Shown: in pieces, positions 1-64,000 of the stretch
Layout of the letters: every line of letters begins with the position of its first letter
Position numbering within the stretch: position 1 is the first letter of the stretch
Translations under genes and position numbers: made by a program
Origin: Bordetella genomosp. 8
GTDB lineage: Bacteria > Pseudomonadota > Gammaproteobacteria > Burkholderiales > Burkholderiaceae_B
Direction of reading: 5' to 3'
NCBI RefSeq assembly: GCF_002119685.1
Contig: NZ_CP021108.1
Span: 3,720,001 to 3,784,000 of the forward strand
Length of the DNA stretch: 64,000 nucleotides
The notes under the pieces: model-generated
The model's input: the letters and a program-made list of their open reading frames with translations, nothing else
The model's database searches: none
Told to the model about the DNA's origin: nothing

Positions 1-677
1 GCGACGACAGCTCCCATTTCTTCTGGCTGCCCCATACGCCCTGAGGGAACGGCGCCGACGATCCTCTCCTTGTACACCTGCATTGCTTTCGCGTCTGTCA
101 GCGCAGCCGCCAGCGCGGGCGTCTCGACGGGGCCCGGGCTGACAACATTGACCCGAATACGACGGTCCCTCAGTTCAGTGACCCAGGTTCGCGCGAAGCT
201 GCGAATGGCGGCCTTGGTTGCGGCGTAAACGGTGCGCTCGGGCAATCCCTTTGATGCGGTAGCCGAGGACACCAGAATGACCGATGCGCCATCGGTGAGC
301 AGAGGAAGCGCCTGCTGCACGGTATGAATCGTGCCTTTGAAGTTGACGGCAAGTTGGAAGTCCAGGGCGTCGTCCGTAATCGAGCCCAACCCCTGCTTGA
401 CCTGCACGCCGGCGTTCGCGACCAGGATGTCGAGCCGGCCGCTGTGCGCGCGCACCGTTTCATAGAGCCGATCCAGGTCGGCGGGCTTGGCGACATCCGC
501 CTGTACGGCGACAGCATTGCTGCCGATTTCCGCTGCTGCCTTGTCGAGCTCAGCCTTCCGGCGTCCACTGATAAAAACGGTAGCCCCATCTTCCGCGAGT
601 TGCCGCGCGATCCCGAACCCGATGCCAGTGGCGCCACCAGTGACGACCGCGACCTTGCCCTTCGAAGACGTACCCAT
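1..677 (-). CDS. SDR family oxidoreductase (3' end beyond window)
   Basis: This is a short-chain dehydrogenase/reductase, presumably NAD(P)H-dependent and cytoplasmic. It reads leftwards from an ATG at 677 and stays open to base 1, so the C-terminus is missing. The start MGTSSKGKVAVVTGGATGIG holds the Rossmann TGxxxGIG cofactor motif near residues 14-20. NAG follows (ILVANAGVQ), then the catalytic Ser in LVSSAT and the YxxxK pair in VYAATKAAI, and the PG motif in VVSPGPVET. These are the classical SDR landmarks in the right order. Substrate cannot be inferred. It is divergent from the TetR gene 97 bp away, which suggests TetR control of this gene. Confidence 0.9.
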   Translation of the reverse strand, partial: MGTSSKGKVAVVTGGATGIGFGIARQLAEDGATVFISGRRKAELDKAAAEIGSNAVAVQADVAKPADLDRLYETVRAHSGRLDILVANAGVQVKQGLGSITDDALDFQLAVNFKGTIHTVQQALPLLTDGASVILVSSATASKGLPERTVYAATKAAIRSFARTWVTELRDRRIRVNVVSPGPVETPALAAALTDAKAMQVYKERIVGAVPSGRMGQPEEMGAVV

Positions 678-745
678 GAACCGCTCCAGTTTTGTAACGT
701 TCATAACATAACCTGCCGCACCTGACCAGGCAAGAGAATTATGTA

Positions 746-753
746 ATGATCAT
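746..753. promoter_or_regulatory. Possible TetR operator between divergent genes
   Basis: The 97-bp divergent spacer contains the perfect palindrome ATGATCAT in an AT-rich run, a little upstream of the AGGA ribosome site (764-767) and ATG (775) of the TetR gene. An operator here could control both genes. The palindrome is short, so this is a weak assignment. Confidence 0.3.
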
Positions 754-774
754 CAAAATTGATAGGATCCTCAG

Positions 775-1356
775 ATGGCGCGGCCGCGAATCTTCGACGA
801 AGCACAGGTTCTGGATCGGGCAATGGAAGTTTTTTGGCTCCACGGATACGAAGGAGCATCCATGGCCGAATTGACCAAGGCAATGGGACTCAACTCACCC
901 AGCATCTATGCGGCCTGGGGAAGCAAACGAGGACTCTTTGACGCGGTTCTGGCGCAGTATCGCAGTAGACGAACCGCGCGCCGGGACTATGTTCTGGCTG
1001 GAGCAACCGCGCGCGAAGTTGCGGAGCGAATGCTGTTCGACACCATCGATTGGCTCGTCGACCCGAACGAACCCCTGGGTTGTTTCCTGATTCAATCCGG
1101 ACTTTCAGCCGGCGTCGGCAACGACGATGTTCCCCGCGCCTCGGCTGCCCAACGACATCGAACCAGGGAAGCACTGACGGAACGATTCGAGAAGGCGAAA
1201 GCGGATGGCGACTTATCGCCCAGCGCCGACCCAGGGGCGCTGGCGGCGTATCTTCATATGATTGCATTGGGACTCGCCGTTCAGGCACAGGATGGCGTCA
1301 TCAAGGAACAACTGGAAGAATCGGCCAGGCGCGCTCTGACAGGCTGGCCTGCCTGA
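775..1356 (+). CDS. TetR/AcrR family transcriptional regulator
   Basis: This is a 193-aa repressor-type regulator. The N-terminal helix-turn-helix is clear: MARPRIFDEAQVLDRAMEVF, then GYEGASMAELTKAMG and LNSPSIYAAWGSKRGLFDAV, at about residues 10-60. This is the TetR_N pattern with the SIYxxxGSK recognition helix. The rest is a helical ligand-binding and dimerisation domain with a CFLIQSGL segment seen in YxaF/AcrR-like relatives. The start is supported by AGGA 7 nt upstream. Its divergent placement from the SDR gene suggests autoregulation and control of that neighbour. The ligand is unknown. Confidence 0.92.
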   Translation: MARPRIFDEAQVLDRAMEVFWLHGYEGASMAELTKAMGLNSPSIYAAWGSKRGLFDAVLAQYRSRRTARRDYVLAGATAREVAERMLFDTIDWLVDPNEPLGCFLIQSGLSAGVGNDDVPRASAAQRHRTREALTERFEKAKADGDLSPSADPGALAAYLHMIALGLAVQAQDGVIKEQLEESARRALTGWPA

Positions 1357-1686
1357 ACCGCGTCATCCCGGCATAGAAGTTACACCGGGCGAACACGGAT
1401 ACTTCCTGGCGAATCCGGGCGCCGTCGCGCTGAGCAGATCGATGACGTGGCGCTCCGCATAGCGGATACCATCGTCGAACTCGTCCACTTCGGGACAGCC
1501 ATTGCGCTGGCCCTTCAGTATGGGCTACCGGCTGGTTGAGCTGAGCCCCGATGCCTCGGTGGTGATCGACGCCAGCGACGCGGTGGCCCTAATCATCGCG
1601 GCGGGTGGCGGGATTGTATTTCACCGACCTAGCATGGCGCTGGGTCAGCGCTCGTCGCTCGTCGATATGGGCAATGCGGACATCAA
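1357..1686. other. Degraded coding-like stretch, no intact gene
   Basis: I see no intact gene. There are short open stretches in two plus-strand frames: about 1430-1535, reading EQIDDVALRIADTIVEL, and about 1505-1690, reading RLVELSPDASVVIDASDAVA. They abut where one frame closes, as if a single frame had been broken by a frameshift. I do not recognise the family. It is best regarded as a pseudogene relic beside an IS remnant. Confidence 0.3.
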
Positions 1687-1776
1687 CTAGGCAGCGGCCA
1701 ACCTGGCGCGGTCCGACCGCACGGCGTCCTTCAACACCGCAACGATTTGGCTTTCTGTAAACCTGCTTTTCTTCAA
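1687..1776 (-). mobile_element. IS3-family transposase OrfA, N-terminal remnant
   Basis: The minus strand from a TTG at 1776 reads LKKSRFTESQIVAVLKDAV before the match is lost and a TAG closes the frame at 1687. KKSRFTESQIVAVLK is the characteristic N-terminus of the OrfA helix-turn-helix protein of many IS3-family elements. Only about 16 residues match. The rest of orfA, all of orfB and the inverted repeats are missing. It differs from the IS3 relic at 7113-7604 (KKSKHTEQ), so the two are not copies of one element. It marks the left side of the decayed patch that holds the kinase/ligase cassette. Confidence 0.75.
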
Positions 1777-1789
1777 GGGAGTCTCCGAC

Positions 1790-2354
1790 TCTTGGAGGCC
1801 CCGAAATTCTACTGGCTGATGTCTACGCAGTGGGGGAGCTTACGATCGCACTGAAAGAGCTCGCCGTTCTCGCGAACACAAAACGCGAGGGAGACGCGGC
1901 GGCGTGGCTCTCTTGGAGGGTGCTTCATGTCATCCTGAGAGTGCGCACAGATCAGTCCTGCGGGACAGATGAGCGGGCCAGCTCGATGGGAATGAAAGAC
2001 AGCGGGAGGCGGGAGCCAATCCAGGCACGGCGCGAACAGAACCGAATTGGTATATATGCAGGTGGAAGTACGGATCCACCGCTATCTACTCCAGTTTGGT
2101 AAGGCGCGGTCGGCATGGCCGATTTCAAGGAGATTCATGGTGGATGGAGCGACAAGCTACACTTGAGATACTGGACCGTTCATCTTGAAGCGGCCCACAA
2201 GAAACGCAGGTCCGGCTACTACCGATTCGACGTGGGTCACGCTGAAACCAGCTCTCCAACCTACAGGAGACCGGCGCTTGCAGAATCCTTGGGCTGGGGC
2301 CCATACGATCCGCGAACCTAGCGTCAGTAGCATCGCACACAACCTACGCAGGGC
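1790..2354. other. Intergenic region without recognisable gene
   Basis: The only open frames here are short, without a ribosome-binding site or recognisable family. The largest is a 68-codon frame at 2115-2321 (starting MADFKEIHGGWSDKLH) that I cannot support as a gene. The region is probably decayed accessory DNA next to the IS3 relic. Confidence 0.3.
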
Positions 2355-2660
2355 CTAACAGCGACGGTTGGGCTCAGTTGCATTCTGATTGTTCATCTGC
2401 GCAACGACCTGGAGTATTGAAATAAGGCTACGGAAGATGACCTTTACTGTCATATAGAGAATGACTGCCGTCGCAAGTATGCAAACAGCTGACACTATCC
2501 CTTGATTGTCATGCAAGACCTTTGAAACCACATCGAACGCGCCTTCATCGATATTCACTGCTGTGCTGATCGTGATCAGCGGCTTAATTTCACTCACCTG
2601 GTCTCCTACACGTCTGCCGAGTGCTACAGCGGCCCTGATGTGCATTAAAGTGGTTAGCAC
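2355..2660 (-). CDS. Hypothetical small membrane protein
   Basis: A 101-codon frame from a GTG at 2660, or 96 codons from an ATG at 2645. No convincing ribosome site precedes either start. The one clear feature is a hydrophobic segment in the second half (IVSAVCILATAVILYMTVKV), a probable single membrane helix followed by a short polar tail ending in NQNATEPNRRC. I do not recognise the family. It lies 43 bp downstream of the next gene on the same strand and may be co-transcribed with it. Base use is AT-richer than the core genes, which fits acquired DNA. Confidence 0.45.
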   Translation of the reverse strand: MLTTLMHIRAAVALGRRVGDQVSEIKPLITISTAVNIDEGAFDVVSKVLHDNQGIVSAVCILATAVILYMTVKVIFRSLISILQVVAQMNNQNATEPNRRC

Positions 2661-2703
2661 CGAATTTTTCTAGGAAACAACTCAGGAGAATTCTTGCCAA
2701 GTT

Positions 2704-3249
2704 TCAGCCCTTCAGGCGGGGATCAGGGATCTTTTGCGCCAACACACCATCGCAATACTTGCGCATGTGTTTTCCAAGGGCATTCTCAATAGCCTCAGTG
2801 GAAACGTCGCACCGTTTGGCAATTAGCTCGCGCGCCAAGTTCTTGGAGATGCCGTACTCCACGACCAACAAGAAGAACGCCCATCTGACATTAGCGCGTG
2901 AAATTTTCGGAATAGCTCCCGCGGACCGTACTGGTGGCTCGAAGTCAGGTTCACCTTCGAAAAGCAAAATAGCGAAGGGACGCGACCACGGGAGGTCCGG
3001 GAAGCGCATCGGTTCTGCTGCAACCATACGAACGATCGCAGCGATCAACGTAGGGTTCCAAAGATATTGGTCTGCCTCGATCTCATCCGCCATCTTACGA
3101 AGGTGCTGCGCCCGACTATCCATCAACTCATCAATTCGTAGACAGCCGCCAACGATCTTGTCGCTCATTAGTTCGAAGACCGAGGCAGCTACGGTCTCAT
3201 CTCTCTTTCGTCTCGCTTGACGAGTCAGCTTTACGTTTGCATGCGGCAT
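2704..3249 (-). CDS. Hypothetical protein, 181 aa
   Basis: This 181-aa protein starts at an ATG (3249) preceded by GGAG at suitable spacing. The N-terminus is basic (MPHANVKLTRQARRKRDETV), then a helical body. The C-terminal third carries NLARELIAKRCDVSTEAIEN, which resembles a helix-turn-helix (ARELIAKRCDVSTEAI), so DNA binding is possible but not shown. I do not recognise the family. It could form an operon with the small membrane protein downstream. Confidence 0.55.
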   Translation of the reverse strand: MPHANVKLTRQARRKRDETVAASVFELMSDKIVGGCLRIDELMDSRAQHLRKMADEIEADQYLWNPTLIAAIVRMVAAEPMRFPDLPWSRPFAILLFEGEPDFEPPVRSAGAIPKISRANVRWAFFLLVVEYGISKNLARELIAKRCDVSTEAIENALGKHMRKYCDGVLAQKIPDPRLKG

Positions 3250-3847
3250 TGCGCTAGCTCCATGGCTTCCGATGTAGTGGGAGTACTGCTTATAGGTCGA
3301 AACGGAAATCGATGGTCGTTAGAAGCGCGGACCAGTCAAGCACGTTACTTCTAACTCGGTGCTCGGGTACTTGTGGGGTCGCAAGACGTCCATGCGTCCA
3401 GCTAGAATGGAGGTTCAAGCCGATCCGGGGAGCGCCCGATGCAGGTGGCACGGCCGAACGTACGGTGGTTCTCGTCCGACCAATCCGGCTCAACAGCCAG
3501 ATTGCCACGGCATCCAGCGTGGACAGTGCGCTGCCAGCAGAAGAGCGCGTATTTCGTCAGCTATGAGTACGTTTATGTGCTGACCGATTAAAATCCTGCG
3601 CAGTCGTAATCGAGGAAACGACTTTGAGCACGGAGATGAAGGAGACGCGAGTATTTGACAACAAGCACAAAGGCGCACTAGCGCACACCATCATTCAGCC
3701 CAACACGACGGTGGCGCCTGTCATTACACAATCTCGCGTCATCCCGCATTTCCGGCTTGAATCCCATCGAATACATTGGGGTCGACATGCAACCGCGTCG
3801 CGCGTATCTTAAGCGGATTCGTATCATACGGACCACGCCGGTCAAGG
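3250..3847. other. 600-bp gap, no supported gene
   Basis: No gene can be supported. A 62-codon plus-strand frame from a TTG at 3624 has an AGGAAA ribosome-like site (start STEMKETRVFDNKHKG), but it has no recognisable family and ends against the cassette. Other open frames are short and lack start signals. Confidence 0.3.
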
Positions 3848-4498
3848 TTACAGTATCCGACCGAGCACCTCCTCGCCCCTCATTCGATGCACTTCGATCA
3901 CATAGCGTGCGATATCCGGTACGCTTTGATCGACCACCAGTTCTGCCACCGGCTTAACTGGCTTTCCCGAAGCCTTCGCAGGATAGTCAGCAATCCGACG
4001 GAACGTATCCGTCCCGCGCTGGTGGGGTACCGGCCACGTGTTGCCAGAATTCATATGGCAAAGCCATATTCGATCTCTGTAGTGGCGGATGAACGAAGCC
4101 GCATCGATTGTCAACACATCATGCTCAAGTGCCCGATAGTCTCTCGCATTGAGCAAACCTATCAATCTCTCCCGTGTCGCCCAAAAGAAAACCTTGGCAT
4201 TGATCATGCGGTACCACGCTTCCGGGGTAATCCCGTCCTGCAGAGCGGCCAAAAGCCGGCTTCGAGGCATCGGTTTTTGATCACGGAGCACAATTCCTTC
4301 CGGATGCTTAGCAAGCACTTCCATTTTTCTCGGACGCTGCATGCTCTCGTAGGGTGCCCGGTCATCACCTTCTAATTGAAAGTAGTCCAGCACAGCACTT
4401 GCGCTTAGCAGCCCGCGCGCGCTTATACTCTCCCATGTACCGCACTCCGCCATGTGATATAGCCGCGGGTACAACTCAATCAGTTTATCTATTTCCAT
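3848..4498 (-). CDS. DUF7002-like protein, putative ADP-ribosyltransferase fold
   Basis: This 216-aa protein is the third gene of the cassette. An in-frame TTG upstream (4543) would overlap the ligase gene. I prefer the ATG at 4498, 4 nt after the ligase stop, giving MEIDKLIELYPRLYHMAECG. The opening LYHMAECGTWESISARGLLS (13-32) resembles proteins annotated DUF7002 and the first strand-helix of ART folds such as DarT and KptA. It is followed by KVFFWATRERL (102-112), NTWPVPHQRGTDTFRRI (153-169) and PVAELVVDQSVPDI (183-196). In DarT-like enzymes the catalytic Glu lies in a comparable xAExLV-VP segment, so Glu186 and His15 are candidate active-site residues. The ART activity is inference. It could be an effector or a nucleotide-handling partner of the kinase/ligase pair. 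Confidence 0.7.
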   Translation of the reverse strand: MEIDKLIELYPRLYHMAECGTWESISARGLLSASAVLDYFQLEGDDRAPYESMQRPRKMEVLAKHPEGIVLRDQKPMPRSRLLAALQDGITPEAWYRMINAKVFFWATRERLIGLLNARDYRALEHDVLTIDAASFIRHYRDRIWLCHMNSGNTWPVPHQRGTDTFRRIADYPAKASGKPVKPVAELVVDQSVPDIARYVIEVHRMRGEEVLGRIL

Positions 4499-4502
4499 GC
4501 TG

Positions 4503-6191
4503 TTATTTTGAGTGGGTACGTGCCATCCAGTTTCGTCGATCAATTAGCGAGCGCAGATCTTCGGTACCATCCTCTTCCCGAGGGAAACGCGTGTTAATAA
4601 GGGAAACCGGAGCTTGCGAAACCCGCTCCAGCTCCTCCACGAACTTGATGGTGTCAGGGGTCAACTGTTCGAAACGCCGCGCGTTTCGATTACTAGCGTC
4701 GAGATAGTCTGCGAAGGTTAAGACGATATCTGTCGGAGCATTCAGCGCGCAAGCCTTCCGGAATTGCTCCCACTCAAACCATCCGACCCGGCGTTTCCGC
4801 TTTGTCGTGGAAGTCTTTTCTGCCCGATGCAACGCCGTTGCGTCAAGCTTTGCACGTTTGGCAATCTCGTCAAACGTTGTATCGTGCTTCAGAGGACCAG
4901 ATGTATGTCCTTGGTCGCCATCAGGATCGCCCACCCGGATCGGCATCGGCCGTATCACCATCAGGATTTTCCGTACCCGGCTTGGGGAAATGCCAGCCTC
5001 GGCAAGACACCCCGCGACATTGGTATCGCGTGAGGTCACATACGGGTAGGTCCCATGGAAAAGACTCAGCCCGCTCCCCTGGGTACCCTCAAGCAGGATA
5101 GATTGTCCTTTACGGTAAGCCTCCTCAAGCCTGTCTGCAGTCGTACCATGGTAATTACCTTTCGTACCCACGTACGGTGCGAGCGCCGGAACGTCTTTGG
5201 CCATACGAAAATTCGACTTTCCACGGCTCAATATACGTCGCGCTGTCGCCGCGCCGCTGCCGCTACCTGTCGATGCGATCGTCGAAACGAGATGCGCTCC
5301 CTCTCTCTCGACATCCTCATCTTCGATGATAGTAGCTTGCGGGTCTATAAAAAGCCGGTCCGGCCCAATATTGCAGTCGCAGATCTCATCAAAGAGCCCC
5401 TTCAGGCGAATTGTCATGCCGGGACCAAGCAACAAGCGACTGTCAACGTCGCGCGCACCGGAAGGCAGGTGGTGATAGGTGTATGGTCCCTGCGTGCTCG
5501 CGACCGTATGCCCTGCGTTTGGACCGCCAACCCTCACTATGACGTCATATTCGCGAGCGAGGTAAGAAACAACATTACCTTTGCCTTCGCTTCCATACTG
5601 ACCGCCAATCAGAACGTCAACACAACGAATCTCGGGAGGCGTATAGAGATGCAAGCGGGCAGCCACCCGGACCAGCGTATCCCTTGCATCAGACCGCGTG
5701 GTGTAGATACGGACATCAGCATCGTCCTTGAGTGCGCGGATGTCCTCCTCGTCCTTCAGGTGGTCGATCTCGGCATACGCGGGCGCGCCTTCCCGCTGTC
5801 CCTCCGTGTGTGCGTAGCGCTCCTGCAGTGTCTGGTTGCTCGCATACAGATGCACATGAATCAAGTCCTCTCCGAAAACCCTCCGAAATTGGGCGACTTG
5901 CGCAGGAGTGCTGAGATGGTCAACAACAATCGATCTGTCTGGATCCAGTCCCCTCAAAACCTCTTGGGTCGCGTGAAGCAACCATTTTGAATCGGTGGCT
6001 TTGTCGGCTGTCACGCCACGCGCGATCAATGTCTGCCTGTCATCCCAGAATTTTTCCGGATTATCGAGTTTGGCCAATACCTGTCTGGTACGCACTACCC
6101 GGAAGTGAAACTCCCTTTCGAGGAGATTTGCCAGCCCTGTCTTGCCACTGCACGTCTTTCCGCTGATGACCACGATCTGGCGATTATGCAT
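4503..6191 (-). CDS. P-loop kinase fused to PurZ/PurA-like ligase
   Basis: A 562-aa two-domain protein. Residues 1-185 form a nucleoside-monophosphate-kinase-like P-loop domain with Walker A GKTCSGKT (11-18). Residues 189-562 form an adenylosuccinate-synthetase-family ligase: GQYGSEGKGN (197-206), NAGHT (225-229), STGSGSGAATARR (307-319), EGTQG (368-372), HGTYPYVTS (379-387), STTKRKRR (461-468). PurA joins IMP and aspartate using GTP. Here its catalytic base Asp (GDEGKG) is Ser201, while the catalytic His is kept (His228). As I recall, Asp-to-Ser is the signature of phage PurZ, which acts on dGMP on the way to 2-aminoadenine. PurA's base-recognition TKLD reads TFAD (492-495), so GTP preference may also be altered. 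Substrates are unproven. It starts 3 nt after the kinase gene and is followed at 4 nt by the DUF7002-like gene. Confidence 0.85.
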   Translation of the reverse strand: MHNRQIVVISGKTCSGKTGLANLLEREFHFRVVRTRQVLAKLDNPEKFWDDRQTLIARGVTADKATDSKWLLHATQEVLRGLDPDRSIVVDHLSTPAQVAQFRRVFGEDLIHVHLYASNQTLQERYAHTEGQREGAPAYAEIDHLKDEEDIRALKDDADVRIYTTRSDARDTLVRVAARLHLYTPPEIRCVDVLIGGQYGSEGKGNVVSYLAREYDVIVRVGGPNAGHTVASTQGPYTYHHLPSGARDVDSRLLLGPGMTIRLKGLFDEICDCNIGPDRLFIDPQATIIEDEDVEREGAHLVSTIASTGSGSGAATARRILSRGKSNFRMAKDVPALAPYVGTKGNYHGTTADRLEEAYRKGQSILLEGTQGSGLSLFHGTYPYVTSRDTNVAGCLAEAGISPSRVRKILMVIRPMPIRVGDPDGDQGHTSGPLKHDTTFDEIAKRAKLDATALHRAEKTSTTKRKRRVGWFEWEQFRKACALNAPTDIVLTFADYLDASNRNARRFEQLTPDTIKFVEELERVSQAPVSLINTRFPREEDGTEDLRSLIDRRNWMARTHSK

Positions 6192-6194
6192 GGG

Positions 6195-6740
6195 TCAGGC
6201 TCTCCAAAGATGAATGATCTGCTTTGCGATCTCCAACGCCGAAGCTTGCGAAGTGTCGAAAGTTTGGTCAGCAAAGACACCTAACGAACTGGCGGCCACT
6301 TCATTCGGGTGTGCAATCGCGGACGAATAGGTAGGGTCGCCCGCCGAAAGCCCCGCTGCATACCGGACCTGCAGGATCGACTCTGGTGCGTAAAGGTGAA
6401 CATGCCGCACAGCGTAGGGAGACCACGCCCGGAAGTGCTCGACTTGGCGTGGCTTTCGGACTGCGTCGATCAACCAGCTTTCAGTTGCGGGCGCTGCCTC
6501 CATTGCAGGAATAGCGACCGAGTCAACAACCCATGCAAAATCGGTTTCCTGGTCTAGCTGATCGCCGAGATTTTGCATCCACGAACGCGTGACGTCACCG
6601 CTCGCTGGGTGAATATGACTCTTGAGATACCCACTGGTGCTAATGCCTTGAAAATTATAATTTTCCTTAAGCACCTGTGCGAGCGAGCTTTTTCCAGACC
6701 GCATTTGGCCGCTAAGAAGCAGCAATCGCTTGACCGTCAT
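6195..6740 (-). CDS. P-loop nucleotide kinase, first gene of cassette
   Basis: This 181-aa P-loop protein resembles (deoxy)nucleoside monophosphate kinases. The ATG at 6740 (MTVKRLLLLSGQMRSGKSSL) is chosen because GGGAG lies 7 nt upstream; an earlier in-frame TTG at 6785 has no such site. Walker A is GQMRSGKS (11-18). WLIDAVRKPRQVEHFR near residues 89-104 matches the DVRxPxE-type segment of dNMP kinases and is followed by HVHLYAPE. The same layout occurs in the kinase half of the next protein (VVDHLSTPAQVAQFRR, HVHLYASN), so the two kinases are paralogues. Stop and next start are 3 nt apart, so the genes are translated as one operon. A plausible role is phosphorylating a substrate or product of the ligase; this is inference. 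Confidence 0.75.
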   Translation of the reverse strand: MTVKRLLLLSGQMRSGKSSLAQVLKENYNFQGISTSGYLKSHIHPASGDVTRSWMQNLGDQLDQETDFAWVVDSVAIPAMEAAPATESWLIDAVRKPRQVEHFRAWSPYAVRHVHLYAPESILQVRYAAGLSAGDPTYSSAIAHPNEVAASSLGVFADQTFDTSQASALEIAKQIIHLWRA

Positions 6741-6834
6741 GACCATTCTCCCGGGTCGGCGCCGTCCCATCGTCCGCAACTGCAAAATTCAAAAATGCGA
6801 CCAAAGTTACAGATGAGGTAAGCCAGCCAGCGGA

Positions 6835-6863
6835 AAGATAATCACCCTTTCACCTTTAGTCAA
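6835..6863 (-). promoter_or_regulatory. Sigma70-type promoter of kinase/ligase cassette
   Basis: On the minus strand TTGACT (6863-6858) and TATCTT (6840-6835) are separated by exactly 17 nt. This is close to the -35/-10 consensus. Transcription would begin near 6828, leaving about 90 nt of leader before the kinase ATG at 6740. No other comparable pair was seen in the 370-bp region upstream of the cassette. Confidence 0.6.
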
Positions 6864-7112
6864 TCAATCATCGCTTGATCCGCTGATAGGCGATTAAAGC
6901 ATGTTGCCGAAACAAATCTTGATCACCTAATACAACATTCATTTGAGTTATCTCGATCGAACTGGCTCCTATGTGAGGCGTTGCAACTGCACGACAGTCC
7001 AATCAATGGGGTGCGTCGACCGCCTTTGCTGGGCATGAGCCTGCCCTAATCTTTTGTCGCGACGTGAATTTTAGACAAAGCGAATCCGATTTCACAAGAC
7101 GGAATGGCGGCT
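6864..7112. other. Upstream region of cassette, nothing else seen
   Basis: AT-rich DNA between the cassette promoter and the IS3 relic. I found no gene, long repeat or recognisable site beyond the promoter. Confidence 0.4.
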
Positions 7113-7604
7113 GAACTGTAAAGAAATCGAAGCACACCGAGCAGAGTTGCCGTCGCTGAAGCGGGGCGAGCTGGGCACGCCGGTGCCTGAGCTTTACCGC
7201 GAGATGTGTGTTATCGAGGCCGCGTTCTATAACCGGCAAAAAGGCTCTGAAGCCCCGACAGCGCCTTGGACTGGCGGACAACCTGAAGAATCGCTATGAC
7301 ATAGGCGTAACCAAAACATCCGCACGGGTGATGATGTCCGATCGCGGTATCGCTATGAGCATAACAGCGCGACAGCGACGCCCTAATAATGCGCACCCAT
7401 GAGAGCGCGCACACTAGGGTGCATTATGAATACCTGCACGTGCACTTGATGTCGTGTCGTGAAGGCTATCAGGACAATCAAAAGCGGATTGCCAAGGGGA
7501 GAATTGACGCCTGGCGGACGTACTATAACGAGGCTCCTCCCCGCTCCGGACTGAAGCGGCAGATACCTGCCGAATACGCGCGCCAGCATTCGGCCAACGG
7601 TTAA
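7113..7604 (+). mobile_element. Degenerate IS3-family element (orfA/orfB relic)
   Basis: This is a frameshifted and internally deleted IS3-family transposase on the plus strand. KKSKHTEQ near 7121 matches an OrfA start. After a frameshift the sequence reads ELGTPVPELYREM and IEAAFYN, the OrfA helix-turn-helix. Then come OrfB pieces: NLKNRYDIGVTK, an HTRVHYEYLHVHL segment and REGYQDNQKRI. This jumps directly to the extreme C-terminus, GRIDAWRTYYNEAPPRS and IPAEYARQHSANG, so the whole DDE catalytic core is gone. It cannot be active. It adjoins a truncated metallo-hydrolase fragment, suggesting the insertion or later deletion cut that gene. Confidence 0.85.
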
Positions 7605-7643
7605 AACGCTGTCTCCAATAGGCCGGAAGTTTATACTTCTGAT

Positions 7644-7880
7644 TTGGCCGAGTCGAGATACGGGTCAGGCGATCTGGTGTTCCAAATGGAAGGCATCGAT
7701 ATCCCTGCGGAGAAGCCCTGGATGCGGCGTTGGCTGATCGGCGAGAAGGACGCTGAGGTGCACACGGATATCGCGCTCATCAGAGCCATTCGCGAAAAAT
7801 TGCCCCAAGTACATCCAGTTCCGGCGCATGACTCCCGAGGCTACGCCGCGATTCCGGTCTACCCCGCATCGGCGCACTGA
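7644..7880 (+). pseudogene. C-terminal fragment of MBL-fold metallo-hydrolase
   Basis: The frame reads YGSGDLVFQMEGIDIPAEKP, then ALIRAIREKLPQVHPVPAHD and GYAAIPVYP, ending at 7880. As I remember the family, this is the C-terminal third of MBL-fold hydrolases of the lactonase-like type (GDxxWQxEGIDxPAERPW ... PAHD). The N-terminal HxHxDH metal site is absent. The fragment begins 40 bp after the IS3 relic, so it is a truncated pseudogene. It is unrelated to the intact MBL gene that converges on it. Confidence 0.65.
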
Positions 7881-7899
7881 AAGAGCTCGCCGGACCCGC

Positions 7900-8892
7900 C
7901 TATAGACCCGCGTACACCATCTTCGTGAATTGATCGCCGTTGAACACGAAATTGCCCCATTTGGCGTCGAAAGCGGCCGTAGGTTTGGCGGCGACGATTT
8001 CGTCGAGCGATTTTCCCTGTCGTTTCAGCGCGGCCACGTTGTCGCGGACGGCGACCAGCATGTCCCGGAATTCGATCAGCTGAGCGCGCGTGCCGACGGG
8101 CCCGTGACCGGGAATGACTATCGTGTGCTCCGTCGTGCGCGCGACAGCCTCGTTGGCCCAATGGATCGCGCCGTCGATGTTGCCGCCGTCTTCATTGTCT
8201 ATATACGGATAGAAACCGTTCCAGAAGGTGTCTCCCAACGCGAGTACGTCAGCCTTCCTGAAATAAACCCATAGGTCGCCGTCGGTATGCCCACCGCCGA
8301 AGTTTTCCACGTCGATTTCGGTTCCTGCGAACGTGAACGTCTTCTTGTGATTGACCAATAGCGTCGGCCGCGCTTCCACTGGAACGGGATAGAAGGTCCA
8401 GTTCCATGCATTGACGTGTGTCTTTTCGCTCAGGTGCTTCAGCGTATTTCCGTGCGACACGATGGTGGCCCCCGCCGCATGCATCCATCCGTCGCCATCG
8501 GTGTGATCCCAATGCCAGTGCGTGTTCACCACGTACTTCAGCGGTGATGAACTGATATTGTCCAATGCGGCCCGCAGCTTCTCGTGCGACTTGCTGATGC
8601 CGGCGTCGACGAGGAACTTGCCTTCCTTGCCGGACAGAACGGTTATGTTGCCACCGGAGCCCATCACCACCGAGATGTCTCCGCGCAAGGGTTCGATCGT
8701 GAGATCCGAATCAGCCCGCCGCAGGTATCGGGCGCCTGCACCCGTGTGGAAATAGTCATCGGGCGTCGCCGTTTGGCTGCTGGCAGATAACGCCGTCTGG
8801 GCGGTCAGCAGCGAGGTAGCGGCGATGGAGATCGATACCAGCAAGAGCCGGCTCGGTTTATTAACGAACGATTGGATATGGCGACGAGACAT
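7900..8892 (-). CDS. Exported MBL-fold metallo-hydrolase
   Basis: A 330-aa protein of the metallo-beta-lactamase superfamily. An N-terminal signal peptide (hydrophobic LLLVSISIAATSLL, probable cleavage after ALSA near residue 37) places it in the periplasm. Metal-binding motifs are in the family order: HWHWDH (125-130), GGGHTDGDLW (199-208), GD (220-221) and PGHG (261-264), consistent with a dinuclear zinc site. Length is typical of the broad class with beta-lactamase-like or lactonase annotation, but the substrate is not evident. It lies 9 bp downstream of the HD gene and is probably co-transcribed with it. Confidence 0.9.
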   Translation of the reverse strand: MSRRHIQSFVNKPSRLLLVSISIAATSLLTAQTALSASSQTATPDDYFHTGAGARYLRRADSDLTIEPLRGDISVVMGSGGNITVLSGKEGKFLVDAGISKSHEKLRAALDNISSSPLKYVVNTHWHWDHTDGDGWMHAAGATIVSHGNTLKHLSEKTHVNAWNWTFYPVPVEARPTLLVNHKKTFTFAGTEIDVENFGGGHTDGDLWVYFRKADVLALGDTFWNGFYPYIDNEDGGNIDGAIHWANEAVARTTEHTIVIPGHGPVGTRAQLIEFRDMLVAVRDNVAALKRQGKSLDEIVAAKPTAAFDAKWGNFVFNGDQFTKMVYAGL

Positions 8893-8901
8893 GGGACTTC
8901 T

Positions 8902-9573
8902 TCAGTGAGTGGGAAATGTCCACGGGGAACTCAAAATGATGCCGCACAGGTTCACGCGCTCGAAGTCCGGGTCCTTGTATGCCAGGAAATCGTCGTTGAA
9001 CGTGCCGAACGTCGTGCCCGGGCGATGCTTCATGCCTTCGTAAAAGGCATCGATCATCCTGTCCGCGAAATCAGCGCCGCGCGGAAATCTCGCGATGACC
9101 GCCGCGCGCTGTTCCTGGGTAAAGTCGTCAAAGCCCCGTCCCGCCACGTCCATCCCCGCTCCGGCCTGCACCAGCGAGATTTCGCCGTGCATGTGCTCGG
9201 GAATGCCCGGCGTCGTATGGAGCGCAACTGCGCTCCATACCTTCGCGACATCCGCCTCGTCGACGTGATGACTGCGCAGAAAATCGCGCGCCGCGTTGGC
9301 GCCGTCAACTTCAAAACGCAATCCGCTTTCGCGATAGGCTGACGTCAAGCCAATATCGTGGAACATGGCCGCAACGTAGAGCAGCTCCGGATCGAAGGCG
9401 ACACCCTTTCGTTTCCCCAGCAGCGCGCCCCATAGATAGACCCGTGTCGAGTGGTTGAAAAGCAATTCGCTTTCGGTGTCGCGGATGAGCTGTGCGGCCT
9501 CGCGCGCCAGCCGGCTGTCGGGAATGATGACGCCGGCCATGTCGTTCGCCGGTGTTTCTTTATCCTGGTTCAT
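8902..9573 (-). CDS. HD domain-containing protein (cyanamide hydratase-like)
   Basis: A 223-aa HD-superfamily metal-dependent protein. I choose the ATG at 9573 (MNQDKETPANDMAG), with GAGG 6 nt upstream, over an in-frame start at 9615. HD landmarks are NHSTRVYLWG (His41), FHDIGLT (His72-Asp73) and VALHTTPGIPEH (His119 region), and the layout resembles the cyanamide hydratase family. The protein has no signal peptide and is likely cytoplasmic. It is the first gene of a two-gene unit with the MBL hydrolase and is divergent from the MocR regulator. Substrate is unknown. Confidence 0.85.
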   Translation of the reverse strand: MNQDKETPANDMAGVIIPDSRLAREAAQLIRDTESELLFNHSTRVYLWGALLGKRKGVAFDPELLYVAAMFHDIGLTSAYRESGLRFEVDGANAARDFLRSHHVDEADVAKVWSAVALHTTPGIPEHMHGEISLVQAGAGMDVAGRGFDDFTQEQRAAVIARFPRGADFADRMIDAFYEGMKHRPGTTFGTFNDDFLAYKDPDFERVNLCGIILSSPWTFPTH

Positions 9574-9754
9574 CAGGTGCCTCGAGCGATGAATAGCGGT
9601 CGGTTTCCGCGACACGCTGGACTTCCGGAGGGCGCCGCCTGGTCCGGAGACATCGCATGGGAATGCTCCGGCAGCGCCACACCGGCAAAGTTACGCTGCC
9701 CTTGGGTCATGCAAAAGACCCAAGTTTGAACAATCCGAATGTACTATCGCGTCC

Positions 9755-11164
9755 ATGAGCAAGCTTTCCGTCGGCCTCGACCGCTCCGGGCGTATTTCTC
9801 TGTCGGCGCAAATCTACGGCTCGATTCGAGACGCGATCGGGTCGGGCCAGCTTGCCGCCGGCGCGCGGCTGCCCTCCTGGTCGGATCTGGCCGCCCAGCT
9901 CGGGGTGTCCCGGGGCACGGTGCGGGCCGCCTATGAACGTCTGATCGACGAGCAGTACGCGATCGGCCTGGGCGCGGCAGGCACCCGAGTCGCCGCGCGG
10001 CCCTCGCCAGCGACGACCGGGTGGTCGCCCGAGACGCCGCCGCTGCCTGATCTGTTCTACGACTTCAATGCGGCGCCTTTGGCATTTCAAATGGGTGTGC
10101 CCGCCCAGGACGCCTTTCCATTCAAGCTCTGGTCACGCATACAGGCGCGCGCGGCGCGCCGCGCGGCGGCAACTCCGGTCGGCTACCTCGATCCCCGTGG
10201 CGAACCGGACTTGCGACAGGAGATCGCGGCGTATCTTGGTGTCTCACGCGGGCTTCGATGCAGCCCGTCCCAGGTCTTCATCACGGCAGGTTTCTCCGGC
10301 GCGCTCAATCTTGCGATTCGTGCCCTGCGCGTGGAAGGCGGACAAGCCTGGATGGAAGACCCCGGATTCCCGCTCACGCGTACGGCGCTCGGGCTGGCGG
10401 GAATGACCGTGGCGGGCGTGCCGGTGGACACGAACGGGCTCGATGTCGACGCAGGCATCCGGATCGCCCCCGAAGCCGTCCTCGCGGTGGTGACGCCGGG
10501 CCAGCAGGCCCCGCTCGGGATGACGATGTCCCTCGCCCGACGGATGTCACTGCTCGGCTGGGCCAGACGACACGACGCCTGGATCGTCGAAGACGATTAT
10601 CTCGGCGAGTTGCAGCTGAAAGGACGGGCCGCGCCGGCATTGGCCTCGCTGGATCAGGACGGGCGGGTGCTGCACGCCGGGACCTTCAGCAAAACGATCA
10701 ACCCGGCGCTGCGCCTGGGGTTTCTCATTGTCCCGCCGGCCATGGCACGCCACTTCGACGACGTCGCGGCGTGCCTGTCCCCCGCCCCGGCCGCGCCTGT
10801 GCAGCACGCCGTCACCGAGTTCATGCACGAGGGACACTATTTGCGCCATCTGCGTCGAATGAAACGCCTCTACGCCGCGCGGCAGGAAGCGCTCGTCCGT
10901 TGTCTGAAGGAACAGGCCTCGGAATCACTCAGGGTGCAGGCCGCCGCCGGCATGACCGTCGTGGTCGCGCTTCCCCAATCCGCATCGGACGTCGATATCG
11001 CCTCGCGAGCGCGCGCTTTCGGGCTGGCGCCGGTGCCGCTTTCACCTTGGTACATGGGCGATAAGAGGCAGCAGGGGCTACTGCTCGGCGTGACGAATCT
11101 GGATGAAAGAACCCTGCCAGCCAACTGTTCCCGCCTGCAGGAAATCGCTCGTGGGCACCACTGA
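9755..11164 (+). CDS. MocR/PdxR-type GntR regulator with aminotransferase domain
   Basis: A 469-aa fusion regulator. Residues 13-80 are a GntR winged helix (AQIYGSIRDAIGSGQLAAG, then LAAQLGVSRGTVRAAYERL). Residues 100-469 are a fold-type I PLP aminotransferase-like domain: VTPGQQAPLG near 247-256, VEDDYLGE near 278-285, and the PLP lysine Lys313 in HAGTFSKTINPALRLG. MocR proteins sense PLP or amino compounds and often control the neighbouring operon. It is divergent from the HD gene and followed by cupin, CMD and VOC genes, so these are the likely targets. Confidence 0.93.
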   Translation: MSKLSVGLDRSGRISLSAQIYGSIRDAIGSGQLAAGARLPSWSDLAAQLGVSRGTVRAAYERLIDEQYAIGLGAAGTRVAARPSPATTGWSPETPPLPDLFYDFNAAPLAFQMGVPAQDAFPFKLWSRIQARAARRAAATPVGYLDPRGEPDLRQEIAAYLGVSRGLRCSPSQVFITAGFSGALNLAIRALRVEGGQAWMEDPGFPLTRTALGLAGMTVAGVPVDTNGLDVDAGIRIAPEAVLAVVTPGQQAPLGMTMSLARRMSLLGWARRHDAWIVEDDYLGELQLKGRAAPALASLDQDGRVLHAGTFSKTINPALRLGFLIVPPAMARHFDDVAACLSPAPAAPVQHAVTEFMHEGHYLRHLRRMKRLYAARQEALVRCLKEQASESLRVQAAAGMTVVVALPQSASDVDIASRARAFGLAPVPLSPWYMGDKRQQGLLLGVTNLDERTLPANCSRLQEIARGHH

Positions 11165-11283
11165 CGGACCCGCGAGATCTGCTTTGCCACCGCTTCTTGG
11201 TACAGTGAAAATGTTCACTCCTGGTGCTTTTGCGTGCGCGCATGTGACACGACAATGCAGAAACGCAAAGGAGCCGGATTTCA

Positions 11284-11700
11284 ATGAACATTCAATCCAT
11301 CGCAAGAGCCGCCTGCACAGCCATGGCCGTTGGCATCGCCGTGCCGGCCTTGGCGCACGGCGGGACTGACACAGTCACACCGAACTTCCAGCACGCCATT
11401 CCCAATATCCCGGGCAAGTCGTTGACCGCCGTCGTCGTCGACTATGCACCCGGGGCAGCGTCTTTGGCGCACCGGCATGCAGGCTCGGCCTTCATCTATG
11501 CCTATGTCGTGTCGGGCGAGATCGAGTCACAGGTCGATGACGGGCCGAAGCGTGTCTACCATGCCGGCGAGAGCTTCTTCGAGACACCCGGCGCCGTTCA
11601 TCGTATAAGCCGCAACGCGAGCGCAACAAGACCCGCAAAGTTGCTCGCCGTGTTCGTCGCGGACAGCGACGACAAAACCTTGACTACTCCCCTCAAGTAA
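11284..11700 (+). CDS. Exported cupin domain protein
   Basis: A 138-aa secreted small beta-barrel protein. It has a signal peptide (MNIQSIARAACTAMAVGIAV, cleavage after PALA). The mature part is one cupin: motif 1 contains LAHRHAGSAFIYAYVVSGEI (metal-binding His pair and Glu), and motif 2 includes GESFFETPGAVHRISRN. A purine-rich AAAGGAG sits upstream of the start at 11284. It lies 22 bp before the CMD gene in the MocR-associated group. Function may be binding or turnover of a small periplasmic compound. Confidence 0.88.
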   Translation: MNIQSIARAACTAMAVGIAVPALAHGGTDTVTPNFQHAIPNIPGKSLTAVVVDYAPGAASLAHRHAGSAFIYAYVVSGEIESQVDDGPKRVYHAGESFFETPGAVHRISRNASATRPAKLLAVFVADSDDKTLTTPLK

Positions 11701-11721
11701 CCCCGCTCCAGGAGTCACATC

Positions 11722-12177
11722 ATGAGCAAGCGCCTCGACTATGCACAGATTTCGCCCGCGGGCGTCAAAGCCCTCGGCGGCGTCTACGGCTACGTCATGC
11801 AAAGCGGCCTGTCGCCGGTTCTCGTCGACCTGGCTTACCTGCGCGTCTCGCAGATCAACAACTGCGCATATTGCCTGGACATGCATACGCGCGACCTGCT
11901 GTCAAAAGGCGTAAAGGTCGAGAAACTCGCCTTGGTGCAAGCGTGGCGGGAAGGCGGTGATCTCTTCGACCTCCGCGAGCGCGCGGCACTCGCGTGGGCT
12001 GAATCGGTCACGCTGGTGGCGCAGACCGGCGTGCCAGACGCCGCCTACGAGGCTGCCCGCGCCGTGTTCAACGAACGCGAACTGGTTGACCTGACCATCG
12101 CCATCGGCTTGATGAATACCTATAACCGTATGGCCATCAGCTTCCGGAACACGCCACAGGCCGTGATGGAACAGTAA
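11722..12177 (+). CDS. Carboxymuconolactone decarboxylase/AhpD-like protein
   Basis: A 151-aa all-helical CMD-family protein. The diagnostic active site is NNCAYCLDMHTRD with Cys48, Cys51 and His55, the AhpD CxxCxxxH redox motif. The family includes alkylhydroperoxidase partners that reduce peroxides through the disulfide. It follows AGGAG and starts 22 bp after the cupin gene, so the two are co-transcribed. Cupin plus CMD pairs next to MocR or AraC regulators are common in proteobacteria. The exact substrate is unknown. Confidence 0.92.
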   Translation: MSKRLDYAQISPAGVKALGGVYGYVMQSGLSPVLVDLAYLRVSQINNCAYCLDMHTRDLLSKGVKVEKLALVQAWREGGDLFDLRERAALAWAESVTLVAQTGVPDAAYEAARAVFNERELVDLTIAIGLMNTYNRMAISFRNTPQAVMEQ

Positions 12178-12298
12178 AGGGTCCCCGTCATCGGGCTACG
12201 CCTACACCACGTCACACAGCCGGGTACACTGGAAACGATCGCGTGCGCAGAAGCCGAATGCCACCTGTCGCAACCCACACGATCGAGGATGGAAGCTC

Positions 12299-12667
12299 AT
12301 GTTTGACCACATAGGCATACGCTCATGCAACCCTGAAAGCCTGGAGGCGTTTTTTCTTCGCGCTCTGGCGCCATTGGGCGTAACGATCGCCATGCGGGGC
12401 CCGCATGGCTCAGGGCTTGGAATGAGCGGAAAGCCCTCACTGTGGATCTACGCGACCGCTGAAAAGCCGACGCCGCTGCACCTCGCGTTCGCCGCCGAGC
12501 ACCGCAGCCAGGTGGATGCGTTCTACGCGGCGGCCATCGCGGCTGGCGGTCAAGACAATGGGCCTCCCGCACTGCGGCCGCACTACCACCCGCACTACTA
12601 CGCCGCCTTCGTCATCGGACCGGACGGCCACAACGTCGAGGTAGTCTGCCATCGGCCAGAAGCCTGA
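12299..12667 (+). CDS. VOC family (glyoxalase-like) protein
   Basis: A 122-aa vicinal-oxygen-chelate superfamily protein. MFDHIGIRSCNPESLEAFF is the typical first beta-alpha module with the His metal ligand. HLAFAAEHRSQVDAFYAAAI is the second module, and DGHNVEVVCH near the end supplies the final ligand region. The length fits a single-chain dimeric VOC enzyme (glyoxalase, dioxygenase or resistance protein type). It lies 121 bp after the CMD gene and may be the last gene of that group. Confidence 0.88.
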   Translation: MFDHIGIRSCNPESLEAFFLRALAPLGVTIAMRGPHGSGLGMSGKPSLWIYATAEKPTPLHLAFAAEHRSQVDAFYAAAIAAGGQDNGPPALRPHYHPHYYAAFVIGPDGHNVEVVCHRPEA

Positions 12668-12735
12668 TTCCGATGCCCCTCGGACCCGCCACACCTGCCG
12701 AAGCAGAGTGCAGTGCAGCGTCGGTCAGCATCGAG

Positions 12736-12773
12736 GTCCACGAAGGACGTCAAATCACTCCCACTCGATTGTC
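12736..12773. repeat. Left copy of guaA 3'-end direct repeat (att-like)
   Basis: These 38 bp match 16147-16184 with three mismatches, including 26 bp of perfect identity (12741-12766 against 16152-16177). The minus strand encodes the last five codons and stop of guaA (TIEWE-stop) with synonymous changes, so this is a transplanted or ancestral guaA 3' end. The guaA 3' end is a known integration site of genomic islands. With the right copy it delimits a 3.4-kb insert. The surrounding 12668-12966 holds nothing else I can support. Confidence 0.8.
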
Positions 12774-12966
12774 AACAGGTCTCGCAAACCCGCGTGGTTA
12801 AAGGGATTGCATAGATCGTCGCCTACCTAGTACGGTCAGCTTTGCACTGCTGTCGTAGCCGCTGCAGTCTGTCTGGACTACCGGCAAGCACTTCTACCGT
12901 CTCTGTAGGCTCAGCCTTGCTGCACGCGGCCAGAAAACACCACAAGTAAAAAAAGCATGAGCTTTT

Positions 12967-13650
12967 TCATGGTTCAATTTCTTCCGAAACATCGATGCCT
13001 TGTAATGCAGCAGATGTTTCCGTTGCAGGCGGTTCTAGTGTGCTTGTCCTTTCGCAAGCCTGAGGATCCGCGAGCACTAGCGGGTGGCCCAAAACCTCCT
13101 CCAGCGGGATGCGCTTGTACATCAATAGCGGGTGCCGTGCAGGCACGGCAACCACTAGTAGGTCATCCCAAACAGCTTCGGCGATGAGGCCATCGTCTAC
13201 ATGATTCGATCGAGCAAAGCCCAAGTCGTAAAGATCATCGTGCAGTCCTTTGATGTGCTGCACTAACGGAACCTCGAATAGCCGTATCTCTATTTCCGGG
13301 TCCTCCTCTCGGCACAGCGCTAAGAACGTGGAAAAACGTGACGGCGGAATGCCATCAGAAATCGCGAGACGCAGTTGGTGATGAAAGCCATTGACAGCAG
13401 CCTTAGCGCTGTCACGGGCCTGCTGCAACGCTGCGAAGACACGCGGAACGTGCTCCAAGAACAGTTTTCCGGCTCGCGTCAATCCGGTACTTCGGGTGGT
13501 TCGCACGAAAAGCTGCACACCCAACTCGGCTTCCAATTCCTTAACTGCTCTGGACAACGGGGACTGTTCGATGTGCAGCCGTTCGGCCGCACGAGCAAAG
13601 TGAAGCTCTTCGGCAACAGCAAGAAAGCAGCGAAGATGGCGCAACTCCAT
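12967..13650 (-). pseudogene. LysR family regulator, C-terminally truncated
   Basis: The start at 13650 (MELRHLRCFLAVAEELHFAR) is supported by AGGAGGG 7 nt upstream. Residues 1-60 form a complete LysR helix-turn-helix (AAERLHIEQSPLSRAVKELE). The effector domain follows (LRLAISDGIPPSRFSTFLAL, then PLVLADPQACE), but the frame then diverges into an unrelated tail (RTSTLEPPATETSAALQGID) and stops at 227 residues. Full-length LysR proteins have about 300. The second effector lobe is missing, so the product is probably a non-functional relic or a DNA-binding-only fragment. Confidence 0.8.
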
Positions 13651-13815
13651 AGTCAATCCCTCCTCTCGCTCTCTAAATTCTTCGAATTCAAGGTCGATCG
13701 TTCACTCGGCCCGGCCTCCAGCCATTCCGAACACCTCATCGAGGCAGAACGTGTGACCGATCCATGCCTTTCAGAAACGGCTGTGGGCTTTCGGACTCAC
13801 AGTGCGGCGTGCGCT

Positions 13816-14325
13816 TCAGTCACTCTCCAACGCCTCCTCGACTGGACAGGCGTCACATGATTTCCGGTCGCACAAACGGCACACTTGGTAGGCCTTATCC
13901 ACGTTCTGTATCAAGCTTCCCAATAGCTTCTCGGCTAAGCGACCAAATATTTCTCGCTCTTCGCCACTCAGCGACTTCAAGGCGCACGCGATGCTTTTCT
14001 GCCTCGCATCCAGTATGGCGGCGAAGCTTGCCTCTCCCGCGTGTGTGAGATGCAGAGCCACAGCGCGCCGATCCTCAGAGCTGGCCTGGCGCTCGACAAG
14101 ACCGTCCTTAGCAAGGCGGTCTACCAAACGAACTGCCCCAGGATGTGAGAGACGCAAAGCGCGGCGAAGCTGCTCAATAGCAAGCCCCGGCTCATGGCCT
14201 ATCAATGCAATGGCGGCAGCGGCTGGCCCGGGCTCGGGGGCCTGCGCCTGCGTATCGACATGCAAGGGGTCGGACAGCGCCAAAGCCAGCGCACCCACAA
14301 CGTTCTCGATCTTGCGTTCTTTCAT
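13816..14325 (-). CDS. MarR family regulator with C-terminal Cys4 cluster
   Basis: A 169-aa winged-helix regulator. The DNA-binding part is around residues 36-95: ALIGHEPGLAIEQLRRALRL, SHPGAVRLVDRLAKDGLVER, then DRRAVALHLT, the MarR wing. The unusual part is the tail YQVCRLCDRKSCDACPVEEA with Cys149, Cys152, Cys157 and Cys160 (CX2CX4CX2C), which could bind zinc or a redox cofactor. A strong inverted repeat lies just upstream (14336-14389), suggesting autoregulation and control of the divergent SnoaL-like/AraC genes. Confidence 0.9.
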   Translation of the reverse strand: MKERKIENVVGALALALSDPLHVDTQAQAPEPGPAAAAIALIGHEPGLAIEQLRRALRLSHPGAVRLVDRLAKDGLVERQASSEDRRAVALHLTHAGEASFAAILDARQKSIACALKSLSGEEREIFGRLAEKLLGSLIQNVDKAYQVCRLCDRKSCDACPVEEALESD

Positions 14326-14335
14326 GCAGAAATTT

Positions 14336-14389
14336 TATATGCGCCAAGCATGTAAATCAAGCCGAAATGATGTATGCTTGGCGCATATA
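14336..14389. promoter_or_regulatory. Inverted-repeat operator upstream of MarR gene
   Basis: Two perfect 16-bp arms, TATATGCGCCAAGCAT (14336-14351) and ATGCTTGGCGCATATA (14374-14389), face each other across 22 nt. Each arm contains a smaller ATGC-N5-GCAT dyad, so the structure looks like two MarR operators side by side. It begins 11 bp before the MarR start and sits between divergent transcription units. Confidence 0.7.
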
Positions 14390-14536
14390 AATAACATCAT
14401 GCAGGGACCAAGGAGCCCGCCGACATCGCTTCAGCTCCGAAAAAGACCTTCATCCGTGCATTGAGGTGGTCGCGCTGCTCGGTTCGGCGACACCCATCGA
14501 TCCCAGACTTCACCGAGAAATTTTCAAGGAATGACT

Positions 14537-14923
14537 ATGACTTCGCACATCAAACCAATCGCTACAAGTGAGTACGACGCCGTAATTGAGGCCGCACAGG
14601 CGTACATCGACGGCTACCGCGCCGGAGACATCGCCGGCATCGAGCGAGCCTTTCATAAAGACTCAGTGATGTGGGGCTACAGCGGCAATGACCTACTTCA
14701 AGGCCCCGCTACCCCGGTATTTGCGAGCTTCTTTAAGTCGCTGGGGGCCTCGCCAAACGTTCGCAGCCGCCTGGATATTTTGGCTATTGCTCCCACGGCT
14801 GCAGTAGTCCGAGTCGATATGGAGAACGACGTTATGGGGGCCAGCTTCCACGACTTTCTTTCTCTTCTCAAAATCGATGGTCAATGGAAGATCATCTCCA
14901 AGATATTTCAACGATATTCCTGA
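14537..14923 (+). CDS. SnoaL/NTF2-like protein
   Basis: A 128-aa protein from the ATG at 14537, chosen because AAGGA lies 7 nt upstream; the ATG at 14531 is too close to that site. The sequence (AYIDGYRAGDIAGIERAFHK, DSVMWGY, VFASFFKSLG and a closing KIDGQWKIISKIF) fits the cone-shaped SnoaL/NTF2 fold, probably the lumazine-binding-like subgroup. Such proteins may be small enzymes or ligand binders. It is divergent from the MarR gene and is likely MarR-controlled. Confidence 0.8.
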   Translation: MTSHIKPIATSEYDAVIEAAQAYIDGYRAGDIAGIERAFHKDSVMWGYSGNDLLQGPATPVFASFFKSLGASPNVRSRLDILAIAPTAAVVRVDMENDVMGASFHDFLSLLKIDGQWKIISKIFQRYS

Positions 14924-14969
14924 TGAATCCGTGCCGCCTCAACGGCGGCGCCTTCCACATTTTTCTTGG

Positions 14970-15914
14970 ATGACTGAAAGCGTGTCGCTTCAATCAGACT
15001 GGCTTAGCCGCCTACTTGGAATACTAGCGATACGCGGGTTCTTTGGTGCCAGAACATCGTACCGAAATCATTGGCAGATAGGGTTCGATCTGGCGATACC
15101 GGGCGAAATTCCGTTTTACATTATCCTCAACGGCTACGCGGCATTGGAGTACCCGAATGCGGAATTGCGATCTCTATATTCTGGCGACATTGCCCTTTTT
15201 CCGCATGGGACACCACATCGTTTGTATGATCGCAGTCAAGTCCATGACCGCGCCTCTACCAGACGACGGACACGGCGGGTTCCAAGTCCCGAAGCGAGTA
15301 CAGACGAGCCGAGTCATACGGAAATAATCTGCGGTCGCCTGAACATAGCCCACCCGCACGGTGCGTTTGTCCGCAAATATCTGCCCGAAAGTCTGATCGT
15401 GCGATCGTCCGATGCGATGAGCGCTACTACCAGTCAGCTAAGAAGCCTCGTGAAGATTATTCACGAAGAATCGCGTACGAATGAAGAAGGGCCGCCGTAC
15501 AACCTTGACGTCCTAGCACCTGCCCTGTTTGTGATGTTATTCCGTGCGCTGAGCGAGGTAGAGGAACCCCCTACAGGTTTAATAGCGGTCGCAGGATGCA
15601 AACAGTTAGTCCCCGCGCTCGAAGGCATTTTTGCTGAACCTTCCGAATCCTGGACACTTTCCGATCTCGCCGCTCATTGCGGGGTATCGCGCGCGACCTT
15701 GCTCCGTCGTTTCCAACATAAGCTCGGTTGTTCCCCAATGGGACTGTTGCTGGATATTCGCATGGCACTCGCGGCGAACGACTTTGGGAAGGCTCGTGTC
15801 TCAACGGACGAAATTGCACGAAACGTCGGCTACAAATCAAGCACAGCTTTCAGCCGCGCCTTCACCAAGTACTTTGGCATCACATTGAGGAACTGGAAGC
15901 ATTCGCAGCGGTGA
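14970..15914 (+). CDS. AraC family transcriptional regulator
   Basis: A 314-aa regulator. I choose the ATG at 14970 (MTESVSLQSDWLSRLLGILA), where the usual cupin-type sensor domain begins; earlier in-frame starts overlap the SnoaL-like gene. The N-terminal half is the AraC-binding cupin (HWQIGFDLAIPGEIPFYIIL, LYSGDIALFPHGTPHRL). The C-terminal 100 residues hold two helix-turn-helices: WTLSDLAAHCGVSRATLLRR, then VSTDEIARNVGYKSSTAFSR. It lies 46 bp after the SnoaL-like gene, so co-transcription is likely. Confidence 0.9.
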   Translation: MTESVSLQSDWLSRLLGILAIRGFFGARTSYRNHWQIGFDLAIPGEIPFYIILNGYAALEYPNAELRSLYSGDIALFPHGTPHRLYDRSQVHDRASTRRRTRRVPSPEASTDEPSHTEIICGRLNIAHPHGAFVRKYLPESLIVRSSDAMSATTSQLRSLVKIIHEESRTNEEGPPYNLDVLAPALFVMLFRALSEVEEPPTGLIAVAGCKQLVPALEGIFAEPSESWTLSDLAAHCGVSRATLLRRFQHKLGCSPMGLLLDIRMALAANDFGKARVSTDEIARNVGYKSSTAFSRAFTKYFGITLRNWKHSQR

Positions 15915-16085
15915 AACGGGTTTTGCCGAGGCGGCCGGTGTCGAGACCAATTAATGGCGTGGTGAATCATATTGACGATGTAACGGAGCGCGTAGAAAAC
16001 ATTTTCCCTACGAAATTGACACCCCTCGTTGCCGACCAATCTCCCAAGACACACTGCTGCCGCGCGCTGTCGCGGCGAGCTGTTG

Positions 16086-16131
16086 CTGCCGTGACGTATT
16101 TGTTCTAGATCAATACGTCATGGCAGTTTTT
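16086..16131 (+). terminator. Rho-independent terminator after AraC gene
   Basis: A 15-bp stem with one mismatch (CTGCCGTGACGTATT / AATACGTCATGGCAG), an 11-nt loop, and TTTTT immediately after on the plus strand. It ends the island's rightward transcription just before the att-like repeat and protects guaA from antisense read-through. Confidence 0.75.
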
Positions 16132-16146
16132 CGATAGCTAGTGATA

Positions 16147-16184
16147 GTCCTCGAAGGACGTCAAATCACTCCCACTCAATCGTC
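16147..16184. repeat. Right copy of guaA 3'-end direct repeat (att-like)
   Basis: This copy overlaps the true guaA 3' terminus (stop codon at 16166) and matches 12736-12773. It is the presumed chromosome-side attachment site of the 3.4-kb insert. Insertion here leaves guaA intact because the repeat restores its last codons. Confidence 0.8.
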
Positions 16185-17758
16185 GCAGGCGGCTTGCTGC
16201 TCACGTCATACACAACCCGATTGATCCCCCGCACCTCATTGATAATCCGCCCGCTGACTTTCGCCAGCAAGGGATAAGGCAACGGCGCCCAATCCGCGGT
16301 CATGAAGTCCGACGTCTGCACCGCGCGCAGCGCAACGACATAGTCATACGTCCGCCCATCGCCCATCACCCCCACCGACTTCACCGGCAGGAACACGGCG
16401 AAGGCCTGCGACGTCAGGTCATACCAGGACTTGCCGCTGACCGGATCCAGCGTGCTGCGCAATTCCTCGATGAAGATCGCGTCCGCGCGACGCAGCAGGT
16501 CGGCGTATTCGGTCTTCACCTCGCCCAGGATACGCACGCCCAGCCCCGGCCCGGGGAACGGATGGCGATACACCATCGAATGCGGCAGGCCCAGCGCCAC
16601 GCCGAGTTCGCGCACTTCGTCCTTGAACAATTCGCGCAGCGGCTCCAGCAGCTTCAGGTTCAGCGTTTCCGGCAGCCCACCGACGTTATGGTGCGACTTG
16701 ATCGCCACGGCCTTGCCGGTTTTCGCGCCGGCCGACTCGATGACGTCGGGATAGATCGTGCCCTGCGCCAGCCACTTGGCCGCCTTCAGCTTGCCGGCTT
16801 CGGCCTGGAAGACTTCGACGAACTCGCGGCCGATGATCTTGCGCTTGGCCTCGGGATCCGACACGCCCGCCAGCTTGCCCATGAACTGTTCGCTGGCGTC
16901 GATGTGCAGGATCTTCACGCCCATGTTTTCGGCGAAGGTCTGCATGACCTGCTTGCCTTCGTCCAGGCGCAGCAGGCCGTGATCGACGAAGACGCAGGTC
17001 AGCTGATCGCCGATGGCCTTGTGGATCAAGGCCGCGGCCACGGACGAATCGACGCCACCGGACAGGCCCAGGATGACCTCGTCGTCGCCGACCTGCTCGC
17101 GGATGCGCTGCACGGCTTCGGAGACGTAGTCGGGCATGTTCCAGTCGCCCTGGCAACCCGCGATATCGCGAACGAAGCGTTCCAGCAGGGCCTTGCCCTG
17201 GATGGTGTGGGTGACTTCAGGATGGAACTGCACGCCGTAGAAGCCGCGCTCTTCGTCCGCCATGCCGGCGATGGGGCAGGACGGCGTGGAGGCCATCAGC
17301 TTGAAGCCCGGGGGCAGCTGGGTGACCTTGTCGCCGTGGCTCATCCAGACCTTCAGCATGCCGTAGCCTTCGGGCGTGGTGAAGTCCTCGATATCCGTCA
17401 GCAGGCGCGTGTGGCCATGCGCACGGACTTCGGCGTAGCCGAATTCACGATGGTCCGACCACTCGACCTTGCCGCCCAGTTGCTGCGCCATGCTTTGCAT
17501 GCCGTAGCAGATGCCCAGGACGGGAACGCCGACTTCGAACACGGCCTGCGGCACGCGCAGCGAGCCCTCGTCATAGGCCGAGGCGTGGCTGCCGGACAGG
17601 ATGATGCCTTTCAGCCCCTGCGATTGCTGTTCGCGCACGAAATCGTCGCCGACGTCGCCGGGGTGGATTTCGCAGTACACGCCGGTTTCGCGCACGCGGC
17701 GGGCGATAAGCTGGGTGACCTGTGAACCGTAATCGAGGATCAGAATGCGCTGGTGCAT
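16166..17758 (-). CDS. guaA: GMP synthase (glutamine-hydrolysing)
   Basis: A 530-aa cytoplasmic enzyme converting XMP, ATP and glutamine to GMP, the last step of guanine nucleotide synthesis. The class I glutamine amidotransferase domain comes first: [20 protein letters not shown], the nucleophile Cys in GICYGMQ, and FHPEVTHT for the His/Glu of the triad. The ATP-pyrophosphatase domain follows with the PP-loop [19 protein letters not shown]. The C-terminal dimerisation domain ends in [15 protein letters not shown]. The start is the ATG at 17758 ([11 protein letters not shown]). It lies 82 bp downstream of guaB in the conserved guaBA order. Confidence 0.98.
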
Positions 17759-17840
17759 GGTTGGCTCTAAATAGAAAAGCGCACCGGCGGGAAGCGGGCT
17801 TCCTCCGGTGCGCGGATGCTGCATGGCGGTGCGCCGGATA

Positions 17841-19301
17841 TCAATCGGCGCGGTAGTTCGGCGCTTCCTTGGTGATCTGCACGTCGTGGACGTGCGATTC
17901 GCGGAAACCCGCGGACGTGATCTGCACGAATTGGGTCTTGGTGCGCATCTCGTCGATGGTGGCGCAGCCGCAATAACCCATGGAGGCACGCACGCCGCCG
18001 GCCAGTTGGTAGATGATCTGCAGCACGCTGCCCTTGTACGGGACGCGGCCTTCGATACCTTCCGGCACCAGCTTGTCGGCGTTGTTGGCGGGATCCTGGA
18101 AGTAGCGGTCGGCCGAGCCATCCGCCATCGCCCCCAGGCTGCCCATGCCACGATACGACTTGTACGAACGGCCCTGGAACAGGACCACTTCGCCCGGGGC
18201 TTCTTCGGTGCCGGCAAACATGCCACCCATCATGCAAGCGAAAGCGCCGGCCGACAGGGCCTTGGCGACGTCGCCAGAGTAGCGGATGCCGCCATCGGCG
18301 ATCAGCGGGACGCCCGTGCCTTCCAGCGCCTTGGCGACGTCGGAAATGGCGGTGATCTGCGGCACGCCCACGCCGGCAACGACGCGCGTTGTGCAGATGG
18401 AGCCCGGGCCGATGCCGACCTTGACGCCGTCGGCGCCGTATTCCAGCAAGGCGCGGGCGGCTTCCGCGGTGGCGATATTGCCGCCGATGACGTCGACCTT
18501 GGGGTAGTTCTTCTTGACCCAGCGCACGCCTTCCAGCACGCCCTGGGAATGGCCGTGGGCGGTATCGACGATGATGACGTCGACGCCGGCGGCGACCAGT
18601 TTTTCAACGCGTTCTTCCGTGCCCGCGCCCACGCCGACAGCGGCGCCGACGCGCAATTGGCCCAGGGCATCCTTGTTGGCTTGCGGATGCGCGGTGTTCT
18701 TGACGATGTCCTTGACGGTGGCCAGGCCACGCAATTCGAAGGCATCGTTGACGATCAGGACCCGCTCCAGGCGATGCTTGTGCATCAGGTGCTGGGCTTC
18801 GTCCAGCGTGGCGCCTTCGCGCATGGTCACCAGGCGTTCCTGCGGGGTCATGATGGTGCGCAGGGGTTCGTCCAGGCGGGTCTCGAAGCGCAGGTCGCGG
18901 TTGGTGACGATGCCGACCACCTTGCGCCCTTCCACCACCGGCAGGCCGGAGATGCCATGCTGCTTCTGCAGGGCAATCGCGTCGCGGACCTTCATCTGCG
19001 GCGTCACGGTGATCGGGTCGATCACGATGCCGAATTCGTGCCGCTTCACGCGGGCGACTTCCCGGGCCTGTTCATCCGCCGTCAGGTTCTTGTGGATGAT
19101 GCCGATCCCGCCTTCCTGTGCCATGGCGATCGCCAGGCGCGACTCCGTCACGGTGTCCATGGCGGCGGACACGAGCGGAATGTTCAGGGTGATGTTGCGA
19201 GTGAGGCGGGTGGCCAGCGACGTGTCGCGCGGCAGCACCTGGGAGAACGCGGGCACCAACAGAACGTCGTCGAAGGTGAGCGCGGTTTGGATGAGACGCA
19301 T
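17841..19301 (-). CDS. guaB: IMP dehydrogenase
   Basis: A 486-aa enzyme oxidising IMP to XMP with NAD+, the rate-limiting step towards GMP. The start (ATG 19301, [20 protein letters not shown]) follows GGAG at 6 nt. It has a TIM barrel with two inserted CBS domains (about residues 95-205, [13 protein letters not shown] through [12 protein letters not shown]). The catalytic loop is [15 protein letters not shown] with the nucleophilic Cys, then [17 protein letters not shown] and the mobile flap region. It is co-transcribed with guaA. A TATAAT box sits 25 bp upstream. Confidence 0.98.
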
Positions 19302-19325
19302 GGGAAACTCCGGGCGCAAAGCAAG

Positions 19326-19331
19326 ATTATA
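19326..19331 (-). promoter_or_regulatory. -10 box of guaBA promoter
   Basis: The minus strand reads GCGTATAATCTTGC, a consensus TATAAT about 25 nt before the guaB ATG. No good -35 lies 17 nt upstream, so an activator or extended contacts may help. A perfect palindrome, CATACCGCGGTATG (19368-19381), lies about 40 bp further upstream and could be an operator. Confidence 0.5.
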
Positions 19332-19455
19332 CGCGTTCCGTCTGGAATTTCTAGGTGTAACCCCTAACATACCGCGGTATGCGGTTATACGCGCGGCGCG
19401 CCCGCGCAACACCCGCCGGGCGGCCCCGCCGGGGAACCGCGCCGGCGTCCGACAG

Positions 19456-19479
19456 GCCGGGCCAGGGATCTGGCCCGGC
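19456..19479 (-). terminator. Hairpin after fusA
   Basis: A perfect 9-bp GC stem (GCCGGGCCA / TGGCCCGGC) with a 6-nt loop, 14 bp beyond the fusA stop. It lacks a T-run, so it may be a weak terminator or an mRNA-stabilising structure. Confidence 0.4.
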
Positions 19480-19492
19480 GCCACCGTCCCGA

Positions 19493-21601
<2,109 letters not shown>

Positions 21602-21883
21602 GATTTTCTCCAGGGATGGGACCATCCGCGGCCGGCCGGACCGGGTAAGCCAGGCCGACGAGCGCGATACACGCGCTTCCGGTAGCGTGACAACACTACG
21701 CACGCGGAACTCCGCCCGCTATATTCGCCTTGCCATACGGAAAGCGCAAGGGACGGAGAGGCGAAGTAAATGGGGCGTTTCCCAGGCTTTCAAAGTTGCG
21801 TCCCTTATTATTGGGACCAGGAATCCCGCCAAGTAAAATGAGCCCGTGCCGGCGCGCGACGCCGGCTTGTCTTTCCGCGCAAC

Positions 21884-22744
21884 ATGTCCAATACCTACGA
21901 AATCCGCCCCGGCCAGTCTATCGAGCTGCTGAAGGAGCTCCACATCCTGACGCGCGACGGCAAGATGAACCAGGACAGCCGGCGCAAGCTCAAGCAGGTC
22001 TATCACCTGTTCCAGTTCATCGAACCGCTGCTCAAGAGCCTCAAGGAAGAAGGCCGCGATATCTCGCTGGTCGACCACGGCGCGGGCAAGTCCTATCTGG
22101 GCTTCATCCTCTACGACCTGTTCTTCAAGGATCTGCGAGACGGCTCGCATATCTACGGCATCGAAACGCGCGAGGCGCTGGTGAGCCATACGCGCGAACT
22201 GGCGCAGCGGCTGGGCTTCGCGGGCGGCATGTCCTTCCTGAACCTGTCGGTGGCCGAGGCCACCGAATCGACCGAACTGCCGGCGTCGGTGGATGTGGTG
22301 ACCGCCCTGCACGCCTGCGACACGGCGACGGACGACGCCATCCGCTTCGCGCTGCGCAAGCAGGCGCGCTATATCGTGGTGGTGCCCTGCTGCCAGGCGG
22401 AAGTCGCGTCGGTGCTGCGGCGGAACAAGAAGAGCGTCATGGGCGACCCCCTTTCGGAAATCTGGCGTCATCCGCTGCATACGCGGGAGTTCGGCAGCCA
22501 GGTGACCAACGTGCTGCGTTGCCTGCAACTGGAAGCCCATGGCTACCAGGTCAGCGTGACGGAACTGGTCGGCTGGGAGCACTCGATGAAAAACGAGCTG
22601 ATCATTGCCCAGCACAAGAATTCGCCACAACGGCGGGCAAGCGAACGGCTGAATGCCATGTTGGAGCGCATCGGGTTGGATGAACTGAAAGCGCGCTTCT
22701 TCGCGCCGGCCGCCACGGCCGGCGCCGCCGCCCAGTCGTCCTGA
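21884..22744 (+). CDS. Class I SAM-dependent methyltransferase
   Basis: A 286-aa protein with the Rossmann motif I VDHGAGKSYLGFILYDLFF near residues 63-81. IYGIETREALV is the acidic end of strand 2, and VVTALHACDTATDDAIRFAL the motif IV region. VVVPCCQAEV is typical of the Methyltransf_32 group, related to tRNA methyltransferase Trm13 and METTL25-like proteins. Target RNA or protein is unknown. It is divergent from fusA and converges on the DUF1415 gene. Confidence 0.85.
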   Translation: MSNTYEIRPGQSIELLKELHILTRDGKMNQDSRRKLKQVYHLFQFIEPLLKSLKEEGRDISLVDHGAGKSYLGFILYDLFFKDLRDGSHIYGIETREALVSHTRELAQRLGFAGGMSFLNLSVAEATESTELPASVDVVTALHACDTATDDAIRFALRKQARYIVVVPCCQAEVASVLRRNKKSVMGDPLSEIWRHPLHTREFGSQVTNVLRCLQLEAHGYQVSVTELVGWEHSMKNELIIAQHKNSPQRRASERLNAMLERIGLDELKARFFAPAATAGAAAQSS

Positions 22745-22770
22745 GCGCCCGGCGGCGGTAGCGGCCTGCC

Positions 22771-23319
22771 CTATTCGCCCGTCATCAGCTTGCGCCAGCC
22801 TTCCCATCCCAGGCGGCGCATGGTGTCCTGATTGCGTTCGTAGATATCGTCAGGATCCGGATAGGCATCCACGGCCCGCGCAATGCTGTCTTCGCGCAGA
22901 AGGTGCAGGATGGGATACGGCGAGCGATTCGTGCAGTTCTCGATATCGTCCGGCTCGGTGTCGGCGAACTGGTAGTCCGGGTGGAAGCTGGCGATCTGCA
23001 GGACGCCTCGCAGACGCAGTCGCTTGAGGATACGGTCGGCCTGGGTCAGGAAATCGTTGTACTCGGCGAAATCCCGCAGGGCGGACAGCAGGATAAGCAG
23101 CGTCGTATCGATGCTTACAGGATCGCTGCCGGCCAGCAGGCGGAGTTCGCCTTCGAGATCGGTGGCGACCGCTGTCGCATCGGCGGCCGCGCTGGCGACA
23201 TAGCGTATCTGTCCCTTCACATGCACGGCCTTGGCGAAGGGACAGAGGTTCAGACCGATGACGGCGCGCGCCAGCCACGCCTGGGTGGCGGCGATGGCGG
23301 CATCCGCTGACACCGGCAC
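22771..23319 (-). CDS. DUF1415 family protein
   Basis: A 182-aa protein of the DUF1415 family, conserved in beta- and gammaproteobacteria. The signature is the start TQAWLARAVIGLNLCPFAKA, then TLLILLSALRDFAEYNDFL, and IASFHPDYQFADTEPDDIEN with NRSPYPILHLLRE. Function is not established. The start codon is GTG (23319), and the gene begins 3 bp after the M20 peptidase stop, so the two are translated as one unit below purL. Confidence 0.9.
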   Translation of the reverse strand: MPVSADAAIAATQAWLARAVIGLNLCPFAKAVHVKGQIRYVASAAADATAVATDLEGELRLLAGSDPVSIDTTLLILLSALRDFAEYNDFLTQADRILKRLRLRGVLQIASFHPDYQFADTEPDDIENCTNRSPYPILHLLREDSIARAVDAYPDPDDIYERNQDTMRRLGWEGWRKLMTGE

Positions 23320-23322
23320 CGC

Positions 23323-24795
23323 TCAGGCCGCCGGCATGGCCGCGATGGTCTGCGCCACAGCGGCGGTCAGCTTCTTGCCATACGGCACGTGCAGGAATTC
23401 ATTCGGCCCGTGCGCGTTCGACTTGGGGCCGAGCACGCCGCAGACCATGAACTGCGCCTTGGGAAAGCCTTGCTGCAGCGTATTCATCAAGGGGATGGTG
23501 CCGCCCTGGCCGATATAGCCGCAGGGTGCGCCGTAGTACTGTTGGGACGCCGCGTCCAGCGCCGCGCTCAGCCACGGCTGCGAAGCCGGCGCGTTCCATC
23601 CTGTGGCCTGCCCTTCGCTGGGCTTGAAGATGACCTTGGCGTTGTACGGGGCGTCGCGCTCCAGCAGGGATTTCAGCTCCTGGGCAGCGGCGACCGCGTC
23701 GACCAGCGGCGGCAGGCGCAGCGACAGCTTGAACGCGGTGCGCGGACGCAGGACGTTGCCCGCGTTCGAAAGCGGCGGCAGGCCATCGGCGCCCGTGACC
23801 GACAAGGTGGGCCGCCACGTGCGGTTCAACAAGGCTTCTTCCGGCTCGGTCGTCATCGGCAGCACGAAGCCGCCGTCGGCGCCGCAGCTCCAGGGGAAGC
23901 GGCGCCAGACTTCGTCACCCAATATTTTGGCCGTCGCATGGACCTGCTCGATGCGCTCGGCGGGGATTTCGCAATGGAAGCTCTGCGGCAGCAGGCGGCC
24001 GGTGCCACTGTCTTCCAGGCGATCCAGCAGATGGCGCAGGATGCGAAAACTGGAGGGCACGACGCCGCTGGAATCGCCGGAATGGACGCCTTCGTCCAGC
24101 ACCTGCACTTCCAGCGTGCCCGATACCATACCGCGCAGCGACGTCGTCATCCACAACTGGTCGTAATTGCCGGCGCCGGAATCCAGGCAGACCACCAGCG
24201 CGACATTGCCCAGGCGTTCGCGCAAGGCATCCACATAGGGCAGCAAGTCATAGCTGCCGGATTCCTCACAGGTTTCGACGATGCCGACGCAGCGCGGCCG
24301 CGGAATGCCCTGTTTGTCCAGCGCCAGGATGGCGGTCAGGGACGCATAGATGGCGTAACCGTCATCGGCGCCGCCCCGGCCATACAGCTTGCCGTCTTCA
24401 TACTTGGGCGTCCACGGGCCCAGCCCGGCGCGCCAGCCGGAGAATTCGGGTTGCTTGTCCAGGTGGCCGTACAGCAGCACGGTGTCGCCGTTGTCCGCAC
24501 GCGTCGCGGGCGCGTCGAAGAAGATTACCGGCGTGCGGCCGGGCAGGCGCACGACCTCCAGCTTCAGGCCGCCAACCTTCTGCGCCTCCACCCACTGCGC
24601 GGCATCGCGCACCACGCGCTCGATATAGGCATTGGCTTCCCAGTCCGCGTCGAACGCGGGACTCTTGGCGGGGATCGCGATGTAGTCGGTCAGCGCCGGC
24701 AGGATTTCGTGGTCCCATTTCTGGTCGACATAGGCCTGCAGGGCCTGCGGATCGATGGGACCGGAATGCGCGGAATCGGGGACTCGTGCGTTCAT
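23323..24795 (-). CDS. M20 family metallopeptidase
   Basis: A 490-aa zinc-dependent exopeptidase of the M20 (carnosinase/dipeptidase-like) family. Motifs are TVLLYGHLDKQPEF with the first metal His and Asp, YGRGGADDGYAIYASL with the bridging Asp, and VETCEESGSYDL with the catalytic Glu-Glu pair. LDSGAGNYDQLW follows, and a dimerisation lid holds DEGVHSGDSSGVVPSSF. There is no signal peptide, so it acts in the cytoplasm, probably on dipeptides. It lies 15 bp downstream of purL and 3 bp before the DUF1415 gene. Confidence 0.93.
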   Translation of the reverse strand: MNARVPDSAHSGPIDPQALQAYVDQKWDHEILPALTDYIAIPAKSPAFDADWEANAYIERVVRDAAQWVEAQKVGGLKLEVVRLPGRTPVIFFDAPATRADNGDTVLLYGHLDKQPEFSGWRAGLGPWTPKYEDGKLYGRGGADDGYAIYASLTAILALDKQGIPRPRCVGIVETCEESGSYDLLPYVDALRERLGNVALVVCLDSGAGNYDQLWMTTSLRGMVSGTLEVQVLDEGVHSGDSSGVVPSSFRILRHLLDRLEDSGTGRLLPQSFHCEIPAERIEQVHATAKILGDEVWRRFPWSCGADGGFVLPMTTEPEEALLNRTWRPTLSVTGADGLPPLSNAGNVLRPRTAFKLSLRLPPLVDAVAAAQELKSLLERDAPYNAKVIFKPSEGQATGWNAPASQPWLSAALDAASQQYYGAPCGYIGQGGTIPLMNTLQQGFPKAQFMVCGVLGPKSNAHGPNEFLHVPYGKKLTAAVAQTIAAMPAA

Positions 24796-24810
24796 GGAAG
24801 TTCCTTTAGA

Positions 24811-27800
24811 TTACTTCATCCAGACACGGGCATTGCGGAAGGCCCGCATCCACGGACTGAACGCGCCGCCGCTGTCGCGCTCGCCCCATTTTTCCGGCGC
24901 CCAGGACATCATGACGTTGCGGGTGACCCGCTCCGGGTGCGGCATGATCGCGGTGAAGCGCCCGTCCGGCGTGGTAACCGAGGTGATGCCACCCGGGCTG
25001 CCATTGGGGTTATAGGGATAGGTTTCGGTCTGGGCGCCGCGATTGTCGACGAAGCGCGCCGCGACGATGGTCTTGGCCGGATCGCCCTGCCGCGCGAAGT
25101 TCGCATAGCCTTCGCCATGCGCAACCGCCACGGGCGTACGGGTACCCGCCATTCCCGCAAAGAAAATCGAGGGCGATTCGGCGATCTCCACCATGGCCAG
25201 GCGGGCTTCGTACTTTTCCGACAGGTTGCGCGTGAAGCGCGGCCAGGCCTGCGCGCCAGGGATCATGCTGGCGAGCGCAGCGAACATCTGCGCGCCGTTG
25301 CACACGCCCAGGCCGAAGGTATCCTGGCGGCCGAAGAACGCGGCGAACTGGTCGGCCAGTTGATTGTGGAAGCGGATGGTGCGCGCCCAGCCCTCACCGG
25401 CGCCCAGGACGTCGCCATAGCTGAAACCGCCCACGGCCACCATGCCGTTGACGGTGCGCAGGTCGACGCGGCCGGTGAGCAGGTCCGTCATGTGCACGTC
25501 GACCGCCTCGAAGCCGGCGGTGTCGAAGGCCCAGGCCATTTCCACCTGGCTGTTGCAGCCCTGCTCGCGCAGGATGGCGACGCGCGGACGCTTGCCGGTG
25601 GCGATGTAGGGCGCCGCCACGTCTTCCTGGGGGTCGAAGGTGACCAGCGGCGTAAAGCCGGGATCTTCCTTGTCCTGCCACACGTCGAATTCGGCCTGCG
25701 CGCAGACAGGGTTGTCCCGCCGCGCCATGATGCGATAGCTGGTCTCGCTCCACGCGCGGCCCAGTTCGGCGCGCGGCTGGCCCCAGATCTTGCGGCCATC
25801 GCGATAGAACTCGACCTCATCGCTGTTGTTCAGGCCGCCGATGACATGGGCGAATTTGGACAAGCCGGCGCCGCGCAGCACCTGCATGACGGCATCGCGC
25901 TGGGATGCCGGCACCTGGATGACCGCGCCGGCTTCCTCCGAGAACAAGGCCTTGAGCGTGAGTTCTTCGCGCTGCACGGCCACCTGCTCGGGACGGATCT
26001 TGTAATCGCCCCAATCGGCGGAGTTGGCATCGAAGGTCAGCATGTCCAGGTTGACAGACACGCCGGTATGGCCGGCGAAGGCCATTTCGCAAATCGTGGC
26101 GAACAGGCCGCCATCGGAGCGGTCGTGATAGGCCAGCAGCGTGCCGGCCTCGGCCAACGTCCGTATGGTGATGAAGAAGGCCCGCAGGTCCTGCGGCACA
26201 TCGATGTCCGGCGCTTCCGTGCCAACCTGGTTGTACACCTGCGCCAGGATGGAGCCGCCCATGCGATGCAGGCCGCGGCCAAGATCGATCATGATCAATA
26301 CGGTATCGCCCGCGTCGGTGCGCAGGCGCGGCGTCAGGCTCGCGCGCGCGTCCTCGACCGGCGCGAAGGCGGTGACGATCAGCGAAACGGGAGAGACCAC
26401 CTGGCGCTGCTCCCCGTCCTGCGACCAGGAGGTCCTCATGGACAAGGAGTCCTTGCCCACCGGGATGGACAGGCCGACCGTCTGGCACAGCTCGCTGACC
26501 GCGGACACGGTGTCGTACAGCGCGGCGTCCTGGCCGGCCACGCCGCAGGCGGCCATCCAGTTCGCCGACAGCTTGATGTGTTCGACCTGGCGTACGTCGG
26601 CCGCCGCCAGATTGGTCAGCGCTTCGGCCACGGCCATGCGGCCCGACGCGGGCGCGTTGATCATGGCGATAGGCGTGCGTTCGCCCATCGCCATGGCTTC
26701 GCCGCGAAAGCCTTCGTAGTCGGACAAGGTGACCGCGCAGTCGGCGACGGGCACCTGCCAGGGACCGACCATCTGGTCGCGCGACGACAGCCCACCGACG
26801 TTGCGGTCGCCGATGGTGATCAGGAAGGTCTTGTTGGCCACGGTGGGGTGGCGCAACACGCGATAGGCAGCTTCGGTCAACTCGATGCCGGCCAGGTCCA
26901 GCGGCTCGGCAACGCCGGGCAGGCGCTGGACGTCGCGCGTCATGCGTGGCGGCTTGCCCAGGATGACGTCGATGGGCACGTCCACCGGGCGCACCGGCCC
27001 CGCGGCCTGCCCCTGGGGATCGACGCCCGGCAGGCCTTCGCCCTGCACCACACGCAGTTGCCGTTCTTCCGTGGCCACGCCGACCACCGCGTAGGGGCAA
27101 CGCTCGCGCTTCGCGATTTCGTCGAAGCGGGCCAGGTCGTCCGGCATGATCGCCAGGACATAGCGTTCCTGCGATTCGTTGCTCCAGATCTCGGCCGGCG
27201 ACATGCCGGACTCTTCCACCGGCACGCGCTTCAGGTCGAAGACCGCACCGCGGCCCGCATCGTTGACCAGTTCGGGGAAGGCATTGGACAAGCCGCCAGC
27301 GCCGACGTCATGGATGGCCAGAATGGGATTGTTGCCGCCCTGCTGCCAGCAGCGGTCGATGACTTCCTGGGCACGCCGCTCGATTTCCGGGTTACCTCGT
27401 TGGACCGAATCGAAATCGAGGTCGGCGCTATTGCTGCCGACGCCCATGCTGGACGCCGCGCCGCCGCCCATGCCGATACGCAGGCCGGGGCCGCCCAACT
27501 GGATCAGCAAGGCGCCGGGCGGAATCTTTTCCTTGTGGGTCAAGCCGGCATCGATACTGCCCAGGCCGCCGGCGATCATGATGGGCTTGTGGTATCCCCA
27601 GCGCGTACCGCCCGCGGTCTGCTCGAAAGTCCGGAAGTAACCCAGCAGGTTGGGCCGGCCGAATTCGTTATTGAACGCGGCGCCGCCCAAGGGGCCGTCG
27701 ATCATGATGGACAGCGGCGAGGCGATGCGGTCCGGCAGCCCGTGATGATCGCTTTCCCAGGGCTGCGGCGCATCGTCGAAACGCAGATGCGAGACGGTGA

Positions 27801-28848
27801 AACCCGTCAGCCCGGCCTTGGGCTTGGAACCACGCCCGGTGGCGCCTTCGTCGCGGATTTCCCCGCCGGCGCCGGTGGATGCGCCAGGGAACGGTGCAAT
27901 GGCGGTGGGATGGTTGTGCGTTTCCACCTTCATCAGCGTATGGACGACGGCGTCCCGGCGCCGGTACGTCAGCGCGTCGTCCGATGTGCCGGCGGCGTCC
28001 GCGTGGAAGCGCTGCGCCATGCCGCCTTCCATGATGGCGGCGTTGTCGGAATACGCCACCACGGTGCCGCCGGGCTGGGCGGCGTGCGTGGCCCGTATCA
28101 TGCCGAACAGCGTCTTGTCCTGCGCCTGGCCGTCTATGACCCACTGGGCGTTGAAAATCTTGTGGCGGCAATGCTCGCTATTGGCCTGGGCGAACATCAT
28201 GAGCTCGACGTCGGTGGGATCGCGCTCCAACCGGGCGAAGGCTTCCGCCAGGTACTCGATTTCGTCGTCGGAAAGCGCCAGGCCCAGCGTGGTATTGGCC
28301 TGCTCCAGCGCGGCGCGCCCCTGGGCCAGCACCGGCACGGTGCGCATGGCACGGCCTTCCACCGCGGCGAAGAGGGCCTGGCCATCGAACTGGGCGTCGA
28401 CCACGGTTTCCACCATACGGTCGTGCAGGCAGGCGGCCGCGCGCGCCAGCATGGCGTCGTCGAAGGACTTGGCGCCGAGCAGCCCGCGCTCCGGCGTGAG
28501 CATGTAGCGCACGCCGCGTTCGATACGGCGTACGGAGGAAAACCCGCAGTTATGGGCGATATCGGTGGCCTTGCTGGCCCACGGCGAAATCGTGCCCAGC
28601 CGCGGAATGACCCGCAGCACCATGGCCTTGGCGGGTTCGGCGCCTTCATAGGGATCGCCGTAGTCCAGCAGGTCGGCCAGCCTTTGCTGGTCCGCCGCCG
28701 ACAACGGGGCATCGCACAGCACGAAATGCTCGTAGCGGGCGGAGACATCCGCGACGGGCAGCCCGGCCTGTTTCAGTTGGGCGAGCACGCGCTCACGGCG
28801 AAAGTTGGACAGGACAGACGAGCCGGGGAGGTACTGAACGATGGACAC
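24811..28848 (-). CDS. purL: Phosphoribosylformylglycinamidine synthase
   Basis: A 1345-aa large-type PurL, converting FGAR, ATP and glutamine to FGAM in purine synthesis. The PurS-like N-terminal domain is followed by the FGAM synthase core ([40 protein letters not shown], duplicated half [20 protein letters not shown]). The C-terminal glutaminase domain has [20 protein letters not shown], nucleophile [11 protein letters not shown] and [20 protein letters not shown]. Length matches the family. A 2021-codon plus-strand frame overlaps it, but that is an artefact of GC-rich codon use. Confidence 0.98.
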
Positions 28849-28962
28849 GATGCGGGCGCCGTAGTGGGAAGGGCAAAAACTGGATTTTACCCGTTACGGC
28901 CGGCGTTTCCGGCGCGCCGGGACGGTTTTGTCCGCCGTCCCCACCCTGCCTTGCCGGTGCGC

Positions 28963-29520
28963 CTAGCCGGCTTCCGGGTAATGGACTTCCAGGATATCCA
29001 GGCTTTCCACCCCGCCGGGCGTACGCAGCGTCACGGTGTCCCCTTCCCTGGCCTTGAGCAGCGCCCGGGCGACCGGAGATATCCAGCTGATCTTGCCCGC
29101 CAGCGGCTCGGCCTCGTCCACCCCGACGATGGTGACCTCATGCTCCTGCCCGGCCTTGTCCAGATAGAGCACACGAGCGCCGAAAAACACCTGGTCCCGA
29201 TTGGGCTGCACGGCCGGATCCACCACTTCCGCGATATCCAGGCGCCGCGTCAGGAAGCGCATGCGGCGGTCGATCTCGCGCAGGCGTTTCTTGCCGTAGA
29301 GGTAGTCACCGTTTTCAGAGCGGTCGCCATTGGAGGCGGCCCAGGAGACGACCTGGACGACGGACGGCCGCTCGACGTTCATCAGGTGGGTAAGCTCATC
29401 GCGCAGCCGCGCATAGCCTTGCGGCGTGATGTAGTTGCGCGTGCCGGGCGGTAGCGCCTGGGCCTGCGGAATATCGTCGTCTTCGTCCTGGTCGGACTCT
29501 TTGACAAATGCTTTGTTCAT
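28963..29520 (-). CDS. greB: Transcription elongation factor GreB
   Basis: A 185-aa RNA-polymerase-binding factor that rescues backtracked complexes by stimulating transcript cleavage. After an acidic leader (ESDQDEDDDIPQ) comes the coiled-coil NYITPQGYARLRDELTHLM with the tip motif NGDRSENGDYLYGKKRLREI, whose acidic residues complete the polymerase active site. The FKBP-like C-terminal domain follows (FFGARVLYLDKAGQEHEVTI, ISWISPVARALL). The GKKRLREID segment and overall form favour GreB over GreA. Confidence 0.95.
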   Translation of the reverse strand: MNKAFVKESDQDEDDDIPQAQALPPGTRNYITPQGYARLRDELTHLMNVERPSVVQVVSWAASNGDRSENGDYLYGKKRLREIDRRMRFLTRRLDIAEVVDPAVQPNRDQVFFGARVLYLDKAGQEHEVTIVGVDEAEPLAGKISWISPVARALLKAREGDTVTLRTPGGVESLDILEVHYPEAG

Positions 29521-29570
29521 GGCGGATTCGATTGCCTGGGCGGCCCGGGGCGGGCCGCCGCGAGATGCTG

Positions 29571-30419
29571 TCAGAACCAGTCGTGCCAGACCGGCTTCAG
29601 ATCAGCGGGCAGAGGCGGCAGCCTGCCGAGGTCGACCCGGCTTTCATGGGGGCTGTGGAAGTCGGACCCGCGCGAAGCCAGCAACGAGCGCTCCCGCGCC
29701 ACATCGGCGTAACGGCGGCATTCGTCGGAATTGTGGCTGCCGGTGGTGACTTCGACCCCTTCGCCGCCCAAGGCCTGGAACTCATCGAACAGGGCCGCGG
29801 TTTGCAGGGGCGTGTACTTGTAGCGGCCCGGATGAGCCACCACGGCGCGCCCGCCCGCATCGTGGATCCAGCTCACGGCATCGGCCAGCGTCGCCCACTG
29901 GATCGCCACCTGCCCCGGGCAATCGTCGCCCAGGTATTTGTTGAAGACGGTCTGGACGTCGGGGCAGAACCCGGCCTCGACCAGATAGCGGGCAAAGTGC
30001 GTGCGGCTGATCAGCTCCGGATTGCCGGCGAAGGGCAAGGCGCCTTCAAACGCGCCTGGCATACCCATGCGCGCCAGGTTTTCGCCTATGCGCCGTGCCC
30101 GGTCGGCCCGGCCGGCTCGCGTCCGGCGCAAGCCGTCACGCAAAGCCTGGTTCAGGGGGTCGAATCCCAGGCCGACGATATGCACTGTCTGATTGGCCCA
30201 GGTGACGGAAATCTCCACTCCCGTCACGAACCGCAGGCCCGCTTCCCGCGCCGCGTCGGCGGCCTCTGCCAGCCCGCCGATCTCGTCGTGATCGGTGAGC
30301 GCCCAGACGTCCACGCCGTTGGCCCGCGCGCGCAAGGCGACGTCGCGGGGCGACAGCACGCCATCCGAAACGGTGGAATGGCAATGCAGATCGACGTTAT
30401 GTGCGGTTGAGAGTCCCAT
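29571..30419 (-). CDS. rnm: PHP-domain exoribonuclease (RNase AM)
   Basis: A 282-aa PHP-domain metal-dependent phosphoesterase of the YciV/RNase AM type, which trims 5' ends of small structured RNAs. The start at 30419 (MGLSTAHNVDLHCHSTVSDG) is just before the first metal motif DLHCHSTVSDG. Other motifs are ALTDHDEIGGL, GVEISVTW with IHIVGLGFD, AVVAHPGRYKY and SRGSDFHSPHES, all in family order. Longer in-frame extensions upstream lack family similarity. Confidence 0.88.
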   Translation of the reverse strand: MGLSTAHNVDLHCHSTVSDGVLSPRDVALRARANGVDVWALTDHDEIGGLAEAADAAREAGLRFVTGVEISVTWANQTVHIVGLGFDPLNQALRDGLRRTRAGRADRARRIGENLARMGMPGAFEGALPFAGNPELISRTHFARYLVEAGFCPDVQTVFNKYLGDDCPGQVAIQWATLADAVSWIHDAGGRAVVAHPGRYKYTPLQTAALFDEFQALGGEGVEVTTGSHNSDECRRYADVARERSLLASRGSDFHSPHESRVDLGRLPPLPADLKPVWHDWF

Positions 30420-30454
30420 GACCGTATTGTAGGCGGCCGGCCAGGGTGTGTCAG

Positions 30455-31378
30455 TCAGGCGCGTAAAAAAGCGGCGACGGGTTCGATCTGCCCGTCGTCC
30501 ATCAAGGTCGGCGCATGGCCAACGCCGGGCACCTCCACGACGCGCGCGGCGGGGTTGCGACGGGCCATTTCGCGCGCGGTCTCGGCGCTCAACAGGTCCG
30601 AATGCTGGCCGCGCAGGACCAGGATGGGGCAATCGATGGCCTCATAGGAATGCCAAAGCACCTGCTCGCCGGCCGCCAGCGCCGCGCCGTCCTGGACCGC
30701 GAAGGGGACGGCCAGCCCCAGGTCATAGTGCTTGACCCAACGGTCGCCGCGCCGCAGGAACACATGGGCGGCGAGCTCGCGCCATTGCTCATCCGTATGG
30801 TCGCCGAACGCCGCCGACACTTGGCGCAGGTAGGCCACGGCCTCTTCGAAGCTGCCGAATTCCTGGCCCTGCCCCACGTACTGGCCGATGCGCGCCAGGG
30901 CGTCGGGCGCCAGGCGCGGCCCGACATCGTTCAGGATCATCTTGTCGAAACGCAATCCCGGCCCCTGCAACGGACCGCCGCCGGCCTTGCCGGCCGCGCG
31001 AGCCCGCGCCGACATGGTCGCGGAGCCGGCCAGGACCATGCCGATCAGGCCGCCCATCGATGTGCCCACCCAGTGCAGGGTGGCCGGGCGCAGGCGGGCG
31101 AGCAAGGTGACCATGTCGCCGACATACTGCGGCACGGTGTAGTAAGCCGGGTTCAACAGCCAATCCGAAGCGCCCCGCCCCACCACGTCCGGGCACACCA
31201 CGCGATATTCACTGGAAAGCCGCCGTGCCAGGGTGTCGAAGTCGCGACCGGTACGCGTGAGACCATGCACGCACAGCAATACCTTGTCGTTTTCTGGATC
31301 GCCCCATTCCCAGTACGCCATGCGGTGCATGCCAGCCGGGCTGGCGCAGGTCACGAAATCTAGGCGGGGGGTCTGCAT
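30455..31378 (-). CDS. Alpha/beta hydrolase
   Basis: A 307-aa alpha/beta-hydrolase-fold enzyme, cytoplasmic. The ATG at 31378 (MQTPRLDFVTCASPAGMHRM) has GGAG 5 nt upstream. The oxyanion-hole segment is CVHGLTRTGRDFD, the nucleophile elbow is VGTSMGG, and the catalytic Asp and His are in ILVLRGQHSDLLS and VPGVGHAPTLM. Its substrate is unclear; relatives include esterases and epoxide hydrolase-like proteins. It lies between rnm and comEC, all on the minus strand. Confidence 0.9.
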   Translation of the reverse strand: MQTPRLDFVTCASPAGMHRMAYWEWGDPENDKVLLCVHGLTRTGRDFDTLARRLSSEYRVVCPDVVGRGASDWLLNPAYYTVPQYVGDMVTLLARLRPATLHWVGTSMGGLIGMVLAGSATMSARARAAGKAGGGPLQGPGLRFDKMILNDVGPRLAPDALARIGQYVGQGQEFGSFEEAVAYLRQVSAAFGDHTDEQWRELAAHVFLRRGDRWVKHYDLGLAVPFAVQDGAALAAGEQVLWHSYEAIDCPILVLRGQHSDLLSAETAREMARRNPAARVVEVPGVGHAPTLMDDGQIEPVAAFLRA

Positions 31379-31440
31379 GGGTGCTCCGGATGGACGGCAG
31401 GACAAACCATGTTATCGCAAGGCCGCGACACGCCGTCGCG

Positions 31441-33981
31441 CTACATGGCCGCATGCCAGTACCGCCGCCCCAGCGTGCGCTGGCACCGGACCACCAAGGC
31501 ATCCGCGCCCGAAGTCGCGATCACCGCGCCATGATGATCGGTGCGCCAGAATGATGCCCCGGCGCGCCGCCAGCGCCGCTCCACGGCCGGGGCCGGATGC
31601 TGAAAGCGGTTCGAGTAGCCGACCTGCGCGACGACATGGCGTGCCTGCGACGCCTCCACCAGCGCGGCGCCGGAGGAAGTCTTCGAACCATGATGCGGCG
31701 CCACCATCACGTCGATGGGCGGCAGGGCCAGGACGAAGTCGTTCTCCTGCGCCACCCCCACGTCCCCGGGGAGCAACGCCCGGTGATGCCGCCCTTCCAC
31801 CAGCAGGACGCAGCCGTCCGCGTTCGAACCGGCGGCACGCCCCCGCCGGGCCTTGCGTGGACGCGCCGCCTCGCGGGCAGCTGTCGGCGCCCGCGGATGC
31901 AGAAAAGCAAAACGCACGCCGTCCACCTCCCATGCCTGGCCCGCCTCGCAAGGGCCGGATACGGCCGGCAACGGTGCCTCGTCCGCCAATCCGCGCAGGC
32001 GGGCGTCCCGCCGCACGCGCCGCGCCACATCGAACGACGCATAGGCCTGGTCCACCGGCACTGCGCGCAGCAGGCTATCCAGGCCCCCGGCGTGATCATC
32101 GTCGGCATGGGAGATGACCAGTGTGTCGATGCGGCGGATGCCGCGTGCCCGCAGATAAGGCCACAAGACCCGTTGCGCGCCGTCCGTACCGTTGCGGTGC
32201 AAGGGACCGCTATCGAAGACCAGGGCATGCGTGGCGGTCTCCACCACCACCGCGCCGCCCTGCCCCACGTCCAGCGCGGTCAACCGCCATTCGCCTTCCG
32301 CCGGACGGGCCGGCCGCCAGCACAACGCCGGCACGATCAGCAGCCAGGCCCATCGGCGCGACGTCATGGCCGGCGGCAGCAAGGCCCATGCGATGCCGAT
32401 CGCGGCCAGGGCGAGCAGGATCAGCGGCGGCGCGGCCACGTCCCATACGGACCACCCCTGTGCCGCCAGGCTATCGATCCAGCGCATCACCAGGCCGAAT
32501 ACCGATTGCGCGCTCGCCCCCGCCCACGCCGCCGGACCGATCGCGCCAGGTACGAGGCCCGCCAGCGCGCACAGGGCCGCGCATAACAAGGCGAGCGGCG
32601 TCACGATCAGGCTGACCGTCGGGATGGCGATCGCATTGGCCAGCGGCGAAGCCATCGACACTTGCTGCGTCAGGAATGCGAGTACCGGCGTGAGGCTCAA
32701 TGTGACCACGCATTGCAGCCGGCCCGCCCGCGCGCAATTGCGCAGCCATTGACGGCAACGCCATACGCCCGCGCCGCGCTCGGCATTGCCGGGGCCGACA
32801 AGGTCAGCGTCGCGCGCCCCATGCCCCCACGCCAGCACCGCGACGACGGCGCCGAACGACAACCAGAACCCCGGCGCGATCGGCGCCCAGGGATCGAAGG
32901 CGACGACCACACAGGCCGCGAACAGCAACACGGCGTCGCGCGACAGGGGCAGGCGCAGCAAGGCCGACCCGCCAGCCACCGCCAACATGAAGAAGGTGCG
33001 CCGCGCGGGGATGCCCCACCCGGCCATCAGGCAATACAGCCACGCGATGAACAGCGCTACCGCAATGCCGGCCAGCGCCGCGGGCATACGCTCCGCCAGG
33101 CACATGCCGCGCCAGCGCACACGCCGCCAACCCCACGCGACCGCGCTGCCTGCCATGCCCGCGACCAGCGTCACGTGCAGGCCGCTGATGGAAACCAGGT
33201 GCGTGATACCCGTCGCATTGAAGACCCGCCAATCGTCGCGCGCCACGCCGGCCTGGTCACCCAAGGCCAACGCGATGACCACGGCGCCATGACGCGTGTC
33301 GCCCAGCAGCGACCGCATGCGTTGCCGCAATGTATGCCGCGCGCGATGGATGCCGATCATCCCGAAGCGATAGCCTTCGTCCAGCACGCTTTGCGGCTTG
33401 CCGCGCACGGTGGCGGTGGCCCGCACATCGAGCTGGAACATGCGCGCTTCACCGTCGGGCGCGTGCGGGTTTTGCAATGCATGCGGACGCTTGAGCACCA
33501 GCGCCATCTTCCAGTGCTGTCCCGGAATCACCGGACGCGACACACTGGCGTCGCCATGGATCGGCAAGGGCCATGACACCCGCAGCCGGCGTGGCAACGC
33601 CGCCGGCGCCGAAGCCAGGACTTCAGCGTCGAAGCGCAGCGCATCGGGTGACGACTCCACCAGCGAAACGACGCGCACGGTCGCGCGCGCCACGTGGTTT
33701 TCCTGATCGGGCGGCAAGGCGTCGTCGAGGCGCCATTGCGCTCGTTCGATGGCATACAGCGCGCCAGCACCGCCGGTGCAAGCGCATAACAGGGCGGCGC
33801 GCAACCATGGCGCACAAGCCGGGTGGCCGGATGAGGTCGCGCGTAGACGCCACCGCAGCACCAAGGCCGAGCCGGCGAGACAGCCCAAGACCCAGCGCAC
33901 AGGCGGGGAAGGCAGCGCCGCCATAGTCTGCACGCCGGCGATCGACGCGATGAATACCAGCATGGCCAGACGCCCTTCCAT
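31441..33981 (-). CDS. comEC: ComEC/Rec2 DNA-uptake channel
   Basis: An 846-aa inner-membrane protein of the ComEC/Rec2 family that passes single-stranded DNA into the cell during transformation. I choose the ATG at 33981 (MEGRLAMLVFIASIAGVQTM) with GGGAG 5 nt upstream; the upstream extension is low-complexity read-through of the intergenic region. Order: N-terminal OB-like region (ATVRVVSLVESSPDAL), Competence transmembrane domain (GITHLVSISGLHVTLVAGMA), then a C-terminal MBL domain with TLVISHADDDHAGGLDSL and VMVAPHHGSKTSSGA. The organism need not be competent. Confidence 0.93.
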   Translation of the reverse strand: MEGRLAMLVFIASIAGVQTMAALPSPPVRWVLGCLAGSALVLRWRLRATSSGHPACAPWLRAALLCACTGGAGALYAIERAQWRLDDALPPDQENHVARATVRVVSLVESSPDALRFDAEVLASAPAALPRRLRVSWPLPIHGDASVSRPVIPGQHWKMALVLKRPHALQNPHAPDGEARMFQLDVRATATVRGKPQSVLDEGYRFGMIGIHRARHTLRQRMRSLLGDTRHGAVVIALALGDQAGVARDDWRVFNATGITHLVSISGLHVTLVAGMAGSAVAWGWRRVRWRGMCLAERMPAALAGIAVALFIAWLYCLMAGWGIPARRTFFMLAVAGGSALLRLPLSRDAVLLFAACVVVAFDPWAPIAPGFWLSFGAVVAVLAWGHGARDADLVGPGNAERGAGVWRCRQWLRNCARAGRLQCVVTLSLTPVLAFLTQQVSMASPLANAIAIPTVSLIVTPLALLCAALCALAGLVPGAIGPAAWAGASAQSVFGLVMRWIDSLAAQGWSVWDVAAPPLILLALAAIGIAWALLPPAMTSRRWAWLLIVPALCWRPARPAEGEWRLTALDVGQGGAVVVETATHALVFDSGPLHRNGTDGAQRVLWPYLRARGIRRIDTLVISHADDDHAGGLDSLLRAVPVDQAYASFDVARRVRRDARLRGLADEAPLPAVSGPCEAGQAWEVDGVRFAFLHPRAPTAAREAARPRKARRGRAAGSNADGCVLLVEGRHHRALLPGDVGVAQENDFVLALPPIDVMVAPHHGSKTSSGAALVEASQARHVVAQVGYSNRFQHPAPAVERRWRRAGASFWRTDHHGAVIATSGADALVVRCQRTLGRRYWHAAM

Positions 33982-34083
33982 TCCGTCTCCCGCGAACCGA
34001 AAGCATGCTAGCCGCGCGGGCGCGCTCGAAAAGCGAAAACAGGATGGAAACGACGCACTGCTGCCGTGGTGCGGGCAGCGCGC

Positions 34084-34113
34084 AAAAAAAGGCGGCCCCG
34101 CTTGCGCGGGGCC
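34084..34113 (-). terminator. Rho-independent terminator after small secreted protein
   Basis: On the minus strand a perfect 8-bp stem (GGCCCCGC / GCGGGGCC) with a 4-nt loop is followed by GCC and then TTTTTTT. It closes the 34306-34650 gene and separates it from comEC. The rest of 33982-34305 holds no gene. Confidence 0.8.
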
Positions 34114-34305
34114 GGTACTGCACGAGAGGGCTACTACACAGCAACCCCGCCTCTCACCGGGGCAACCATGCGGACAGCAAATCCGCATGGCCAGGACTTC
34201 CTGGCCACACGTACTACGAAACACGCATGGCCCGAAAGCGAGCCGGACGGTCAGGGAAGCGCCTGGCGATCATTCATCCGCCAGACCGGTTCCCCACCAG
34301 GCGCA

Positions 34306-34650
34306 TCAAGCGCCCTGGAACGGCTGGTTGTCGATGTCGCCGAAGGCGATGTCGGTGCTGCTGCCGGCATGGTCGACCGCGGCGGCGGCCACCTGCGCGC
34401 GCGTCACGCCGCTGTCCTGTTGGGCGACGAAGGGCGCGTTGTCGATATCACCGTTGTTGCCAGTCAAGCCGGCGCTGCGGGCTTGCTCCAGTTCAGCCAG
34501 CACCTGGGCGCGGCTGGCGCTGGCCTGGTCCTGGCCGTAGGTCCCTTGGAAGGGCTGGTTGTCCGTATCGCCGCGCGGGGTGCGGGCCTGGGCGGCGCCG
34601 ATGGCGGCAAACGACAGAATGACGGCGGTGGCGATGGTCTTGATCTTCAT
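34306..34650 (-). CDS. Small exported DUF4148-like protein with DNxPF repeats
   Basis: A 114-aa exported protein. The ATG at 34650 (MKIKTIATAVILSFAAIGAA) follows AGGAG at 7 nt and opens a clear signal peptide ending in AQA. The mature part has three copies of a short motif, GDTDNQPFQG, GDIDNAPF and GDIDNQPFQG, and two SRAQVLAELEQAR / TRAQVAAAAV helices. The latter resemble DUF4148 proteins common in Bordetella and Burkholderia. Function is unknown. It has its own terminator and is monocistronic. Confidence 0.8.
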   Translation of the reverse strand: MKIKTIATAVILSFAAIGAAQARTPRGDTDNQPFQGTYGQDQASASRAQVLAELEQARSAGLTGNNGDIDNAPFVAQQDSGVTRAQVAAAAVDHAGSSTDIAFGDIDNQPFQGA

Positions 34651-34825
34651 GACGGTACTCCTGGTCCTGTTAGTTGGAAGGGCCGGACACCGTTTTTGCT
34701 CCGTGAGCGTGGTTCGCGGCGTCCGTTGCTGTTCCCCATGAACTGCATTCTGCGCCGCCAAGGACTAGGTATAAACCCGCATAAGCGGGAATGTTTTTTC
34801 CAAATTCCGTTGGAATCCGGGAGGA

Positions 34826-35635
34826 TCAGGCGACGACCGGGACCAGGCGGGGCAATACCCGCAGGGCGGTTGCCGCCGTCCCTGCCGTCACCGCCGCCGC
34901 ATCGGTGCCGCGCAGTTCCGCCAGCGCCTGTGCCACGCCGGCGACTTGCGCGGGCGTGTTGCGGCGATCGGGCTCGTGCAGCCATGCCGGCGGGATATCC
35001 GGCGAATCCGTTTCCAGGACCAGATGTTCCAATCCCAGTTGCTGCGCATGCCGGCGTATCTGCAGCGACCGCGGGAAAGTCATCGCGCCGCCTATCCCGA
35101 GCGCGAAGCCCAGGTCGACGAAACCGCGCGCCTGCTGTTCGCTGCCGTTGAAGGCATGCGCGATACCGCTACGCACGCCCGGCTGCCGGCGCAGGTGCTT
35201 GAGCACGATGTCCTGCGATCGACGGACATGCAACAGCACCGGCAGGCCGAATTCGGCCGCCAGGTCGAGTTGCGCGGCGTAATAACGCTCCTGTTTGTCG
35301 CGGGCTTCGCCGCTGGCGATTTCCTTGACGAAGAAATCGAGGCCGATTTCGCCGATGGCGACGAAGCGTGGATCGTCCATCGCCGCTTCGACGGCGTCAC
35401 GCAGCGCCGTGAGATCGTCATCCCAGGCCGCGTTCACGAATAAGGGATGGATGCCCAAGGCATAGGCGCCGCCGGGCATGGCGTGCGCCAAGTCACGCAC
35501 CGCCTGGAAATTCCCACGGCCCACGGCCGGGATCACCACCGCCCGCACGCCAACTTCGACGGCGCGGGCCACGACCTGCATGCGGTCCTGGTCGAACTCC
35601 TGGGCATCGAGATGGCAGTGGGTGTCGATCAGCAT
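34826..35635 (-). CDS. TatD family metal-dependent hydrolase
   Basis: A 269-aa TIM-barrel hydrolase of the TatD DNase family. The start (ATG 35635) opens MLIDTHCHLDAQEFDQDR, where HxH binds the first metal. GEIGLDFF holds the metal Glu, PVLLHVRRSQDIVLKHL the third-strand His, AHAFNGSEQQAR the fourth, and ETDSPDIPP the catalytic Asp. Members are 3'-5' exonucleases acting in DNA repair or RNA turnover. Which of the TatD/YcfH/YjjV branches it belongs to cannot be fixed by eye; YjjV-like is plausible. Confidence 0.9.
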   Translation of the reverse strand: MLIDTHCHLDAQEFDQDRMQVVARAVEVGVRAVVIPAVGRGNFQAVRDLAHAMPGGAYALGIHPLFVNAAWDDDLTALRDAVEAAMDDPRFVAIGEIGLDFFVKEIASGEARDKQERYYAAQLDLAAEFGLPVLLHVRRSQDIVLKHLRRQPGVRSGIAHAFNGSEQQARGFVDLGFALGIGGAMTFPRSLQIRRHAQQLGLEHLVLETDSPDIPPAWLHEPDRRNTPAQVAGVAQALAELRGTDAAAVTAGTAATALRVLPRLVPVVA

Positions 35636-35660
35636 GGGGACTCCTGGTGCCCGTTTGCCG

Positions 35661-36335
35661 CTACACCAGACGGCCCTGCTCCATGGCGAGTTGCCGGTCG
35701 GCGCGGCTGGCCAGTTCGCGGTCGTGCGTGACGATAGCAAAGGCCGTACCCGATTCCTTGTTCACGCGGACCAGCAATTCGAACATGCTTTGCGCGGTAT
35801 TCCGGTCCAGGTTGCCGGTGGGTTCGTCCGCCAGCACGCAGACCGGCCGTGTGACCAGCGCCCGGGCCAGGGCCACGCGCTGCCGTTCGCCGCCGGACAA
35901 CTGCCCCGGAAAGTGCAACGCGCGCGCCGCCAGGCCGACTTGTTCGAGCACCGCCTGCGCCTGTTTGCGCGCGGCGTCGCGGTCCATGCGCCGCACGATC
36001 AGCGGCATCGCCACGTTGTCGAGCGCGGAGAACTCCGCCAGCAGATGATGGAATTGATAGACGAAGCCGAGCGCGCGGTTGCGCAGCGCGCTCTTGGCGC
36101 CCTCCGCCAGCCCGGCGGCATCGACGCCGTCGACCATCACGGTGCCGTGGCTCGGCACGTCCAGCAGCCCGAGTATGTGCAGCAGCGTGCTCTTGCCCGA
36201 GCCCGACGCGCCGACGATGGCCAGCATTTCACCCCGCCGGATCGACACGCTGACGTCGCGCAGGACCTCGATGCGCGCGGGACCTTCGTCGTACACCTTG
36301 GTCAGGTTTTCGGCATGCAGCGCGTAATCAGTCAT
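35661..36335 (-). CDS. lolD: Lipoprotein-releasing ABC transporter ATPase
   Basis: A 224-aa ABC ATPase of the LolCDE machine, which extracts outer-membrane lipoproteins from the inner membrane. Walker A is IVGASGSGKSTLLHILGLLD, the Q-loop region AGLAEGAKSALRNRALGFVY, the signature LSGGERQRVALARAL, and Walker B VLADEPTGNLD with the LolD-type GNLD. Start and lolC stop overlap (36335 against 36328), so the two are translationally coupled. Confidence 0.95.
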   Translation of the reverse strand: MTDYALHAENLTKVYDEGPARIEVLRDVSVSIRRGEMLAIVGASGSGKSTLLHILGLLDVPSHGTVMVDGVDAAGLAEGAKSALRNRALGFVYQFHHLLAEFSALDNVAMPLIVRRMDRDAARKQAQAVLEQVGLAARALHFPGQLSGGERQRVALARALVTRPVCVLADEPTGNLDRNTAQSMFELLVRVNKESGTAFAIVTHDRELASRADRQLAMEQGRLV

Positions 36336-37608
36336 GGCGCAGCACCTGGGCAGGTTGCAGGCGCGACGCGCGCCAGCTCGGGTATAGCGTGGCCAGCAGG
36401 GACAGCACCAGCGATGTCACGCCGATGGTGACGATGTCGGCCATCTCGGGATCCGACGGCAGTTCGCTGATGAAGTAGATCTGCCGCGGCAGGAAATGGA
36501 TGCCCAGCAGGCGTTCGATGAACGGCACGATGGTCTCGATGTTGTAGGCGATCAGCATGCCGCCGACCACGCCCAGCAGCGTGCCCACGATGCCGATCAG
36601 CGCCCCCTGCACCAGGAAGATACGCGCGACCTCGCCGGGACTGGCCCCGAGGGTACGCAGGATGGCGATATCCGATTGCTTGTCCTTCACCGCCATGACC
36701 AGCGACGACAGCAGGTTGAAGGCGGCCACCGCGACGATCAGCGCCAGGATCAGGAACATCATGCGCTTTTCGGTCTGCACCGCGGCGAACCACGTCCGGT
36801 TGTTGCGCGTCCAGTCGCTGGCGGTGACGTAGGGCGGCAACTGCCTGGCCAGCTCGGCGGCGACCTGCGGCGCGCGCTGCATATCGTCGATGCGCAGGCG
36901 CACGCCGGCGGTGCCGCTGTCGCGGAACACCTTGGCCGCATCCTGATCGTCGACGAAGGCCAGCGAGGAATCGTATTCGTAATGCCCGGAGGAAAACACC
37001 CCCACCACCGTGAACTGGCGCATGCGCGGCGCGAATCCGGCGGGACTGATGGAGGCCTGCGGCGCCAGCAGCAGCACCGTGTCGCCCACCTGCAGGCCCA
37101 GGTCGGAGGCCAGGTCGCGGCCCAACACCACGCCGAACGACCCCGGCTTGAGGTCATCGAGCTTGCCGGCCACCATCTGCCGCGGGATATCCGACACGTG
37201 GCCTTCGGTTTGCGGATCGATACCGCGCACCTGCACGCCGCGCAGCGCCTGCCCACGCACCAGCATGCCCTGGGCCGCGACGAAAGGCGCCGCCGCACGG
37301 ACTTCCTTGTTGCTCTCGGCCGCCTTGGCCAGGGCCTGCCACTGGTTCAGGATGTTCTCGGGATTGCCGCCCGGCACGTACAGCTCGATGTGCGGCAGCA
37401 CCGAAAGCATGCGGTCGCGCACGTCTTTCTGGAAGCCGTTCATCACCGAAAGCACGATGATCAGCGCGGCTACGCCCAGGGCGATGCCCGCCATCGAACT
37501 GGCGGCGATGAACGATATGAAGCGGTCGCGACGCCCGCGACGCTGACGGATGCGGGCCATGCCCGCATAGCGGGCGCCTATCCACAATTCGTAAGGTATT
37601 TTCAGCAC
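36328..37608 (-). CDS. lolC: Lipoprotein-releasing permease LolC/LolE-type
   Basis: A 426-aa inner-membrane permease. The start is the GTG at 37608 (read MLKIPYELWIGARYAGMARI). The first membrane helix is around SMAGIALGVAALIIVLSVMN, the periplasmic MacB-like domain is residues 60-270, and three C-terminal FtsX helices start at FLILALIVAVAAFNLLSSLV. This is the LolC/LolE layout. As only one permease gene precedes lolD, this may be the LolF-type single permease known from some proteobacteria, working as a homodimer. Confidence 0.93.
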   Translation of the reverse strand: MLKIPYELWIGARYAGMARIRQRRGRRDRFISFIAASSMAGIALGVAALIIVLSVMNGFQKDVRDRMLSVLPHIELYVPGGNPENILNQWQALAKAAESNKEVRAAAPFVAAQGMLVRGQALRGVQVRGIDPQTEGHVSDIPRQMVAGKLDDLKPGSFGVVLGRDLASDLGLQVGDTVLLLAPQASISPAGFAPRMRQFTVVGVFSSGHYEYDSSLAFVDDQDAAKVFRDSGTAGVRLRIDDMQRAPQVAAELARQLPPYVTASDWTRNNRTWFAAVQTEKRMMFLILALIVAVAAFNLLSSLVMAVKDKQSDIAILRTLGASPGEVARIFLVQGALIGIVGTLLGVVGGMLIAYNIETIVPFIERLLGIHFLPRQIYFISELPSDPEMADIVTIGVTSLVLSLLATLYPSWRASRLQPAQVLRHD

Positions 37609-37661
37609 CCGCGCATTATGGCATTAACGGCCCCGCGACCGGGCGCACTACAATCCCGGCC

Positions 37662-38687
37662 ATGCAAATCGTCCTTCCCGGCGTGCTGCCCCCCAGCGCG
37701 CCCATCGCCGCGGAGCTGGCCAAGCGGCTGCCCACGGTGGCCCCGACCCTGTACGCCTGGATGCGCCTTGGCGCCGGCCGGCAGGCTTCCTTCGATCCCC
37801 ACGACCACGGCTGCACTCCTTATGAAGCATGGCGGCTGGAGCAGGCGGGTTTCCGCCCGGCCGCCGGACAGCCCATGGGCGCCGGCCTGGGGCCGTTGCT
37901 GGCGACCGAAGGCGACGACCATCCGGCGTCGGGCGACGAAGGCGTGGGCGCTCCCGCATCCGCGACGGCTGCCGGATCTTCCGCCGGCGAGCCGGTCTGG
38001 ATTGCCGACCTTGCCCACATCGCCCTGGGCACCGACCGCGCCAGCCTGGTGCCCGCGCAGGCGCTGGAAGTGACCGCCGCCGAAGGCGCGGCCCTGTTCG
38101 AGTCCGCGCGCCCGCTATTCGACGGCACGCCATTCGACGCCATCCCACTGCGCCCATATCGCTGGCGCGTCGCCATTCCGGCCGGCATGGCGCTGCCCAG
38201 CGCCAGCCCGGACGTCGTGGCGGGCCAGCCGCTCAATACCTGGTGGACCCAGGACGCCTCGGCCCGCCCCTGGCGCCGCCTGCTCAATGAAATACAGATG
38301 GCCTGGTACGACCATCCCGTCAACGAGCAGCGCATGGCGCGCGGCCAACTGCCGGTCAACGGCATCTGGCTCTACGGCGGCGCCCTGCCCTGGCCGGCAA
38401 CGCCGGCGGCTTCGGCCCCCGCCGCCGTGCCACCCGCCGCGCGGACCCTGCTCGCGGCGTCCCAGGCCGAGGATTGGGCGGCGTGGTTGCAGGCCATCGA
38501 ACGCCTGGATGCCGAAACACTGAAGCCGCTGGCCGACGCCCAGGGCCATCCGCTGGAAGCGTTGAACCTGACGCTGCTGGGACGCGACCGCCGCGCCACC
38601 CTGGCGCTGCGGCCACGCCATCCGCTGCTGCGCTGGCTGCCGGCGCGCGAACAATCCTGGAGGGCCTGGTGGTCTCCCCCCGTCTGA
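37662..38687 (+). CDS. Conserved hypothetical protein upstream of recJ
   Basis: A 341-aa protein starting MQIVLPGVLPPSAPIAAELA. A conserved-looking C-terminal block contains NEIQMAWYDHPVNEQRMARG and PVNGIWLYGGALP. Such proteins in betaproteobacteria are often labelled phosphoglycerate-mutase-like, but I see no phosphatase motif and do not assign a function. The middle holds an alanine/glycine-rich stretch (GVGAPASATAAGSSAGEP). Its last 19 bases overlap the recJ start, so the two genes are translated together. It is divergent from lolC with a 53-bp spacer. Confidence 0.8.
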   Translation: MQIVLPGVLPPSAPIAAELAKRLPTVAPTLYAWMRLGAGRQASFDPHDHGCTPYEAWRLEQAGFRPAAGQPMGAGLGPLLATEGDDHPASGDEGVGAPASATAAGSSAGEPVWIADLAHIALGTDRASLVPAQALEVTAAEGAALFESARPLFDGTPFDAIPLRPYRWRVAIPAGMALPSASPDVVAGQPLNTWWTQDASARPWRRLLNEIQMAWYDHPVNEQRMARGQLPVNGIWLYGGALPWPATPAASAPAAVPPAARTLLAASQAEDWAAWLQAIERLDAETLKPLADAQGHPLEALNLTLLGRDRRATLALRPRHPLLRWLPAREQSWRAWWSPPV

Positions 38688-40369
38688 CCGTACGCTCCGG
38701 CGATCCATCCATCTGCCGCATGCTGGAAGCCGCCGGCATCCATCCCTTGCTGGCGCGCCTGTGGGCCGCGCGCGGCGTCGCGCATCCCGACCAGACCCGC
38801 CTGGCCTGGCCCGCGCTGGTGCCGCCCGCCCACCTGACCTGTGCGGACCAGGCGGCGGTGATCCTGGCCGATGCGATCCAGCGGCGGCTGCGCCTGCTTA
38901 TCGTGGCCGACTACGACTGCGACGGCGCCACTGCCTGCGCCGTGGGGCTGCGGGCGTTGCGCGCCATGGGCGCCATCGTCGACTTCCTGGTCCCGAACCG
39001 CTTCGAAACCGGCTATGGCCTGTCGCCCGCCGTGGTGGAGCTAGCCTGCCATCATCACGCCGGCAAGCCCGACCTCATCGTCACCGTGGACAACGGCATC
39101 GCCAGCGTGGACGGCGTGGCCAGCGCCAATGCCGCCGGCATAGGCGTGCTGATCACCGATCACCACCTGCCGGGCGAGCGGCTACCCGACGCGCTGGCCA
39201 TCGTCAATCCCAACCAGCCGGGCTGCGGTTTCCCATCCAAGAACCTGGCCGGCGTGGGGGTCATCTTCTACCTGATGCTGGCGCTGCGCGCGGAACTGCG
39301 CCGCCGCGGCGTCTATCCGCCCGACGGCGGCCCACGCCTGGATGCCCTGTCCGACCTGGTGGCGCTGGGCACGGTGGCCGACGTGGTCAAGCTCGATGCC
39401 AACAACCGCCTGCTCGTGACGCAGGGCCTGCAGCGCATACGCAGCGGCCGCATGCAGGCGGGGCTGCGCGCCTTGTATGCCGTGGCCGGCCGTGAGCCGC
39501 GCGCGGCCAACGCCTTCGACATGGGCTTCGCGCTGGGGCCGCGCATCAACGCCGCAGGCCGCCTGTCCGACATGAGCCTGGGCATCGAATGCCTGACGAC
39601 GGACGATGAAGCGCGCGCGCTGGAAATCGCCCGCGAACTGGATATCATCAACCGCGATCGGCGCACGATCGAAGCAACGATGCGCGAACAGGCGATGGCC
39701 GCCATGCAGGATGCGCAAGCGGCCGCCGGCGCCACGGTTTGCGTCTATGACGACAGCTGGCACCAGGGCGTGGTCGGCCTGGTGGCCTCACGCCTCAAGG
39801 AGCAATTCTGGCGCCCCACCCTGGCGTTCGCGCCCGCGGGCGAGGATGAACTGCGCGGTTCGGGCCGCTCCATCCCGGACGTCCATCTGCGCGACGTGCT
39901 GGATCTGGTGTCCAAGCGCGACCCCACGCTGATCCGCAAGTTCGGCGGCCATGCCATGGCGGCGGGGCTGACCGTGGGCCGGAGCGACTTCCCCCGCTTC
40001 GCGCCGGCCTTCGAAGCCGCGGTGCGCGAACTGACGGGGCGGGACAATTTCGAGCCGGTGCTGGAGACCGATGGTTCGCTGGAATCGGGCTATGCCAACG
40101 CCGACGTTGCCGGCTTGCTGCAACAGCAGGTCTGGGGCTCGGGCTTCGCCGCGCCGCTGTTCCTGGACACGTTCCAGATCCGCGCGCAGCGGCTGCTGGG
40201 CGACAAGCACCTGAAGCTGACGCTGGAACGCGGCCACCAGCGCTTCGACGCCATCTGGTTCGGCCAGACGCGCCTGTTGCCGGAAACGGTGGATGTGGCC
40301 TACCGGCTGGAACAGAACGTCTGGAACGGCCGCGTGTCCGTGCAACTGGTGGTCGAACACGCGGCTTGA
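38669..40369 (+). CDS. recJ: Single-stranded-DNA exonuclease RecJ
   Basis: A 566-aa 5'-3' ssDNA exonuclease used in recombination and repair. I choose the GTG at 38669 (VVSPRLTVRSGDPSICRML), with GGAGGG upstream, inside the end of the preceding gene. DHH phosphoesterase motifs: IVADYDCDGATACAVGLRAL (motif I), VTVDNGIASVDGV (II), VLITDHHLPGERLPD (III, DHH) and LVALGTVADVVKL (IV). The DHHA1 domain has GRSIPDVHLRDVL and KFGGHAMAAGLTV. The C-terminal OB-like domain runs to VQLVVEHAA. Length fits the family. Confidence 0.97.
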   Translation: MVSPRLTVRSGDPSICRMLEAAGIHPLLARLWAARGVAHPDQTRLAWPALVPPAHLTCADQAAVILADAIQRRLRLLIVADYDCDGATACAVGLRALRAMGAIVDFLVPNRFETGYGLSPAVVELACHHHAGKPDLIVTVDNGIASVDGVASANAAGIGVLITDHHLPGERLPDALAIVNPNQPGCGFPSKNLAGVGVIFYLMLALRAELRRRGVYPPDGGPRLDALSDLVALGTVADVVKLDANNRLLVTQGLQRIRSGRMQAGLRALYAVAGREPRAANAFDMGFALGPRINAAGRLSDMSLGIECLTTDDEARALEIARELDIINRDRRTIEATMREQAMAAMQDAQAAAGATVCVYDDSWHQGVVGLVASRLKEQFWRPTLAFAPAGEDELRGSGRSIPDVHLRDVLDLVSKRDPTLIRKFGGHAMAAGLTVGRSDFPRFAPAFEAAVRELTGRDNFEPVLETDGSLESGYANADVAGLLQQQVWGSGFAAPLFLDTFQIRAQRLLGDKHLKLTLERGHQRFDAIWFGQTRLLPETVDVAYRLEQNVWNGRVSVQLVVEHAA

Positions 40370-40379
40370 TGAAGGCCGC

Positions 40380-41687
40380 CTAACGGTTCACCAGCTTGGC
40401 GGGTTGGGCCAGGGCGATCAGCGCGCCCGCGCACAGGCAGGCGGCCAAAACGTAGATACCGCTGTTGGTCGAACCCGTCGTGTCCTTCAGCCAGCCCACC
40501 AGATACGGGCTGATGAAGCCCGCCAGGTTGCTCACCGAATTGATCAGCGCGATCCCCGCGGCGGCCGCCGTCCCGCCCAGCACGGCGGTGGGCAGGCTCC
40601 AGAACAGCGGCAACACCGTGCAGATGCCCACGTTCGCCACGGTCAGCGCCAGGATGGCGATCCAGGTATTGCCGCTATACATGGCGGATACCACCAGCCC
40701 CACCGCCCCGATCAGCGAAGGAATCGCCAGGTGCCAGCGGCGCTCGTGCTGGCGGTCCGAACTGCGTGCGATCAGGATCATGCCGATGACCGCGAACAGG
40801 TTAGGCACCGCGGTCAGCAGCCCGATCATCAGCGGGTCCTGCACGCCGGTATTGCGGATCAGCGTAGGCATCCAGAAACCCACGCCGTACAGCCCCATGA
40901 CGAAGGAAAAGTAAATGCTGGCCATGGCCCAGACGCGCGGCTTGGTCATCGCTTCGCGGATCGGCGGATCCTGCTTGGTTTTCTCTTCCGCCTCGATATT
41001 GCGGGCCAGCGTCGCGCGCTCGCTCTCGGTCAGCCATTTCGCCTGGCTGATGCGGTCGTCCAGGTACCACAGCACGACCAGGCCGATGACGATCGACGGC
41101 AGCCCTTCCAGGATGAACAGCCATTGCCAGCCGGCCATGCCATGGTCGCCGTGGAAGGTATGCATGATCCAGCCGGAAATGGGACCGCCGATCAATCCCG
41201 ACAAAGGCACCGCGGTCATGAAAAACGTGGTGATGCGGCCGCGGCGCGCGTGCGGGAACCAGTAGGTCAGGTACAGGATGATGCCCGGGAAGAATCCGGC
41301 TTCCGCCAGGCCGAGCAGGAAGCGCAGCAGATAGAACATGCCGGGCGTCGTCACGAAGATCATCGCGGACGAAATGATGCCCCAGGTGATCATGATGCGC
41401 GCGATCCAACGGCGCGCGCCGACGCGATGCAGGATGATGTTGCTGGGCACTTCGAAGAGGAAATAGCCCAGGAAGAAAATCCCCGCGCCCAGTCCGTAGA
41501 CCGTATCGCTGAATTGCAGGTCCTGCAGCATCTGCAGCTTGGCGAAACCCACGTTCACGCGGTCCAGGTAGGCGACCACGTAGCAGAGCACCAGGAAAGG
41601 CACCAGCCGCAAGGTCACCTTACGGTAGAGCGGATCTTCTGCGCTGGTCGCGGGCGCCGAAGCGCCGGGTGTCATGACGGTTTCCAT
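40380..41687 (-). CDS. MFS transporter (anion:cation symporter type)
   Basis: A 435-aa, 12-helix permease of the major facilitator superfamily. LVPFLVLCYVVAYLDRVNVG (first helix with DRVNxG), then GAGIFFLGYFLFEVPSNIIL and FLLGLAEAGFFPGIILYLTY are the classic marks of the ACS family (hexuronate, phthalate, tartrate-type acids). The N- and C-terminal halves are joined by a cytoplasmic loop around AEEKTKQDPPIREAMTKP. The substrate is unknown. It converges on recJ and is divergent from prfB. Confidence 0.92.
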   Translation of the reverse strand: METVMTPGASAPATSAEDPLYRKVTLRLVPFLVLCYVVAYLDRVNVGFAKLQMLQDLQFSDTVYGLGAGIFFLGYFLFEVPSNIILHRVGARRWIARIMITWGIISSAMIFVTTPGMFYLLRFLLGLAEAGFFPGIILYLTYWFPHARRGRITTFFMTAVPLSGLIGGPISGWIMHTFHGDHGMAGWQWLFILEGLPSIVIGLVVLWYLDDRISQAKWLTESERATLARNIEAEEKTKQDPPIREAMTKPRVWAMASIYFSFVMGLYGVGFWMPTLIRNTGVQDPLMIGLLTAVPNLFAVIGMILIARSSDRQHERRWHLAIPSLIGAVGLVVSAMYSGNTWIAILALTVANVGICTVLPLFWSLPTAVLGGTAAAAGIALINSVSNLAGFISPYLVGWLKDTTGSTNSGIYVLAACLCAGALIALAQPAKLVNR

Positions 41688-41913
41688 GTCTCCTCCATTG
41701 CGGATGGTTATGTAAAGGCCAGCTCGCTGATCGCCCGGGCGCGCGCGTCGCGTCGCGCCGGGCGTGGCCGGCTTGTAAACCCCCGCAGGCTAGTCGGCCT
41801 TGCTGACTAAAACCTGAATAAAACCGCTGCGCCCGGCCCCCAAGGCAGGCTAAAATGTTCGGTTTTCGAAATTCAGCCAGACTCTGTGTCCAGAGTCGCA
41901 GCCAGGACCCATC

Positions 41914-43018
41914 ATGGAAGCCGAACGCCAGAACCAGATCGCCGCCCGCCTCGCCGACTACGCGGAGCGCGAAAAGGCGCTACGGAGGTATCTTTGACTA
42001 CGATGCCAAGTCCGAACGCCTGCAAGTCGTAAACGCCGAACTCGAAAACCCCGACGTCTGGAACGATCCCAAGCACGCCCAGGATCTGGGCCGTGAAAAG
42101 AAAAGCCTGGAAGATGTCGTCCAGACGCTGTCCGCGCTGGGCAGCGGGCTGGCGGACGCCGCCGAACTGTTCGAACTGGCCGCCTCCGACGAAGACGACG
42201 CCACGCTGCTGTCCATCGAAACGGACGCCGACGCCTTCCAGGAAAAACTCGAAGGCCTGGAATTCCGCCGCATGTTCGCCAATCCGGCGGATCCGCTGAA
42301 CTGCTTCCTGGACATCCAGGCCGGCGCCGGCGGCACCGAAGCCCAGGATTGGGCGTCGATGCTGCTGCGCCAGTACCTGAAGTACTGCGAACGCAAAGGC
42401 TTCAAGGCCGAAGTCCTGGAAGAATCGGAAGGCGAAGTCGCCGGCATCAAGTCGGCCACCATCAAGGTGGAAGGCGAATACGCCTTCGGCTACCTGCGCA
42501 CCGAGACCGGCGTGCATCGCCTCGTGCGCAAAAGCCCCTTCGACTCCTCCGGCGGACGCCATACCTCCTTCGCCAGCGTTTTCGTCTATCCGGAGATCGA
42601 CGATTCCTTCGAAATCGAGATCAATCCGGCCGACCTGCGCGTGGACACCTACCGCGCCAGCGGCGCCGGCGGCCAGCACATCAACAAGACCGACTCCGCG
42701 GTCCGCATCACGCACATGCCCACCGGCATCGTGGTGCAATGCCAGAATGACCGGTCGCAGCACCGCAACCGCGCGGAAGCCATGCAGATGCTGAAGTCGC
42801 GCCTGTACGAACTGGAAATGCGCAACCGGATGGCCGAACAGCAGAAGCTGGAAGACTCCAAGACGGACGTCGGCTGGGGCCACCAGATCCGCTCCTACGT
42901 GCTGGACCAGAGCCGCATCAAGGATCTGCGCACCAACGTGGAAATCTCCAATACGCAGAAAGTCCTGGACGGCGACCTGGATCCTTTCATCCAGGCCAGC
43001 CTGAAACAGGGCGTCTGA
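41914..43018 (+). CDS. prfB: Peptide chain release factor 2 (programmed frameshift)
   Basis: Release factor 2, which recognises UGA and UAA and hydrolyses peptidyl-tRNA. Translation starts at ATG 41914 ([20 protein letters not shown]), reaches an in-frame TGA at 41995-41997 (codon 28), and shifts +1 to continue as [12 protein letters not shown] to 43018, giving 367 residues. The downstream part holds the SPF anticodon-like motif ([12 protein letters not shown]) and the catalytic GGQ ([20 protein letters not shown]). The gene leads an operon with the SDR and lysS. Confidence 0.97.
41984..41998 (+). promoter_or_regulatory. RF2 +1 programmed frameshift site
   Basis: The sequence CGGAGGTATCTTTGAC has the Shine-Dalgarno-like AGG spaced before CTT-TGA-C, the canonical RF2 slippage element. 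When RF2 is scarce the ribosome slips from CTT into the +1 frame, so RF2 regulates its own synthesis. Codons before and after are in different frames, as expected. Confidence 0.95.
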
Positions 43019-43102
43019 CGTTTCTTCCGACGTTTCTTCCGATTTACCGTTTGACGATCAGCAAGCCCCCCAACATCGACGTTCGCGCATAAAGGCCATT
43101 CC

Positions 43103-43858
43103 ATGACCCAATCCGTAGTCGTTCTGACCGGCGCTTCCCGCGGCATCGGCGCCGCACTGGCGCGTCAGCTGGCCCAGCCGGGCACGCGCCTGATCACCCT
43201 GGCGCGGCGCCAGGATCCCGAACTGGCGGCCCATGCCTCGGCCCAGGGCGTGGAATTGGAACAGATCGCCGTCGACCTCGCGGATACGGCTGCCGCGACC
43301 GCGGTCGCGGCACGCGTGGCCGCTGGCTTGCCGCGCGACGCCAAGCGCTATGCGCTGATCAACAACGCCGGTACCGTGAACCCCGTCGCCTCGGTGGATA
43401 CCCTGGACGACGCGGCAGCCATCAACCAGGCCCTGAACCTGAACGTCGTGGCGGTCATGCTGCTGACCTCGCGCTTCCTGGCAGCGACGCGCGACCTGCA
43501 AGCCGACCGCCGCGTGCTGAACATTTCCTCCGGCGCCGGCCGCAATCCGACCGCCGGCTGGGGCGTCTACTGCGCCACCAAGGCCGCACTGGACATGTAC
43601 ACGCGCGTCGCCAAGCAGGAACACGACGCCCATGGCGCCCGCTTCGTCTCGCTGGCGCCGGGCGTGGTCGATACCGACATGCAGGGCGTCATCCGCGGCA
43701 GCAACCCAGGCGCCTTCCCTGCCCTGCCGCGCTTCCAGGACCTGCACGCCAGCGGCAAGCTAGCCGCCCCGGCCGACGTCGCCGCGCGCATTGCCGCCTA
43801 TCTGGAACGCGACGATTTCGGCAACACCGAAATCGACGACATCCGCAATTACAACTGA
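43103..43858 (+). CDS. SDR family oxidoreductase
   Basis: A 251-aa short-chain dehydrogenase. The cofactor motif is [18 protein letters not shown], the NAG motif is [11 protein letters not shown], the catalytic Ser is in [11 protein letters not shown], and YxxxK is in [22 protein letters not shown] is the post-catalytic segment. It resembles the sepiapterin reductase/benzil reductase-like branch (FxNxDIDDIRxY-type end, here [11 protein letters not shown]), but the substrate is not established. It lies between prfB and lysS, 8 bp before the latter. Confidence 0.93.
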
Positions 43859-43866
43859 TCCGTACC

Positions 43867-45402
43867 ATGACCGACTCTTCGACCGCTCCCACCGCGCAGG
43901 ACCTGGCTGGCCGCGATGAAAACCGCCTGATCGCCGAACGGCGAGCCAAACTGGCCAAACTGCGCGAAAGCGGCCCCGCCTTTCCGAACGACTTCACGCC
44001 CGACGCCCGCGCCGCTGACCTGCACGCGGCCTACGACGACACCGACCAGGAAGCCCTGGCCGCGATGGGCAAGGTGGTCAAGGTCGCTGGCCGCATGATG
44101 CTCAAGCGCGTCATGGGCAAGGCCAGCTTCGCCACGGTGCAGGACGCCAGCGGCCGCATCCAGATCTACCTGGACCGCGGCGTACTGGGCGACGACAGCT
44201 ACGCGGCCTTCAAGCAGTGGGATATCGGCGACGTCATCGCGGTCGAAGGCTCGGTCTTCAAGACGAACAAGGGCGAACTTTCCATCCACGCGTCGCAGGC
44301 CCGCCTGCTTTCCAAGTCGCTGCGCCCCCTGCCCGACAAGTTCCACGGCGTGGCCGACCAGGAGCTGCGCTATCGCCAGCGCTACGTCGATCTGATCATG
44401 ACCGACGCCACGCGACGCACCTTCGAGGCGCGTAGCAAGACGATAGGCGCGATACGCCAGTACATGCTGAATGCCGGCTTCCACGAAGTCGAAACGCCCA
44501 TGCTGCATCCCATTCCGGGCGGGGCGTCGGCCAAGCCCTTCGTCACGCATCACAACGCGCTGGACATGGAAATGTTCCTGCGCATCGCGCCCGAGCTCTA
44601 CCTGAAGCGCCTGATCGTCGGCGGCTTCGACCGCGTGTTCGAGGTCAACCGCAACTTCCGCAACGAAGGGGTCAGCCCGCGCCACAACCCCGAGTTCACC
44701 ATGATGGAGTTCTACGCGGCCTACACCGATTACCGGTGGTTGATGGACTTCACGGAACAACTGATCCGCCAGGCGGCGATTGCCGCCACCGGCAGCGCCG
44801 TGCTGACCTACCAGGATCGCGAACTGGACCTGTCCCGGCCCTTCGACCGGCTGACGATCTGCGAAGCCATCCTGAAGTACGCGCCGGGGTACACCCAGGC
44901 CCAGTTGGACGACGCGGACTTCGTACGCGCCGAACTCAGGAAACTGAAGGTCGACGTCGACGCGCCGCCGCTGGCGCGCGCCGGCCTGGGCGCAATGCAG
45001 TTGGCGCTGTTCGAGGAAACCGCCGAGTCCTTGCTGTGGAATCCGACCTACATCATCGACTACCCGGTGGAAGTTTCGCCGCTGGCGCGCGCCTCGGATA
45101 CGCGTCCGGGCATCACCGAACGCTTCGAGCTGTTCATCACCGGGCGCGAGATCGCCAACGGCTTTTCGGAGCTGAACGATCCGGAAGACCAGGCGGAGCG
45201 CTTCCGCGCCCAGGTGGAAGCCAAGGATGCCGGCGATGAAGAAGCCATGTACTACGACGCGGACTACATTCGCGCCCTGGAATACGGCATGCCGCCCACC
45301 GGCGGCTGCGGCATCGGCATCGACCGCCTGGTCATGCTGCTGACCGACAGTCCCAGCATTCGCGACGTCATCCTGTTCCCGCACCTGCGCCGCGAGGATT
45401 AA
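43867..45402 (+). CDS. lysS: Lysyl-tRNA synthetase (class II)
   Basis: A 511-aa class II aminoacyl-tRNA synthetase that charges tRNA-Lys. The N-terminal OB-fold anticodon-binding domain has [20 protein letters not shown]. Motif 1 is [20 protein letters not shown], motif 2 [20 protein letters not shown] with [10 protein letters not shown], and motif 3 [20 protein letters not shown]. It ends LFPHLRRED. The stop codon lies inside a 13-bp tandem repeat that follows the gene. prfB-lysS is also the conserved order in E. coli. Confidence 0.98.
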
Positions 45403-45442
45403 GCGCGAGGATTAAGCGCGAGGATTAAGCGCGACGATCAGG
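45391..45442 (+). repeat. 13-bp tandem repeat spanning lysS stop
   Basis: Three perfect copies of CGCGAGGATTAAG (45391-45403, 45404-45416, 45417-45429) and a degenerate fourth (CGCGACGATCAGG). The first TAA is the lysS stop. As 13 is not a multiple of 3, the copies place TAA in all three frames. Confidence 0.9.
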
Positions 45443-45478
45443 CGCGAGGACCAGCCACGATGGCGCCGGGCCTCGCCG

Positions 45479-46378
45479 CTACGCGGCGCCGGCTGCGGCG
45501 TCGCGCACCAGCACCGCCTGCGCCCAGCGGCGCGCCACCGCTGGCGACGTGGCGCAGGACGCCACCCGCGAAACCACCCGCACCGCGCGTTCCAGCAGTT
45601 GGATATCGGCCTCGTGCTGCCGCGCCACGTGCGGGTCTTCAAAAAAGATGACCCGTTGGCATTGCCGCTCCAGGACCAGCTCGGCGATCTGGGCGTCGCC
45701 CCCCAGCGGGCCGCTCAGGTAGCGATGCGTCCAGGGTTTGTCCCGGGGCCAGCCCCGCGACCACGCCAGATCGTTCAGGCGTCCCCCGGTCGTGCCGGTG
45801 GCGACCCGCCGCCTGAAGCGTGACAGCAGGTCGAAGTGCTGGTCCGCGAAGGCCACCATTTCGTCCTTCAACGCGTCATGGGCGACCAGCGCCAGCGTCT
45901 GCGCCGAAAAATCGAACAGCTCCGCCGCCGCCGGATCTGGGGCCAGGCCCGCGTGCAGGCGCTCCACTTCCATCCATTCGCGCGCCCCGGCCAGGGTGGA
46001 AATGAAAGGTTTGCCGTGCGTCACGCACTGGCGTTTAAGCGCCTGCGCTTCCGGAAACACGGATGATGGATCCACCGGATCGATGAAGTAGATGGCGCCG
46101 TCGAAAGGCACCGTGCCATCGCGCCCTTCCGTCACGCGCGCCACCAGCTTCATCAGGCCGCCTTCGCGGCCGTAGGGATAACGTATCAATCCCGCATAGC
46201 CCTGCAGCATCCCTTCGCGCGTGATTGCGTCGTGGGTGCGGCCCACGGTGTAGAGATGCACGCCCATCTCCCGGATGCTGGCCGAACAGGCCCTCAGCCA
46301 ATCGAACAGCACGGCATCGGGAGTCTCGTGATGCAGCCGGTTCGCGGCCAGGCCGAAGTGCAGGATGGGAGCGGTCAT
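45479..46378 (-). CDS. mgsA: Methylglyoxal synthase with N-terminal extension
   Basis: A 299-aa protein whose C-terminal half is methylglyoxal synthase, converting dihydroxyacetone phosphate to methylglyoxal. TLALVAHDALKDEMVAFA (from about 164) matches MgsA's LVAHDxCK start. GTTGGRLND, LSGPLGGDAQIAEL (catalytic Asp and phosphate-binding loop) and VIFFEDPHVARQHEADIQLL follow. E. coli MgsA has about 150 residues; here an extra 150-residue N-terminal domain (LHFGLAANRLHHETPDAV, YAGLIRYPYGREGGLMKLVA) is present that I do not recognise. It lies 90 bp downstream of the isc operon on the same strand and converges on lysS. Confidence 0.85.
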   Translation of the reverse strand: MTAPILHFGLAANRLHHETPDAVLFDWLRACSASIREMGVHLYTVGRTHDAITREGMLQGYAGLIRYPYGREGGLMKLVARVTEGRDGTVPFDGAIYFIDPVDPSSVFPEAQALKRQCVTHGKPFISTLAGAREWMEVERLHAGLAPDPAAAELFDFSAQTLALVAHDALKDEMVAFADQHFDLLSRFRRRVATGTTGGRLNDLAWSRGWPRDKPWTHRYLSGPLGGDAQIAELVLERQCQRVIFFEDPHVARQHEADIQLLERAVRVVSRVASCATSPAVARRWAQAVLVRDAAAGAA

Positions 46379-46468
46379 GGGCGGGTGGAGGCGAACGAAC
46401 GCACAATGTAAACGGGGCAGCTACGGATCATACCGCCGCTGCCCCGCGATCGACGTGACGCCGTTCCG

Positions 46469-46663
46469 TCAGTCCTGCTCTTCGATCCAGGCCTGCTGGA
46501 TGGCTTCCAGGATCTTCTCGCCGCAACGTCCCGGATCGTCGTTGAATCCCGGCAGCGCCATTACCATGTCGCGCAGCGCCGTGAACCGTACCTGATTGGG
46601 GTCGACGTCAGGATGCGCGTCGGCCAGCGCCGCGGCGATATCGAACACATCGGTCCACTTCAT
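46469..46663 (-). CDS. iscX: Fe-S assembly protein IscX
   Basis: A 64-aa acidic protein (MKWTDVFDIAAALADAHPDV, FTALRDMVMALPGFNDDP, AIQQAWIEEQD) that binds IscS and may deliver or sense iron during cluster assembly. The W-D-V-x-D-I-A start and PDVDP turn are characteristic. The start codon shares one base with the fdx stop (46663), so the genes are coupled. It is the last gene of the isc operon. Confidence 0.95.
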   Translation of the reverse strand: MKWTDVFDIAAALADAHPDVDPNQVRFTALRDMVMALPGFNDDPGRCGEKILEAIQQAWIEEQD

Positions 46664-47004
46664 CAGTGGTTCTCCTTGGCGTGATTGATCGTGTAGCGTG
46701 GGATTTCCACGGTCAGATCCTGGTCCGCGATCCTGGCCTGGCAGGACAGGCGCGAGGTCGACGTCAGGCCCCAGGCCTTGTCGAGCAGGTCCTCTTCCGA
46801 GTCGCTCGCCTCTTCCAGCGATTGATAGCCCTGGCGGACGACGACGTGGCAGGTCGTGCATGCGCAGGACAGCTCGCAGGCGTGCTCGATTTCGACGTCA
46901 TGATCCAGCAGGACCCGACAGATCGAAACCCCACTGGGCGCGTCCTCGATGACTTTTCCTTCGGGACAGACATCGGGATGCGGCAATACGGTCAGTTTCG
47001 GCAT
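46663..47004 (-). CDS. fdx: ISC-type [2Fe-2S] ferredoxin
   Basis: A 113-aa vertebrate-type ferredoxin supplying electrons for Fe-S cluster assembly. The start is the ATG at 47004 (MPKLTVLPHPDVCPEGKVIE). Cluster ligands are Cys43, Cys49, Cys52 (in IEHACELSCACTTCHVVVRQ) and Cys88 (in SRLSCQARI), the adrenodoxin CX5CX2C...C pattern. It lies 65 bp after hscA and overlaps iscX by one base. Confidence 0.96.
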   Translation of the reverse strand: MPKLTVLPHPDVCPEGKVIEDAPSGVSICRVLLDHDVEIEHACELSCACTTCHVVVRQGYQSLEEASDSEEDLLDKAWGLTSTSRLSCQARIADQDLTVEIPRYTINHAKENH

Positions 47005-47069
47005 GATGGGATAGGAAAGGTGTCTTGCTGGGTCCGCCCCGCCGCCCGAAGGCCGCGGGTCGCGGACCA

Positions 47070-48980
47070 TCAGCTCAGTTCATCCAGTTTGCGGCCCGAC
47101 AAGGCCTTGCGGATACTGCGATCCATGCGGCGGGCGGCGAAGGCGTCTGTCGCTTCGGACAGCGCGCTGACGGCGGCGCGCACCTGCTCCAGGTCATCCC
47201 CGTCGCGCACCGAGTCGGCGCGCGCCAGGGCTTCGTCCACGTGTGCGCGTTCGCCATCGTCCAGCAAGTCGCCGTCGACGGCCAGGGCCGCGCGCACCGA
47301 TTCCACCAGTTGGCGTGCTTCGACCTGCTGCTCGCGCAGCATGCGCGCGCGCGCATCCGCGTCGGCCTGGTCGATGCTGTCGGCCAGCATGCGGGTAATG
47401 TCGTCGTCGGACAGCCCGTACGACGGCTTCACCGTCACGGAGGCTTCGACCCCCGTGGTCTGCTCGCGGGCGGTGACGCCCAGCAGCCCGTCCGCATCGA
47501 CCTGGAAGGTCACGCGGATGCGCGCGGCGCCCGCCACCATGGGAGGAATCCCGCGCAATTCGAACCGCGCCAGCGAACGGCATGCGGATACCAGTTCCCG
47601 CTCGCCCTGCACCACGTGGATGCTCATGGCGCCCTGACCGTCCTTGAACGTCGTGAACTCCTGGGCCCGCGCCACCGGTATCGTGCTGTTGCGGGGAATG
47701 ATGCGCTCCACCAGCCCACCCATGGTTTCCAGGCCCAGCGACAGCGGAATGACGTCCAGCAGCAGCCAGTCTTCTCCCGCCATGCGGTTGCCCGCCAGCA
47801 GGTTGGCTTGCAAGGCAGCGCCCAGGGCCACGACCTGGTCAGGATCCAGATCGGTCAGCGGCGGCTGGCCGAACAGCTCGCCGACCGCGCGGCGCACGAC
47901 CGGCGTGCGGGTGGCGCCGCCCACCATCACCACGCCCCGCACGTCCGCCGGCTGCAGGTTGGCGTCCCGCAAGGCGCGGCGCGCGCAATCCAGCGTGCGC
48001 TCGATCAGGGGCGCGGCCATGGTTTCGAACTGCCCGCGGGTGAGCGGCACATCCACGGCGGTGCCGTCCTGCAGCTGGAAGCTGACCAGCGTTTCATCGG
48101 CATCGGACAAGCGCTCGCGCGCCGCGCGCGCGGCCACCAGCAGCGCGCGGCGATCATGGCGGGACCAGCCAGCCGACCCCGCCACCGCCTCGGTGACCCG
48201 CTGCGCGATCAGGGCGTCGAAGTCATCGCCGCCCAGTGCGGTATCGCCCCCTGTGGCAACGACTTCGAACACACCCTTGGTCAGGCGAAGAATGGATACG
48301 TCGAAGGTACCGCCACCCAGGTCGTAGACGGCATAGACTCCTTCGGCGGCATTTTCCAGTCCGTAGGCGATGGCGGCGGCGGTCGGCTCGTTCAGCAGGC
48401 GCAGCACGTTCAGCCCGGCCAGCCTGGCGGCATCGCGCGTCGCCTGCCGTTGGGCATCGTCGAAATACGCGGGCACGGTGATGACCGCGCCCACCAGTTC
48501 ATCGCCGAGCGCCGCTTCGGCGCGGCTGCGCAGTCGCGCCAGGATATGGGAAGACACTTCCACGGGCGTGAGGTCGCCATGCGCGGTGCGCAGCCGGACG
48601 GTGCCGGACGCTCCCGCGCCGGACGTTTCTGTGCCTGGCGTGCCCACGCCGGGCGCGTCCACGAAGTCATAGGCGCTGCCCGAGGCGCGCGCTTCCTCCG
48701 TGGTACGGCCCATGAAGCGCTTCACCGACACGATGGTATTGCTGGGATCTTCCGCCTGCGCACCCAGCGCATCGTGCCCCACGATCGGCTGGCGATCGCT
48801 GAAATAACGCACCGCCGATGGCAGCAGCGCACGCCCGGACTCATCGAGCAGAACCTCGGGCACGCTGCTGCGCACCGTCGCCACCAGCGAATTGGTCGTG
48901 CCCAGGTCTATCCCCACCGCCAGCTTGCGCTGATGCGGCGCGGGCGATTCACCCGGTTCTGAAATCTGCAATAAAGCCAT
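47070..48980 (-). CDS. hscA: Fe-S assembly chaperone HscA (Hsp70)
   Basis: A 636-aa specialised Hsp70 that binds the LPPVK loop of IscU and promotes cluster transfer. The ATPase domain has [36 protein letters not shown] and [20 protein letters not shown]. The substrate domain begins near [20 protein letters not shown], and a helical lid follows. It works with HscB, encoded upstream and separated by a 14-bp tandem repeat. It lacks the long GGMP-type tail of DnaK. Confidence 0.96.
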
Positions 48981-49088
48981 GGTTGGGTTCTATCGATTTA
49001 TGAGTTGCGGCGCGACCCCGGCCGACGGCGGCGATTGTAGGCGGAGAAAGCCCGGGAACGTGTAGTACGAGTCCAGGCCCTGTGACTT

Positions 49089-49152
49089 GGCCGGTCGCAC
49101 CTAGCCGGCCGCACCTGGCCGGTCGCACCTGGCCGGCCACACCTAGCCGGCA
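49089..49152. repeat. 14-bp tandem repeat between hscB and hscA
   Basis: About 4.5 copies of a 14-bp unit: GGCCGGTCGCACCT (49089-49102), AGCCGGCCGCACCT, GGCCGGTCGCACCT, GGCCGGCCACACCT, then a partial AGCCGGC. The hscB stop (TAG, 49145-49143) lies within the last full unit, and a second TAG sits 42 bp further on in the same frame. It could form alternative GC hairpins in the intergenic mRNA. Confidence 0.88.
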
Positions 49153-49667
49153 GCCTGCGCCAGTTCCTGGCTGATCTTGCGCACGAACATCCATTCGCGC
49201 ACCTTGAGCGCGGCCGCGGCGGCATCGCCCTGCTGGTCCAGCAGCCGGCCGACCTGCTGGTGCAAGGCGGCCTCCGCTTCACGCAGCTCGCTATCGAGCG
49301 CGGCGGCCGCCGCCCCCGCGCCACCCTGCTCGCGAACGTCATCCAGCATTTCGCGCCAGGCCATCTGCTGCATCAGGAACGCCGCGTCCATCGACGTATT
49401 GCTTTCCGTCTGCAGGTCGACACCGGCCCGTTCGCAAAGATAACGGGCCCGCAGCAAGGGATCGCGCAATTGCCGGTAAGCCTCGTTGGCCCGCGCCGCC
49501 CATTGCATGGCGACACGGCGTTCCGCAGGCGATGCGGTCGCATAGCGATCCGGATGCACGCGCGCGGCAACCTCGCGCCAGGCCTGTTCCAGTTGCGTGG
49601 TATCGATGTCGAAACGCGACGGCAGGCCGAACAGCGAGAAATGGTCGTCCACGGTCGCGGAATTCAA
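49143..49667 (-). CDS. hscB: Fe-S assembly co-chaperone HscB (J protein)
   Basis: A 174-aa J-domain protein that delivers IscU to Hsc[21 protein letters not shown] opens the J domain, and the HPD motif is in [20 protein letters not shown]. The C-terminal three-helix domain binds IscU ([19 protein letters not shown]). The start is uncertain: a TTG at 49667 overlaps the iscA stop as TTGA, and a GTG at 49652 ([11 protein letters not shown]) is the alternative. The stop lies inside a 14-bp repeat. Confidence 0.93.
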
Positions 49668-49987
49668 ACCGTGAAAGACTCGCCGCAGCCGCAGGTCGCC
49701 TTTTCGTTGGGGTTGTGGAACTTGAACCCTTCGTTCAGCCCTTCACGCGCGTAGTCGAGTTCAGTGCCGTCGATATACGACAGGCTCTTGGGATCGACAA
49801 ACACCTTCACGCCATGGCTTTCGAACACCTGGTCGGCGGCGTCGGGCTCATCCACATACTCCAGCTTGTAGGCCATGCCCGAACAGCCGGTTGTCCTGAC
49901 GCCCAGGCGCAGGCCCAACCCTTTGCCGCGGCGCTGCAGATAACGGCTGATGTGGTTTGCCGCTTGGGGGGTCAGAGTGACAGCCAT
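49664..49987 (-). CDS. iscA: Fe-S assembly A-type protein IscA
   Basis: A 107-aa A-type carrier that binds iron or Fe-S clusters and passes them to apo-targets. The three invariant cysteines are Cys35 ([14 protein letters not shown]), Cys99 and Cys101 ([11 protein letters not shown]), at the same positions as in E. coli IscA. It lies 1 bp after iscU and overlaps the hscB start. Confidence 0.97.
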
Positions 49988-49988
49988 A

Positions 49989-50375
49989 TCAGCTCCGCGT
50001 GTGCTTCTCTTTGTAGTCCTTGACGGCCGCCTTGATGGCGTCTTCCGCCAGGATGGAACAGTGGATCTTGACGGGCGGCAGCGCCAGTTCTTCGGCGATC
50101 TGGGTATTGCGGATGTTCATCGCTTCGTCCAGCGTCTTGCCCTTGACCCATTCGGTCACCAGCGAGCTCGACGCGATCGCCGAACCGCAGCCGTACGTCT
50201 TGAAGCGCGCATCTTCGATCACGCCGCTGGCGTTGACCTTGATCTGCAGCTTCATCACGTCGCCACAGGCGGGCGCACCCACCATCCCGGTACCCACGGA
50301 CTCGTCGCCTTTCTCGAAAGAACCGACGTTGCGCGGGTTTTCGTAGTGATCCAGAACCTTTTCGCTATATGCCAT
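49989..50375 (-). CDS. iscU: Fe-S cluster scaffold IscU
   Basis: A 128-aa scaffold on which [2Fe-2S] clusters are built. Ligand cysteines are Cys37 ([13 protein letters not shown]), Cys63 ([13 protein letters not shown]) and Cys106, next to the HscA recognition motif LPPVKIHC. The Asp39 that tunes cluster release is present (CGD). The start [20 protein letters not shown] is family-typical. It lies 78 bp downstream of iscS. Confidence 0.98.
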
Positions 50376-50453
50376 GATGTTTCTCCCCTTCGCCAGGCGA
50401 AGGCAACTCGTACTGGTTCGTGCCGGAAGGCCGGCACCGGACTATCTTCGATA

Positions 50454-51665
50454 TCAGTGCGCGGCCCACTGCACGCTGTTCAGGTCGACGCCATCCTTGG
50501 CCATCTCCCAAAGCGGCGACATATCGCGCAGCTTGCCAACCCGCTTCTTCAACAGGTCGACGGTGAAGTCGATTTCCTGCTCGGTGGTGAAACGGCCGAT
50601 CGTAAAGCGGATCGAGCTATGGGCCAATTCGTCGTTGCGACCAAGCGCGCGCAGCACGTACGACGGCTCCAGGCTGGCGGAGGTACAGGCCGATCCACTG
50701 GAGACCGCCAGTTCCTTGACCGCCATGATCAAGGACTCGCCTTCGACATAGTTGAAGCTGACGTTCAGGTTGTGCGGCACGCGGCGATCCATGTCGCCGT
50801 TCAGGTAGACCTCTTCGATTTCCGACAGGCCAGACCACAGGCGATCGCGCAGCATGCGGATGCGCTCGTTTTCGGTACCCATTTCTTCCCGCGCCAGGCG
50901 GAAGGCTTCGCCCATGCCGACGATCTGGTGGGTAGGCAGCGTGCCCGAGCGGAATCCACGCTCGTGGCCGCCGCCGTGCATCTGCGCTTCGATGCGCACA
51001 CGCGGCTTGCGACGCACGTACAGCGCGCCGATGCCCTTGGGACCGTAGGTCTTGTGCGCCGAGAACGACATGAGATCGACCTTCAGTTTTTGCAGGTCGA
51101 TTTCCACCTTGCCGGTCGCCTGCGCGGCATCGACATGGAAAATGATGTTCCGCTCGCGGCAGATTTCACCCAGCGTTTCGATATCCTGGATGACGCCGAT
51201 TTCGTTGTTCACCATCATCACGGATACCAGCACGGTATCCGGCCGCAGCGCGGCCTTGAACACGTCCAGGTCGATCAGGCCATTGTCCATCACGTCCAGA
51301 TACGTGACTTCGAACCCCAGGCGTTCCAATTCGCGCGTCGTGTCCAGCACGGCCTTGTGCTCGGTCTTGACCGTGATGATGTGCTTGCCGCGTTCCTTGT
51401 AGAAGTTCGCCGCGCCCTTGATAGCCAGGTTATCGGATTCCGTGGCGCCCGACGTCCAGATGATTTCGCGGGGGTCGGCGTTCACCAGCTTGGCCACTTC
51501 TTCGCGGGCGCGTTCCACCGCGTCCTCCGCTTCCCAGCCGATCGAATGGCTGCGCGACGCGGGGTTGCCGAAGTTCTCGTACAGCCACGGCACCATTTTG
51601 TCCACTACACGCGGGTCGACCGGCGTCGTGGCGGAATAGTCGAGGTAAATGGGACGGGTAGTCAT
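50454..51665 (-). CDS. iscS: Cysteine desulfurase IscS
   Basis: A 403-aa PLP enzyme that takes sulfur from cysteine for Fe-S clusters, tRNA thiolation and cofactors. The start is [37 protein letters not shown] is the conserved substrate region, [14 protein letters not shown] and [20 protein letters not shown] hold the PLP Asp/Gln and Lys, and [19 protein letters not shown] is the mobile loop with the persulfide Cys. It is a group I desulfurase. It follows iscR by 21 bp. Confidence 0.98.
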
Positions 51666-51686
51666 GTCGTACAGCTCCTGGTTTTC

Positions 51687-52241
51687 TTATACGGTGGCGG
51701 ACGCGCCGGGCTGCGCCGCGGCGTTGCCGGAACATGCGGTGGCCACGCCGGCGCCGTTCGTCATGCGGTTGACGCGCACCGTGCCGTTCTGCGCCTGATT
51801 GTTGGCTTCCTGCAATTGGCGCACGCGCTGCTGATCCACCAGATCCTGCAGCGACACCGAATCCAGGTAATCCACCATTTTGCGATTCAGCGTGGCCCAG
51901 AGCTCGTGCGTCATGCACTTGCCGGACTTGCCGTCCTTGCCGCTGCTACAGTCCTGCTTGCCGCCACAGCTGGTGGCGTCCAGGGGTTCGTCGACAGCGA
52001 AAATGATGTCGGCCACCGTGACGTTGCGCGCCAGGCGCGCCAGCGAGTAACCGCCGCCCGGTCCGCGCACGCTATCCACGAGTTCGTGGCGGCGCAGCTT
52101 GCCGAACAGCTGTTCGAGGTAGGAAAGGGAAATGTTTTGGCGCTGGCTGATGGCCGCCAGCGTGACCGGCCCGCTATGCTGACGCATCGCAAGATCGATC
52201 ATGGCGGTCACGGCGAAACGTCCTTTGGTAGTCAGCCGCAT
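51687..52241 (-). CDS. iscR: Fe-S-sensing regulator IscR
   Basis: A 184-aa Rrf2-family repressor of the isc operon. The ATG at 52241 (MRLTTKGRFAVTAMIDLAMR) opens a winged helix with ISQRQNISLSYLEQLFGKLR. The cluster ligands Cys92, Cys98 and Cys109 lie in SCGGKQDCSSGKDGKSGKCM, followed by His112 in MTHELW. The third Cys is five residues further along than in E. coli because of an extra SGKDG-type stretch. The C-terminal tail is long and Ala/Asn-rich. A well-matched IscR box overlaps the promoter. Confidence 0.96.
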   Translation of the reverse strand: MRLTTKGRFAVTAMIDLAMRQHSGPVTLAAISQRQNISLSYLEQLFGKLRRHELVDSVRGPGGGYSLARLARNVTVADIIFAVDEPLDATSCGGKQDCSSGKDGKSGKCMTHELWATLNRKMVDYLDSVSLQDLVDQQRVRQLQEANNQAQNGTVRVNRMTNGAGVATACSGNAAAQPGASATV

Positions 52242-52288
52242 ATCAAGGTTTCCTGTATAGCCAGAGGCCCGGCACGGCCGGGGGCGCA

Positions 52289-52313
52289 ATACCTGAGTAA
52301 TTGCCTCAAGTAT
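52289..52313 (-). promoter_or_regulatory. IscR type-1-like site over isc promoter
   Basis: The dyad ATACCTGAG-N7-CTCAAGTAT (52289-52313) matches most positions of the E. coli type 1 IscR motif as I remember it. It overlaps the candidate -10 TATACT (minus strand, 52314-52309). A weak -35 (TAGCAA) lies 16 nt further upstream. Holo-IscR bound here would block the promoter, giving feedback by Fe-S status. Confidence 0.75.
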
Positions 52314-52417
52314 AGCCTATTCCCGACTAATTTGCTATGAAACCCTGCCGCCGGTAGGGATGAGCAGCCCCCAGGAGGAAACGATGCGGTGGCGAAGAAA
52401 CGCAAAACCCAATGCAA

Positions 52418-52444
52418 AACCGCACGCGGCGTTCGCGTGCGGTT
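52418..52444 (-). terminator. Terminator after LMW phosphatase
   Basis: An 11-bp stem (AACCGCACGCG / CGCGTGCGGTT) with a 5-nt loop, followed on the minus strand by TTTTGCATT. It lies 89 bp beyond the phosphatase stop and insulates the isc promoter from read-through. Confidence 0.75.
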
Positions 52445-52532
52445 CAGCTGGACGGGTCGACAGAGTGACCCGAAGAACCCGAGCCGCCCGTAGACGGGCA
52501 GGAGCGGCCGAATTAACAGCGCCGCCCGGAGG

Positions 52533-53021
52533 CTATGCAGCCTGGTATTGGGTAGCGCGCTTGCGCACCAATTCCAGGACGCCCTGACAGGCGTCTTCCA
52601 GATAATCCAGCACTTTGCCAAACCCTTCGGGGCCGCCATAGTACGGATCCGGCACCGTGGCTTCTTCGAATTCGTTGGCGAACCGCATGAGCAACATCAG
52701 CTTGTGCTGATATGCCTTGGGGCACTGCTGCTGCAGCGCGGACAGGTTTTCCCAGTCCATCGCGAGGATGAGATCGAATTCACGGAAATCGTCGGGCGTG
52801 ACCTGACGCGCCTCGCAATGCGTGATCTCGTAGCCGCGCTTTCGGGCGGCGGCTTGGGCCCGGGCGTCGGGCGCTTCACCAATGTGAAAGGCATGTGTAC
52901 CGGCGGAATCGATCCGCACGACATCGCCCAGACCGGCATCATTCACCAGCCGGCGGAACACGCCTTCTGCGCTCGGCGAGCGACAGATGTTGCCCATGCA
53001 AACGAAAAGTACCTTGGTCAT
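52533..53021 (-). CDS. Low-molecular-weight protein-tyrosine phosphatase
   Basis: A 162-aa LMW-PTP (MTKVLFVCMGNICRSPSAEG). The P-loop CX5RS is CMGNICRS near residues 8-15, and the general acid is the Asp of VPDPYYGGPEGF (DPYY). LILAMDWENLSALQQ is also family-typical. It dephosphorylates tyrosine or small phosphate esters in the cytoplasm. An ATG one codon earlier (53024) is possible. It is a single gene between the isc operon and uvrB with its own terminator. Confidence 0.94.
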   Translation of the reverse strand: MTKVLFVCMGNICRSPSAEGVFRRLVNDAGLGDVVRIDSAGTHAFHIGEAPDARAQAAARKRGYEITHCEARQVTPDDFREFDLILAMDWENLSALQQQCPKAYQHKLMLLMRFANEFEEATVPDPYYGGPEGFGKVLDYLEDACQGVLELVRKRATQYQAA

Positions 53022-53264
53022 CATGCTTAACAGTCTGCGGGAAAACCCGCAATTAGGCAAGCTTTTTTTCTGGGAAACCCATAGGCTTCGCAGCCGTCTG
53101 GGCAGCGAAAAAATCCATTCGAATTAGGGTCTTATAGCGGAAATCTAATAAACCGATTGATATTACCTAAGCCAGTATTCGGCCCCAATTCAATGCCCGC
53201 CGACGCGGCGCCGCAACACGCAAAGATGTCAGACTTATTGCCACGGCGTGACTGTGGTACGACA

Positions 53265-53283
53265 CCTGGCGCCGAGCGCCAGG
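53265..53283 (-). terminator. Hairpin after uvrB
   Basis: A perfect 8-bp stem (CCTGGCGC / GCGCCAGG) with a 3-nt loop begins one base after the uvrB stop. There is no T-run, so termination is likely weak or factor-dependent. The rest of 53022-53264 shows no gene. Confidence 0.45.
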
Positions 53284-53284
53284 C

Positions 53285-55312
53285 TTAACGCGCGCCATCC
53301 AGCAACACCCGTTCCTTGAGCGCGTTCAGGGCATCTCGCGCCGCCGCGGCCTGTTCGAATTCCAGGTTGCGCGCATGGTCCATCATCGACTTTTCCAAGC
53401 GCCGGATTTCGCGCGCCAGCGCCTTTTCGTCCGTCAACAGCTCCGCCGGCAACGCATCCTCGATCGTGGGGTGCTGGATCGGAGCCACCACGCCGTCGAT
53501 CAGTTCGCGGACGGCCTTCTGCACGCCTCGGGCGGTAATGCCGTGGGCCAGGTTGAATTCCTCCTGCTTCTTGCGCCGGCGCTCCGTTTCGCCGATGGCG
53601 CGATGCATGGAATCCGTGACCCGGTCGGCGTAGAGAATGGCCCTGCCGTTGATATTGCGCGCCGCCCGGCCTATGGTCTGGATCAGGCTGCGCTCGGACC
53701 GCAGGAAGCCTTCCTTGTCGGCGTCCAGGATGGCGACCAGGGACACTTCCGGTATATCCAGGCCTTCCCGCAGCAGGTTGATGCCGACCAGGACGTCGAA
53801 GGTGCCCAGGCGCAGGTCGCGGATGATTTCCACCCGTTCCACCGTATCGATATCCGAATGCAGATACCGCACCCGCACTCCGTGCTCGGCCAGGAAGTCC
53901 GTCAGGTCTTCGGCCATGCGCTTGGTGAGCGTGGTCACCAGGACGCGCTCGGACTGGGCCACGCGCAGCTTGATTTCGCCCAGGAGATCGTCCACCTGGG
54001 TACGCGCGGGGCGTACCTCCACGATGGGGTCGACCAATCCGGTGGGCCGGACGACCTGCTCGACCACGTTGTCGGCGTGCTCCTGTTCATAATTCGACGG
54101 CGTCGCGGATACGAATACGCACTGGCGCATGCGGGCTTCGAATTCCTGCAGCTGCAGCGGCCGGTTATCCAGGGCGGAAGGCAGGCGGAACCCATATTGC
54201 ACCAGGGTTTCCTTGCGCGCGCGGTCGCCACGGTACATCCCGCCCAGCTGGCCGATCGTCACGTGGCTTTCGTCGATGAACATGAGCGCATCGGCGGGCA
54301 GGTAATCGATCAATGTGGGCGGCGGCTCGCCCGGGGCGGCGCCGGACAAATGACGGGAATAGTTTTCGATGCCCTTGCAGAACCCCAGCTCCTGCAGCAT
54401 TTCCAGATCGAACCGCGTGCGCTGTTCCAGCCGCTGGGCTTCCACCAGCTTGCTCTGCGAGGTGAAAAACTGGAGCCGCTCGCGCAGCTCTTCCTTGATG
54501 GTTTCGATCGCCCGCAGCACGGTATCGCGCGGCGTAACGTAGTGCGATCCGGGATAGACCGTAAAGCGCGGCACCTTTTGCCGCACCTTGCCCGTCAATG
54601 GATCGAACAATTCCAGCGTTTCGACTTCATCGTCGAACAGCGTCGCGCGCAAGGCGAGTTCAGGGCTTTCCGCCGGGAAGATGTCGATGGTTTCGCCGCG
54701 CACCCGAAACACCCCGCGCGTGAAGTCCGCATCGTTGCGCGTGTACTGCATCGCCACCAGGCGCGCCAGGATCTCGCGCCGCGATATGCGATCGCCCGCG
54801 CGCAGGATGAGTACCATGGCGTGGTAATCGCCAGGATTGCCGATACCGTAAATACACGACACGGTGCCGACGATGACCGTATCGCGGCGCTCCAGCAGGC
54901 TTTTCGTGGCCGACAGCCGCATCTGCTCGATATGCTCGTTGATGGACGAGTCCTTTTCGATAAACAGATCGCGCGTCGGCACGTAGGCCTCAGGCTGATA
55001 GTAGTCGTAGTACGAAACAAAATACTCGACCGCGTTCTTGGGAAAGAACTCGCGCATTTCGGCATACAACTGCGCCGCCAGTGTCTTGTTCGGCGCGAGC
55101 ACAAGCGCCGGCCGCCCCAGGCGGGCGATGACGTTGGCCATCGTGTAGGTCTTGCCGGAGCCGGTGACGCCCAGCAGAGTCTGGTACATCAGGCCGTCCC
55201 GCACGCCATCCACCAGGGCTCCTATGGCGCCAGGCTGGTCGCCAGCCGGCGGATACGGCTGATAGAGCTGAAAAGGACTATCCGGAAATTCGACGAATCC
55301 AGTGTCGGTCAT
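53285..55312 (-). CDS. uvrB: Excinuclease ABC subunit B
   Basis: A 675-aa helicase-like damage-verification subunit of nucleotide excision repair. The ATG at 55312 opens [20 protein letters not shown]. Walker A is [20 protein letters not shown], the beta-hairpin region [20 protein letters not shown], the DEAD-like Walker [21 protein letters not shown], and helicase motif [21 protein letters not shown]. The C-terminal UvrC-binding domain is [20 protein letters not shown]. It is divergent from the aminotransferase gene with 86 bp between. Confidence 0.98.
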
Positions 55313-55398
55313 GCTAGACTGTCTCAGGGTAAACCCCCCATTATCCGCCGCATATCCGGCTGCGTCCACCTACCCTTTTGCGTACCCTTTGCGATCCG

Positions 55399-56604
55399 AT
55401 GAGCACCCTTTTCAAGAACGTCGAATTGGCCCCGCGCGACCCCATACTCGGGCTGAATGAGCAGTACAACGCTGACACCCGGCCGGGCAAGGTCAACCTG
55501 GGCGTCGGGGTGTATTACGACGATAACGGGCGCATCCCGCTGCTGGCCGCGGTTCGCAAGGCCGAAATCGCCCGCATCGAAGCGGCTGCCGCGCGCGGAT
55601 ACCTGCCCATCGAAGGCATCGCCGCCTACAACAAGGGTGCGCAGGCCATGCTCCTGGGCGCCGATTCGCCCCTGACGGCGGAAGGGCGCGTACTGACGGC
55701 GCAGGCGTTGGGTGGCACCGGCGCGCTCAAGATCGGTGCGGACTTCCTGCGTCAGTTGCTGCCGCAATCCAAGGCATATATCAGCGATCCCAGCTGGGAA
55801 AACCACCGTGCCCTGTTCGAACGGGCCGGTTTCCAGGTCGAAAGCTATCCTTATTACGATCCGGCCACGCATGGCCTGAACTTCGAAGGCATGCTCGCCG
55901 GCCTGAAATCCATGCCCGCGGGCAGCGTGGTCGTCCTGCACGCCTGCTGCCATAACCCCACGGGCGTGGACCCCACCGCCGAGCAGTGGCAGCAGATCGC
56001 CAATGTCGTCAAGGAACGCGATCTCGTGCCCTTCCTGGACATCGCCTACCAGGGCTTCGGCGCTGGCCTGCAGGAAGATGCCGCGGTCGTGCGTCTGTTT
56101 GCCGGCATGGACATGACGATGTTCATCAGTTCGTCGTTCTCCAAGTCCTTCTCGCTGTACGGCGAGCGCGTCGGCGCGCTGACGGTGGTCGCCGGCAGCA
56201 AGGACGAAGCCACCCGCGTGCTCAGCCAGCTCAAGCGCGTCATCCGCACCAATTACTCGAATCCGCCCACCCATGGCGGCACGATCGTGTCGACGGTGCT
56301 GAATACGCCGGAACTGTTTGCCCTGTGGGAACAGGAACTGGCCGGCATGCGCGATCGCATCCGCCTTGTGCGCCGTCAATTGGTCGACAAGATCAAGGAA
56401 CAGGGCGCCAAGCAGAATTTCGACTTCGTCCTGCAGCAGCGCGGCATGTTCTCCTATTCGGGCCTGACCTCGGCCCAGGTGGACCGGCTGCGCGAAGAAC
56501 ACGGCATCTATGCCGTTTCCAGCGGCCGGATCTGCGTTGCCGCGCTGAACAGCCAGAACATCGACACCGTGGCCAAGGGCATCGCCGAGGTGCTGAAGGG
56601 CTGA
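55399..56604 (+). CDS. Aspartate/aromatic aminotransferase
   Basis: A 401-aa class I PLP aminotransferase of the AspC/TyrB type. The start is the ATG at 55399 ([20 protein letters not shown]). Features are [33 protein letters not shown] for the cofactor phosphate, [29 protein letters not shown], and the PLP lysine in [18 protein letters not shown]. The substrate-binding Arg is in [14 protein letters not shown]. Aspartate and aromatic branches cannot be separated by eye. It has a strong terminator downstream. Confidence 0.94.
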
Positions 56605-56660
56605 GGCCCCCAAGCGGACCCCGAGCCTGAATTTCTCGCTTCCCGGTTTACGGCATTGCA

Positions 56661-56688
56661 GGGCCCCTACGGGGGCCCTTGTCTTTTT
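56661..56688 (+). terminator. Rho-independent terminator after aminotransferase
   Basis: A perfect 7-bp GC stem (GGGCCCC / GGGGCCC) with loop TACG is followed by TTGTCTTTTT on the plus strand, 57 bp after the aminotransferase stop. Confidence 0.9.
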
Positions 56689-56768
56689 GTGCGCCTATTG
56701 CCAGCCAATTGCCCACGATTGGGCCGGCCCCCCTTGCGTTTTCAAGCTGCGTCCCCCAAAATTCGAAC

Positions 56769-56784
56769 CTGTATATCCATACAG
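56769..56784. promoter_or_regulatory. LexA (SOS) box of lexA
   Basis: CTGTATATCCATACAG fits the proteobacterial SOS consensus CTGT-N8-ACAG perfectly and lies 16 bp before the lexA ATG. It supports SOS autoregulation. Confidence 0.92.
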
Positions 56785-56800
56785 GGAACAGGAACGCCCA

Positions 56801-57451
56801 ATGGCCAGCAAACTTACCGAACGCCAGCAGCAGATACTTGACCTGATCCGCCAGGCGGTCGCCAGCACGGGGTTCCCCCCCACCCGCGCCGAGATCGCGC
56901 AGGCCCTGGGGTTTCGTTCGCCCAACGCGGCGGAAGACCATCTGAAAGCCCTGGCCCGCAAGGGCGCGATCGAGCTTACCGCCGGCGCCTCGCGCGGCAT
57001 CCGCCTGAAAGACGCCCGCGCCGAAGGCAGCCAGGCCATGCTCCCCATCCCTTCGCTGTCGCAGCTCATGCTGCCACTGGTCGGTCGGGTGGCGGCGGGC
57101 AGCCCTATCCTGGCGGCCGAACACGTCGAACGCGATGTCGGCGTCGACCCGGCCCTGTTCGCCCAACGCCCGGACTACCTGCTCAAGGTCCGCGGCATGA
57201 GCATGCGCGACGTCGGCATCCTGGACGGCGACCTCCTGGCGGTCAAGAAAGCCAGCGAAGCCCGTGACGGCCAGATCGTGGTCGCCCGTATCGACGAGGA
57301 CGTTACGGTCAAGCGTCTGCACCGCCAGGGTGGCCGTATCGAGCTGCTGCCGGAAAACCCCGAGTTCGAACCGATCCTGGTGCGCCCTGGGCAAGAATTC
57401 GCGTTGGAAGGTATCGCGGTCGGATTGATCCGCACGCAAGCGTTGCAGTGA
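56801..57451 (+). CDS. lexA: SOS repressor LexA
   Basis: A 216-aa repressor-protease. The ATG at 56801 follows the SOS box. The winged helix is residues 1-70 ([40 protein letters not shown]). The self-cleavage site is Ala99-Gly100 in [13 protein letters not shown]. The catalytic dyad is Ser134 ([15 protein letters not shown]) and Lys171 ([12 protein letters not shown]). RecA-ssDNA triggers cleavage and derepresses DNA-damage genes, possibly including uvrB nearby. A bidirectional terminator separates it from lon. Confidence 0.98.
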
Positions 57452-57492
57452 CCCGCTGCAGTAAGGCGCCGCAGTAAGGCGCGCCGACAGCA

Positions 57493-57524
57493 AAAAGGCC
57501 TGGAGCTCACGCTCCAGGCCTTTT
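57493..57524. terminator. Bidirectional terminator between lexA and lon
   Basis: A perfect 14-bp stem (AAAAGGCCTGGAGC / GCTCCAGGCCTTTT) with a 4-nt loop has A- and T-runs on its flanks. It can stop both the rightward lexA transcript and the leftward lon transcript. Confidence 0.92.
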
Positions 57525-57546
57525 CTTCGAGCTTTTGCGACCGCGC

Positions 57547-60000
57547 TCAGTGCTTGATCACGGGATCGACCGACTCCGGCGACGACGCCGCGGGCGTCAC
57601 CATCGGCTTGTCCTTCGCGTCTTCTTCCGAGATCGGCTCGGGCATGCGCTCCAGCGCGCGCTCCAACACCTTGTCGATCCAGCGAACCGGCACAACTTCG
57701 AGCTGGTTCTTGACGTTATCCGGGATCTCGGCCAGATCCTTGACGTTTTCCTCCGGGATCAACACGGTCTTGATGCCACCACGGTGCGCGGCCAACAGCT
57801 TTTCCTTCAAGCCGCCGATCGCAAGCACTTCGCCACGCAACGTGATTTCGCCCGTCATCGCGACATCTGCACGCACCGGAATACCGGAAAGCGCGGATAC
57901 CATCGCGGTGGTGATCGCGATACCCGCGGACGGACCGTCCTTGGGCGTCGCGCCTTCGGGCACATGCACGTGCATGTCGCGCTTTTCAAACACGCTGTCG
58001 GCGAACCCCAGGCGACGCGCCCGCGAACGCACGACCGTGCGAGCCGCTTCGACCGATTCCTTCATCACGTCGCCCAGCGAGCCGGTACGCTGGATGGCGC
58101 CCTTGCCGGGCATGTCGGCGACTTCGATGGTCAGCAGATCGCCGCCCACTTCCGTCCACGCCAGACCGGTTACCTGCCCGACCTGGTTTTCCTTTTCCGC
58201 CATACCGAAGTTGTAGCGGCGCACGCCCAGGTAATCGTTCAGGTTCTCCGACGTCACCGCGATGGCGCTGGCGGTGCCATTGCCATCCGCGGCAGGCTTG
58301 CCCTCGCGCTCAGTCAGCAATTGCTTGACGACCTTGCGGCAGACCTTGCCGATCTCGCGTTCCAGCGCCCGGACGCCCGCTTCCCGCGTGTAATACCGCA
58401 CGATGTCGCGCAGGGCCGATTCGTCTATCGTCAGCTCCGTTTCCTTCAGGCCGTTGTTCTTCAACAGCTTGGGGATCAAGTGGTCGCTGGCGATATGGAC
58501 CTTTTCGTCTTCCGTGTAGCCGGACAGGCGTATGACTTCCATCCGGTCCAACAGGGCCGGCGGAATATTCAGCGTGTTGCTGGTCGCGACGAACATCACG
58601 TCCGACAGATCGAAGTCGACTTCGACGTAGTGATCCTGGAACGTGTGATTCTGCTCGGGATCGAGCACTTCCAGCAGCGCCGACGACGGATCGCCACGGA
58701 AATCCATGCCCAGCTTGTCGATTTCGTCCAGCAGGAACAAGGGGTTGCGCACGCCGACCTTGTTCATGTTCTGCAGGATCTTGCCCGGCATGGAGCCGAT
58801 GTATGTACGACGGTGACCGCGGATTTCGGCTTCGTCCCGCACCCCGCCCAGGGCCATCCGCACGAACTTGCGGTTGGTGGCCTTGGCGATCGACTGCCCC
58901 AGCGAGGTCTTGCCTACGCCCGGAGGGCCGACCAGGCAGAGGATCGGCGCCTTGACCTTGTCGACGCGTTGCTGCACGGCCAGATATTCGAGTATGCGTT
59001 CCTTGACCTTTTCGAGACCGTAGTGGTCATCGTCCAGGACGGTTTCGGCATTGCCGATGGAATTGTTGACCTTGCTCTTCTTGCGCCATGGCAGATTGAT
59101 CAAGGTATCGATGTAATTGCGCACCACCGTCGCTTCGGCGGACATGGGCGACATCAGCTTGAGCTTCTTGAGCTCGGCATCGGCCTTTTTGCGCGCTTCC
59201 TTGGGCATGTGCGCGGCGACGATCTTCTTTTCCAGCTCTTCGATGTCGGCGCCTTCTTCGCCTTCACCCAATTCCTTCTGGATGGCCTTCACCTGTTCGT
59301 TCAGGTAGTAGTCGCGCTGGCTCTTCTCCATCTGCTTTTTCACGCGACCGCGGATCCGCTTCTCGACCTGCAGGATGTCGATTTCGGTTTCCAGCTGCGT
59401 GAGCAGGCCTTCCAGGCGTTCGGCCGTACCGAAGATCTCGAGCATCTTCTGCTTTTGCTCGAGCTTCAGCGGCAGGTGCGCCGCGATGGTGTCGGCCAGC
59501 CGGCCGGCATCGTCGATTCCCGCCAGGGACGTCAGGATCTCGGGCGGGATCTTCTTATTGAGCTTCACGTACTGCTCGAACTGGGCCACGATGGCGCGGC
59601 GCAGGGCTTCCGTCTCGGATCCCTGGATGGGGTCGAGCTGGATGGGCACGACTTCGCAGGTGAAGTGCGTTTCGACGTCGTCCACGCGCGTGATGCGAGC
59701 GCGCTGCGCGCCTTCGACCAGCACCTTCACGGTGCCGTCGGGCAGCTTCAGCATCTGCAGGATGCCCGCCACGCAACCGATCTCGTAGACGTCTTCAGGC
59801 GACGGATCATCCTTGCCGGCCGACTTCTGCGCGACCAGCATGATGCTTTTACCGGCTTCCATGGCGACCTCGAGGGCGCGTATGGAGCGGGGGCGTCCGA
59901 CAAAAAGCGGGATGACCATGTGCGGGAACACCACGACGTCGCGCAGCGGCAGCAACGGCAGGTCGATGGGTTCGGAAGGCAGGGTCTGAGTGCCAGACAT
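57547..60000 (-). CDS. lon: ATP-dependent protease Lon
   Basis: An 817-aa AAA+ serine protease that degrades damaged and short-lived regulatory proteins. The ATG at 60000 opens [20 protein letters not shown], the substrate-binding LON domain ([19 protein letters not shown]). A coiled coil precedes the AAA+ module: Walker [21 protein letters not shown], Walker [13 protein letters not shown]. The protease domain carries [20 protein letters not shown] with the catalytic Ser, and the Lys follows in [13 protein letters not shown] heat-shock-type promoter lies upstream. It follows clpX as in E. coli. Confidence 0.98.
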
Positions 60001-60078
60001 AAAGATTCCTTGGGATGATCTACGTAGCGGCGATGCGGCGGAGTCAGTGAGCAATCCCGTCTATCGTCAGTTACGTCT

Positions 60079-60107
60079 GATATGGGAACAATAGCCGAAA
60101 AATCAAG
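60079..60107 (-). promoter_or_regulatory. Sigma32-type heat-shock promoter of lon
   Basis: On the minus strand CTTGATT (60107-60101) is followed after 14 nt by CCCATATC (60086-60079). This closely fits the heat-shock consensus CTTGAAA with CCCCATnT. It lies about 80 bp before the lon ATG, so lon can be induced apart from clpX. Confidence 0.75.
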
Positions 60108-60135
60108 TTTCCGGCCGGCGACCGCAAAAACGGTA

Positions 60136-60161
60136 AAAACCCGTCACGCGTGACGGGTTTT
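60136..60161 (-). terminator. Terminator hairpin after clpX
   Basis: A near-perfect palindrome, AAAACCCGTCACGCGTGACG then GGTTTT, lies directly after the clpX stop. It has T-runs on both strands and would end or attenuate clpX transcription before lon. Confidence 0.85.
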
Positions 60162-60165
60162 CCGA

Positions 60166-61464
60166 TTACGCGGCGGCGTCCCTGACCTCGCCCCGTTCCG
60201 GCTTGGATGCCTGGGCGGCATCGTCCGCATAGATGAGCAAAGGCTGACCGTCGCCTTCGATTACGTTGTCCTCGAGCACGACGCGGCTGACATTGCCCAG
60301 GGAAGGCAGTTCGTACATCGTGTCCAGCAAGGCGGATTCCAGGATGGACCGAAGGCCGCGCGCACCGGTCTTGCGCTTGAGCGCCTTGCGGGCGACGGCG
60401 CGCAAGGCGCCCGGCCGAACGTCCAGTTCCGCCCCTTCCATCGCGAACAGTTTCTGGAACTGCTTGACCAGGGCGTTCTTGGGTTCGGTCAGGATCTGCA
60501 CGAGCGCGGCTTCGTCCAGCTCGTCCAGCGTGGCGACCACGGGCAGGCGGCCGACCAATTCCGGAATCAGGCCGAACTTGATCAGGTCTTCCGGCTCGGC
60601 TTCGCTGAACAGCTCGCCGACGCCGCGCTCGGATTTTGCCCGAACCGCGGCCGAGAACCCGATACCCGATTTTTCCGTCCGGTCCCGTATGACCTTTTCC
60701 AGCCCGTCGAAGGCACCGCCCACGATGAACAGGATGTTGGTGGTATCGACCTGGACGAAGTCCTGGTTCGGATGCTTGCGGCCGCCCTGCGGAGGCACCG
60801 ACGCCACCGTGCCTTCGATCAGCTTGAGCAAGGCCTGCTGCACCCCTTCCCCGGACACGTCGCGTGTGATGGAGGGGTTATCCGACTTGCGCGAAATCTT
60901 GTCGATTTCGTCGATGTAGATGATCGCGCGCTGCGCCTTCTCAACCTCGTAGTTGCAGTTCTGCAGCAGCTTCTGGATGATGTTTTCGACGTCTTCGCCG
61001 ACGTAGCCCGCTTCGGTCAGCGTGGTGGCGTCGGCCATGACGAAGGGCACGTTCAACATGCGCGCCAGGGTCTGGGCGAGCAGCGTCTTGCCGGAACCGG
61101 TCGGTCCCACGAGCAGGATATTGCTCTTGGAAAGCTCGACCTCATCGCCCTTGAGTTCGCCGTGGCGGATGCGCTTGTAGTGGTTGTACACAGCGACCGC
61201 CAGCGTACGCTTGGGCGTGTCCTGGCCGATGACGTACTGATCCAGGAATTTTTTGATTTCAGTCGGGGTAGGCAGTTCCGAGCGAATAGCGGCGCGCGCC
61301 GTCGCCTGCGCTTCTTCCCGAATGATATCGTTGCAAAGATCGATGCATTCGTCGCAGATGAACACGGAAGGCCCCGCGATCAATTTGCGGACTTCGTGCT
61401 GGCTCTTGTTGCAGAAAGAGCAATGCAGCACCTTCGCGTCTGCCGATCCCTTTTTTTCAGGCAT
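60166..61464 (-). CDS. clpX: ClpXP unfoldase ClpX
   Basis: A 432-aa AAA+ unfoldase feeding ClpP. The zinc domain ligands are Cys15, Cys18, Cys37 and Cys40 ([17 protein letters not shown]). Walker A is VGPTGSGKT (120-127), the pore loop GYVGEDVE, and Walker [18 protein letters not shown] is the ClpP-binding loop, the IGF-type motif. It lies 97 bp downstream of clpP. Confidence 0.98.
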
Positions 61465-61561
61465 ATATATCTCTGGTGACGATGGATGCCGCGCCTGCGC
61501 GCGCCACCCATCCTACGCTGGCTCGAAATAGCGGCGGTTCGGAACCAGGCCCGCGGACGCC

Positions 61562-62218
61562 TCAGCGATCCTCGGAGCGCGAGGCCAGGACCTTGTCCAC
61601 CAAGCCATACGATACAGCATCTTCCGCGGACATGAAGTTGTCGCGCTCCGTGTCCAGGGCGATGCGTTCGACGGGCTGGCCGGTGTTCTCCGCCAGAATG
61701 CGATTCAGGCGTTCGCGCAGGTCCAGGATCTCGCGAGCCTGGATCTGGATGTCGCTGGCCTGGCCTTGCGCGCCGCCCGACGGCTGGTGAATCATGATCC
61801 GGGAATTGGGCAAGGAGTAACGCTTGCCCTTCTTGCCCGCCGCCAATAGGAATGCGCCCATGCTGGCCGCCAGGCCGGTGCACAGCGTGGAGACATCCGG
61901 CTTCACGAAATTCATCGTGTCGTAGATGGCCATGCCGGCATAGACCGAACCGCCCGGCGAGTTGATATAGAAGGAAATGTCCTTGTCCGGATTTTCCGAT
62001 TCCAGGAACAACAGCTGAGCCACCACGAGATTGGCGGAGTTGTCGTTCACCGGTCCGACCAGGAACACCACTCGCTCGCGCAACAACCTGGAATAAATGT
62101 CGTACGCACGCTCGCCGCGCCCGGACTGCTCGATCACCATGGGGATATACCCCAGGGCGGTCGGCGTCACGGACTCGCCGCCGTACATGGAGGCATAGAA
62201 ATCCGTAAATCTATTCAT
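61562..62218 (-). CDS. clpP: ClpP protease subunit
   Basis: A 218-aa serine protease that forms the tetradecameric ClpP barrel. I use the ATG at 62218, which shares one base with the tig stop. The catalytic triad is Ser119 ([11 protein letters not shown]), His144 ([14 protein letters not shown]) and the Asp in [29 protein letters not shown] lines the substrate channel. The N-terminal [18 protein letters not shown] is a likely short propeptide. It is translationally coupled to tig. Confidence 0.97.
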
Positions 62219-63528
62219 CAAGCCATCCCCATCAACTGATCGAAAGGCACTTGCTCGTCCGTGACCTTGGCCTTGTCGAGCACATAGGAAACCACATTGT
62301 CTTCCACCACGAGGGCCTCGATTTCAGCGCGGCGCTGGCGGTCGGAAAGATAATAGCTGACCACCTGGGCCGGCTCTTCGTAATTCTGCGCGAACTCTTC
62401 GATGCGCGCGCGAACCTGCTCAGGCTTGGCCTGGAGTTGCGCTTCCTTGACCAGTTCGGACACCAACAGGCCCAGGCGCACGCGGCGTTCGGACTCGCTG
62501 CTGAAGGCTTCCGGCGGGATCGGCACCGAGTCGGCGTTGGGCAGGCCACGCTGCTTCAGTTCTTCGCGCGCGGCGGCGACGCGGCTGCTGACATCGCTGT
62601 CGACCAGCGCGGCCGGCACGTCGAACTTGGCCGCTTCGGCCAGCGCGTCCATCACGCTGTTCTTGGTACGCACCAGCAGGCGGGTCTTGGCTTCGCGCTC
62701 GACATTCTTGCGGATGTCGGCCTTCAGCTTATCGACGTCGCCTTCGGCCTGGCCCAGCGATTTGGCGAATTCGCTATCCACGGTCGGCAGCAAGGCTTCG
62801 GCCACTTCCTTGATGGTGATGGTGAATTCCGCGGTCTTGCCCGCGACTTCCTTGCCTTGGTAGTCGGCCGGGAAGCTCAGCGGGAAAACCTTGGTTTCGC
62901 CAGCCTTCATGCCCTGCGCGGCGGCTTCGAATTCGGGCAGCATGCGGCCCTGGCCCAGCACGAAGGGGAAGTCTTCCGCCTTGCCGCCGTCGAACGGCAC
63001 GCCGTCGATCGTGCCGGCGAAATCCAGGGTGACGCGGTCGCCATCCTGGGCGGCGCGGCCTTCGCGCGCTTCGTAATTGGCGCGCTGCTTGCGCAGGACG
63101 TCGATGGTCTGGTCGACTTCGGCGTCAGTGACCGGCGCGTCGTAGCGCGTGACGGACAGGCTGGCGAGGTCGGGGACGGCCACTTCGGGATAGACCTCGA
63201 AATCGGCGGTGAACACGAGCGCGTCTTCACCCACGCCTTCGGTCTTCGGCTCGATGGAGGGCGCGCCGGCGACGCGCAGCTTCGCGGAATCGATGGCCTG
63301 TTCGAATGCACGACCCACCTGCGTATTGATCACGTCGTAGCGGATGCCAGGCCCGTGGCTGCGCTCCAGCATGGCCATGGGCACTTTGCCGGGACGGAAG
63401 CCGGGCACCTTGGCGGTGCGCGCGACGCGCTTCAGCTGCGCCTGGACTTCTTTTTCGATGTCCGCGACGGACACGGACAGATCGACGCGGCGCTTCAGGC
63501 CGGAGAGGGTTTCAACCACAGGCTGCAT
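62218..63528 (-). CDS. tig: Trigger factor
   Basis: A 436-aa ribosome-associated chaperone and prolyl isomerase. The ribosome-docking signature is [20 protein letters not shown] near residues 41-60. The FKBP-type PPIase domain runs from [20 protein letters not shown], and the long helical C-terminal domain ends in [12 protein letters not shown]. The start [20 protein letters not shown] is family-typical. tig-clpP-clpX-lon is the conserved order. Confidence 0.98.
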
Positions 63529-63758
63529 TAGAAAAGACCTATTTTGCGAGTGAAGGGAAGATGGGAATCAACCGGTCATTTTACCGGAAACTCATTTGTG
63601 CCCGCCAAGCCGGCCCGCGGGGTCGGGGACGGATAAGCGTGGGCGTTGATCCGATCGCCAATAATGCAACTCGAGCCCCCGCGCGCAGGTCGGAAAGCTT
63701 AATGTCAGCTTGATAGAATTCCCACTCTGTCATTACCTGGGCTTCCCCGCCTTTTCCT

Positions 63759-64000
63759 ATGCAAGCACGCGCCCCTGGCGATACCCGTCCCCGCCTGAGC
63801 ACCATGGCCGCCCTGATCTTCAGTTCCCGGTGGCTGCAGTTGCCGCTTTACCTGGGCCTGATCGTGGCGCAAGGCGTCTATGTATTGCTGTTCGTCAAGG
63901 AACTGTGGCACCTGGTCAGCCACGCGACCACGTTCGGCGAGCAGCAGATCATGTTGATCGTGCTCGGCCTGATCGACGTCGTCATGATCTCGAACCTGCT
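63759..64000 (+). CDS. UPF0114-like membrane protein (cut by window end)
   Basis: The first 80 codons of a plus-strand gene. IFSSRWLQLPLYLGLIVAQG is the first membrane helix region, with the SRWL start typical of UPF0114/YqhA proteins. A second helix begins at QQIMLIVLGLIDVVMISNLL, matching the family's conserved LxLxDxxxxxNL segment. The start is either ATG 63759 or ATG 63804 (MAALIFSSRWLQ); neither has a clear ribosome site. It is divergent from tig. Function is unknown. Confidence 0.8.
   Translation, partial: MQARAPGDTRPRLSTMAALIFSSRWLQLPLYLGLIVAQGVYVLLFVKELWHLVSHATTFGEQQIMLIVLGLIDVVMISNL

What the first reader, a model, noticed from the sequence alone, without database searches (positions are those of the whole stretch)
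3848..6740. Three-gene kinase / kinase-ligase fusion / ART-like cassette
Three genes with 3- and 4-nt spacing and one good promoter encode a P-loop kinase, a P-loop kinase fused to an adenylosuccinate-synthetase-like ligase, and a DUF7002-like protein with ART-like motifs. I know of no described system with this set. The pieces suggest production or sensing of a modified purine nucleotide coupled to an ADP-ribosylating effector, for example in phage defence or base modification. The combination and spacing are seen directly; the function is inference.
Basis: partly seen in the sequence, partly recalled or inferred. Interest (0 to 1): 0.93.

Follow-up and report, generated by a model that had tools for sequence, protein, structure and literature searches.

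The report
PurZ-type ligase, kinase and DarT-fold cassette
Bacterial genomes, plasmids and phage-like DNA carry, again and again side by side, a kinase fused to an enzyme that resembles the one some phages use to make an unusual DNA base, and a protein predicted to attach ADP-ribose to its target; together they likely form an anti-phage defence that would work through a modified nucleotide.

The parts
6195..6740 (-). Kinase A: separate P-loop nucleotide-kinase-like protein, 181 aa
   Evidence: AAA_18 1.3e-6; PHROG deoxynucleoside monophosphate kinase 3.2e-6; keeps P-loop and a D-A-V-R-K motif
4503..6191 (-). Fusion: N-terminal P-loop kinase-like domain (about 1-185) and C-terminal PurZ-type ligase (about 191-562)
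   Evidence: Pfam/PHROG/NCBIfam; model pLDDT 83.5 with PurA/PurZ and adenylate-kinase-like matches; PurZ-type residues
3848..4498 (-). DUF7002 protein, predicted DarT-fold ADP-ribosyltransferase, 216 aa
6835..6863 (-). Promoter-like site upstream of kinase A (TTGACT-17-TATCTT)
   Evidence: Consensus scan, 9 of 12 positions; weak evidence

Best explanation
The cassette is likely an anti-phage defence operon in which a PurZ-type ligase with a built-in kinase domain and a separate kinase would turn a guanine deoxynucleotide into a modified purine nucleotide that would switch on a predicted DarT-fold ADP-ribosyltransferase. Shown by sequence: the gene set, its repeated linkage, the PurZ-type active site, the loss of the inter-subunit arginine, the two kinase paralogues, and defence genes beside several loci. 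Predicted: the DarT fold. Inferred: infection would raise the pool of the ligase's substrate (a dGMP-like nucleotide, for example from degraded host DNA); the ligase would join aspartate to it; the kinases would phosphorylate substrate or product; the product would bind and release the ART, which would use NAD+ to modify nucleic acid and stop phage replication or the cell. The lost arginine suggests that the substrate differs from free dGMP at its 5' end, or that a partner protein completes the site.
For: Linkage: fusion and DUF7002 adjacent in the window and 18 loci; of 398 Pseudomonadota genomes 4 have the full fusion, 5 have DUF7002 over the cut-off, 3 have both. The overlap has p 3.8e-6, or 2.3e-4 with the centre genome left out; neither allows for kinship. 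PurZ type: Ser for Asp in the window protein and all 120 listed homologues, out of 6884 found; S/T/PIRV/insertion residues; PurA a separate clade 100/100. DarT fold. Patchy: 1 of 23 genomes of one genus; housekeeping PurA besides in 4 of 4. Defence neighbours: GajA/GajB in L004 and L008, RdrA/RdrB in L006, SIR2 in L056, type I REase in L084, PDC-S19 in L079; AbiE beside L056; AbiJ-NTD4 near L007. Changing partners argue for an enzyme plus an exchangeable effector: a weakly metallopeptidase-like gene in L071 and L086; a dCTP-deaminase-like protein beside short PurZ-like ligases in L059 and L022. Parallel: Kongming uses a dNMP kinase, a non-canonical deoxynucleotide signal and NAD+ loss (PMC12948488, passage).
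Against: No activity of any of the three proteins has been measured. The lost arginine (0 of 19) may mean weak or no ligase activity on nucleotides. Six of 13 DUF7002-linked relatives in the residue table have the PurA-like Gly at one PurZ position, and the window has the PurA-like Asp at another. Four distant DUF7002 relatives (G304, G330 and two plasmid records) have no fusion beside them, so such proteins can do other things. Two loci (L003, L071) keep kinase A and fusion without DUF7002. For L002, L003, L071, L072 and L073 I identified no named defence system, though I scanned only a few of their ORFs singly. Kinase-PurZ fusions also occur in viral contigs near DNA polymerase genes, which fits nucleotide supply rather than signalling.
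Confidence: 0.38

Rival explanations
1. Guarded toxin: the DarT-fold protein would be a constitutive toxin held off by the kinase-ligase proteins (by binding it or by reversing or using up its product), and phage-caused changes in deoxynucleotide pools would release it.
For: DarT is a toxin paired with a macrodomain or NADAR antitoxin (PMC9503650, passages); in the nine genomes searched no macrodomain lies near the cassette and none has a NADAR match to play that part. Tight gene spacing; each DUF7002 of at least 40% identity in the fetched loci has the fusion beside it, save L068, where the contig ends.
Against: I know of no antitoxin that is a ligase or kinase of this kind (recalled, not searched); conserved P-loop Lys, ligase Ser, Thr and Val suggest turnover rather than mere binding.
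Confidence: 0.22
2. Poison nucleotide: the ligase and kinases would make a modified purine deoxynucleotide (2-aminoadenine-like or its succinyl precursor) that is itself harmful when built into phage DNA, with the ART as a second, independent arm.
For: The phage Z-cluster datZ-mazZ-purZ was toxic in E. coli and put Z into its DNA (PMC8342488, passages). Ten loci without kinase A add an HD protein; the L007 copy matches phage dNMP phosphatases at 2.2e-62 and dATP triphosphohydrolase at 4e-7.
Against: No DNA polymerase is annotated beside the cassette in the six annotated plasmid stretches; the arginine lost from the ligase is kept in 24 of 24 unfused viral ligases read.
Confidence: 0.13
3. Base modification for self-protection: plasmids and prophages would use the cassette to change their own purines and escape restriction, as Z-phages do.
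For: Occurrence on conjugative plasmids and in viral contigs; kinase-PurZ fusions near DNA polymerase genes in viral contigs.
Against: Also found on large genome contigs; S-2L and phiVC8 have no gene annotated as ART, and their PurZ keep the arginine.
Confidence: 0.09
4. Ordinary accessory metabolism: the fusion salvages a purine, and DUF7002 happens to be carried along.
For: The enzyme parts have metabolic relatives.
Against: Repeated linkage with a predicted ART in two gene orders, patchy presence and defence-gene neighbours; separate housekeeping PurA in 4 of 4 relatives.
Confidence: 0.1

Closest known systems
PurZ, 2-amino-adenylosuccinate synthetase of Z-genome phages (S-2L, phiVC8)
   Same: Ser for the catalytic Asp, S131- and T273-type residues, PIRV loop with an insertion, intact nucleotide loop
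   Different: Fused to a kinase, carried by bacteria beside a predicted ART gene, lacks the inter-subunit Arg, Asp at the Q308 position, below the NCBIfam PurZ cut-off
DarT toxin of DarTG (DarT1 8baq, DarTG 7omu)
   Same: Predicted fold: top seven structural matches are DarT; N-terminal motif alignable to DarT1 at E 0.0024, a score that an unrelated protein also reached
   Different: Separate Pfam family DUF7002; no macrodomain or NADAR partner near it in nine genomes; substrate unknown
Kongming (KomA-KomB-KomC with a dNMP kinase)
   Same: Deoxynucleotide-modifying enzyme, dNMP kinase step, NAD+-using effector, by a review passage
   Different: Ligase instead of deaminase (recalled), own kinases instead of the phage's, predicted ART instead of the Kongming effector; no Kom-like domain in the three proteins
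Anti-phage dCTP deaminase (PADLOC dCTPase, AvcD-type)
   Same: Weak match of the fused kinase domain to positions 156-296 of the 630-position PADLOC dCTPase model (2.3e-4)
   Different: No deaminase domain found; C-terminal PurZ-type ligase instead

Membership tests
PurZ | Ser in place of the PurA catalytic Asp | tested here: met
   GSEGKG in the window protein and 120 of 120 listed homologues; published as Ser in 100% of 147 phage PurZ (PMC12884076, passage)
PurZ | Other PurZ-specific residues and the insertion that favours deoxyribose | tested here: met
   S, T and PIRV plus insertion DPDGDQGHT in the window ligase, where PurA rows have T, G and xxRVGxGPF/Y (features from PMC8342488 passages). 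Not all: the window has PurA-like Asp at the Q308 position, as one PurZ0-like phage row does; 6 of 13 DUF7002-linked relatives in the table have PurA-like Gly at the T273 position, and several have a shorter insertion
PurZ | Inter-subunit Arg that pairs with the nucleotide phosphate | tested here: not met
   Ser322 in the window; 0 of 19 DUF7002-linked ligases (window included) and 0 of 2 fusions without DUF7002 have Arg
PurZ | Reaches the NCBIfam PurZ cut-off (NF038379, 300 bits) | tested here: not met
   199.8 bits
PurZ | Groups with phage PurZ in a tree | tested here: inconclusive
   Fusion clade 96/96, next to S-2L and phiVC8 PurZ at 83/82 only; S-2L has a long branch
PurZ | Ligates aspartate to dGMP | not testable with these tools
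   Needs an enzyme assay
PurA (housekeeping) | Catalytic Asp13 | tested here: not met
   Ser
PurA (housekeeping) | Sole adenylosuccinate synthetase of the cell | tested here: not met
   Full-length PurA besides the fusion in 4 of 4 relatives' genomes; the window's own genome is not held
DarT / DarTG | DarT fold | tested here: met
DarT / DarTG | Match to the DarT Pfam family | tested here: not met
   Only DUF7002 is listed at E up to 1
DarT / DarTG | DarG macrodomain or NADAR antitoxin beside the toxin | tested here: not met
   Nine relatives' genomes: macrodomain matches in 6, on other contigs or about 1 Mb away, none in 3; NADAR 0 of 9. In the window only the five ORFs between 2355 and 6740 were scanned for Pfam domains
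DarT / DarTG | ADP-ribosylates DNA | not testable with these tools
   Needs an assay
Kongming | Adenosine-deaminase-type, HAM1-type and SIR2-type components (domain types recalled) | tested here: not met
   None of these domains listed for the three proteins at E up to 1
Anti-phage defence system (functional class) | Located among defence genes and patchy between relatives | tested here: met
   Gabija, RADAR, type I REase, SIR2 beside some loci; DUF7002 in 1 of 23 and 5 of 398 genomes; the enrichment comparison is not calibrated
Anti-phage defence system (functional class) | Protects cells against phage | not testable with these tools
   Needs plating assays

The most novel reading that the evidence does not exclude
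Bacteria took over the Z-genome chemistry of phages for immunity: a PurZ-type ligase with its own kinases writes a new deoxynucleotide second messenger from guanine nucleotides, and exchangeable effectors (DarT-fold ART, metallopeptidase-like protein, dCTP-deaminase-like protein with a membrane segment) read it.
Probability: 0.22. Interest if true: 0.95.

Novelty: new variant of a known kind. Interest (0 to 1): 0.8.

Why it matters
If right, an enzyme class known from phages that replace adenine in their own DNA has been turned into a bacterial defence, with a ligase-made nucleotide as signal or trigger and a DarT-fold protein as effector. It would explain what DUF7002 is for, widen the set of immune nucleotides beyond cyclic nucleotides and dITP, and link guanine deoxynucleotide pools to infection sensing. 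It can be tested with three genes in E. coli K-12 and one LC-MS run.

Tried and rejected
Housekeeping PurA replacement: rejected, since a full PurA exists in 4 of 4 relatives tested and the ligase lacks the PurA Asp. DarTG membership: rejected, no macrodomain or NADAR partner near it in nine genomes. Zeta toxin for the fused kinase domain: only 0.0015 and below the Pfam cut-off, and the fold matches listed for that part are adenylate-kinase-like or kinase-like.

The 240-aa gene that overlaps the start of kinase A in L071 and L077, where DUF7002 is missing, looked ART-like to my eye. A profile comparison with DUF7002 gave probability 0.2% and the PDB sequence search gave nothing, so I do not claim it as an effector.

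PADLOC neighbourhood test: 180 families at E <= 1e-10 among 108 ORFs beside 12 loci, against 29 among 111 ORFs of 12 control windows from the same genomes or plasmids. Only 25 families of each are shown, they are highly redundant (many GajB models) and per-protein counts are not given, so this is not a calibrated test; one control window also held AbiE genes, and the generic models mad3 and mad8 match control ORFs (6 and 4), with mad3 at 3 among the case ORFs. The 12 loci are those with matched controls; two of them (L071, L077) lack DUF7002. The 108 leave out 42 ORFs that matched cassette genes; the controls leave out six further windows (L164, L166, L168, L170, L172, L174) that I fetched but could not fit under the residue limit.

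Searches that led nowhere: single-protein scan of viral contigs; own-genome search; DUF7002 and kinase A against PDB sequences (only talin-type matches with E 0.0068 or worse; none). No paper held 'DUF7002', nor 'adenylosuccinate synthetase' with 'anti-phage' and 'defense system', nor 'adenylosuccinate synthase' with 'defense island' and 'phage'; I saw titles and starts of abstracts, none on such a cassette. No bioRxiv text is held, so unpublished or subscription work could be missed.

Rows dropped: in the script thirteen loci gave no ligase by its pattern (L006, L007, L054, L057, L058, L087, L090, L096, L100, L104, L105, L109, L110) and are missing from the residue table and the tree; six of them were read (L006, L007, L054, L057, L058, L087). 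The row of Bacillus phage BpsS-140 was misaligned there and was left out of the tree. phiVC8 was not read by the script but shows Arg. Of the 80 viral loci, L112-L158 were only screened for cassette genes.
Full report
WHAT IS THERE. On the - strand lie kinase A (6195-6740), a kinase-ligase fusion (4503-6191) and a DUF7002 protein (3848-4498), 3 and 4 nt apart. A promoter-like site lies 95 nt upstream of kinase A. G+C of the 1-kb bins from 2 to 9 kb is 0.52-0.58, while the bins from 16 kb on are 0.61-0.73; 13-16 kb is low too. This fits a horizontally gained stretch. No genome is held for the window; the closest fusion in the protein search is from Trinickia symbiotica, 93%.

THE SET RECURS. 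A scan of species genomes with the fusion gave four loci with full-length relatives at 59-79% and one distant ligase. Further loci came from plasmids, genome samples and viral contigs. Fusions beside DUF7002: the window, L001, L002, L004, L006, L007, L008, L054-L058, L069, L070, L072, L073, L079, L084 and L086, 19 in all. Six of the 19 also have kinase A: in the window, L002, L004 and L079 the order is kinase A, fusion, DUF7002; in L069 and L070 it is fusion, DUF7002, kinase A. L001 starts at the contig edge, so its kinase A cannot be judged. L003 and L071 have kinase A and fusion but no DUF7002. In L002 DUF7002 is split over two reading frames. L084 and L086 have none of these. All eight plasmid records in which one place covers at least 80% of the fusion also hold DUF7002, and 8 of the 10 plasmid records with DUF7002 hold the fusion.

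HOW RARE. Of 398 Pseudomonadota genomes 4 have a full fusion (a fifth strong match, G034, is a short ligase beside a kinase-like protein), 5 have DUF7002 over the cut-off (6 at E <= 0.001), and 3 have both. The overlap has p 3.8e-6, or 2.3e-4 without the centre genome; kinship is not corrected for. DUF7002 is in 1 of 23 genomes of the genus of G004, the centre itself, 4 of 349 of the family of G001 and 1 of 321 of the class of G004, again the centre. In G429 DUF7002 lies 0.2 kb from a contig end, with no fusion in the 10.7 kb on the other side.

THE LIGASE IS PURZ-TYPE. PurA has a catalytic Asp, kept in 99% of a published set, while Ser stands there in 100% of 147 phage PurZ (PMC12884076, passages). 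The window protein and all 120 listed homologues (of 6884 found) have Ser; five plasmid proteins that a stricter pattern missed also have it. PMC8342488 (passages) names Ser23, Thr273 and Gln308 as PurZ residues that touch the substrates, and an insertion that moves Val241 towards C2' of the sugar. The window ligase has the Ser, the Thr and the insertion, but Asp at the Gln308 position; 6 of 13 DUF7002-linked relatives in the table have the PurA-like Gly at the Thr position, and insertion length varies. In a tree of 51 rows, 7 PurA are one clade (100/100), the fusion ligases another (96/96), next to S-2L and phiVC8 PurZ with weak support (83/82). The model has PurA/PurZ at the C-terminus and an adenylate-kinase-like N-terminus. 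By score the single best PDB sequence and fold match is archaeal PurA of Pyrococcus, before PurZ, and the NCBIfam order is the same; the active-site residues are what point to PurZ.

A LOST ARGININE. In S-2L PurZ, R146 of the other subunit pairs with the phosphate of the bound nucleotide (PMC8342488, passage); E. coli PurA has the same Arg. The window has Ser322 in an ungapped stretch. By one script: Arg in 0 of 18 fetched DUF7002-linked ligases (0 of 19 with the window), 0 of 2 fusions without DUF7002, 5 of 7 viral-contig fusions, 24 of 24 unfused ligases that could be read of 25 given (viral contigs L089-L111, S-2L and phiVC8), 2 of 2 short bacterial ligases and 6 of 6 PurA. Among the 120 listed homologues 118 lack it. 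So the bacterial fused enzyme kept its nucleotide loop and PurZ marks but lost one phosphate contact made across the dimer. I infer a substrate with a different 5' end, or a partner that completes the site; loss of activity is also possible.

TWO KINASES. Kinase A keeps D-A-V-R-K or a close form, and the fused kinases of the ten loci with HD protein and of the viral contigs shown keep an R at that place, L079 excepted. In the window, L001, L002, L004 and L079 the fused domain reads D-H-[LV]-x-[ST]-P instead, and of the 120 listed homologues 102 have D-H there by a simple pattern, 15 not read. The loss goes with a separate kinase in four loci where both can be seen, which suggests shared labour; L003, L069 and L071 have kinase A and still keep R in the fused copy.

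SURROUNDINGS. L004 (Luteibacter) and L008 (Agrobacterium plasmid) have GajA and GajB beside the cassette, L006 (Rhizobium plasmid) RdrA and RdrB, L056 SIR2, L084 a type I restriction enzyme, L079 a PDC-S19 protein. L056 also has AbiE genes and L007 an AbiJ-NTD4 gene. In L079 all three genes sit in a 39.6-kb viral contig near an ORF that I read as a P2-type late-control gene (recalled motif), so a prophage is my reading. The broader PADLOC comparison points the same way but is not calibrated. For L002, L003, L071, L072 and L073 I identified no named system, having scanned few of their ORFs singly.

MECHANISM. Shown: parts, linkage, active-site state, neighbours. Predicted: DarT fold. Inferred: the ligase would act on a guanine deoxynucleotide when infection changes its pool, the kinases would act before or after it, and the product would control the ART. 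Kongming, as reviewed (PMC12948488, passage), offers the same logic with other enzymes: a modified deoxynucleotide made with a dNMP kinase sets off NAD+ loss. Exchange of the partner supports an enzyme-plus-effector design: a weakly metallopeptidase-like gene (L071, L086) and a dCTP-deaminase-like protein with a hydrophobic segment (read by eye) beside short PurZ-like ligases (L059, L022). The main rival, a guarded toxin, cannot be separated by sequence.

NOVELTY. Searches found no described system with this set (listings seen, not whole papers); PADLOC (2023) has no model that matches DUF7002 at E up to 1. The parts are known, the combination was not found. I score it as a new variant of nucleotide-based defence, with a bolder reading in the section on the most novel reading.

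Noticed in passing
L080, L081, L082, L083, L085, L087 (and L088, partial): Kinase-PurZ fusions without DUF7002 in viral contigs, in L081-L083 within a few kb of DNA polymerase A genes; possibly a group of modified-purine phages with a fused kinase.
   Followed up: partly
L059:7296-12048; L022/L074: Short PurZ-like ligases (Ser type, Arg kept) beside a dCTP-deaminase-like protein with a hydrophobic segment; in Sinorhizobium medicae also an HD protein and a ThiF-like protein. Three plasmid records hold that protein, all S. medicae.
   Followed up: partly
L077:7738-8511 and L071:8269-8994: A 240-aa family (379 homologues found, no Pfam match) overlaps the start of kinase A where DUF7002 is missing.
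   Followed up: partly
L009:7378-14941: Rhizobium leguminosarum plasmid cluster with folE, PurA-like ligase (Asp type), purB, queC, queE-like and IMP dehydrogenase genes, which looks like deazapurine biosynthesis.
   Followed up: no
L007:11102-12460 and nine relatives: Conserved 450-aa protein in all ten loci that have the HD protein beside a fusion; the L007 copy has no Pfam or PHROG match.
   Followed up: no
L051, L052 (G304, G330): Distant DUF7002 relatives without the fusion, next to an ORF that I read as enolase (recalled); a different role is likely.
   Followed up: no
window 2355-3249: Two small ORFs (101 and 181 aa) on the same strand beyond DUF7002 without clear family match.
   Followed up: no
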